From assembly GCA_937936355.1 (NCBI GenBank), contig CALDDM010000010.1, forward strand, positions 1 through 39,314: 39,314 nt of DNA, read 5' to 3'. A program made the translations under genes and the position numbers. This DNA comes from Minisyncoccota bacterium. Its GTDB lineage: Bacteria; Patescibacteriota; Minisyncoccia; Moranbacterales; GCA-2747515. Positions 1 to 39,314 of the stretch are shown one piece after another. Each line of letters opens with the position of its first letter. The first letter of the stretch is position 1. The notes under the pieces were generated by a model, which saw nothing but the letters and a program-made list of their open reading frames with translations, was not told where the DNA came from and ran no database searches.

Positions 1-2881
1 TGTTGATGATTTGACCTTGGGCACTAATACGGGCACTGTGCGAGATATTTTCAGTAATGATTCCATCAGTTTTAAATCCATTAATGTTACTGTGCACGAC
101 ACTCAGATAATCATCCTGCGTCTCAAGCAAACTCCCACCCCAATGATGGCGGGTGATCATATCTTGTATCTCTTCATTACGCATATAAAGCATGATATGG
201 CGCTCTCGTAAACCATCAAGAAAAACACGTGAGATTGCCGTCATTTTTGCAGCATTCAGATCCTTCTTCAAGGCGCCAAGAAGCTCCGGCATAAGATCAG
301 ATAAGATTTTCTTTGGACGATTTTCTTGTTTATCATAATCAATTTCCACCTTATATTGTGTTAACTGAATAAAATTCTTACTCGTAAGAGTAACGTCATA
401 CTCTGGCAAAGCAATAGGACCAGTTATATCAAGGAGACGTTCCACCATTACAGGCGTCACAGCAATAACGCCGTCAACACTTGGTCCACCAGTCCTCCCA
501 TAAAAATCAATAGCCTTCTCAGCGCTCTTAGGGAAATGAGGCCACCAATTACTATCATGCAGACTCCATGCAGCTGAAATTTTCTGGATTGGTCGCGGTG
601 GCACAACCTTGTCAATAAGTTGACCATCCGGATTATAGATACCATCAATCTTAAATTCTCGAATTCTCCCCGATGCTATATCAAGGAAACCATAGCTTCC
701 TATGAAGCCACCACTTCCACGCATTTCATGGTTATTTTGAAAAAGAAAAAGATACGTACGTGGCGAATGTACACCAAACAGATCTCGCAAAGGCTCTTGC
801 AAAGTAACAGCCTCTTCCATGATCGCTTCAATTGGTGGCAATAATCGAGATAGCCTGATAAACTCATCCCTTTGCTCACGTGGAACATCAGCTACATTAA
901 CACGATCAATCGCATCAGTTGCACGATTAAGAGAATCAACCAGACCCTGAGATCGACCAAAAAATGCTTCAAAAACATCAGCAACAGAAAAATTCTCGAA
1001 ACCGCCACCATCAGTTCGCGCATACACACTATGAATATCCCTCGATAAATCCGTTAACTCTGTAAGCGCATGACTGAGGTGCACACTAGCCTCAACAAGG
1101 GCATCACCACTTGCGAGCTTAGACGCACCAGGGATGTATCGTGACAAGCCAACAAGGAGATTATTCATTTGTGACAAATCATCATACGCCTGCACAAAAA
1201 GATCATGTGAAGCATGAGCACTCTGTGATGCATCAAGAAGATCTCCACCCTTTGCCGCGGCTGCTGTTTGCCTGAGTGCATCAATAGCATCATTTGCAGT
1301 TTGCATTACATGATCTTTCGTCGCAAAAGCATTACCTACAAAGACAACGCCTGACGCCATGCCCAACAATGTAAGCGCAACAATAGCAAAATGGAAACCA
1401 GCTCTCTGCCATGTGACTCCGCCATTACTAACATGACGTGCCTTCTGAAACATTTTTTTAAGTGAAATCTGTCCCAACTGATTAGTCAATTTAGGTGATG
1501 CAAAAGAATTCTCGTACGAATCACGCTTCAATCCGTTGCTCTTGAACACCTTCAATTTCGATCTATTTTCATCAGCATCCACCACAACCTTCTGTGTAGG
1601 ATGAACAGAAGTCTCGCTCACAGTCTCATGAGTGCGTTTTTCTCGCTCAGGGAGCTCTTGGATGTCCGTCGAATCACGAAGTGTATTTTCAAAAAAATCA
1701 TCTGACCTCACTCCTGTAAGACGTGGTAGTTCTGGCACCTCAATAAGAGTGGGGTCATCCTCTTGAATCACATCTTCCGTCGAAGTATCCAGACGAGAAA
1801 AGCTTTTTCCTTCCACTCCTTGTACAGGCTCAATACGACCAAAAAGGTCATCACCTGGGATCACAACATTTTTCAATGCCGAAATTGCCTGTCGATCTTG
1901 AGGTTGTACAGTCGCAGGAATCTCAACATGATCTCTGTCAGTCTGAGTATCAAGACTCTGGTTCACACGCAAAAAATCAGATGTCTCTTCCTTATACTTT
2001 TCAAGGTTTTTTTTCTCTTGTGTAACAATCTGATTCTGAGATTCCCACCCCTGTCTTTCTTGTACTTTATTATCTAATGCACTTTCATGTGACATTTGCA
2101 CATACTCATCAGACTGTTCTCGATCAAATTCTTGTACCGTACTCGGCATCCCCCAACTTTCTGCAGATAATGCACCATCGTCAACTACCTCACGAGCAGT
2201 TTCTCGCCACAGATCTGATTCCAACACATAAGAATTATCACCTTTTGAAGTGTTTGCACCAAACTGTTCCTGGGGGACAGAATGATCATACTGAGAAACA
2301 TCGGTGACGTTATCCTTAAAAAGATGCTTTCGCTCCTGATTATAATTATGATCAACAACCTCAGTATCAAAAAAATCCTGTACATGACCAACATCACCTG
2401 AAACCCCACCAACTACAGTATGTGACACCTCATGAAACACATGATCTGCCTCATTCTCTGATTGGGGTGCAACAACCATTGCATCAGCTGATGTCATCGT
2501 ATATGGATGTGTAGATTTCGCAGCTTTCTTTTGTTCCATGCGCTCCCGCATACGTGCCCGTTGTTGCGCAATGAGTTGCTCATGAGCCTCTCGCTCTTTC
2601 TGCGCCGCTTCACGCAGAGCTATCATGTGAGCATTATTCTGACGAATGCGTGCCTGATAATCATGATCTCCCGCAATTGCGTGTGGTGTGGCTCTTTGCT
2701 CAGAAATATATGCGCAATCTTCAAGGTCAGGATAAGCCTTGACCTCTGATGCAGACCGACCTTGCTTCATCTCGTCACCCGAGACATAGACATCTTCTTC
2801 AAAAAGCATATCTAAATCATCCTGCTCGTCAAAGGAATGATGTGTGTGATCTTTTTGTTTTTGATTGCGGACGATGTCCAT
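1..2881 (-). CDS. DUF4012 domain-containing membrane protein, C-terminus cut off by window start
   Basis: Open minus frame from ATG at 2881 through position 2, absent from the ORF track because it runs off the edge. Long charged N-terminus, one TM (HFAIVALTLLGMASGVVFVGNAFA), then LFLFQNNHEMRGSGGFIGSYGFLDIASGRI typical of DUF4012. Confidence 0.85.
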   Translation of the reverse strand, partial: MDIVRNQKQKDHTHHSFDEQDDLDMLFEEDVYVSGDEMKQGRSASEVKAYPDLEDCAYISEQRATPHAIAGDHDYQARIRQNNAHMIALREAAQKEREAHEQLIAQQRARMRERMEQKKAAKSTHPYTMTSADAMVVAPQSENEADHVFHEVSHTVVGGVSGDVGHVQDFFDTEVVDHNYNQERKHLFKDNVTDVSQYDHSVPQEQFGANTSKGDNSYVLESDLWRETAREVVDDGALSAESWGMPSTVQEFDREQSDEYVQMSHESALDNKVQERQGWESQNQIVTQEKKNLEKYKEETSDFLRVNQSLDTQTDRDHVEIPATVQPQDRQAISALKNVVIPGDDLFGRIEPVQGVEGKSFSRLDTSTEDVIQEDDPTLIEVPELPRLTGVRSDDFFENTLRDSTDIQELPEREKRTHETVSETSVHPTQKVVVDADENRSKLKVFKSNGLKRDSYENSFASPKLTNQLGQISLKKMFQKARHVSNGGVTWQRAGFHFAIVALTLLGMASGVVFVGNAFATKDHVMQTANDAIDALRQTAAAAKGGDLLDASQSAHASHDLFVQAYDDLSQMNNLLVGLSRYIPGASKLASGDALVEASVHLSHALTELTDLSRDIHSVYARTDGGGFENFSVADVFEAFFGRSQGLVDSLNRATDAIDRVNVADVPREQRDEFIRLSRLLPPIEAIMEEAVTLQEPLRDLFGVHSPRTYLFLFQNNHEMRGSGGFIGSYGFLDIASGRIREFKIDGIYNPDGQLIDKVVPPRPIQKISAAWSLHDSNWWPHFPKSAEKAIDFYGRTGGPSVDGVIAVTPVMVERLLDITGPIALPEYDVTLTSKNFIQLTQYKVEIDYDKQENRPKKILSDLMPELLGALKKDLNAAKMTAISRVFLDGLRERHIMLYMRNEEIQDMITRHHWGGSLLETQDDYLSVVHSNINGFKTDGIITENISHSARISAQGQIIN

Positions 2882-2908
2882 AATGTTTCCTGGAGCTTTA
2901 ACGTATCG

Positions 2909-4096
2909 CTATTTATTGGTGGTATCGTGAATACTGTAAAGGCTATGTGTCTGTTGCACCATTCTTTTCCAAGAGAATTTTTTTGCCTGTAGAGGACCTT
3001 TTATATGTAAATTTTCTCGCAAATGTATATCACCAGCAATTCTCTCCATGTTCAATGCAACGGCATGTACGTCCTGCACATCACAGTACAAAACTGCATC
3101 GCCCAAAATTTCTGGCATACTCGATAGTTGGGACGAAAGAACTGGAATGCCATGCGCACATGCCTCAAGCGGAGGCAGACCAAAACCCTCGTAGAGAGAA
3201 GTAAAAATAAATGCATGTGCATTACGATATAGTTGACTGAGAGCTCCATTACTAACTGTGTCAAGTATAACAATACGATTGGAAAAATCTTCCATATCAT
3301 ATCTCCGAGCACAACCTCCAATCACAGATTCCAACCTTTCGTAAAACACATCCTTACGTCCGACAAGTATAAGTCTCAGATCCTTTAGATCAGAGCCTTT
3401 TTTATTTTGAGCTTTAAGAAAAATAACAAAAGACTCTACGAGTATCTCTAAATTTTTGTGAGGATATGCATTCCCTACATAGAGAAAATACTTGTATCCA
3501 TCTTCTATTATACTATGCACTGCTGACTCAGCCAAAATATTATTAACATTTTTCATATCGATCTCCGAACCAGACTCATAGGTAAGAAAAATCTTCTCAC
3601 GTGGCACCTTATATTGCCGTACTATATCCTCCCGAGTAAATTTACTGACAGCAGCGATCTTGGTTGCGTGACGAATTGCACGAGCGATGACAAATTTATA
3701 GACTTGATACTTTAGCCAGTATAATACCTTGCCACGCGATGAGTTGTCATGCGTGGGAAAGCGCAGCAATATGAGATCATGAATCGTAACAATGAAGGGT
3801 CTCATATAAAAAATCGGCACATTAAAATGTGGAAAATGTACCAAATCACATTTTGCACGCCACAGCTTGGCAAGAAAAAATATTTGCTCTGAAAAGCTAT
3901 ACCATTGATAATCTGCAAGAACCTTCTCAAATCTCGGATCATCTACTTCAAAGAGATCGTAGTTATCTTTTCGTAAAAAGATAACATATCGATTACGATC
4001 CTCTATATCCTGCAGGTGTGTCAAAAGTTTTTGCGTGTAACGACCAAGACCCTTACTTTCAGGCCCCAAAAATCTTGCATCGATTCCTATACGCAT
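2909..4096 (-). CDS. Glycosyltransferase family 4 (GT-B)
   Basis: MRIGIDARFLGPESKGLGRYTQ N-terminus; YLYVGNAYPHKNLE and FIFTSLYEGFGLPPLEACAHGIPVLSS motifs of GT4. Confidence 0.9.
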   Translation of the reverse strand: MRIGIDARFLGPESKGLGRYTQKLLTHLQDIEDRNRYVIFLRKDNYDLFEVDDPRFEKVLADYQWYSFSEQIFFLAKLWRAKCDLVHFPHFNVPIFYMRPFIVTIHDLILLRFPTHDNSSRGKVLYWLKYQVYKFVIARAIRHATKIAAVSKFTREDIVRQYKVPREKIFLTYESGSEIDMKNVNNILAESAVHSIIEDGYKYFLYVGNAYPHKNLEILVESFVIFLKAQNKKGSDLKDLRLILVGRKDVFYERLESVIGGCARRYDMEDFSNRIVILDTVSNGALSQLYRNAHAFIFTSLYEGFGLPPLEACAHGIPVLSSQLSSMPEILGDAVLYCDVQDVHAVALNMERIAGDIHLRENLHIKGPLQAKKFSWKRMVQQTHSLYSIHDTTNK

Positions 4097-4318
4097 AGAT
4101 CACTCTTAAAATCGTTTTAACACAATACCTATCATGACATACAAGCTACTCACACGAAAAATGAGCAGTCTCAACTTTCACAAAATCATACCGTCTATAT
4201 AGGCACACACATGTATCGTGAGGCGATGTTGGCACTCAAAAGCATCAGAGCCATGCACAACACCTCAATGCAGAAAGTCCCAAGCATATAGCCGTATATA
4301 ACAGCCAAACGCTGATCT

Positions 4319-4540
4319 TCACTTCCGCAAAAAAACATTCAAAACAATCGTTACAATCACACTGAGAATGATTGATGTAACGATGGGAAAAGCAAACGTA
4401 AAGTTACCCTTCTTCCAGACAATGTCACCTGGCAATTTAGACATACCGAACTGTTGAGCAACGAAATATAGTAAGCCTATGGCGAATATCATGCCACCAA
4501 CAAGCATAAACACATGTGCAAAATTACCCATAAAAATCAT
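4319..4540 (-). CDS. DUF2905 family small membrane protein
   Basis: 73 aa with two TMs and the LPGDIVWKKGNFTFAFPIVTSI signature. Confidence 0.8.
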   Translation of the reverse strand: MIFMGNFAHVFMLVGGMIFAIGLLYFVAQQFGMSKLPGDIVWKKGNFTFAFPIVTSIILSVIVTIVLNVFLRK

Positions 4541-4628
4541 TAACGCATATCACAACGAAGAAATCTTCTACCATCATAACACTTCGCCGTCTAAGCACAT
4601 GACAATTAGCGATTCACCCAACATTACA

Positions 4629-5771
4629 TTATCCATTATATTTCTGGAGCTGCTCCTTGAACTCGTATGCGTAAATTTCCCACATTGCAATCGTAAGCGC
4701 AATGATGATAGGTCCAACGATAAATCCTATCAAGCCAAAAACACTCATCCCACCAATCGTACCAAAAAAAATCAAAAGGCTATGCATCTGTGTATCACTA
4801 CCAACAAGCTTTGGTCGCATAACATTGTCTATTGACGCAACCACACCTCCTACACAAAGCAGGAAAACACCTTGCCACACATGACCCATAAAGAGCATGA
4901 TCACACCAGCAGGGAAAATAACAAGTCCTGCACCAAGCGCAGGAATGACAGATAAGAAAATCATTATGACCATCCACAACATTGGCGATGAGACGCCAGC
5001 CACAAGAAACGCAAGACCACCAATGGAGCCCTGCACACCACCAATAATAAATGTGCCCTTGAGGGTCGCTCGCGCCATTGATAAAAACTTTTCTATCAAG
5101 AGTGTCTCATGGGTATCCCGCAGTGGACTCAAAGCCATGATACGGCTTACAAATCGTTTACCATCAATGAAAAAGTAAAACAACGTAAAAAACATCACAA
5201 ATGTCCATAATACACCACCCACAACACCTTGATATGTTTTTTTAACAATTGTTTGTGCTGCATCACCCGCACCACCACCAAATGCTCCGCGTGCCAAAGC
5301 CAAGATATTGTCGCCAGCACCAGCTATAACACTCCCTATACCATCATCAAGAGATGTGACTCCAAGAGTATTCTGCAAATACGCAGCTGCACCCTGCCCA
5401 AGTCTACTTGCAAAAAAAGTCTCCGTGATAGTTTTGATACTCTCATTCGTTGGGGAACCTTCCGTACGCGCCTCCACCACGACATGGGCAATTTCATTCG
5501 CAACAATATTTCCAACGCCAACCACCGGCATCACAATCACAAGAGCAACAAACAAACACATAAGCGCAGATGTCAGGCCAGGAGACTTCATGAGATATCG
5601 TCCCAAATAAGGAATCATTGTTAGCTTTTGTTGCAAGCCACCAAACATTGCACTAAAAAGTGCAGCGACAAATACTGCACTCACAAATGGAAGGAAAAGC
5701 ATAAAAGCACCAACACTCACACATGTAAGTACGATAAAGAAAAAATACGTATTAAAATTCTCGAGTTTCAT
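4629..5771 (-). CDS. AI-2E family transporter (PerM/UPF0118-like)
   Basis: Multi-TM protein with the ALGAGLVIFPAGVIMLFMGHVWQGVFLL..DNVMRPKLVG motif. Confidence 0.9.
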   Translation of the reverse strand: MKLENFNTYFFFIVLTCVSVGAFMLFLPFVSAVFVAALFSAMFGGLQQKLTMIPYLGRYLMKSPGLTSALMCLFVALVIVMPVVGVGNIVANEIAHVVVEARTEGSPTNESIKTITETFFASRLGQGAAAYLQNTLGVTSLDDGIGSVIAGAGDNILALARGAFGGGAGDAAQTIVKKTYQGVVGGVLWTFVMFFTLFYFFIDGKRFVSRIMALSPLRDTHETLLIEKFLSMARATLKGTFIIGGVQGSIGGLAFLVAGVSSPMLWMVIMIFLSVIPALGAGLVIFPAGVIMLFMGHVWQGVFLLCVGGVVASIDNVMRPKLVGSDTQMHSLLIFFGTIGGMSVFGLIGFIVGPIIIALTIAMWEIYAYEFKEQLQKYNG

Positions 5772-5904
5772 GTTTTACTTCTTACAAATTCCACTATTAT
5801 TCTACATCAACAGAATCATCATAAACAAATAATAAGCTAGGCCCACACCTCTTCATGATGTACATAAACTCATCATAACATGCCGTCAGCGCAGCACTAC
5901 CTCC

Positions 5905-7992
5905 CTAGCCGCCAAGCACAACGACAAGATCTGCACTGTATTTTGTGAGAACCGCTTCTGACTCTTCAAAGACTACTCCAGAAAGAGATCCGATCGCATC
6001 AACAAGCGCTTGCGCAGATACAAGATCCCCCTTACGGTGATAAACAATAAAATTCTTGTACTTCTGACTTGCATTCTTTGCCGGCAATGCCTTATATTGT
6101 TTCGCAGCAACTGTTTGAGTAATCTCTCCAGCATAGCCCGTGCGCGATCCGCCGTTAAGGACCTGGACAGTAATTGACCCTGGTACAACTTTTTCTTGTG
6201 CAACTTCTTTTTCTGGCACCTCAGGAACTACCGCTTGCTCCACAACTTTTACAGATTCATTTTTTTCATCCTTTACGTCATCCACATCACTCTCGTTCTC
6301 CACAGGATCCTGATTTTGTATTGGAGTCTCTACACTATCCGTTGTCACATCCTCCAATGACACAACATCTTTATTAGAAGAATTAAAAAGAAACGTCTTA
6401 CCCAAAGTAGCAATCGCTGCAAACACACAAAGGCCTAGCAAGACAATAGCAAATGCACCAACACGAATATTCGAACGTCTTTCTTGAAGACGCATAGCAT
6501 CTGCAAAAACACCCTCATCTTCTCGCATCCAATCTATGTCAATTGCCTGACCATCATTTTTTGGTGGCGTATGGAATTGATCCTGCCTCCCTTGATTGAA
6601 CTCCCTTGTCGGCTGAGCTTGCATACTAACGTGACGATTTTGTTGCTCGCCTAAACGCACAGACTGCAATGGCGGGCGCTGCGCCTCAACACTACGTGAT
6701 TCACCACGAGCGTAATCCGAGCTCTTTGCTATGGCAAGATCGGAATTCACCCCATTACCCATCACCCGCTGCTGTTGACCACCAACATTCTCACGATAAC
6801 CCGTATGCTGTGCATTCTCTCGAACTGCACGTTGCTTGTGGACAAATGAACCTTCCTGACCATGACCATCACGAGTCTGAGGATCTTGATCATAATCAGA
6901 ATCTTGCTCAAATAGTGCATCTCCAGAAGTAGAATCTAATTGCTTTCTCTGTCGCAGTCCTTTAAAGAGACCAAGTCCGGCAAATCCCACCAACAAGAGC
7001 CCGATAACACTCAACACCTCCTTAATAGGCAACAAAGAAACAGTTGCCTTGTCCGTTACAACACTTTTTTCACCATCAGGTGTTTCATACGTTAATCTCG
7101 CATAAAATGCAGCACTACCAATCCTTGGAACTGCAATACCTGGGAAAAACTCCTGATTCATCTTCTCACCAGACGCAATTTCATTTTTTGCACTATTTTC
7201 CAAATCGGCACGATCATCTACTTCACGCACGATAGTGATTGTATAGGGAATTTTTTCTGTACCACGACTTGCAATAGTCACATCGACATCATAAGATTCT
7301 TGAAATCCATTGCGCATCCAACCTACGAAATTATAAGCGCTGAGAGATCTCCGCAATTTTAGCTCATGGATATCTGCTGCAAAGATTTTCTTTTGCGGAG
7401 GCTTATATAAAAGTGCAGCAGATGAAAGTGTAGAATCTGTCGTATCACCTTGTGCTGAATTCGAAAGAGTAAAAAATGCCGCCGCACTAGTCGCATCCGC
7501 AGGAATACGGACTGTGTAAGGTACGCGTATCTTCCCGGCATCAGAAGCCTCCTCCAATGAAATCTCCAGTTGGGCAACTCCATCACACCACGCATCCAAA
7601 TCCTCACTATCATCGCGCTTCTTGCAAAGCGCTTCAATATTATTATCTTTAGCAAAATCCTCACTATAATCCTCTGGTACAGCAGCGTAGAATCGCAGAC
7701 TACTCAATACTTTCTTTACATTACTCGACAACGCTGAACGAACATCTTTGGCGCCACTTAAATCGAGAAAGACCGTAACATCATCACCTACAACCGACTC
7801 CTTGGGCACCGCAATCGTCACCAGTCCTTGCGCAAGAGAACCTGGCGCAGAATTAATTTCAGGCTTTTCAATCACCATACCCCACTCATTCTCTTCCGCG
7901 GAAGCTGTTTGGGCTCGTGTGTCTGTACCATACATCATCACTGCAAAAACAAAGGAAAACGCGACGCACAATTGTAGATGTCGATCTCTCAT
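5905..7992 (-). CDS. Secreted/membrane protein with C-terminal LytR_C domain
   Basis: Signal peptide, two later TM segments, C-terminal VQVLNGGSRTGYAGEITQTVAAKQY...VVVLGG as in LytR_C. Confidence 0.7.
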   Translation of the reverse strand: MRDRHLQLCVAFSFVFAVMMYGTDTRAQTASAEENEWGMVIEKPEINSAPGSLAQGLVTIAVPKESVVGDDVTVFLDLSGAKDVRSALSSNVKKVLSSLRFYAAVPEDYSEDFAKDNNIEALCKKRDDSEDLDAWCDGVAQLEISLEEASDAGKIRVPYTVRIPADATSAAAFFTLSNSAQGDTTDSTLSSAALLYKPPQKKIFAADIHELKLRRSLSAYNFVGWMRNGFQESYDVDVTIASRGTEKIPYTITIVREVDDRADLENSAKNEIASGEKMNQEFFPGIAVPRIGSAAFYARLTYETPDGEKSVVTDKATVSLLPIKEVLSVIGLLLVGFAGLGLFKGLRQRKQLDSTSGDALFEQDSDYDQDPQTRDGHGQEGSFVHKQRAVRENAQHTGYRENVGGQQQRVMGNGVNSDLAIAKSSDYARGESRSVEAQRPPLQSVRLGEQQNRHVSMQAQPTREFNQGRQDQFHTPPKNDGQAIDIDWMREDEGVFADAMRLQERRSNIRVGAFAIVLLGLCVFAAIATLGKTFLFNSSNKDVVSLEDVTTDSVETPIQNQDPVENESDVDDVKDEKNESVKVVEQAVVPEVPEKEVAQEKVVPGSITVQVLNGGSRTGYAGEITQTVAAKQYKALPAKNASQKYKNFIVYHRKGDLVSAQALVDAIGSLSGVVFEESEAVLTKYSADLVVVLGG

Positions 7993-8153
7993 ACTCTTTC
8001 ATTTTTCTTTTTAAGAACCTTATACTTCAATACGTAAAAAAATCTAATACCAAGCCTCACAAAAATCTTATCTACACTTCTTGCGACGTACCAAAACGAT
8101 AAAAAGTTCAGTCTTATTATAACATAGCACCACAAAAAAAGAGTTGAAAATAT

Positions 8154-8182
8154 TTGACGCAATGCGTATAAAGTCCTATAAT
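8154..8182 (+). promoter_or_regulatory. Sigma70-type promoter for the BI-1 gene
   Basis: TTGACG (8154-8159), 17-nt spacer, TATAAT (8177-8182), 38 bp before the ATG. Confidence 0.75.
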
Positions 8183-8220
8183 GTCTTTATACAGTTAAGT
8201 TACAAAAAATTACACTATCT

Positions 8221-8925
8221 ATGAATTCACAAACACGTATTGAGGGAAATGTTGGCACCTCAACACTTTCCTCATTTTATTCTTCTATCTATGGATGGAT
8301 GACAGCTGGCATGGCAGTCAGCGCATTAACAGCCTACGTCACACTTACAACAACACAAGGTAACGCGACACTTGCTGCACTTGCAAATCTCGGATTCGCT
8401 CTGCCGCTTCTATATCTCGGGATTGTTTTCGGAATTCAGCGGATTGCACTGAGCATACCACCAGAAGTTGGTCGTATCGTTTTTTTGGCATTTGCAGCAT
8501 TTAACGGCGTGCTCCTTTCTACTTTGGCATATGCCTACACAGGAGCATCTATCGCAACAGCATTCTTTGCTACAGGCGTGATGTTTGCAGGGCTCTCACT
8601 TTACGGTCGCACGACGCAAAAAGACTTGTCAGGATGGGGTCCAGCAATTTTCATTGGTATGATTGGCGCAATCATTGCTGGCCTTGCAAATTACTTTATT
8701 GGCAACGACATGCTAAGCATCGTCGTCTCAGCAGTTGTCGTTGTTGTTTTTTCTGCAAGTATTGCTTATGATAATCAGCGATACAAATCGATCTACAATG
8801 CCTACGCAGGTGATGAAAAAGCCCTGAAGCAACATGCCATCCTCGGCGCTATCGTTATGTTCATAAGTTTTATTGCGGTGTTCCAAAATCTTCTTCACCT
8901 CTTTGGTGTCATGGGAGACGAATAA
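8221..8925 (+). CDS. Bax inhibitor-1/YccA family membrane protein
   Basis: Seven-TM pattern; SLYGRTTQKDLSGWGPAIFIGMIGAII and IAYDNQRYK motifs. Confidence 0.92.
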   Translation: MNSQTRIEGNVGTSTLSSFYSSIYGWMTAGMAVSALTAYVTLTTTQGNATLAALANLGFALPLLYLGIVFGIQRIALSIPPEVGRIVFLAFAAFNGVLLSTLAYAYTGASIATAFFATGVMFAGLSLYGRTTQKDLSGWGPAIFIGMIGAIIAGLANYFIGNDMLSIVVSAVVVVVFSASIAYDNQRYKSIYNAYAGDEKALKQHAILGAIVMFISFIAVFQNLLHLFGVMGDE

Positions 8926-8950
8926 AGCGTCACAACATCCTAGAAACAAA

Positions 8951-8976
8951 AAACTCGCCTAGCAGCGAGTTTTTTT
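8951..8976. terminator. Bidirectional intrinsic terminator
   Basis: AAACTCGC-CTAGCA-GCGAGTTT followed by T-run, with an A-run on the opposite side; lies between convergent genes. Confidence 0.85.
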
Positions 8977-9179
8977 CTATACAACGAGACCTAGAATCAA
9001 ACATCCATAAACCGAGCTGCATACTTTGCCAAAATGAATCAGCACAAGGATACAAAACTATCTGTGTGTCAACAGGTAGGCACCTGCCCCTCCCAACCCA
9101 GTAAACGTTACAAACAAGGTGTGTTCATCTCACGCACTACTAAACCCACCCGAGAGTTTTTGACTTCCAATCCTTAACT

Positions 9180-10253
9180 TCAGACAATAACACCCGCCGC
9201 CACACAGACATCATTTCCTGTATAGAGAACACCATACTGACCAGAAGTTATACCACGATCACCTTCCTGCAGCGTGATATTCATACACCCTGCCTTATTA
9301 TCATAAGAAATGGACTCAATGCACGCAAACTCTGGTCCATGTCGCAGTTTGATCTTCGTAACCCCACCAAGCTCCACATCGCTAATCCAGTTCATGTGCT
9401 TGAGAACAAGTTGAACTCTGCTCTGATCCTCGCCAGAAAAACCATGCGTCAGATAAATAACATTCTCTATAGGATCTTTATCGCAAACATACCACGGGCC
9501 ATTATCAACTGTGACACCCCGCCTTTGTCCAATCGTATAGAAATAATGACCATCGTGCTCACCTAGGTCCTTGCCAGATTCTTTTTCAACGAAACGACCC
9601 TTCTGAACTCCTAAGTGATGACGCACAAAATCACCAAAAGGAATCTGACCCAAAAAACAAATACCCTGAGAATCTTTGCGATGTGCTGTTGGAAGATCAT
9701 ACTCTAGCGCCAAATCTCGCACCCCTTTCTTTTCTAAATGACCAATCGGAAAAAGAGCACGACTCAGCTGACTTCTTTCCATCATTGAAAGAAAATACGT
9801 CTGATCCTTTACGGCATCCGGTGCTTGACGCAGCTCGATCTCACCACCATCTTTATGTGAGATTTGTGCGTAATGCCCTGTTGCAATCATGTCGCAAGAG
9901 TCACCATACTCCTTGTCATAGACCTCCATAAAAGCACCGAACTTTACCTCACGATTACAAAGAATGTCAGGATTCGGTGTCAAACCCGCGGCTACAGCAT
10001 CAATTGTATAGCGCACAACACGTGCATGATACTCTTTTTGTAGAGGCACAATTTCAAGTGGCACGCCCAGCTGCTTACACACAGATTGTGCATAATGCAA
10101 ATCCTCCTCCCATGGACATGATCCGAGGTATGCCATCTCGTCCTCAAGCCAAATTTTCAAATAAAAAGCCGTAACATCATGACCCTGCTCCTTGAGGAGT
10201 GTGAGTGCAACGCTACTATCAACCCCACCAGAAACGAGAACTGCTATTTTCAT
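9180..10253 (-). CDS. mnmA: tRNA-specific 2-thiouridylase MnmA
   Basis: MKIAVLVSGGVDSSVALTLLKEQGHDV, CNREVKFG, TGHYAQ, KDQTYFLS, SQGICFLG, YTIGQRRG. Start set at MKIAVLV; the ORF track start is 10271. Confidence 0.96.
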   Translation of the reverse strand: MKIAVLVSGGVDSSVALTLLKEQGHDVTAFYLKIWLEDEMAYLGSCPWEEDLHYAQSVCKQLGVPLEIVPLQKEYHARVVRYTIDAVAAGLTPNPDILCNREVKFGAFMEVYDKEYGDSCDMIATGHYAQISHKDGGEIELRQAPDAVKDQTYFLSMMERSQLSRALFPIGHLEKKGVRDLALEYDLPTAHRKDSQGICFLGQIPFGDFVRHHLGVQKGRFVEKESGKDLGEHDGHYFYTIGQRRGVTVDNGPWYVCDKDPIENVIYLTHGFSGEDQSRVQLVLKHMNWISDVELGGVTKIKLRHGPEFACIESISYDNKAGCMNITLQEGDRGITSGQYGVLYTGNDVCVAAGVIV

Positions 10254-10422
10254 TATGCGACAATCTATCAAAGAATTTAAAAAAGAGATGTCAAAATTGA
10301 CTCACCAACCAAAAAATTCCACATCACACTAAGGATGATGAGAAAAGCTATAAGGTAGATAACAAATTTTATAAAAAATTTCATACGTGTCCAATCATTT
10401 TTTCTATTTACACTCCACGCTA

Positions 10423-11469
10423 TCAAGAATTCTCTTTAAGGCTGCGCAAAAAATGCGCAACAACCTCCTCCACTTGCAGCGCATTATCTGCCTTCATGAG
10501 ATTTGCACGTAAACCAGCAGCTCCATCAAAACCATTCGCATAAGCTTTAAAGTGTTTTTTCATTATGGCAAAATTTTTCATTCTATGCCAGCCTTCTGCG
10601 GTGTCTTTACTATGATTATTGCGACTCTCTGGTTGCGTCAAAAACTCTTTTTCAAAAAGATGTGTATGTTCGACAAGGACGCGTAACTTGTCCTGCATCG
10701 TTGGCGTATAACATTCATCAAAAAACCATGGATTTCCAAACGCTCCACGTCCAACCATAATACCGTCACAGCCTGTTTCACTCATCTTCACTCTTGCTTC
10801 TTCCATGCTCTGAATATCTCCATTGCCAATGATCAACGTCTTGGGTGCAAGGGCATCTCGCATCTGCACAATCTCAGACATCAATTCCCAGTGCGCAGGG
10901 ACGTCACTCATCTCCTTTTTTGTTCGCAGGTGAACAGTAAGTACTGGCAAATCCAGCTTGAGCAAAAATCCAATCCAGCCAGGAAGATCAATCTCGTTAT
11001 ACCCAATACGCGTCTTTACACTTACAGGAGCATCCAAACCACCTAACCGTTTAGCCCCTCGCTTTGCCGCCTCAATTGTTTCTTTTGCGATATCAGGTGT
11101 TCGAATGAGACCACTACACGACCCCGCACTTTCAATTTTCTTTACAGGGCAACCCATATTCAAATCTACACCATCAAATCCACGCTCCACGCATAAACGA
11201 GTAGCAATCTCAATATTTTCTGGATTGGAACCAAAGATCTGTGCAACTATAGGACTTTCTTTTTCTCTGTCAAAACGTAACCGATGATCAACACGCGTTC
11301 GACCAAAATCATGCGCCAATGCATCTGCTGATGTGAATTCTGTCCACAGCACTGTCTCAGGTGGCGAATACTTTGCAAACAACGTCCGAAATGCCACATC
11401 AGTCACATCTTCCATTGGCGCAAGCGCAAAAATTGGTGTATCCAGTTGTTCCCAAAATCCTGCTATCAT
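10423..11469 (-). CDS. tRNA-dihydrouridine synthase
   Basis: LAPMEDVTDVAFRTL, GFDGVDLNMGCPVKKIESAGSCSGLI, VSVKTRIGY, GNGDIQSMEEA, MVGRGAFGNPWFF. Confidence 0.95.
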   Translation of the reverse strand: MIAGFWEQLDTPIFALAPMEDVTDVAFRTLFAKYSPPETVLWTEFTSADALAHDFGRTRVDHRLRFDREKESPIVAQIFGSNPENIEIATRLCVERGFDGVDLNMGCPVKKIESAGSCSGLIRTPDIAKETIEAAKRGAKRLGGLDAPVSVKTRIGYNEIDLPGWIGFLLKLDLPVLTVHLRTKKEMSDVPAHWELMSEIVQMRDALAPKTLIIGNGDIQSMEEARVKMSETGCDGIMVGRGAFGNPWFFDECYTPTMQDKLRVLVEHTHLFEKEFLTQPESRNNHSKDTAEGWHRMKNFAIMKKHFKAYANGFDGAAGLRANLMKADNALQVEEVVAHFLRSLKENS

Positions 11470-11742
11470 AGAAATATTTATGTTCGCACACTATAACACT
11501 CTATAACAAAAAAAGACAGACCTATAGAGCGCACCAATCTATGGTGCATACAAGTCAACAATGCAATTTTCACAACAACCAACACAGAGCTAAACTTGCA
11601 CGCGCAAAAAATAAGACGCAGAGGAGAACCACAAATATCCAATATCTCCTATTTTTTTTCAAAAAATGAGGCCGAGGGACAGATTTGTAAAATTCACACA
11701 ATCATCTATGATAGAGATATCATTTATCCTCAACGTCACGTC

Positions 11743-13251
11743 ATGACACTTCCAAAAAATACCCATGAGATGCGGACGCTGCAAAGTGTTTTTGATGCTT
11801 TCCCCGTCACACCAAGCTCCCGCGGCAAAAAACTAATCACAAGAGCTTTTATCATGGCTGACAAGGCGCATCGTGGACAAAAACGTGCCAGCGGTGTGCC
11901 ATATATTCAACATGTTCTTGCAACAGCACAAATCCTTGCTGGAATTGGTATGGACTCTCGCACCGTAGCTGCTGGACTTCTTCACGACGTGCCAGAAGAT
12001 ACAAACGTCACACTTGAAATGATCGAAAAAGAATTTGGCAGCGACATTGCACGCATGATTGAAGGCATCACCAAACTCGGCAAAATGAAACTGCGCAGCG
12101 AAACAGACGACTATAAGCTTGAAAACTGGCGCAGAATGTTTCTTGCTATGGGTGATGATATACGCACAGTGATCATCAAGCTTGCAGATCGTCTCCACAA
12201 TATGCGGACGCTTGAGCACCTGCGTCCTGACAAGCAGCAACGCATCGCAAACGAAACAATGGAAATCTACGTACCGATCGCGAACCGCCTTGGAATCGGC
12301 GAGGTACGTGCCGCCCTTGCAGAAAATGCCTTCAAATACCTCGACAAAGAGAGCTACCTCGCAACCAAAAAAATCAGCGAAGAAATTCTCTCCAAAAAAA
12401 GCGCCTATCTCGAACGTGCCCTCGCAGACATGAAAAAAATCCTCAAAGAGGGTAACATCAAACATGTTGACATTCATGGGCGTGCAAAGGCAATCTACAG
12501 TCTGTATCTCAAAATAAAAAAACACGATGGCGACGTGAGTCGCGTCTACGATATCATCGCCGTGCGTATCATCGTGCCTGATGTTGCATCATGCTACGAA
12601 GCACTTGGTGTGATCCATCGACGTTACCGCCCCATGGTTGGTCGTATCAAAGACTACATCTCCCTTCCCAAGCCAAATGGTTACCAGTCTCTCCACACAA
12701 CAATCTTTGGACCAGAAGGGCAGATCCTCGAAATTCAGATCCGCACTAGGCAAATGCATGACGAGGCAGAGCTCGGTATTGCTGCACACTGGCTTTACGA
12801 GGAACGCAAACGTTCTGGTTGGCGATCATATCTTGATCCCCGCAAAAAGAATCACGAAATCTCTCATGAGGTAAAATGGGCAAAGCAACTACGTGAATGG
12901 CAAAAGGATCTTGGCAATAACCCAGATGAATTCATGGAAGGCTTACGTGTTGACTTCCTTCAAAATCATATTTTTGCTTTTACGCCAAAGGGTGACGTAA
13001 TCGAACTCCCAGAGGGAGCAACAATTGTAGACTTTGCATACGCTATTCATACAGACATTGGCAATACTGCAGTTGGTGCGCGTGTTGATGGAAAGATGGC
13101 ACCACTGGATTCTATCGTATCCAACGGACAGGTCATCGAGATTGTTACAGAAAAAAACCGAGAAAAACCAAACACAAACTGGCTCACCTTTGTAAAAACA
13201 TCTCATGCAAAGTCAGCTATTCGCCGCCAGAACAAATCCCCCAATTTATGA
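11743..13251 (+). CDS. Bifunctional (p)ppGpp synthetase/hydrolase of Rel/SpoT type, lacking the C-terminal ACT region
   Basis: HD domain (LLHDVPEDT), synthetase (GRIKDYISLPKPNGYQSLHTT, EIQIRTRQMHDEAELGIAAHW), TGS (FAFTPKGDVIELPEGATIVDFAYAIHTDIG). Ends shortly after TGS. Likely start MTLPKN at 11743. Confidence 0.92.
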   Translation: MTLPKNTHEMRTLQSVFDAFPVTPSSRGKKLITRAFIMADKAHRGQKRASGVPYIQHVLATAQILAGIGMDSRTVAAGLLHDVPEDTNVTLEMIEKEFGSDIARMIEGITKLGKMKLRSETDDYKLENWRRMFLAMGDDIRTVIIKLADRLHNMRTLEHLRPDKQQRIANETMEIYVPIANRLGIGEVRAALAENAFKYLDKESYLATKKISEEILSKKSAYLERALADMKKILKEGNIKHVDIHGRAKAIYSLYLKIKKHDGDVSRVYDIIAVRIIVPDVASCYEALGVIHRRYRPMVGRIKDYISLPKPNGYQSLHTTIFGPEGQILEIQIRTRQMHDEAELGIAAHWLYEERKRSGWRSYLDPRKKNHEISHEVKWAKQLREWQKDLGNNPDEFMEGLRVDFLQNHIFAFTPKGDVIELPEGATIVDFAYAIHTDIGNTAVGARVDGKMAPLDSIVSNGQVIEIVTEKNREKPNTNWLTFVKTSHAKSAIRRQNKSPNL

Positions 13252-13916
13252 GATCCGACCTCATACACACCCCCATCCAATCAGACACAAAAAGAAAATA
13301 TGGACATGGTTTTTCTAGAAAAAATGCAACATACATGACCTCCAAAACTGTAAAATCACTCACCTCCTTTTTTCTCCTTGAGGGTGTGCCGCTTGTTATA
13401 TTTTTCACACTCTTTGCTTATACGCGCGAGTTCTCGTTCGCAGTGTTGGGCCTCGTCTGCGCGACATTCATCGCAACAGCCATTTCACTAGTACTACACA
13501 AAAGAATCCCCTACTTCACACTGATAGCTGCAAGCACAACCACCTTGGCAGGCTTACTCACATACCTGAGTAACAATCCCAATATTCTCATTTTTCGTGA
13601 CACGCTCTACTACACCATCTTTGGTGCAGCAATATTTTTTATGCAAAAAAATAATCGCCTACCTCTTAAAGCAATGTTTGAAAATATCTTTGCTATCACC
13701 AATGAAGGATGGAAAGAGCTTTGTAGAAGGTGGGGCCTTTTTTTGATCTTGGCTGGCATACTAAATCTACTCATCGGCCTCGCACTACCCCTCTCTTATT
13801 GGGTTTTCTATAAATCCGTCCTCATCTTGATCTTTTTGCTTTTTGGATCCTATCAGCTAACGCTTACCAAAAAGTATGCCCAAGAAGACGCCAACTCACT
13901 GGGATTACGACAATAA
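13248..13916 (+). CDS. YciB/IspZ-like (intracellular septation family) membrane protein
   Basis: Multi-TM; PLKAMFENIFAITNEGWKELCRRWGLFLILAGILNLLIGLAL...VFYKSV as in YciB. ATGA overlap with rel; an internal Met near 13335 could be the real start. Confidence 0.7.
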   Translation: MRSDLIHTPIQSDTKRKYGHGFSRKNATYMTSKTVKSLTSFFLLEGVPLVIFFTLFAYTREFSFAVLGLVCATFIATAISLVLHKRIPYFTLIAASTTTLAGLLTYLSNNPNILIFRDTLYYTIFGAAIFFMQKNNRLPLKAMFENIFAITNEGWKELCRRWGLFLILAGILNLLIGLALPLSYWVFYKSVLILIFLLFGSYQLTLTKKYAQEDANSLGLRQ

Positions 13917-13954
13917 TTCCCTTCTCTGGCAATGGCGAACTACCCTTTTGCTGA

Positions 13955-15298
13955 TTATTTTTTGGTCATGACACGTGTGGCGACATAACGACCAATCTCC
14001 TCACCAACTCGCAAGCCCTCTATATTTGCTTTTTGAAAATGAATGCCACCATATATACGACTCATCCCTGCCTCGTCAGCCGCTTTTTGAAAAGAGTCAT
14101 ATTTTCTTGTTACACCCAGCAACCCAAGTGAATATGTCTCGAAGCTCCTCTGACCAAGTATTTCAGTGAGAACTACTGCTCCAGCACCACTAAATGCACT
14201 ATGACCACTAGGGTACTCTGGGAAGTTTGGTGTTTCTATATAGTTAAACCATTCCACAGATGCTTCAGTCTCTTCATTACCATCTTCTGCAGCCATGCGG
14301 ATCGCATCAATTGGTCGCCAGTATTCATAGTCAAATTTAGCTTTCCACGTCTGGATTCCTGCATCAGCCATTGCAATATTCAGGAGAGCAAAACATCGCG
14401 CCTCCTCCTCAAGTGAAAGTGCGGAATCATTTTGCGTTGCCTCGTGCATGATAATATTCCAATGACCAGGTGGCGTATACGTTCCCTTGCCGTCTGCCCA
14501 GAACTTTGCAATCTCACTCTGATCTTCTGTGCGTGTATCAGAGTGAAGGCCTCCCATTTTTTTTACCTCATCAAACTCTTTTGCATACGCTTTACTATTG
14601 ATCTCATGCGGCGCTAATGCATAGTACTCGGACGATTTATCGACAAATGTCTCCACAGAGCCCCAGTGTGGTAAAAGTGGTGATTCAAAGTATGGTGGCG
14701 TCGCTTTCCACGACCCTATTACATCTCTTATATCATATTCCGCCTGACCCGTCGCACCATCAAATGACCGTAGCGCAACAGTTTGACGAGCACTTGCACG
14801 ACCCACCCTCTGGGACACCCCATGCTCTGGGCCCACAGACAACATCTCTTTCTGTGTTAGTATCTCAAATCTTGGATAAAAATGATCAATAACCACTTGC
14901 GCAGCAGAAGAAATAATCAGCTCTTTATCATACTCCACTCTCTCCGTAGTTTCAATATAAGCATGATATGGTTCATATTCTTTATCGACAGAGTTCACAG
15001 CCTCAAACATTGCTATATGTAAAATTGCCAAAAAACGAGATGCCTCTGGCGGATTAAGCTGCGTTCCTGCAATAATCTCTAGTGCAAGCGCATTCCATTT
15101 TGCAACAACACTTACGTTGTCATCATAAAGATCTTTCTTGTCGTGTGATAAATCTGTCCGAGACTGCCCAATCGTCTTTTCTGTAGCTTTTTCCACAACA
15201 TGTAGTTGCTCTTTTTCCTCTGAAGAAAAATGATTGTATCCCATGAAAAAAGCTGCAGAGAGAGCTGCGCCAACTAAGAGAGCTGCAAAAATTTTCAT
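13955..15298 (-). CDS. Vanadium-dependent haloperoxidase-like / PAP2-superfamily protein
   Basis: Three-part acid phosphatase/haloperoxidase motif: KAKFDYEYWRPIDAIR, FPEYPSGHSAFSGA, SRIYGGIHF. N-terminal signal/TM. Confidence 0.85.
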   Translation of the reverse strand: MKIFAALLVGAALSAAFFMGYNHFSSEEKEQLHVVEKATEKTIGQSRTDLSHDKKDLYDDNVSVVAKWNALALEIIAGTQLNPPEASRFLAILHIAMFEAVNSVDKEYEPYHAYIETTERVEYDKELIISSAAQVVIDHFYPRFEILTQKEMLSVGPEHGVSQRVGRASARQTVALRSFDGATGQAEYDIRDVIGSWKATPPYFESPLLPHWGSVETFVDKSSEYYALAPHEINSKAYAKEFDEVKKMGGLHSDTRTEDQSEIAKFWADGKGTYTPPGHWNIIMHEATQNDSALSLEEEARCFALLNIAMADAGIQTWKAKFDYEYWRPIDAIRMAAEDGNEETEASVEWFNYIETPNFPEYPSGHSAFSGAGAVVLTEILGQRSFETYSLGLLGVTRKYDSFQKAADEAGMSRIYGGIHFQKANIEGLRVGEEIGRYVATRVMTKK

Positions 15299-15417
15299 GT
15301 GAGTATATCTTACAATTCTTACATGTAGAACAAATTATATCATAGGCAAATCATCTTCATAGCGGCTTTATGTAACCCCACATAACCACTTACCACCTCC
15401 ATCACCTCATCTCCCGA

Positions 15418-16227
15418 CTACAAAACAACTTCTTCAGCCGCAATCTTTTTTCCAAAAAAATCTGATCCAAGCCTTATAAACTGATCCGATAAATCTGTCG
15501 TATAAATACTCCTCCTGCTATTTTTAGTAAGCTCTCGTTCAGTCTTGCAATGTATCCTGAGATATTCATCCAACTTCCTCGCAACCACCGGTCCTTGCGC
15601 AATCAGTGCGATATTGCCCACTAGATCCCCAATATGCTTTTCAAGCATGCCATAGTGCGTACAACCAAGGATGATCGTATCCACATTCTGGTCTGTTAAC
15701 GGCTTGAGATATTCCTCCAACGCCTTGCCTACAGCAGGAGAATCACACTCTCCAGCCTCAACATATTGAACAAGTAACGGACACGCTTGCTCATAAACCT
15801 CAATCTGAGGATCTCGTTTACAAATTTCTTTTTTGAATGTATGGGCTGTAACTGTTCCTATCGTCCCCATGACACCAACCTTCTTATTTCTCGTCACATC
15901 AATAGCCTCCTCTGCGCCAGGGATCAAAACACCAAGAACTTTTTTATGTGGGTGATTCTTTGGTAAATAATCCATTTGAATTCTTCTCAGAGCTTTTGCT
16001 GATGCAGTATTACAAGCCAAAATAATCAACTCACAACCAAATGAGAACATCTTATCTATTCCCTCAACAGTAAAATCATAGACCTGCTCATGTGAGCGAT
16101 CGCCATAAGGATTTCTTGCTGTGTCACTCAGATATAAATAATCATATTCAGGCAGCTCCCTATCTAGTGCACGCAATATATTCAACCCTCCAAAACCAGA
16201 ATCAAAAACACCGATATATCCTTTCAT
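15418..16227 (-). CDS. murI: Glutamate racemase
   Basis: IGVFDSGFGGLNILRAL, YLSDTARNPYG, IILACNTASA, ILGCTHYGML. Confidence 0.95.
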   Translation of the reverse strand: MKGYIGVFDSGFGGLNILRALDRELPEYDYLYLSDTARNPYGDRSHEQVYDFTVEGIDKMFSFGCELIILACNTASAKALRRIQMDYLPKNHPHKKVLGVLIPGAEEAIDVTRNKKVGVMGTIGTVTAHTFKKEICKRDPQIEVYEQACPLLVQYVEAGECDSPAVGKALEEYLKPLTDQNVDTIILGCTHYGMLEKHIGDLVGNIALIAQGPVVARKLDEYLRIHCKTERELTKNSRRSIYTTDLSDQFIRLGSDFFGKKIAAEEVVL

Positions 16228-16330
16228 CTCTGAATGCTAATCATTACTGTACCCACCTCAAATCACCGTCAAAATACTTGTACATCTATGTAAGCTCGTG
16301 TAAGTTGCAGTCAATTATCCGAAAAAAGAC

Positions 16331-16999
16331 TTATTTCAATTGTAGAAAACACTCATCACAGTGCAAATCCAATGCGGCATACTCATTAAGACGTGTCCTC
16401 ACGTGAACTACATCCCCAGGTTGAATGTGTGATATATCATGTGTAAAAAAATCTTTTTCTAGCACCTCACCTGAACCTGTTTGTATACGATCACCAGAAT
16501 CCAATTCTACATACCACCCACCGTCAACGCGACCATTGCCAGACTCATCAACAATACCATCATCACCAAGTACCAGCGATGGCTGTGAGTCACGATCAAT
16601 TCTCGTGACAATTCCCATTAAATCTCTTGTACCACTTGCACTCGGTTGTTGTTGCATACTACTGACAGCCAAGCAACTCTCCAGTTCTGGCGTTTGTGTC
16701 CAGCCACAGTCACCATCTGCCTGTCGAGCACACTGCGCACTCTGATAACATGCATAGGCCTCTGTCCATTCACATGTCGACATCATCATCTCATCACTAC
16801 AAATATGACTACTACAACCAGTCACAACACACTCCCCGGTTGATTTATCAGAAACTTTCGGCAAAGGATGAACTACGCGATGATAATCTTGATACGCATA
16901 GCCATCCAAATACACCGAAAAAATGATAGAAAAACCTATGCAAGCTGCCACAAGCATAAGAACAGCAAAAGCAAAACATGAGTCAATATTATTTTTCAT
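16331..16999 (-). CDS. Membrane-anchored/secreted eight-cysteine-cluster protein
   Basis: N-terminal TM, then CVVTGCSSHICSDEMMMSTCEWTEAYACYQSAQCARQADGDCGWTQTPELESC (8 Cys), then a beta-rich domain. Confidence 0.7.
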   Translation of the reverse strand: MKNNIDSCFAFAVLMLVAACIGFSIIFSVYLDGYAYQDYHRVVHPLPKVSDKSTGECVVTGCSSHICSDEMMMSTCEWTEAYACYQSAQCARQADGDCGWTQTPELESCLAVSSMQQQPSASGTRDLMGIVTRIDRDSQPSLVLGDDGIVDESGNGRVDGGWYVELDSGDRIQTGSGEVLEKDFFTHDISHIQPGDVVHVRTRLNEYAALDLHCDECFLQLK

Positions 17000-17172
17000 A
17001 ATACGATTTCTTTAAACTCATTATATCATGCACAAAGAAAATCGCATCAACGCTCAATAGTAGCAGCACAAAAATGACTCCCGGAAAGAAAGCCTTATTT
17101 CCAATAATAGCACGTCGCACAACATGCTACTCATTGAGGACTTAATGAAAAAAATCTACTTTATCTATGTCG

Positions 17173-18150
17173 CTAGTAATTATAAATCTTTGAATAGTCA
17201 TCAAATGTAATGGGATAAGCATTTGGCACACGCTGTAGTGCCACAAGCAAGTTGCGGAAGTACTTCACATACAAATTCACATCGATCGCACCGCCAAGCT
17301 TTGTAAAATCTTGTGGATGTATGGTGATAACGCATAAATTTTTCTCTGACCACTCATCTTCACACCCTGACAATACCTGCTCTGGATCAAAGATTTTTTT
17401 TGTATGATACTCGTAAACAGTCGGACCAGAGTCAAAATGAGAGCCAGCATTCGAAGAGATATGCTTAAACGAAAAATCTTCCAAGGCGCGTGTCGCCTCC
17501 TCAGACAGAAGGTTCTCAGGCGGAATAAATGTCGAAACATCAACCGCATAAATATCACTGAGAATATTCTTGCCCTGCAAAAGCCTTTGATACGCCTCCT
17601 CATACTCTAGAATTTCAAACTCAGCAAATTCCTGACCATTTCGAGTAACACGATCGTGATCTAAGCCATGCTGAGCCATTTCAAAAGCGCACTTATTCTT
17701 ATTCAGCAGATTGGATACAGGAGAATTTCTTGTTACTTTTTCCGGTATCACACCAACTACTGTCTTGATACCGAGAGTAGAACTATCGTAGATCATTTGC
17801 TGTACAATTTTATAATAATAATCATCCTGCACATCATCAATACGCACAACATAAAATCGTGCATCACGGGAAACCTTGGAATAATCTCGCTGCCTACAAT
17901 CTACAGATACTATTTCCTGCTGATCTTGATCCTGCATATGTTCTCGTGATTGACCAAAAAGAATTGATCTCAAACCGTAGTGACTTTCACCTTCCTTAGT
18001 CTTTGCAATAGTGTAGAGAGTAAAGAAGCTACCGACTGTCAAAAAAGCCAGAAAAAAAACAGATACGGACTTCACCCACCCAATTTTTGCAATGATTGCA
18101 AGAACAACAATTGCAATAGATAACAATAATGTAATTGATCCAAAAAACAT
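17173..18150 (-). CDS. Membrane-anchored polysaccharide deacetylase-like (DUF2334/CE4-type) protein
   Basis: N-terminal TMs; YVVRIDDVQD, FEMAQHGLDHD and ITIHPQDF resemble CE4/NodB-fold metal and catalytic motifs. Confidence 0.7.
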   Translation of the reverse strand: MFFGSITLLLSIAIVVLAIIAKIGWVKSVSVFFLAFLTVGSFFTLYTIAKTKEGESHYGLRSILFGQSREHMQDQDQQEIVSVDCRQRDYSKVSRDARFYVVRIDDVQDDYYYKIVQQMIYDSSTLGIKTVVGVIPEKVTRNSPVSNLLNKNKCAFEMAQHGLDHDRVTRNGQEFAEFEILEYEEAYQRLLQGKNILSDIYAVDVSTFIPPENLLSEEATRALEDFSFKHISSNAGSHFDSGPTVYEYHTKKIFDPEQVLSGCEDEWSEKNLCVITIHPQDFTKLGGAIDVNLYVKYFRNLLVALQRVPNAYPITFDDYSKIYNY

Positions 18151-18317
18151 ACCAACTAAATTCCTTAATAAAATTCCATTAACCTCGGAAAGATGAAATC
18201 AGCAAAAATGATTATAAATCATATCTCCACTGAATATTTCTGAAGTAATGGCGCAGAGCTACAACAGATCGCCTTGACACCTCCCAAAAACCATATTGAG
18301 AGATTTCGAGGTGATCA

Positions 18318-19340
18318 CTAATACCTCTCAGGCTTCACCCACACAAGACTTTGCTGATCGTTAAACATTTGCACAAAAAACTGCTCAAGGAGCACATAAA
18401 TATTAATTGTATGGACAAGGGGATACACCAGACTTCCATAAAAAAGATTACTTTTCTTTCTAGCAATTGCAAGAATAAAACCACCCAGACCCATGACAGC
18501 TATATTTAAAATCATAGCAATTCCAATCTTGGTAACATCATAGTAGGCAAACATTAAAATCAACGTCATAGCAAAAATACCCTCAAAAACCATGAGGCCA
18601 ATAATCATTGTCAAAATCGGCTTCTCTAGTATTTTTGAAGGATACTTAAAAATACATTGCCACGCGCCACCATACCATCGCCGTAACTGATTTACATAGC
18701 ACTGCAAGTTTGCTGGATCTTGCGTATATACCAAAGCCTTTGTGCTAAAGTAGATATTTTGACCTTCAAAATGGTAGCGAAATGTTACATCCAAGTCTTC
18801 AGCAAGTGAATCATGGTGAAAATCTATATTCTTCTTGAAGTATTTTGTTTCATATGCGGAAGCACAGCCTGGCATGACATAAATATACCCCAATATATCC
18901 TGCGCCCTTTTGAAAATGTGTTGCGCTAACTGATATTCAAAAGCCCGTGACGCAGTCAGCCAATTATGAGTTCTGCTAACGATAAAGCCACTAAAAGCTT
19001 TGATGCTATCATCCTCTTCAAAAGCTTCTTTTACATACGCCACAAAATGCTTGTCGAGCAGAGAATCCCCATCGAGCGTTACAAAAACATCGCCGGTTAC
19101 AACCGCAATTCCCTTCTCCAATGCCTTGCTTTTGAGACCTGTATTTTCCTCCAGATACAAACCACGAACATTCGAGTGCTTTTTTTCAGCTTTCTCGATG
19201 ATTTTCTGTGTGTTGTCAGTACTACAATCGTCGATAACGATAATTTCATACGGCTCGACAGTTTGACGCTTGCAGGACTCAATTGTCTCTTCTATTCCTT
19301 TTTCTTCATTGAAGCACGGTATGACTATTGAAATTTTCAT
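18318..19340 (-). CDS. Processive-type glycosyltransferase family 2
   Basis: ISIVIPCFNEEKGIEETIESC, TLDGDSLLD, AEDLDVTFRYHF, NQLRRWYGGAW (QxxRW-like), C-terminal TMs. Confidence 0.9.
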   Translation of the reverse strand: MKISIVIPCFNEEKGIEETIESCKRQTVEPYEIIVIDDCSTDNTQKIIEKAEKKHSNVRGLYLEENTGLKSKALEKGIAVVTGDVFVTLDGDSLLDKHFVAYVKEAFEEDDSIKAFSGFIVSRTHNWLTASRAFEYQLAQHIFKRAQDILGYIYVMPGCASAYETKYFKKNIDFHHDSLAEDLDVTFRYHFEGQNIYFSTKALVYTQDPANLQCYVNQLRRWYGGAWQCIFKYPSKILEKPILTMIIGLMVFEGIFAMTLILMFAYYDVTKIGIAMILNIAVMGLGGFILAIARKKSNLFYGSLVYPLVHTINIYVLLEQFFVQMFNDQQSLVWVKPERY

Positions 19341-19508
19341 TTGTTTTGTCGGACAAAAAAATAATGTCGCAGCATGAACTGCTCAATTTTGTATCACCAA
19401 GAGCGATATTCTCACAGTGCTAGTACTATAGACTATATTTTCATTTTGTCAAAAATAATTATTACCCTCTTACAACGTTTTCTTCATTCAAAAAGTAGTC
19501 GCCGCACA

Positions 19509-20657
19509 CTATTGAGGGGGCGTACACATTTCGGACTCTTTTTTGCCAAACCAGGCGTTGCCACCTCCTAAAGCCCATACAGCAATCTTTTCCACGCCAG
19601 CATCTTCGAGATACTGTCGTTTCGTATCCATAGCTCTTTGATCACTAAACCAGTAACAACGATCTTTGTTTTTCCATGTATATTCGCCACTCCGCTGATC
19701 ATAAGAACCTTCAGAATAACCCGGAAGATAAGGTGCATCATCCCCCCTAAAGTAGGTTGGTTCACCCAATTCATTACAGGAAACATGATACCCATACGCA
19801 GGAATCCCCATCACTACACGCTTCGAGTCGAATTTTGATACCGCATACGTATAAGCATCTCGTGCCCATGCCAAATCTTGTACAGGCGCGTAACCATCGA
19901 CACCATATCCATAGACATAATCATATGCCATAATCTCCCATTCATTGACTGGAATCTCAGCAAGCAGATCATAATTCAAATTTGTTGGTTCTACATCATT
20001 ATCAAGCTTGGGACTCAGAGCCACATTTACCTTATACCCCTTTGGAATCAAAGTACGTGTAAGCGACTTAAGGAAAGTAGCGAAGTCAGCCATATCCTTC
20101 TCTGACCAAGAATGATAACATTCGAAGTCTATATCAACCCCAGACCAATCTGTTTCTGCTAAAAAGTTTAGTGTTTGATCGATAAATTTTTGCGTAAGAG
20201 ACTCTGAGGAAATGAGAGAGCGAAATCCTGAGAGTTCTTTGCAGCTTGCCAGCACTGTGAGATATTGCTCCTGCGAGTTCCGTGCAATAGCAGATGCAGA
20301 ATCAAGATCATATCCACAACCATTATATTGAGCTGACTTCCACAATTGGAGCTCCCCACCTGTGTTTATCTGTGCCCACTGTGCTTTAAGGCTGTGTATA
20401 TTTTGTTTTTCGTAGACAGAAGATGCGCCACAACTACCAGCGTAAAGCCAGGCACTCGAGCAACTTTGCCAAGTATCCCCTGACGCATGGTCAGAGATAT
20501 GTCGAGTATCTTCCTGTATCACTGCTTCATTTTTCACCGTACTGAGTATGATAATCTGATCATCTGTCACTGAGGAGCTAAAACCCATGACCGATAAAGC
20601 TATGAACAGAAGTACGAATGTTACAAGCCACGCATAATTCATACAATTTATTGCCAC
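19509..20657 (-). CDS. Glycoside hydrolase family 18-like secreted protein
   Basis: Signal/TM; WSGVDIDFECYHSWSEKDM (DxxDxDxE), NVALSPKLDN, EWEIMAYDYVYGYG, VVMGIPAYGYHV, IAVWALGGGN. Confidence 0.9.
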   Translation of the reverse strand: MAINCMNYAWLVTFVLLFIALSVMGFSSSVTDDQIIILSTVKNEAVIQEDTRHISDHASGDTWQSCSSAWLYAGSCGASSVYEKQNIHSLKAQWAQINTGGELQLWKSAQYNGCGYDLDSASAIARNSQEQYLTVLASCKELSGFRSLISSESLTQKFIDQTLNFLAETDWSGVDIDFECYHSWSEKDMADFATFLKSLTRTLIPKGYKVNVALSPKLDNDVEPTNLNYDLLAEIPVNEWEIMAYDYVYGYGVDGYAPVQDLAWARDAYTYAVSKFDSKRVVMGIPAYGYHVSCNELGEPTYFRGDDAPYLPGYSEGSYDQRSGEYTWKNKDRCYWFSDQRAMDTKRQYLEDAGVEKIAVWALGGGNAWFGKKESEMCTPPQ

Positions 20658-20849
20658 ATATCAGTTCATAACACTTTATCGCATAGTATCTCTCCTCTAG
20701 ATTATAACATCCTTGCTGCACAGTGCGTGCTGAATGTCAAGTTCCCTAACATGCACTTTAAGTACTAGATAGCTGCACAAAAATTTGACACAATAGAGAT
20801 ATTTATATATGGTATAAATAATATTAATCAGCCCTACTGGAGGGATTTT

Positions 20850-21401
20850 ATGTCATATCGTACAGCATGCGATGGTGAAGTGTACATTTCTCGAACCTTA
20901 AGAGAAACTCTCGAGGCTCGAAATATTGGCACACAAGAGCTATACGATGCAATTGAACTGCTGACACTACCAACCGATCAATCATTCCTTAAAGCCGAGA
21001 TTGATCTAGGACGAATAATCGGTACCGAGGGTGTTGTGCAGGCTCCGATCATTTCACTCAATGATGCCACTTCATATGCTTACCGTGCGGAAACAAGACA
21101 CCCATCACGTGTAGTGACTGGCATGATCGGCGCGGAAACAAGTATATTTTCGCTCATGGGATTTTGTCGAAGCAACAAAGACCCTGACATGCGGAGCTAT
21201 ATGCTGATAGGAGCTCATATAGGAACATTGAGTCCACCAGAAATATGGGATAGTAAAAAGTTTCCCACCAAAAGCGAATTTGACAATGCACTTGCATACT
21301 GGCAAAAAAATGCCTTTGTATACGATGGTGGATGGATGAGTGACATTTTCACAACGACGCAAAGACACGTACTAGAGGATGCTGAAAGCCCCTGGGCTTA
21401 A
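20850..21401 (+). CDS. Hypothetical protein, 183 aa
   Basis: RBS-like ggaggg about 10 nt upstream of the ATG, isolated gene with its own terminator; family not recognised. Confidence 0.7.
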   Translation: MSYRTACDGEVYISRTLRETLEARNIGTQELYDAIELLTLPTDQSFLKAEIDLGRIIGTEGVVQAPIISLNDATSYAYRAETRHPSRVVTGMIGAETSIFSLMGFCRSNKDPDMRSYMLIGAHIGTLSPPEIWDSKKFPTKSEFDNALAYWQKNAFVYDGGWMSDIFTTTQRHVLEDAESPWA

Positions 21402-21442
21402 GTCAGCTAGCAAACTAGACCACCCTCGCTCAAAGAAGCACA

Positions 21443-21480
21443 GCGCCCCGACTTCACTAGTGAAATCGGGGTGCTTTATA
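21443..21480 (+). terminator. Intrinsic terminator after the 183-aa gene
   Basis: GCGCCCCGACTTCA-CTAG-TGAAATCGGGGTGC stem (one mismatch, one wobble) followed by TTT. Confidence 0.75.
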
Positions 21481-21545
21481 TTTTATTTAGAGCTTTATAT
21501 TACATTTAAAATTGAGCGCCACGAAAAAAGAAATGATCAAACACC

Positions 21546-21974
21546 TTATCCACTCTCACTAGAGGGAGTTATTTCTAAAAATTGCTCTCTACACTGCACC
21601 TCACAATCAAAGGCATCTACAGGATTATTGATCTGATCACACCGATCAACACACTCCTTACATCCTGCAAATTGCTCTCTGTAGATTGGCTCAGAGTCCG
21701 TATCACCACACATCACAAAACCTCTGCAGAAATCACCCAAACGATAGCTAGTATTGCATTCCACACTTTCAGCCGAGCACGAAAGATCATCCAAGCCATC
21801 ACATGGGGTGAGCTGAAAATGACGAGTCACCTTCTGCTCGTTGGATTTACCTGCATGCATTTCAGACTGCTGCATCGAATCACTTTCAGCAAGGACTAGA
21901 AAAGAGAGACCAACACAAGCTGCAACAAGTGCCAGTATCGCTATGGCAAAATTTGAATCGATTTCGTTTTTCAT
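21546..21974 (-). CDS. Small membrane-anchored cysteine-rich protein
   Basis: N-terminal TM MKNEIDSNFAIAILALVAACVGLSFLV close to that of the 16331-16999 protein; ten Cys in the ectodomain. Confidence 0.65.
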   Translation of the reverse strand: MKNEIDSNFAIAILALVAACVGLSFLVLAESDSMQQSEMHAGKSNEQKVTRHFQLTPCDGLDDLSCSAESVECNTSYRLGDFCRGFVMCGDTDSEPIYREQFAGCKECVDRCDQINNPVDAFDCEVQCREQFLEITPSSESG

Positions 21975-22248
21975 AGTATCTATATCTTGCTATACTATGT
22001 CATGCAAAATTTGCATTAGATCAGCCAATACTAGTGATGACAAAAAACCACACGACAAAGCGAACATTAACTTACAAGGCATCACTGTCAACACTCAGAC
22101 ATCCCAACCAAAAATAACCCCCTAGACTTCAATTGCTTGCAAGACTTTTTACAAATTCTCATCACAAAGGCCCACACTTACCATTGGATATCCATATTTT
22201 TCAGTCTCTTGACCAAGCGCACATCAAAGCCAGTGGACAATCAAGACT

Positions 22249-24864
22249 TTAGTCGCAATACTGCTCAATCGTAAATTCTGGACCAGCATCCACATTCACT
22301 GTTGGGCTCGCACAAAATTGCAACACGTCTCGCTCATACGGTCGCGAGAAGACAGCTCTTCCAGATGACGGATTGTCCCACCTGGCCTTACCATTAGTCA
22401 TATGACCCCCTTTGCCAGTCTCAATATCTGAACCACTTTCGTTTATACGCGGATTCGAACTTTCAGATACGTATTCCTTTTGACGATAGAGATTATTATC
22501 CAAATAAACCTCTGCTTCTTCCGGACAAAAACTTGGTGCAAAGCTGCTTTCACCAGACATGTAAGTACCTTCTTGTGCGTAAATTCCTCGGACTCTGACT
22601 GTCCTACTGTCTACATATGAACATCTGATAATTGTTTGTCCACCCCATCTGGTAATCGCATTCTCTACTCGTCCATGAATATAGCTCCCTATGATATCTA
22701 TATATGCGCCACTATTGAGTACATTTCGCGTTCCTGCAGCAAGCTCAGAATCAATGACTGTAATGTGAGATCTGCGCTGATTAAGGGCCGTATCTGAGCC
22801 TGTTCTATTTGAATCACCCCGACATGATTCACCAGCCCCATTTGCCAGTAAACCTTTAGATCCACCAATTACTTGATATTTACTAATCGTGATCTTGTCA
22901 GCACTATTCTTGACATCTGAACGTGGATTACCAAAGCCAAGTGAATCATCATTTGGATTATGAACCTTGAAAGCATGGAGCCAATAATTTTCTCCGTTGG
23001 ACACAGCCACAGCAGTAGCTTTGGAGTTATGATCTACTTCAAGATTAGCTACAATATTATTGCCTCCACTGAAGCGCAGGCTTGAATTATATGTTGTGAT
23101 ATCTGATCTCTTGAGAGTCACATATCTACCATTGGGTTGTGAACCATCAATCGTCACAGAACCCGGGACCTCGCATGCGTTACCTTTACATCCATTAATA
23201 TAGGTACTATAAGATGGATCAAAGACAATATAGTCCCCCTCGCGCGCGCGCGAAATCACATCCGCGTAGGTACCTGATCCTGTTGCTGCCGGATTAGTCA
23301 CAGTAACAAGACGTTGCGTTCCTCCTGTTGTTGCTGCGCCAAATCCTGTCCGATAAGGACTGTTCATGAGACGACGAACACGATTTTGAAGATTCTTACC
23401 ATTGTTATTCCACGGATTATAACAACTCAGACTCCCCTCTCTCTGGCAACTTGCGCTACATCCATCACCAATTCTTGTATTGCCATCATCACACGACTCA
23501 CCTGATTCTACGACACCATTACCACAGACAGATGATGGTGATGGCGGTGGCGGTGGTGGCGGTGGGTCACCAATGACCGTTGTAAAAGTATATGTGCGAC
23601 CGTTACTGCGTGGGTCCGAATTGTCCGATGCGCTAAATTTGAGTACGCCATTGCGCAATGCATAGCTTCCCCCACCACGCGATCCGATAAGATCATCTCT
23701 TTCTCCTTGCGGCCCCAATTCCTTACCATCTTCAAAAATACTCATATCTCTATGTGTACTGACTCCAAAGTTTTGCGTAGTTGTATACGCAGCACCCTCT
23801 GCTGGCTTTACTTGTGAAAGATTGATGTGGTTACCCTGAAATGATGCAATCTGCGCACGACAACTTGCTTGTGTGCCACCATTTGATCCAATACATGTCC
23901 ATGTCCATGGGCCATTTCCTGACACAGAGGATGTTTCACCTGTTACACAAAGATCGCTTGTCGGTTTAGTTGTAAGAGTTCGACCATCTGCAGCACCACA
24001 ATCTCCGTTGATTGGTGATGGTGGCGGTGGTGGCGGTGGGTCACCAATGACCGTTGTAAAAGTATATGTACGACCGTTACTGCGTGGGTCCGAATTGTCC
24101 GATGCGCTAAATTTGAGTACGCCATCCCTTAGAGCGTAGCGTCCTTCACCACGCGATCCGATAAGATCATCTCTAGCTCCCTGTGGCCCCAATTCCTTAC
24201 CATCTTCAAAAATACTCATATCTCTATGTGTACTGACTCCAAAGTTTTGCGTAGTTGTATACGCAGCACCCTCTGCTGGCTTTACTTGTGAAAGATTGAT
24301 GTGGTTACGTGGCACCTCTCTTGGAACCACCGCTTGTCCTACAACTGTCCCCACAGGCACGTTATATCTCATCCATCCATTACAATGAAGCCACTGTGAA
24401 GACTTCCTACCTTGGGCACAGCCCGAGCTTCTCTTCCATGTACCCTTAGAAATCGTTGAAGAATGCTCTGAGTCATAACGCTTACCATTCACTTTAATAA
24501 AATCAATATTAACGTTATAGTCACCTTGAGAGGATTGCTGATCGTTGATGAAATGTACTCTGAGATCATTAATCGTTACAGGTGATGGTGGCTTATAGAT
24601 AAAACTTCTCCAATCTTTTGAGAGCCTCCAATCACTCATAACGTTTCCATTGATGCGGAGTTGGATTTTTTCTGCACCAACACTACCACGAGCACGGATG
24701 AGGACATCATCATGCTCTGCAGCATCAGAAAGAGAGAGCTCAGGTGATGATCCACCAAAAAAACCAAGACCCGCAATAATCGAAAAAACTGCAAAAACTG
24801 GTATCAGATATCTCAAGATAGACTGCTTCTTATTTTTACGGGATTTTTTTGTTTTTGCCGACAT
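22249..24864 (-). CDS. Large surface protein: TM anchor, CBM60-like module, two near-identical repeats, Cys-rich DUF4215-like repeat, right-handed beta-helix/pectate-lyase-like C-terminus
   Basis: IRARGSVGAEKIQLRINGNVMSDW (CBM60-like); NHINLSQVKPAEG...TFTTVIGDPPPPPPP twice; CGNGVVESGESCDDGNTRIGDGCSASCQ; VTIDGSQPNGRYVTLKRSDI...VANLEVDHN beta-helix pattern. Confidence 0.8.
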   Translation of the reverse strand: MSAKTKKSRKNKKQSILRYLIPVFAVFSIIAGLGFFGGSSPELSLSDAAEHDDVLIRARGSVGAEKIQLRINGNVMSDWRLSKDWRSFIYKPPSPVTINDLRVHFINDQQSSQGDYNVNIDFIKVNGKRYDSEHSSTISKGTWKRSSGCAQGRKSSQWLHCNGWMRYNVPVGTVVGQAVVPREVPRNHINLSQVKPAEGAAYTTTQNFGVSTHRDMSIFEDGKELGPQGARDDLIGSRGEGRYALRDGVLKFSASDNSDPRSNGRTYTFTTVIGDPPPPPPPSPINGDCGAADGRTLTTKPTSDLCVTGETSSVSGNGPWTWTCIGSNGGTQASCRAQIASFQGNHINLSQVKPAEGAAYTTTQNFGVSTHRDMSIFEDGKELGPQGERDDLIGSRGGGSYALRNGVLKFSASDNSDPRSNGRTYTFTTVIGDPPPPPPPPSPSSVCGNGVVESGESCDDGNTRIGDGCSASCQREGSLSCYNPWNNNGKNLQNRVRRLMNSPYRTGFGAATTGGTQRLVTVTNPAATGSGTYADVISRAREGDYIVFDPSYSTYINGCKGNACEVPGSVTIDGSQPNGRYVTLKRSDITTYNSSLRFSGGNNIVANLEVDHNSKATAVAVSNGENYWLHAFKVHNPNDDSLGFGNPRSDVKNSADKITISKYQVIGGSKGLLANGAGESCRGDSNRTGSDTALNQRRSHITVIDSELAAGTRNVLNSGAYIDIIGSYIHGRVENAITRWGGQTIIRCSYVDSRTVRVRGIYAQEGTYMSGESSFAPSFCPEEAEVYLDNNLYRQKEYVSESSNPRINESGSDIETGKGGHMTNGKARWDNPSSGRAVFSRPYERDVLQFCASPTVNVDAGPEFTIEQYCD
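23545..24308 (-). repeat. Intragenic direct repeat, about 290 bp, two copies 474 bp apart (23545-23834 and 24019-24308)
   Basis: Nearly identical DNA from tcaccaatgaccgttgtaaaagtatatgt through cttgtgaaagattgatgtggttac in both copies. Confidence 0.9.
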
Positions 24865-24880
24865 AAATACGCACTATTAT

Positions 24881-24919
24881 TTAGCTAATTCATTGTATCA
24901 TGAAAAAAAAGGGGGGGGG
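24881..24919 (-). promoter_or_regulatory. Candidate promoter with homopolymer spacer upstream of the large surface protein
   Basis: Minus strand reads ...TTG-C9-T8-CATGATACAATG...; extended -10 TGATACAAT directly downstream of the C9T8 tract. Confidence 0.4.
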
Positions 24920-24981
24920 CAATCATAAGTATCAGTCTTTGTCAAATATTAGCCTACACAAGATCCGTCCCCCAACAAAAA

Positions 24982-25230
24982 TTGATGCTTATTACTGCTC
25001 TCTACAGAAGCGAAGGCTCCCTGACAGCTCTGGAGATATCTCAACAAAGCAAAGAAATCAAAGACAGTGGGAGTATAAGATGCTCAATGAGAAATCTACA
25101 AAGACATAGGAAGGTCACAAACGGCGAGCCACAGTGGAACGAGTATGGCATAAAACGTCACTACTCAAAAACGTTTATACTAACCACCCCTTTCAGAAAG
25201 CAATTAACAAACATTTTCTCAACGCTTTAA
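24982..25230 (+). CDS. Small putative winged-helix DNA-binding protein
   Basis: LITALYRSEGSLTALEISQQSKEIKDSGSIRCSMRNLQRHRKV resembles a wHTH; stop codon followed within a few nt by a terminator hairpin. Confidence 0.45.
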   Translation: MMLITALYRSEGSLTALEISQQSKEIKDSGSIRCSMRNLQRHRKVTNGEPQWNEYGIKRHYSKTFILTTPFRKQLTNIFSTL

Positions 25231-25235
25231 AGCAA

Positions 25236-25265
25236 GGTGAGGCCAACAAGCCTCTCCTTTTCTTT
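25236..25265 (+). terminator. Intrinsic terminator
   Basis: GGTGAGGC-CAACAA-GCCTCTCC then TTTTCTTT. Confidence 0.65.
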
Positions 25266-25294
25266 ACTCAAATTTTATACAACATCAAAAGAAA

Positions 25295-25726
25295 TTAGAT
25301 CTCTTTTTTCATTTGCATCTGGTAAGGCTCAAAAGAGCATGATTCCCACGCACGAACTGCAGCAGCATTTCTCACATCAACACGCAGAGCAATTGACTTA
25401 GCACCAAGCCGTCTAGCCTCAATCTCAAAAGTCTCAATCAATTTTCTCGCATGTCCAGAGAGTCTTTTGTCAGGTGAGACATAGACATCTTTCACAAATG
25501 CTCTCTTGGTGTCATCATCATATGTCCCTCGAATAAACCCGACACAAGAATCTTCTTCATACACAACAAATGTAATGCTGTCACTTTTCCGGGACTCTTT
25601 AATCTCATCACGACTTGGAATCTGATACTCAGAATCTATATCAGCATGCAACGTAAATATGGAGATAAGCCCCTCCTCTATATACTCCTCATCACTTTGC
25701 TCATTGGGCACTTTTACTTTTAACAT
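25295..25726 (-). CDS. GNAT family N-acetyltransferase
   Basis: FVKDVYVSPDKRLSGHARKLIETFEIEARRLGAKSIALRVDVRNAAAVRAWESCSFEPY. Confidence 0.85.
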   Translation of the reverse strand: MLKVKVPNEQSDEEYIEEGLISIFTLHADIDSEYQIPSRDEIKESRKSDSITFVVYEEDSCVGFIRGTYDDDTKRAFVKDVYVSPDKRLSGHARKLIETFEIEARRLGAKSIALRVDVRNAAAVRAWESCSFEPYQMQMKKEI

Positions 25727-26031
25727 AATACTCTTTTAAAAAATTGTATGTGTACGCTCCTCACTTTAAGCAAAGCACTCACTTAAAACAAAGTCAGTAC
25801 AAGGTTTAAGTCTACCACTTCACACATGTTTAACTCCAGCAACCAACACGAATCATGGATACCAAAAAAATACCACGTCAAGAGCATGTATACAAATCAA
25901 TTTAACGCTCCACCCCCCCTCCTAAACTTTTTCAAAAAAAACGCACCAAAGTAAGGTTTTTATTTTGCGAGACATCGTGGAAAAGTGTCAAACTCCTTTA
26001 TTTATGAAAGGAAATACTCTCACAAAATATA

Positions 26032-26060
26032 AGAGCCTCACATCTACATAGATGAAAGGC
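26032..26060 (-). terminator. Hairpin terminator downstream of the 26069-26482 gene
   Basis: Minus strand: GAGCCTTTCATCTATGTAGATGTGAGGCTC then TTATATTTT. Confidence 0.55.
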
Positions 26061-26068
26061 TCACATCG

Positions 26069-26482
26069 CTAATATATGCGAAGATGAGAAAAATCTTTTT
26101 CGTAGACTTCCTCACCATATTTACTCTCAAGTGCTCGCAAGATGCATTGATGACTGTGTGTGCCATAACTCCATATTCGATCTTCAGTCCCATCCTCTCT
26201 TTTCAGATAAAGAATGCCTCCTTTGAAATTAAAGTGAGCATTCTTTAAATCCAAGATAGTCACAATGCCAAACTGCTCTACAAGCGTACCCTGAACTCGA
26301 GATCGTATGCCGTGGCCAGATATAGGTAATGACATTACTTGGGTCTCCTTATAGCAATCATCCATATTTTGAAGTTGCAATTCTTTCTTTTCAAGAGATT
26401 GGCCTAATGCACAGCAAACCTCCCTCAGGCCAAACTCCTCAATTAAGAGTTGGATTTTCTCAACAGCTTTCTTGTTAGCCAC
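26069..26482 (-). CDS. Hypothetical protein, GTG start
   Basis: RBS AAGGAGA upstream of GTG at 26482 (VANKKAVEKIQ...); the ORF-track ATG at 26560 is upstream and lacks an RBS. Confidence 0.6.
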   Translation of the reverse strand: MANKKAVEKIQLLIEEFGLREVCCALGQSLEKKELQLQNMDDCYKETQVMSLPISGHGIRSRVQGTLVEQFGIVTILDLKNAHFNFKGGILYLKREDGTEDRIWSYGTHSHQCILRALESKYGEEVYEKDFSHLRIY

Positions 26483-26560
26483 TTGATATCTCCTTATTCT
26501 AAGGTTATATTGAAAGATAAAAAAAGAATAACACAAAAATAAATCTGTGTCAAATTTCAT

Positions 26561-26740
26561 AGGAGTACCTGGAAGATCTCGCTCGATTCGCTCTTATGAA
26601 ACCCACGGTTTCATAGACTTACTTCCACGGGGAAAATGCTTTTACTCAAAACCTTTTTGTTCGAGCCCTATCATTTCAACAAACAATAAAAGCTTGCAAT
26701 GTGTATGCGCAAGCTTTTATTGTTTTGCGAAAGTGGGCGG
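26561..26740 (+). repeat. tRNA-associated structured repeat, copy C (degenerate)
   Basis: TATGAAACC-CAC-GGTTTCATA hairpin (26595-26615), CCACGGGGAAAAtgcTTTT, GTTCGAGCCCTATCATT end, then AAACAATAAAAGCTTGC inverted repeat; decayed GGAGTACCTGG and GCGAAAGTGGGCGG at the edges. Confidence 0.75.
26681..26725. terminator. Perfect 17-bp inverted repeat (hairpin) within repeat copy C
   Basis: AAACAATAAAAGCTTGC (26681-26697) / GCAAGCTTTTATTGTTT (26709-26725), 11-nt loop. Confidence 0.7.
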
Positions 26741-26801
26741 TCATTGATCGAACTGCCCTCACTCGTGATAGTCATCTAGATACTATACTGAACTCCGTGA
26801 A
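26728..26801 (-). pseudogene. Decayed tRNA remnant, possibly tRNA-Asp-derived
   Basis: Minus strand AGTTCAGTATAGTATCTAGATGACTATCACGAGTGAGGGCAGTTCGATC...CACTTTCGCAAAACAATAAAAGCTTGC follows the layout and trailer of the intact tRNA-Asp (CTGTCAC loop, GTTCGAGCC, CCGCAAAATGATAAAAGCTTGC); acceptor stem no longer pairs. Confidence 0.45.
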
Positions 26802-26832
26802 GGTGAGCGCAAAATTAGTATGACTGAGTCTT

Positions 26833-28503
26833 CTAAGGCCTCAATAATGAAGCATAATATGCTTCACCCTCATAAATCCAGTTAGGATCACTTTCAATAA
26901 GCCTACTCTTTTCAGCTTCGCTTGTTGTGTAGAAATGCGAACGATAAACTTGACTATAAAACCTGTAAACCACTTGTCGGTTTATCCCCGCTTCCGTATA
27001 CACATTATATGCAATTCCTTCATACGACCAATTAGGGTCATTAGCAATTATAAAATCTCTTTCTCTCAATGACGTTGTGTAGAAATGTGATTGATAATTA
27101 TTACTATAAAACCTATATAACGGTGAAAGATCTGTGTCTACACCCTCTACAACTTCATATGCTACTCCCTCATAATTCCAGCTAGAGTCATTTGCGATAA
27201 GACTATTTTTCTCGGTTTCGCTCTTTGTGTAAAAATGAGAATTCTTCTCCTTACTGTAAAATCGATAAATAGGAGCAAAATCACAAATCTTTCCACCATC
27301 AGTAATCTCCCATTGATCTAGCACTATCATATTTATACGATCATCAACAGAATGGCAATACCGCGAATTTCCGCCACCAAACCTCACACCATTCCTAAGA
27401 TTTTGAGTACTCCAACCAGCAAGAAGTGCGTCGTAATTCTTCACCGAAAGCGCTGTCCGATCAAACATTCCACTTGCATCTACAATTCTCTCAACATTCC
27501 ATGATTGCAGATTCTGATCAAAAGCAGATGATGAACCAAACATATACCTCACATCTCTGAGGGAGCTGGTATTCCAACTTGTTATATCCCCATTAAATGA
27601 AAGTGTTCCAGAAAACATACCATGCATATTCGTTACAGAACTTGTATCCCAACCATTCAAATCTTGATTGAACTTTACTGTTCCAGAAAACATACCACTC
27701 ATGTCAGTAACAGAAGATGTATCCCAGCCACCTATATCTCCATTAAATACTCTCGCACTTGAAAACATGCCGCTCATATTCGTTACAGAGCTGGTATCCC
27801 AGCTACTCAAATCTTGATTGAAAGAGGCTGCATTAACAAACATAGCTTCCATAGTACGAACCGATCTCGTATCCCAGCTACTCAAATCTTGATTGAAGGA
27901 AGTTGCACTCTGAAATAACATACTCATGTCAGTAACAGAAGATGTGTCCCAACCACTAACATCCCCATTAAATGCCATTGCAACAGAAAACATTCTACTC
28001 ATGTCCGTGACCCCTGACAAATCAGGCACATCTGATGCAGAAGCGGTAAGATTTACTGCGCCAGAAAATGCATTATTCATACTTGCCCACGCACCAGAGC
28101 CCCATTGAACAATGTCAACAATCTTCTCCTTGTCTCCTGTACCATTAAAATAGATGCGCGGAAAATTCCCTTGAATGCGAATGGTATAACTACCTGGAAC
28201 ACCAAAGTCATGCGACACATCACCAGTAATGCCAAACTCATCAAAAACTCCATCATTATTCCAATCAACATCATAATTATACCCAGTGCCAACTGTAGGA
28301 ATCCTGATGGATGTCTGACTTGATTCACCAGGATTATCCGTTTTCCAGATTGAAACAAAATCATCAGATGGAGCTGCATCGACCCTGCACGTAATTAGTG
28401 CCAAAGAAAAAACAATTGCAAATGCTAGTATTGCATATGAGTGTATCCCACGAAAACAAAACTCCATAATTTTGTAATTAAATAAATAAAAATTGTCTTT
28501 CAC
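26833..28503 (-). CDS. BspA-like (DUF285) surface protein with C-terminal DUF5648-like repeats
   Basis: Repeated [20 protein letters not shown] units; three C-terminal YRFYS....SHFYT.S..E...I..DP.W.YEG.AY repeats; signal peptide. Confidence 0.88.
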
Positions 28504-28621
28504 AGCCCAAGGTTGACGATTTAATTACATACCATAGTTTAAGGGAATTATATCACGCAATAGTTCAAGCCATGTCGGTCGCTCAGAATTTTACACCAAA
28601 AAACCGCTCAAAAAGCAATCT

Positions 28622-29386
28622 TTATTTTGCGGGACCTCGTGGACGTTGTTCGAACGAACTTCTCTCTTGAGGTTTTTTATAATACTGCCGACTTGCATTC
28701 TCAGTAATCATACTATTTATTTTTTCTAAAGATAACCCAGGACCTATTTCGCTTGGTTCTGCTTTCGAGTAAAGAGCATGACTTGGCGTTAAAGGAAATA
28801 GAATGTCGTAAGCACTTAACTCAAACCGCTCATCCCATGTGTATATAGAATAGCCTTTTTCACTATCATTGACTTGATATAGTAATACTGGCTTATCGCA
28901 CGTATATACTTCTCCCTCAGCAGAAAGATCAACGATCTCCCACTTTCTTTTTTTTAACTCCCAATACGTAAGCCATGCAAGTAAATGATCATCTGCAATC
29001 TGCATATCTTTATCATCTGCATCCCTACCCAACTCAGAAATTAGAAAATCTCTCACTTTAGGATTCCTGCACATATATAACGATGGAAACACCAAGAAAA
29101 TATTGATATAATCTTGGTTTCTCATATCTCCTAAGAGATTATTCAGAAATTCATCGAAATGGCTCTCTAGCTCAGCAAAGCTATCCTCAAAATACGTTGC
29201 CTCCAATCCGCTATCCTCAGATACAAGATTAAACCTTCTTTCATATGCACACTTCTCAGGCTTCTTGGGTCCCCATGAGTTTTTTTGTTTATCAAAACAG
29301 CAAAGCGACCCTGCACCAGCCCCATCAGAGGTCCACCTCTTTAGGTATGTCTGCGACACATAATGATTATTGACTTTTTTTCCCAT
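28622..29386 (-). CDS. DUF4238 domain-containing protein
   Basis: N-terminal NNHYVSQTYLKRWTSDG and CAYERRFN motifs typical of DUF4238. Confidence 0.8.
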   Translation of the reverse strand: MGKKVNNHYVSQTYLKRWTSDGAGAGSLCCFDKQKNSWGPKKPEKCAYERRFNLVSEDSGLEATYFEDSFAELESHFDEFLNNLLGDMRNQDYINIFLVFPSLYMCRNPKVRDFLISELGRDADDKDMQIADDHLLAWLTYWELKKRKWEIVDLSAEGEVYTCDKPVLLYQVNDSEKGYSIYTWDERFELSAYDILFPLTPSHALYSKAEPSEIGPGLSLEKINSMITENASRQYYKKPQERSSFEQRPRGPAK

Positions 29387-29389
29387 GCC

Positions 29390-29551
29390 TTATGCATTAT
29401 TTTTCTGGTACTTCTCTGGATTATTCCTCATGTCAATTCTAAGCAATAGATCAAAAAAACCAACTACTCGAGATTGCTCCTCACCTGTCCATTCAGAAGC
29501 TTTCGACTTCTTGGGCTTCTCCGATCTCCTTGCTTTCTTTTGCTTTTTCAT
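29390..29551 (-). CDS. Small basic hypothetical protein (53 aa) just upstream of the DUF4238 gene
   Basis: Minus strand MKKQKKARRSEKPKKSKASEWTGEEQSRVVGFFDLLLRIDMRNNPEKYQKNNA*, stop 3 nt before the DUF4238 ATG; below the length cut-off of the ORF track. Confidence 0.5.
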   Translation of the reverse strand: MKKQKKARRSEKPKKSKASEWTGEEQSRVVGFFDLLLRIDMRNNPEKYQKNNA

Positions 29552-29626
29552 TTAGATATAGTCTTAATATCAAAGCTGCATATAGGTTCAACAATCTATC
29601 TATCTCTAATTTATTTTTATTCATTG

Positions 29627-30439
29627 TCATTTCTTTAAGTTATTGAAATCTATTTCAAATTTTTCCTCAAGAAATGTCATGGTATCTTTCTGGTTCTGCA
29701 GACTTACCTTCACTCTCTGCGCTGTAAACAACCCTGCATTTTTTTCCCAGTATGCATCATCCTTTGCCACTGACTTCATCCACTTTATTTTTACAAGGTA
29801 TTCTGATTTTTCATTACTAGAGTTTTTGAAAAGTGGGTCATTCGCATCCATGTATTCTTCAAGTAATTTTCCACCCACAGAAAACTGCGTAGGGCGAACT
29901 GCCTCTTGATCAACGGTCCCCACACCGACATACCCATATCTCTTTAAGTATGCAACAACAACGTCTCCTTTTTTCAGCTCACGCAGAGGATCGCTCCACT
30001 GAACCCCCTGACCTGCAGAGAGGAATCCATACTTTCTGCAATCCTCCCATTTCCTATGGTCGCCCTCTCCAACATTGACGTAATAGATGCCATTGTGAAA
30101 ATCAAACTCTGAGAGTGATCTATGCAGTGTGTCATGGGGACGAAACTTATCTCCAAAGTGACCAGGTGATACATTTGTGAGATTCTTTCCTAATTTCCAG
30201 ATCAATGTCTTCTCCACCAGAAAAGCCTCTTGCTCAGTCAAATCTTTCGCGATAACTTTTATAATTGGATCAAGACCTTCTTTCTGAATGGCCTTTATAC
30301 GCTTAGCCTTTTCTGTATCACCCTCGTCATTGAGATGCGCATATTTACGATCGCCCTTTCCTTTGCCATAGTAAAAATCCTCAAAGTTTCTCGGATCTAT
30401 GTAAACATAGACGTAATATTTAGAATTAACATTTTTCAT
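29627..30439 (-). CDS. LEM-3-like GIY-YIG endonuclease fused to an EVE/PUA-like domain
   Basis: YYVYVYIDPRNFEDFYYGKGKGDRKYAHL (LEM-3-type GIY-YIG) then GIYYVNVGEGDHRKWEDCRKYGFLSAGQGVQWSDPLRELKKGDVVVAYLKRYGYVGVGTV (EVE/PUA-like). Confidence 0.75.
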   Translation of the reverse strand: MKNVNSKYYVYVYIDPRNFEDFYYGKGKGDRKYAHLNDEGDTEKAKRIKAIQKEGLDPIIKVIAKDLTEQEAFLVEKTLIWKLGKNLTNVSPGHFGDKFRPHDTLHRSLSEFDFHNGIYYVNVGEGDHRKWEDCRKYGFLSAGQGVQWSDPLRELKKGDVVVAYLKRYGYVGVGTVDQEAVRPTQFSVGGKLLEEYMDANDPLFKNSSNEKSEYLVKIKWMKSVAKDDAYWEKNAGLFTAQRVKVSLQNQKDTMTFLEEKFEIDFNNLKK

Positions 30440-31425
30440 TAGAGATTTTTTATCTCTTCAATCGATCCATGTGTTACAACTGCATGGCATTGAGCACAAA
30501 GACACCTCATATTCACTGGAAGGTCTACACCTTTCGTATCTGCACCTAAAGGAATGATATGGTCTGCCTCGGCATAAGGCCTACCATTTTTTTGAATGAA
30601 CGGCTCACGTCCACATAACTCACAAATGTAGCTATTCCTCTGCTTTATATACTCTGCAAATTTCTTGTTGCGTACAATCTTATTCAAAAACTGCTGCCTC
30701 CTCTTCTGCGTTCCACCTTTCACCTGATCAATCAACTTTTGCATCTTCTCATCTGTAATTTCTCCAAATGTTTCCTTCGCTACCGCCTTTGAGAAATCAT
30801 CATCAGAATTATCTTTTTCTTCGATCTCTACATTCAGCACACTACTCCCTACAATCTCTTTCAATTGTTTATAGACATCCATACTAATACCAACATCCAT
30901 TTTAAAGCTATCCGGCAACACCTGATCCAAATGATATTCCTTTGAAATCATGGCGCCGAGCTCATATCCCCTAGCTAGTGTTCCACTACTGTGTAAATCT
31001 ATCTCTCCCACGGAAAATGATTTGTCAAAAGCTAACCTGTCAGCGTAATGCTTAGCATATTGCTTAATCCTCCCTCTTCCGTCCTTGATACCATACTCTC
31101 GCTCAAATTGCATCCAACCAAAGCCCACGACCAGATGTACACTTGTCATATCAGCACTGAAAAGCAGAGCGACATAATAACCATTTTCTGCCTTATTTGT
31201 CACCTCCTTATCAAGAACTACCAACCACGGGACCTCTGCCCATGCTCCTTGACCGACAGATGTTTTTATCAAGAATTGATTCCTATCAATCTTAAACTCA
31301 TCATAGAATACTTCACGTAATGTATCCGTAAATTCACGCACCTCGTCGGTATATTTGAATGGCCGATCCTTTGTCTGCAGGTGCCTCTTACCAAAGCCAT
31401 TAATTATTTCTTTTGTTTTTTCCAT
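30439..31425 (-). CDS. MrcB_N (DUF3578)-HNH endonuclease, type IV restriction-like
   Basis: SVGQGAWAEVPWLVVLDKEVTNKAENGYYVALLFSADMTSVHLVVGFGW (MrcB_N) and CELCGREPFIQKNGRPYAEADHIIPLGADTKGVDLPVNMRCLCAQCHAVVTHG (HNH). Likely start MEKTKEI at 31425; ORF track start is 31479. Confidence 0.85.
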   Translation of the reverse strand: MEKTKEIINGFGKRHLQTKDRPFKYTDEVREFTDTLREVFYDEFKIDRNQFLIKTSVGQGAWAEVPWLVVLDKEVTNKAENGYYVALLFSADMTSVHLVVGFGWMQFEREYGIKDGRGRIKQYAKHYADRLAFDKSFSVGEIDLHSSGTLARGYELGAMISKEYHLDQVLPDSFKMDVGISMDVYKQLKEIVGSSVLNVEIEEKDNSDDDFSKAVAKETFGEITDEKMQKLIDQVKGGTQKRRQQFLNKIVRNKKFAEYIKQRNSYICELCGREPFIQKNGRPYAEADHIIPLGADTKGVDLPVNMRCLCAQCHAVVTHGSIEEIKNL

Positions 31426-31438
31426 ACTTGTATAGTTT

Positions 31439-32035
31439 TTAACATATATTTTCACATGGAACCCCATCGTCATCTCCATCCCTCACTGAGCAACCGCATG
31501 TATTTAATTGAAAGTATGCCTCTTCGCATGAGTTCATATTTGGACATGTCTTTGAGCAGTTACAGGAGTAACCCGGCCTTTGCTGAGCCTTTCTTTGTCT
31601 CTCCAGCTCTACCTGCCTCCCCCTTTCGATTCTCTGCTGCTCTACTATATTCTCGAGTCTTTTTTGCTCTGCCAGTCTTGCAGCATCTGCATCAGCCCTT
31701 GCCTTACGTTCCGCTTCTGCCGCCTCTTCTATTACTTTTGCCTTCGCAGCCGCCTCTTCCTTCTCGCGTTCAAGTCTCTCATTTTTAATTTGCAATTCCT
31801 CCTTAGCCTTTCGCTCATCTTCAATTTTCTTTTCCTCTATAAGCTGAGCCTCTTTTTTTTGTTTGATGAGCTCCTCTTCGCTTTTCGTTTTGCCCACTCC
31901 TGCTTGCTGTACATCATTTTCAATAAGTACTTCCTCACTGATAACCCCCTCACTTTTCGACTTATCATTTATAACAGCTCCACCAAAAAGAACTGCTGAG
32001 GAAGCGAAAATGACTGGAATAATTCTTTGCAACAT
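31439..32035 (-). CDS. Secreted coiled-coil protein with C-terminal Excalibur domain
   Basis: Signal peptide, long K/E-rich coiled coil, CSKTCPNMNSCEEAYFQLNTCGCSVRDGDDDGVPCENIC. Confidence 0.85.
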   Translation of the reverse strand: MLQRIIPVIFASSAVLFGGAVINDKSKSEGVISEEVLIENDVQQAGVGKTKSEEELIKQKKEAQLIEEKKIEDERKAKEELQIKNERLEREKEEAAAKAKVIEEAAEAERKARADADAARLAEQKRLENIVEQQRIERGRQVELERQRKAQQRPGYSCNCSKTCPNMNSCEEAYFQLNTCGCSVRDGDDDGVPCENIC

Positions 32036-32036
32036 A

Positions 32037-33608
32037 CTACTCTTGTCTCAATAATTTTCGTATATGATTTCTCAGCGACTCATCAACACAGTAGATATAT
32101 GTTCCTTTAATCCCTCGCGTTAGAAGCGTCTTGTATATATTGAGTATGTATCTTTTGATTTCAGCATCGTCAGGAACACCTCTGTGACCACTCTTGTCTT
32201 TGTAAAATTCTCTCTTGAATATAAATTCATTTTTTTGTGCATCATATGAGAGCTCTGGACCAATGATTACACCAACATAATTGAGGTCATATCCCTGAAC
32301 AGTGTGAATACATCCAACCTCATTGATTGCATTGGGGGAATTTACCCAATCACCGCTTACACTATTCCATCTCAGTTTTTTACTTCCGATTTCTATATCC
32401 CACTCATGCGGATTGCTTTTTGATACCCACTCCCATGCATAACCGGCAACGAGTCGTGATAGTCCATACTCGTGATCATTCGACTTGATCCGAGAAATCA
32501 TTTCTGGGAGATCATCAAAGATTTGTACATCGTAATTTCCAACATCCGGGAGGTATTCTTGCCTACCATCAAAGATACCCTGTATGAACTGGATGAAGAT
32601 GTCACCTGCCTGTACGCGCATTTGCTCTTCGAGGCGATATGTATCGCTATCCAGCTTCTCAAAATCAGAAGATGAAACATCAGAAGGGCGAATGGATTGA
32701 TTTGGGTCATAGAAGAATATCTGCTCATTTGATTGTTTCACAATCCAGTCGAGCTGTGTTGCCTCTTTTTCTAGGCCCAGTTTCTTGTTTACATTATCAT
32801 AGGCACCCATCGCTGTAATATTCTTTCGTTTATTGAGCCTATGAGCCTCATCTACAATGAGTAGATCGTATTTCTTTTTTGCAACATCATTTGGCCCAAG
32901 CACCATTGATGCGCTTAGTCCTGGAATATTACGAAAAACCCTCCTGAGCGTATCCCTAAGTGGAGTCATTGCGATCACTAGTCCGATAGAGAGATCTTTC
33001 GTATCTTTGTGTTCACTTAGATACTTTATAAGGTAGGTTGCAAGGATTGTCTTTCCTGTTCCTGGTTTTCCTGTCACAAGATGTGCCTTACTCGCTCTCT
33101 TCTTTATCTTTTCTACGAGGTCCAGCACAACACCCTCCTGATCATCATTGAGCGCCTTGTATGGCGAGTATTTGAAGAGGTCCGTATTTTGTAGATCCCT
33201 TAGTGATTGTGATGCGAGATTCATTTCACGAAGCTCATCCCAAATCACATCGAACTTTGCTCGATATTTTTCCCTGTCGTAATAGCTATGATTCTGTAAT
33301 CCAGCATTTCCATTTTGCAATTTGTATTTTCCGTCTGCAGCAAGGTATTGGATGAGCCATGACTCTATATCAAGCGCTGCAGATTTATTGTACTCGTCAT
33401 CAGCAATTACATGGATTGCATTGAGTCTTTGTCTTTGTTCGTTTTTGAGATGCTCTTTACTTCTCCTGAAGACATTTACCGCCTCCCCAATGTAGGCTTC
33501 CTTTCCATTCTCTTGGATATATACAACAGGCCAATCCTTACCGTACCTATACTCTTTCAACTGAGCAATGTCATTTTCATTGAAACTGAATGTAGTGATT
33601 TTACTCAT
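32037..33608 (-). CDS. GIY-YIG nuclease-DUF2075 (SF1-like helicase/ATPase) protein
   Basis: WPVVYIQENGKEAYIGEAVNVFRRSKEHL (GIY-YIG), HLVTGKPGTGKTILATYLI (Walker A), YDLLIVDEAHRLNKRKN (Walker B), CIHTVQGYDLNYVGVIIGPEL. Confidence 0.9.
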   Translation of the reverse strand: MSKITTFSFNENDIAQLKEYRYGKDWPVVYIQENGKEAYIGEAVNVFRRSKEHLKNEQRQRLNAIHVIADDEYNKSAALDIESWLIQYLAADGKYKLQNGNAGLQNHSYYDREKYRAKFDVIWDELREMNLASQSLRDLQNTDLFKYSPYKALNDDQEGVVLDLVEKIKKRASKAHLVTGKPGTGKTILATYLIKYLSEHKDTKDLSIGLVIAMTPLRDTLRRVFRNIPGLSASMVLGPNDVAKKKYDLLIVDEAHRLNKRKNITAMGAYDNVNKKLGLEKEATQLDWIVKQSNEQIFFYDPNQSIRPSDVSSSDFEKLDSDTYRLEEQMRVQAGDIFIQFIQGIFDGRQEYLPDVGNYDVQIFDDLPEMISRIKSNDHEYGLSRLVAGYAWEWVSKSNPHEWDIEIGSKKLRWNSVSGDWVNSPNAINEVGCIHTVQGYDLNYVGVIIGPELSYDAQKNEFIFKREFYKDKSGHRGVPDDAEIKRYILNIYKTLLTRGIKGTYIYCVDESLRNHIRKLLRQE

Positions 33609-33613
33609 GATGT

Positions 33614-33949
33614 TTACAACTCTGTGTATTTAGTAGATTTTCCTTTTGACTTTTCTACCGGATACTTTGAAGCTGCTTTTGCGAGCTTTTTATCTAGTGC
33701 TTCATCAATGTCTATTCCCGCATCGTGCGCCATCAGAAGGACCCAATAATAAACATCTGCCAATTCATCCTGCAATTCATCCTCCTTACCCTCTTGAACC
33801 GTGTTGTCCTTGGTCCACTGGAAGAGCTCGAGAACCTCTGAAGCCTCAAGATTCAAAGAGAGAGCCATATTCTTCATGTCATGAAATTGCTCCCAATCTC
33901 TATCCTTACGAAATTGGAGGATTTTCTTTATGAGATCTTGCTTGTTCAT
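33614..33949 (-). CDS. MazG-like nucleotide pyrophosphohydrolase
   Basis: FRKDRDWEQFHDMKNMALSLNLEASEVLELFQW...ELQDELADVYYWVLLMAHDAGID (EExxE-type metal site). 5 nt from the DUF2075 gene. Confidence 0.88.
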   Translation of the reverse strand: MNKQDLIKKILQFRKDRDWEQFHDMKNMALSLNLEASEVLELFQWTKDNTVQEGKEDELQDELADVYYWVLLMAHDAGIDIDEALDKKLAKAASKYPVEKSKGKSTKYTEL

Positions 33950-34021
33950 ATACCTAACTATATTGTTACACTTATAATATCATACGATTTTTCCTTGTAT
34001 CTAGGTGGTAAAATAAATAAC

Positions 34022-34666
34022 ATGATTGAAACAATAATCACAATAATTAAGACAATCTGGTTAGTGCCATTTCTCATCTTGATTATTTGGTATTTCAAAA
34101 AACCCAGCACTAAAGGAAAGGTTGGCGAATTTGTGACAAACAGTGTGATCAAAATTAGCTTCGATAAAGATAAGTATCACCTCGTAAAAGATCTCACATT
34201 TAAAACACACCACAGCTCTACTCAGGTAGATGAAGTTATCATCTCTCAGTATGGAATATTCGTGATAGAGACTAAAAATTGGAACGGATGGATATTTGGC
34301 AGTGAACATCAAGCAGAGTGGACCGTGGTATACAAAGGAGGTAAAAAATATAAAAAACTTAATCCCATATTACAAAACAAAGGACACATTAAGGCTATTG
34401 CAGAAAAATTTAACATACCTGAGTCAAAAATATTTTCAATTGTAGTATTTGTTGGTGATGTGGATAAATGTAAAATTAAAACAAAAATGCCAGACAATGT
34501 TGGCTACCCAAGCACAATGAGAAAATATATAGAATCAAAATCTGAAATCCTATTATCAAAGATAAATGTCGAAAAAATACTCAAAGACATTGCCATCAAG
34601 AGACTACCAAGAGGACGAGAAACAGATATTCAGCATATAGAAAATATCAGGAAGATGCACAGATAA
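34022..34666 (+). CDS. Membrane-anchored NERD (nuclease-related) domain protein
   Basis: N-terminal TM (MIETIITIIKTIWLVPFLILIIWYF), GKVGEFVTNSVI, QVDEVIISQYGIFVIETKNWNGWIFGSEHQAEWTV. Start at 34022; ORF track start is 33881. Confidence 0.85.
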   Translation: MIETIITIIKTIWLVPFLILIIWYFKKPSTKGKVGEFVTNSVIKISFDKDKYHLVKDLTFKTHHSSTQVDEVIISQYGIFVIETKNWNGWIFGSEHQAEWTVVYKGGKKYKKLNPILQNKGHIKAIAEKFNIPESKIFSIVVFVGDVDKCKIKTKMPDNVGYPSTMRKYIESKSEILLSKINVEKILKDIAIKRLPRGRETDIQHIENIRKMHR

Positions 34667-34751
34667 TTCCAAAGAATTCTCTGGTTACACAGAGAAAAGC
34701 TGGAAGAAGGAAATATAAACTTAACGATTTAAAGTATACTTCTTATCAAAA

Positions 34752-34775
34752 AACCGTTCCTGAGAACGGCTTCTT
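34752..34775 (+). terminator. Terminator-like hairpin after the NERD gene
   Basis: CCGTTC-CTGA-GAACGG then CTTCTT. Confidence 0.55.
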
Positions 34776-34794
34776 GCGACAAAAATTTCGATTG

Positions 34795-34982
34795 GCGGGA
34801 GTGACCGGGCATCTTACGTGTCACTTCGCTCCTTTCAAGAACCCACGGTTCTCGAGACTCTCCTCCACTGGAAAACAAATGTTTTCCCGACCCCTTTCCT
34901 TGTTCGAGCCCTACCATTCCAAGAAACAATAAAAGCCTACATATACATGCAAGCTTTTATCATTTTGCGGGAGTGACCGGGC
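34795..34982 (+). repeat. tRNA-associated structured repeat, copy A, flanked by direct repeats of the tRNA-Asp 3' end
   Basis: GCGGGAGTGACCGGGC at 34795-34810 and 34967-34982; AGAACC-CAC-GGTTCT hairpin (34838-34852); GGAAAAC-AAAT-GTTTTCC hairpin (34870-34887); GTTCGAGCCC (34902-34911). Confidence 0.8.
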
Positions 34983-35042
34983 TCGAACCGGCGACCTTCT
35001 GCGTGACAGGCAGACGCTCTAACCAAGCTGAGCTACACCCCC
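34968..35042 (-). tRNA. tRNA-Asp(GTC)
   Basis: GGGGGTGTAGCTCAGCTTGGTTAGAGCGTCTGCCTGTCACGCAGAAGGTCGCCGGTTCGAGCCCGGTCACTCCCG; full cloverleaf, anticodon GTC, no encoded CCA. Confidence 0.95.
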
Positions 35043-35061
35043 GTATGTCACTATCATTTTA

Positions 35062-35109
35062 CAATGATTTCTTAGAAGAAAAATTCATTTATCTTCTAAG
35101 AAATCATTG
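35062..35109 (-). terminator. Strong hairpin terminator of the 98-aa gene
   Basis: Perfect 18-bp inverted repeat CAATGATTTCTTAGAAGA / TCTTCTAAGAAATCATTG, 3 nt past the stop codon. Confidence 0.7.
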
Positions 35110-35112
35110 CAA

Positions 35113-35409
35113 TTACTCAAAAATACTCTCAACCTCTGCCTCAATTCCTTTCATCCTCTCCTTGTTGCCATTCAAGCCTCGAGCAAGATTATCTGCATAC
35201 TCACTTGCCAAGGCAGCTAGCGCTTCAATCTTACCTGAGTCATTTGCACATTCACCAGCAATGTAATCTAAAGGAAGATTTACCATATTTGCAATATGCT
35301 CGATAGCGCCTTGCTGTGTATCTGTGAAATTCTCACTAACTTTACCTGAGACACCGCCTTCTATCGAAGGTGATTCAACGCTTTCCATGTTGTTCATAAA
35401 TTTGCACAA
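35113..35409 (-). CDS. Hypothetical small acidic protein (98 aa)
   Basis: Sits between tRNA-Met and tRNA-Asp on the same strand with its own terminator; family not recognised. Confidence 0.55.
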   Translation of the reverse strand: MCKFMNNMESVESPSIEGGVSGKVSENFTDTQQGAIEHIANMVNLPLDYIAGECANDSGKIEALAALASEYADNLARGLNGNKERMKGIEAEVESIFE

Positions 35410-35419
35410 ATTTATAACG

Positions 35420-35493
35420 TACCAGGGGTGAGAATTGAACTCACGACCTCAGGCTTATGAGTCCTGTGCTCTAACCAACTGAGCTACCCTGGC
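35420..35493 (-). tRNA. tRNA-Met(CAT), elongator type (tRNA-Ile2 not excluded)
   Basis: GCCAGGGTAGCTCAGTTGGTTAGAGCACAGGACTCATAAGCCTGAGGTCGTGAGTTCAATTCTCACCCCTGGTA; body resembles elongator tRNA-Met. Confidence 0.9.
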
Positions 35494-35688
35494 ATATCAT
35501 TATGTCATGATAGTTCAATTTGCTAAATATTGCACGTGTCGGACGAGTCCTGCGCTCACTGTATTTAACGAAGAACTGAGCTACCCTGGCATATCATTAT
35601 GTCATGATAGTTCAATTTGCTAAATCTTGCACGTGTCGGACGAGTCCTGTGCTCACTGTATTTAACGAAGAACTGAGCTACCCTGGCA
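35481..35688 (-). repeat. 97-bp tandem repeat containing degenerate tRNA-Met 5' halves (two units plus a partial third)
   Basis: gagctaccctggc recurs at 35481, 35578 and 35675; units nearly identical, including cgagtcctgNgctcactgtatttaacgaagaact. Confidence 0.9.
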
Positions 35689-35696
35689 CCAATTGT

Positions 35697-35908
35697 TAAT
35701 TGTCACGAGTACAATGTGTTGCGGGAGTAGATTTTCACGTCAATCACCTAAGTGATCTCCTATGAAACCGTGGGTTTCATAGTCTTCCGTCCACGGGGAA
35801 ATATCTTTCCCCGACCCCCTTTCGTTCAAATCCTAGCAGACTACGTAGAATAATTTTACTTGAAAGATGATTGATTGTCACGAGTACAATGTGTTGCGGG
35901 AGTAGGAT
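35697..35908 (+). repeat. tRNA-associated structured repeat, copy B, flanked by direct repeats of the tRNA-fMet 3' end and trailer
   Basis: attgtcacgagtacaatgtgttgcgggagtag at about 35697 and 35873; TATGAAACC-GTG-GGTTTCATA hairpin (35761-35781); CGGGGAAA-TATC-TTTCCCCG hairpin (35794-35813); GTTCAAATCCTA (35824-35835). Confidence 0.85.
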
Positions 35909-35967
35909 TTGAACCTACGACCTCCTGGTTATGAGCCAGACGAGCTGCCGGACTGCTCTATCCCGCT
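35894..35967 (-). tRNA. Initiator tRNA-fMet(CAT)
   Basis: AGCGGGATAGAGCAGTCCGGCAGCTCGTCTGGCTCATAACCAGGAGGTCGTAGGTTCAAATCCTACTCCCGCAA; unpaired 1:72 (A,A), initiator-type D-arm and GGCTCATAACC loop. Confidence 0.93.
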
Positions 35968-36036
35968 GCAACATATTCGCATGAAAAAATGAAGCCATAA
36001 GCTGCTTCACATAAGTGTCACGCTAAATGTAAAACT

Positions 36037-36065
36037 AGTATACTATGTCCAAAAATTCCTGTCAA
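36037..36065 (-). promoter_or_regulatory. Sigma70-type promoter upstream of tRNA-fMet
   Basis: Minus strand TTGACA-GGAATTTTTGGACATAG(17)-TATACT. Confidence 0.75.
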
Positions 36066-36083
36066 CAAAAAAATGCCCTACCA

Positions 36084-36112
36084 TTGACAGAGATTAAATT
36101 TAATGATTTAAT
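36084..36112 (+). promoter_or_regulatory. Sigma70-type promoter for the 36141-36727 gene pair
   Basis: TTGACA-17 nt-TTTAAT, then RBS-like gtaaggggga before the ATG at 36141. Confidence 0.6.
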
Positions 36113-36140
36113 CATCTCAACCTTGTAAGGGGGATAGAGA

Positions 36141-36338
36141 ATGCACATTAACAAGAAAAGTGATGACTACACAACACAAAGTGCGCAGCAACAACATGCG
36201 CGAACGCTTTTTGATCGACACTTCTTCGCCGCACAAGCTAGAAACATGATCATCAGACCTTTTCCTTATCGTGTGAGGAAAAGAGCTCTCCAGCGCTTAG
36301 CGCAACTCAACACAAAAAATAACAAAGAGAGCGAGTAA
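36141..36338 (+). CDS. Small basic hypothetical protein (65 aa)
   Basis: Promoter and RBS upstream, TAATG overlap with the next gene; family not recognised. Confidence 0.6.
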   Translation: MHINKKSDDYTTQSAQQQHARTLFDRHFFAAQARNMIIRPFPYRVRKRALQRLAQLNTKNNKESE

Positions 36339-36727
36339 TGAACAGTACCAGAGATAAAACAAGAGACACACTCATTATAGAAATGAGCTCCGCAGAGCTC
36401 CGCGACCTAAATCAGAGCGGACTTAAATCTGTAAAAAGCTTCTTCAAAAATATAATAGACTGCTTTGATGCTGTGACCAATACACAGACAGAGACCGCAG
36501 TACTCTTCAACGTGACACCGCAAAACAAGATCAATATCACACAAACACAAGAGCTGCTCACATCCTTGTGCAATCAGGTCACGCATCAAGCAAACCTCAA
36601 AGACCTTGTGGTTCTCCACCATCGAGATGACAGAGAGCTGTCACCAACAACGATATGGGATGACTTGTGCGAAAGCCCACATGGCTTTGGATTACAGGCA
36701 TCAATTAGAATCACATCAAAAAAATAG
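36338..36727 (+). CDS. Hypothetical protein (129 aa)
   Basis: Translationally coupled (TAATG) to the upstream gene and followed by a terminator; family not recognised. Confidence 0.65.
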   Translation: MNSTRDKTRDTLIIEMSSAELRDLNQSGLKSVKSFFKNIIDCFDAVTNTQTETAVLFNVTPQNKINITQTQELLTSLCNQVTHQANLKDLVVLHHRDDRELSPTTIWDDLCESPHGFGLQASIRITSKK

Positions 36728-36757
36728 TAACATAAAGCTATACGTCAGCACCAATAT

Positions 36758-36788
36758 TAAAGCCGCTCAATCACGTTGAGCGGCTTTA
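36758..36788. terminator. Intrinsic terminator between convergent genes
   Basis: TAAAGCCGCTCAA-TCACG-TTGAGCGGCTTTA perfect 13-bp stem. Confidence 0.85.
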
Positions 36789-36805
36789 CCTTTTTGGTCT
36801 GCAGT

Positions 36806-37042
36806 TCAAGAAACGCCGACTTTTGGTGGACAGATTTTGCAATAAGAAGTACCGTCATCCTCACACGCACCTTTTGGTGCATCGCCTGTACAGTATAGGT
36901 AACAATCCTCGAGCGGCGTGCCACGCTCGCTTTCTGGTCGATGACTTTCGTCATGGACAAAACTTGACCAATCCACTGAGTCTTTATCATTTGCATGGGA
37001 ATATGTAGAAAAAAATACTATTACCACCAATAAGCATCGCAT
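36806..37042 (-). CDS. Small secreted cysteine-rich protein
   Basis: Signal peptide MRCLLVVIVFFSTYSHA, then CYLYCTGDAPKGACEDDGTSYCKIC. Confidence 0.6.
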   Translation of the reverse strand: MRCLLVVIVFFSTYSHANDKDSVDWSSFVHDESHRPESERGTPLEDCYLYCTGDAPKGACEDDGTSYCKICPPKVGVS

Positions 37043-37135
37043 CTTTCACTTTCCTCTTTCTTTTCTATATGGAAGGAACTACAAGAGACTACTCATACAG
37101 AATACTGCGCTGTAATTTTTCTGTCAAAAAAATGA

Positions 37136-37576
37136 CTATAACGGACATGTATCAGGTAGCTGCATGAGTTTAAGCCCAATTCCCTCATCGAGTTCACGCA
37201 CTACACTACCATCACAGACCGCGAGGAACACCTCCACAGTTACGCCCACAGTCATCTCTTGGACATGGCCACCAAGAACTTTTAAGTCCTGTCCAGCAAT
37301 CGATGCATGCACATGCAAGAATGCCTTGCCATCCACAAGCGCAACATTACCCGTCATCGAAACCAATTCATAAATCACATCATCGTATGTGGTAAAGTGA
37401 TATTCTTTTTCATCAAGATCATAATACCCAATCGTCGCAGACGATACCGCACCAATCCCCTCCAGTCGCCCACTCTCTATCCTATGCTCAGCACAAAAAT
37501 TCGTGAGAGATGCAATAAGATCCTCCCCCTGAAAAAGTCGTACAATGTATCCGCTATTCGTCTGTTTGTATGTCAT
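37136..37576 (-). CDS. PPC/DUF296 domain protein
   Basis: YIVRLFQGEDLIASLTNFCAEHRIESGRLEGIGAVSSATIGYYD...HVHASIAGQDLKVLGGHVQEMTVGVTVEVFL. Confidence 0.88.
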   Translation of the reverse strand: MTYKQTNSGYIVRLFQGEDLIASLTNFCAEHRIESGRLEGIGAVSSATIGYYDLDEKEYHFTTYDDVIYELVSMTGNVALVDGKAFLHVHASIAGQDLKVLGGHVQEMTVGVTVEVFLAVCDGSVVRELDEGIGLKLMQLPDTCPL

Positions 37577-37642
37577 AAGAAAAGCAATGTGAATTTTAAT
37601 GATCTAAAATCCTGAGAAGCTGAAAACCTACCCAATCACCAC

Positions 37643-39073
37643 TTAGATCCTCTCAAACAATATTTTCTTCTCTCGGGTCTCTAACTGCGCAAAAATCTTT
37701 TCACTGGTTTCCGGGAGAAACGGCGCAACGTACGTGGCAATCATATGGAGATCCTGAAGGAACCTTTCCATAAGCTCTGTGAATTCTACTTGCGAGAGCT
37801 TATCTTCCTTTTTCTTAAGTGTCCATGGCTTCTTCTCTTCCATCAGCTTATTGGCCCTATCGACGATCTTCCAAATCTTTTCAAGTGCAGCAGGCACATT
37901 AAACGCTTCCATGTCAGAACTGAGCGCACCAAGATCGACATTTGGCTCTTCGTATGACACATCACCTGCAAGCGTAATAATACGCGACGCCAGATTACCC
38001 AGGCCATTTGCAAGATCTGCGTTGTACTTGGCATCCGCACGATCATAAGAGATGTCACCATCTTTGGTATAAGGCATCGCACTCAAGAGGATATAGCGCG
38101 CACCATCCACACCATAGCGCTGTGTCAGATCGACAGGTGCCAACACATTACCCAAGCTCTTACTCATCTTTTGCCCCTCTACCGTGAAATACTCATGCGC
38201 ATAAACATTATGCGGAATCGGCAGCTTTGCAGACAGGAGCATCGCAGGCCAATACACGGCATGGAAGCGCAAAATCCCCTTCCCGATAACGTGTGTGCGC
38301 TCCGCACCGTCCCAATACTTCGCATAGAGCGCGCTCTGATCCTCACTATAGTCGAGTGCTGTGATGTAGTTTGCAAGTGCATCTACCCAGACATACATCA
38401 TCTGATCCTCATCACCCGGCACTGGCACACCCCAATTTTTGGCGCGCGCCACAGAACGCGACACAGAAAAATCCTCCAAACCACCACGGATAAAACTCAA
38501 CACCTCATTTTTGCGAAATTCTGGATATACCCTCAACGTATCTGATTCGATTAGATCCTCAAGCATCGCACCATAACGCGACAGACGAAAAAACCAATTC
38601 TCCTCATGAATCTCTGTCGGTGGTTTCTTGTGGTCTGGACAATTCCCCTCATCATCAAGGTCACCACTAGACTTAAACTCCTCGCAACCGTCACAGTACA
38701 AACCAGTATAGTCTTTCTTATAAAGGTCATCGGGATTGATCGCCTGCCAAAACTTTGTCGCTCCTGCAAAGTGTCGATCCTGTGTCGTACGGATAAAGTC
38801 ATCTGTCGAGAGATTCAGTTTGCCAACCAAACCCTCAAATGCTGCTGCATTTTGCTCGACGAGCGCTTCCGTTGGCATATCTGCTTTCTCTGCAGCTTGC
38901 ACGTTCTTGATGCTGTTTTCATCTGATCCTGTCAGAAATCGCACGTCACGCCCCATAAGCCTCTGAAACCGAGCAAAACAGTCTGCCTGCACCTTTTCAA
39001 ATGCATGTCCAACATGTGGGTCACCATTCACATAGTCAATTGCAGTCGTAATATAGAAAGGTTTTTGCGCCAT
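37643..39073 (-). CDS. metG: Methionyl-tRNA synthetase
   Basis: FYITTAIDYVNGDPHVGHAFEKVQAD, FLTGSDENS, CDGCEEF, YAHEYFTVEGQKMSKSLGNV. Confidence 0.95.
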   Translation of the reverse strand: MAQKPFYITTAIDYVNGDPHVGHAFEKVQADCFARFQRLMGRDVRFLTGSDENSIKNVQAAEKADMPTEALVEQNAAAFEGLVGKLNLSTDDFIRTTQDRHFAGATKFWQAINPDDLYKKDYTGLYCDGCEEFKSSGDLDDEGNCPDHKKPPTEIHEENWFFRLSRYGAMLEDLIESDTLRVYPEFRKNEVLSFIRGGLEDFSVSRSVARAKNWGVPVPGDEDQMMYVWVDALANYITALDYSEDQSALYAKYWDGAERTHVIGKGILRFHAVYWPAMLLSAKLPIPHNVYAHEYFTVEGQKMSKSLGNVLAPVDLTQRYGVDGARYILLSAMPYTKDGDISYDRADAKYNADLANGLGNLASRIITLAGDVSYEEPNVDLGALSSDMEAFNVPAALEKIWKIVDRANKLMEEKKPWTLKKKEDKLSQVEFTELMERFLQDLHMIATYVAPFLPETSEKIFAQLETREKKILFERI

Positions 39074-39179
39074 AAAAGTTCAAAATAAAGGCTTAATCCA
39101 TAGGATTATAGCGTACCATGATGGCAAAAACATCGCAAATAAGGCAAAAACCACCCTTTTCATCATTATTACAATAGTA

Positions 39180-39208
39180 TTGACAATATGTCATTTGTGG
39201 TGTATAAT
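39180..39208 (+). promoter_or_regulatory. Consensus sigma70-type promoter
   Basis: TTGACA (39180-39185), 17-nt spacer, TATAAT (39203-39208). Confidence 0.9.
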
Positions 39209-39241
39209 ATATACATACTTAAAAACACATCAAAACTTCTT

Positions 39242-39314
39242 ATGAATATCCTTATCATACTTTTCCTCCTTGCAATCGGTATCGTAGCATTTGCGTCAGC
39301 TTATACCCTAAGTG
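39242..39314 (+). CDS. N-terminal fragment of a gene running off the window; membrane or secreted protein
   Basis: MNILIILFLLAIGIVAFASAYTLS... downstream of a consensus promoter. Confidence 0.6.
   Translation, partial: MNILIILFLLAIGIVAFASAYTLS

Follow-up and report, generated by a model that had tools for sequence, protein, structure and literature searches.

The 39,314-nt stretch of Minisyncoccota DNA analysed here (the window) carries three short repeats, at 26561-26740, 34795-34982 and 35697-35908, and raises the question of whether these are copies of a small mobile element, a structured RNA, or both. An earlier note, made from the letters of the window, described them as two-hairpin repeats tied to tRNA 3' ends, and the sequence is as described at all three positions. 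The meaningful strand of each copy is minus, which is the strand of the tRNAs, and copies 2 and 3 follow intact minus-strand tRNA genes (Table 1). Copy 1 lies instead beside a degenerate tRNA 3' remnant, where no tRNA was called by ARAGORN. Copies 2 and 3 contain the two hairpins with the compensatory changes quoted for them; in copy 1, the CGGGGAAA hairpin can no longer fold. The sequence GTTCnAnnCCTA, which had been taken for a fixed motif, is actually an inverted copy of the T-arm of the adjoining tRNA.

The organization is best read from copy 3. In the orientation of the tRNA, the end of the tRNA gene (...GTTCAAATCCTACTCCCGCAAC) is followed by a trailer, by TAGGATTTGAAC, by the core (GAAAGGGGGTCGGGGAAAG..TTTCCCCG..GACTATGAAACCCACGGTTTCATAG..GACGTG) and by AAAATCTACTCCCGCAAC.... 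In the first arm, the T-loop and the 3' T-stem strand of its own tRNA recur as their reverse complement, and the last arm repeats the tRNA 3' end directly, together with 22 nt of trailer. The loop of hairpin B (hairpin 1 in plus order) is inverted relative to the other copies, with a 22-nt perfect inverted match, and looks as an intramolecular template switch would leave it. The layout of copy 1 is that of copy 3, with one hairpin lost.

Table 1. Positions in the window of the three repeat copies, their parts and the tRNA sequences beside them (CM, covariance model)
Feature	Position	Strand	Basis and remarks
Copy 3, target: tRNA-Met gene	35893..35967	-	ARAGORN and Rfam; T is the 3' part, 35893-35914
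Copy 3, inverted T-arm copy	35824..35835	-	Sequence; TAGGATTTGAAC, reverse complement of GTTCAAATCCTA
Copy 3, conserved core (E)	35736..35823	-	CM match 35727-35836 minus, 92.9 bits; fold
Copy 3, hairpin A	35794-35813	-	Fold
Copy 3, hairpin B	35760-35782	-	Fold
Copy 3, T': direct copy of the tRNA-Met 3' end plus 22 nt of trailer	35696..35735	-	Direct repeat D8, 93% identity to 35871-35910
Copy 2, target: tRNA-Asp gene	34967..35042	-	ARAGORN and Rfam
Copy 2, inverted copy of the tRNA-Asp T-loop region	34902..34913	-	Sequence; TAGGGCTCGAAC
Copy 2, conserved core	34811..34901	-	CM match 34803-34914 minus, 88.4 bits; fold
Copy 2, hairpin A	34870-34887	-	Fold
Copy 2, hairpin B	34838-34852	-	Fold
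Copy 2, T': direct copy of the tRNA-Asp 3' end	34792..34810	-	Direct repeat D18, 95% to 34964-34982
Copy 1, degenerate tRNA-like 3' remnant in the place of a tRNA	26727..26760	-	Homology with the stretch of tRNA-Asp end, terminator and element
Copy 1, inverted T-loop copy	26659..26670	-	Sequence; TAGGGCTCGAAC
Copy 1, core	26575..26658	-	CM match 26565-26671 minus, 96.1 bits; fold
Copy 1, hairpin B, intact	26595-26616	-	Fold
Copy 1, hairpin A, decayed	26629-26648	-	Fold

As the earlier note supposed, the window's copies belong to an unrecognised family. It has many members, and covariance-model matches were found in the host genome, in its relatives and across the phylum. Five copies from the host genome and a single public one served to build the model. 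BLAST of the host genome revealed further copies besides the three of the window, and the covariance model places about 11 copies (11-13 matches) in this 1.2-Mb genome. Copies were also found in 42-43 of 96 relatives, where one genome often has several, and, with strict filters, in 20 of 287 genomes of a phylum-wide draw, where they are sporadic. The number of matches far exceeds chance. An exact-pattern scan of GTDB contigs added only one locus, and no copies were found among the viral contigs, plasmids or phages searched. Nor did Rfam 15 contain the family: with 4227 models at curated thresholds, only the tRNAs of the window were matched, and a sub-threshold search over the elements gave no credible match. 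No open-access paper describing the family was found in PMC, which is weak evidence since the subscription literature lay outside that search. The two-hairpin repeats form a new, previously uncatalogued family, unlike any of the known mobile elements and RNA families with which they were compared.

A unit of this family consists of the gene end (T), often with a terminator, an inverted copy of T, a core of about 90 nt with two hairpins, and a direct copy of T (T'), which is often followed by a second terminator. At tRNAs, the inverted copy covers the T-loop and the 3' T-stem strand. Placement beside tRNAs is usual, with 86 of 113 loci lying downstream of a tRNA in sense and only one in antisense; among the first 94 loci, 64 have a same-strand tRNA ending no more than 160 nt upstream, and 27 tRNA kinds are represented. 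The same layout is found at protein-coding genes, namely at the 3' end of rpsI (...APQWAKR-stop; Ribosomal_S9 domain) and, with the element antisense, at the 5' end of lepA (GTP_EFTU domain). Other targets are the 3' end of a gene for a protein of ~495 aa ending in ...IFGWAKF-stop and, again at the 5' end and antisense, an EF-G-like gene identified by its sequence. Two units stand in tandem at the rpsI loci L094 and L104 and at the IFGWAKF gene locus L061. In the recent-looking copies (L074, L120, L086, and L122), the tRNA end and its terminator are duplicated almost perfectly; elsewhere some arms have decayed, and for some copies a target can no longer be recognised. Orphan copies at L010, L020, L023, L049, L055, L058, and L095 adjoin a short tRNA-end-like stretch after a common motif, roughly GTTCnAACnTCGTCCC, which may be the terminus of an integrative element, unrelated to the repeats, that displaced the tRNA. 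At L061 and L104, open frames cross the core and encode peptides such as ...GFPVAEVLKPLGFRERSD..., so that translation of elements probably accounts for some of the C-terminal tails annotated in these bacteria.

The association with tRNA 3' ends noted earlier holds, but it had been missed that both arms copy the target. At 76 of 86 loci, T' fits its own tRNA more closely than it fits 95% of the other tRNA types, and the inverted arm fits its own tRNA at the 5% level at 42 of 86. The longest exact match exceeds the 99% control at 63 of 111 loci for the direct arm and at 22 of 111 for the inverted arm. The duplication extends past the tRNA end by a variable length, from 0 to 46 nt. Where the three copies of a target differ, the inverted copy sides with T' against T at 0 positions, as compared to 24 and 43 single-copy changes. 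Because the inverted copy never sides with T' against T, both arms are separate copies of the gene that have decayed independently; they look like scars of insertion, and upkeep of a stem between them is not supported. The idea that the inverted arm and T' form a functional closing stem was given up, as these counts reveal no co-change.

The mobile-element option of the earlier note is supported by the empty orthologous sites of relatives. Copies 2 and 3 of the window are absent from the compact tRNA operons of four relatives (G001, G003, G005, and G007), and a tRNA-Met copy is present in the host genome (G000) and absent in its congener G001, the situation being reversed at the tRNA-Phe site. 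Core identity is 0.75 between different sites in one genome and 0.667 for the same tRNA across genomes, with a background of 0.662; kinship of genomes raises the within-genome figure but does not explain the missing same-tRNA effect. Since cores group by genome and same-tRNA identity equals background, copies have spread within genomes. The repeat is probably a small non-autonomous mobile element, likely moving as RNA and copying its target upon insertion.

The involvement of RNA is suggested by the core itself. Covariation, assessed with shuffled and slid controls, is strong, and the fold is conserved. In the alignment fitted to the covariance model, 93.7% of cells pair and 17 of 18 pairs have changed on both sides; the observed covariation is attained in 0 of 500 shuffles, and slid registers also fall far below it. 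From a MAFFT alignment made without regard to structure, RNAalifold derived no consensus fold, so that the covariation relies on the model-fitted alignment with its shuffle and slide controls. On the tRNA-sense strand, with each genome and pair counted once, G-U occurs in 45 cells and A-C in 11 (p 5e-6, not corrected for kinship of genomes, which inflates both the wobble and the clustering statistics). A DNA hairpin predicts equal numbers of the two, and the G-U excess therefore makes the conserved object most simply a sense RNA. Judged from these sequence patterns, the conserved form would most simply be a two-hairpin RNA of the gene-sense strand. The conserved form resembles an RNA with the same reading direction as the gene, and the structured-RNA option of the earlier note is thus combined with mobility.

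We consider it probable that the family is a non-autonomous element with a ~90-nt core, a sense two-hairpin RNA, that inserts at a gene motif with duplication of the target and an inverted copy of the motif. The insertion point would be a motif within a conserved gene, such as the tRNA T-loop, the rpsI 3' end or the lepA 5' end, among others. The target would be duplicated from this motif to beyond the gene end, leaving the gene intact, and an inverted motif copy would be left across the core from the direct copy. Gene-sparing insertions would survive, hence the placement just past gene ends. In the scenario that we prefer, a staggered break or nick at the target motif would yield the long variable duplication, the bottom-strand end would prime on the RNA of the element or on a copy of it in single-stranded form, and the far end may then snap back and copy some 10-15 nt of target into the inverted arm before the ends are joined.

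As for the enzyme, no reverse transcriptase (PF00078, RVT_1) was found in the incomplete genomes G000, G001, G002, G007, G051, G055, and G080, and no Y1 transposase (PF01797) in the likewise incomplete G000, G001, G002, G007, G051, G055, and G057. G000, G001, G002, and G007, which are rich in copies, each contain a single tyrosine recombinase, in all likelihood Xer with its housekeeping role, and no self-mobile relative of the element was found. Thus, current movement in these hosts would need host enzymes or an unrecognised protein. More tentatively, with the odds somewhat against it, the family may represent a new kind of mobile element: an RNA of ~90 nt with no enzyme of its own, copied into breaks at conserved motifs, with both the snap-back inverted arm and the direct arm derived from the target, so that matching ends of its own would be unneeded.

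The missing reverse transcriptase, Y1 transposase and extra recombinases would also fit a process that needs no enzyme and no dedicated element, in which template switching at the quasi-palindrome of terminator and T-arm fetches the core from elsewhere by microhomology (GTTCGA / GATTCC) and returns. T, terminator and inverted T do form a long hairpin, and template switching typically produces inverted loops such as that of copy 3. However, an identical and precise layout at dozens of loci in many families would be hard to obtain by accident, as would a selected RNA structure, and we regard this origin as rather unlikely. The conserved RNA structure would suit a host-beneficial cis-acting RNA, as would the nearly invariant sense orientation and the ability of the inverted arm to base-pair with the gene end; the inverted T-arm would then pair with the tRNA or mRNA end, or with the direct copy, and control processing or stability. 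Such a role seems unlikely, considering that the orthologous tRNAs of close relatives are without the element, that no single tRNA is favoured, that the element is frequently located past the terminator, that the two arms show no compensatory co-change, and that the distribution in the phylum is sporadic. A reading of the inverted arm as an internal guide like that of group I introns was rejected, the core being too small and matching no intron.

The direct copy begins in the T-loop, and many integrases are known to use crossover sites of this class; the repeats could therefore be scars of tyrosine-recombinase elements, with the direct copy as the distal att half and the core as an attP remnant, and tRNA islands with distal core copies do seem to occur in this genus. 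Yet a fixed attP could not match 27 tRNA kinds as well as rpsI and lepA, core clusters follow the genome and not the tRNA, several copy-rich hosts have a single Xer-like recombinase, and the inverted copy is left unexplained. Scars of this kind, already disfavoured, are very unlikely.

The non-autonomous RNA element that we prefer resembles several known systems in part. Like REP/BIME sequences (RAYT, Y1 HUH), the repeats are short, palindromic, multi-copy, extragenic and non-autonomous; unlike them, they occur in several rich hosts with no Y1 transposase, have target-copied arms, and lie sense-only at conserved gene ends with an RNA-strand wobble bias. With MITEs they have in common small size, lack of autonomy, inverted arms and target duplication, but here the inverted arms are copied from each target rather than fixed, and the duplication length varies. 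tRNA-integrating tyrosine-recombinase elements also have a tRNA 3'-end copy that starts in the T-loop (here 76/86), whereas the present repeats have no integrase, measure about 150 bp, carry an extra inverted copy, and use one core for many tRNAs and proteins. Non-LTR retroelements and group II introns move by target-primed reverse transcription, with variable duplications and end-to-end template jumps. Variable-length target duplications and structured RNA are shared with these, as end-to-end template jumps would be, in contrast to the absence of a reverse transcriptase in several rich hosts, the ~90-nt core and the lack of an Rfam intron match. Rickettsia palindromic elements spread in reduced genomes with no enzyme of their own and insert inside genes; they too are small structured repeats in reduced genomes, a likeness by description and not by sequence, and we know of no description of target-copied arms in them. 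Integron attC sites have RYYYAAC/GTTRRRY core boxes and IntI; the arms of the repeats, being target-derived, contain no fixed boxes, and many hosts have only one tyrosine recombinase. The repeats fail the defining features of REP/RAYT, MITEs, integrase elements and RT-bearing retroelements, and we file them as short non-autonomous structured repeats.

Several observations were made in the neighbourhood of the repeats. The ~8-kb stretch between copies 1 and 2 (26760-34795), anchored at tRNA-Asp, encodes DUF285/DUF5648, DUF4238, GIY-YIG, MrcB_N-HNH, Schlafen-group-3 helicase, MazG-like and NERD proteins, and looks like an integrase-less genomic island with copy 1 at its distal end beside the tRNA-Asp-like remnant. 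Immediately upstream of tRNA-Asp, at 35059-35112, lies a 26-bp inverted repeat that is almost perfect and has a loop of 2 nt. Two 97-bp tandem repeats upstream of tRNA-Met (35477-35688) each contain its 5' half with an altered D-arm, and 5'-half copies likewise lie upstream of tRNA-Met in L145 (G005) and of tRNA-Phe in L043 and L051. These possibly form a second, 5'-sided class of tRNA-copying insertion. At approximately 1770-2090 of L051, an insert of a few hundred bases seems to split the anticodon region of a tRNA-Phe-like gene; read by eye, this insert looks like a group I intron.

In summary, a phylum with ~1-Mb genomes that are thought to be streamlined contains a widespread and countable family of repeats at many kinds of tRNA gene, which preserves its own insertion events in readable form. 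The family offers a direct route to study how short RNAs and repeats spread with no transposase, and it accounts for anomalous tRNA-fragment repeats in annotations and probably for some C-terminal tails.
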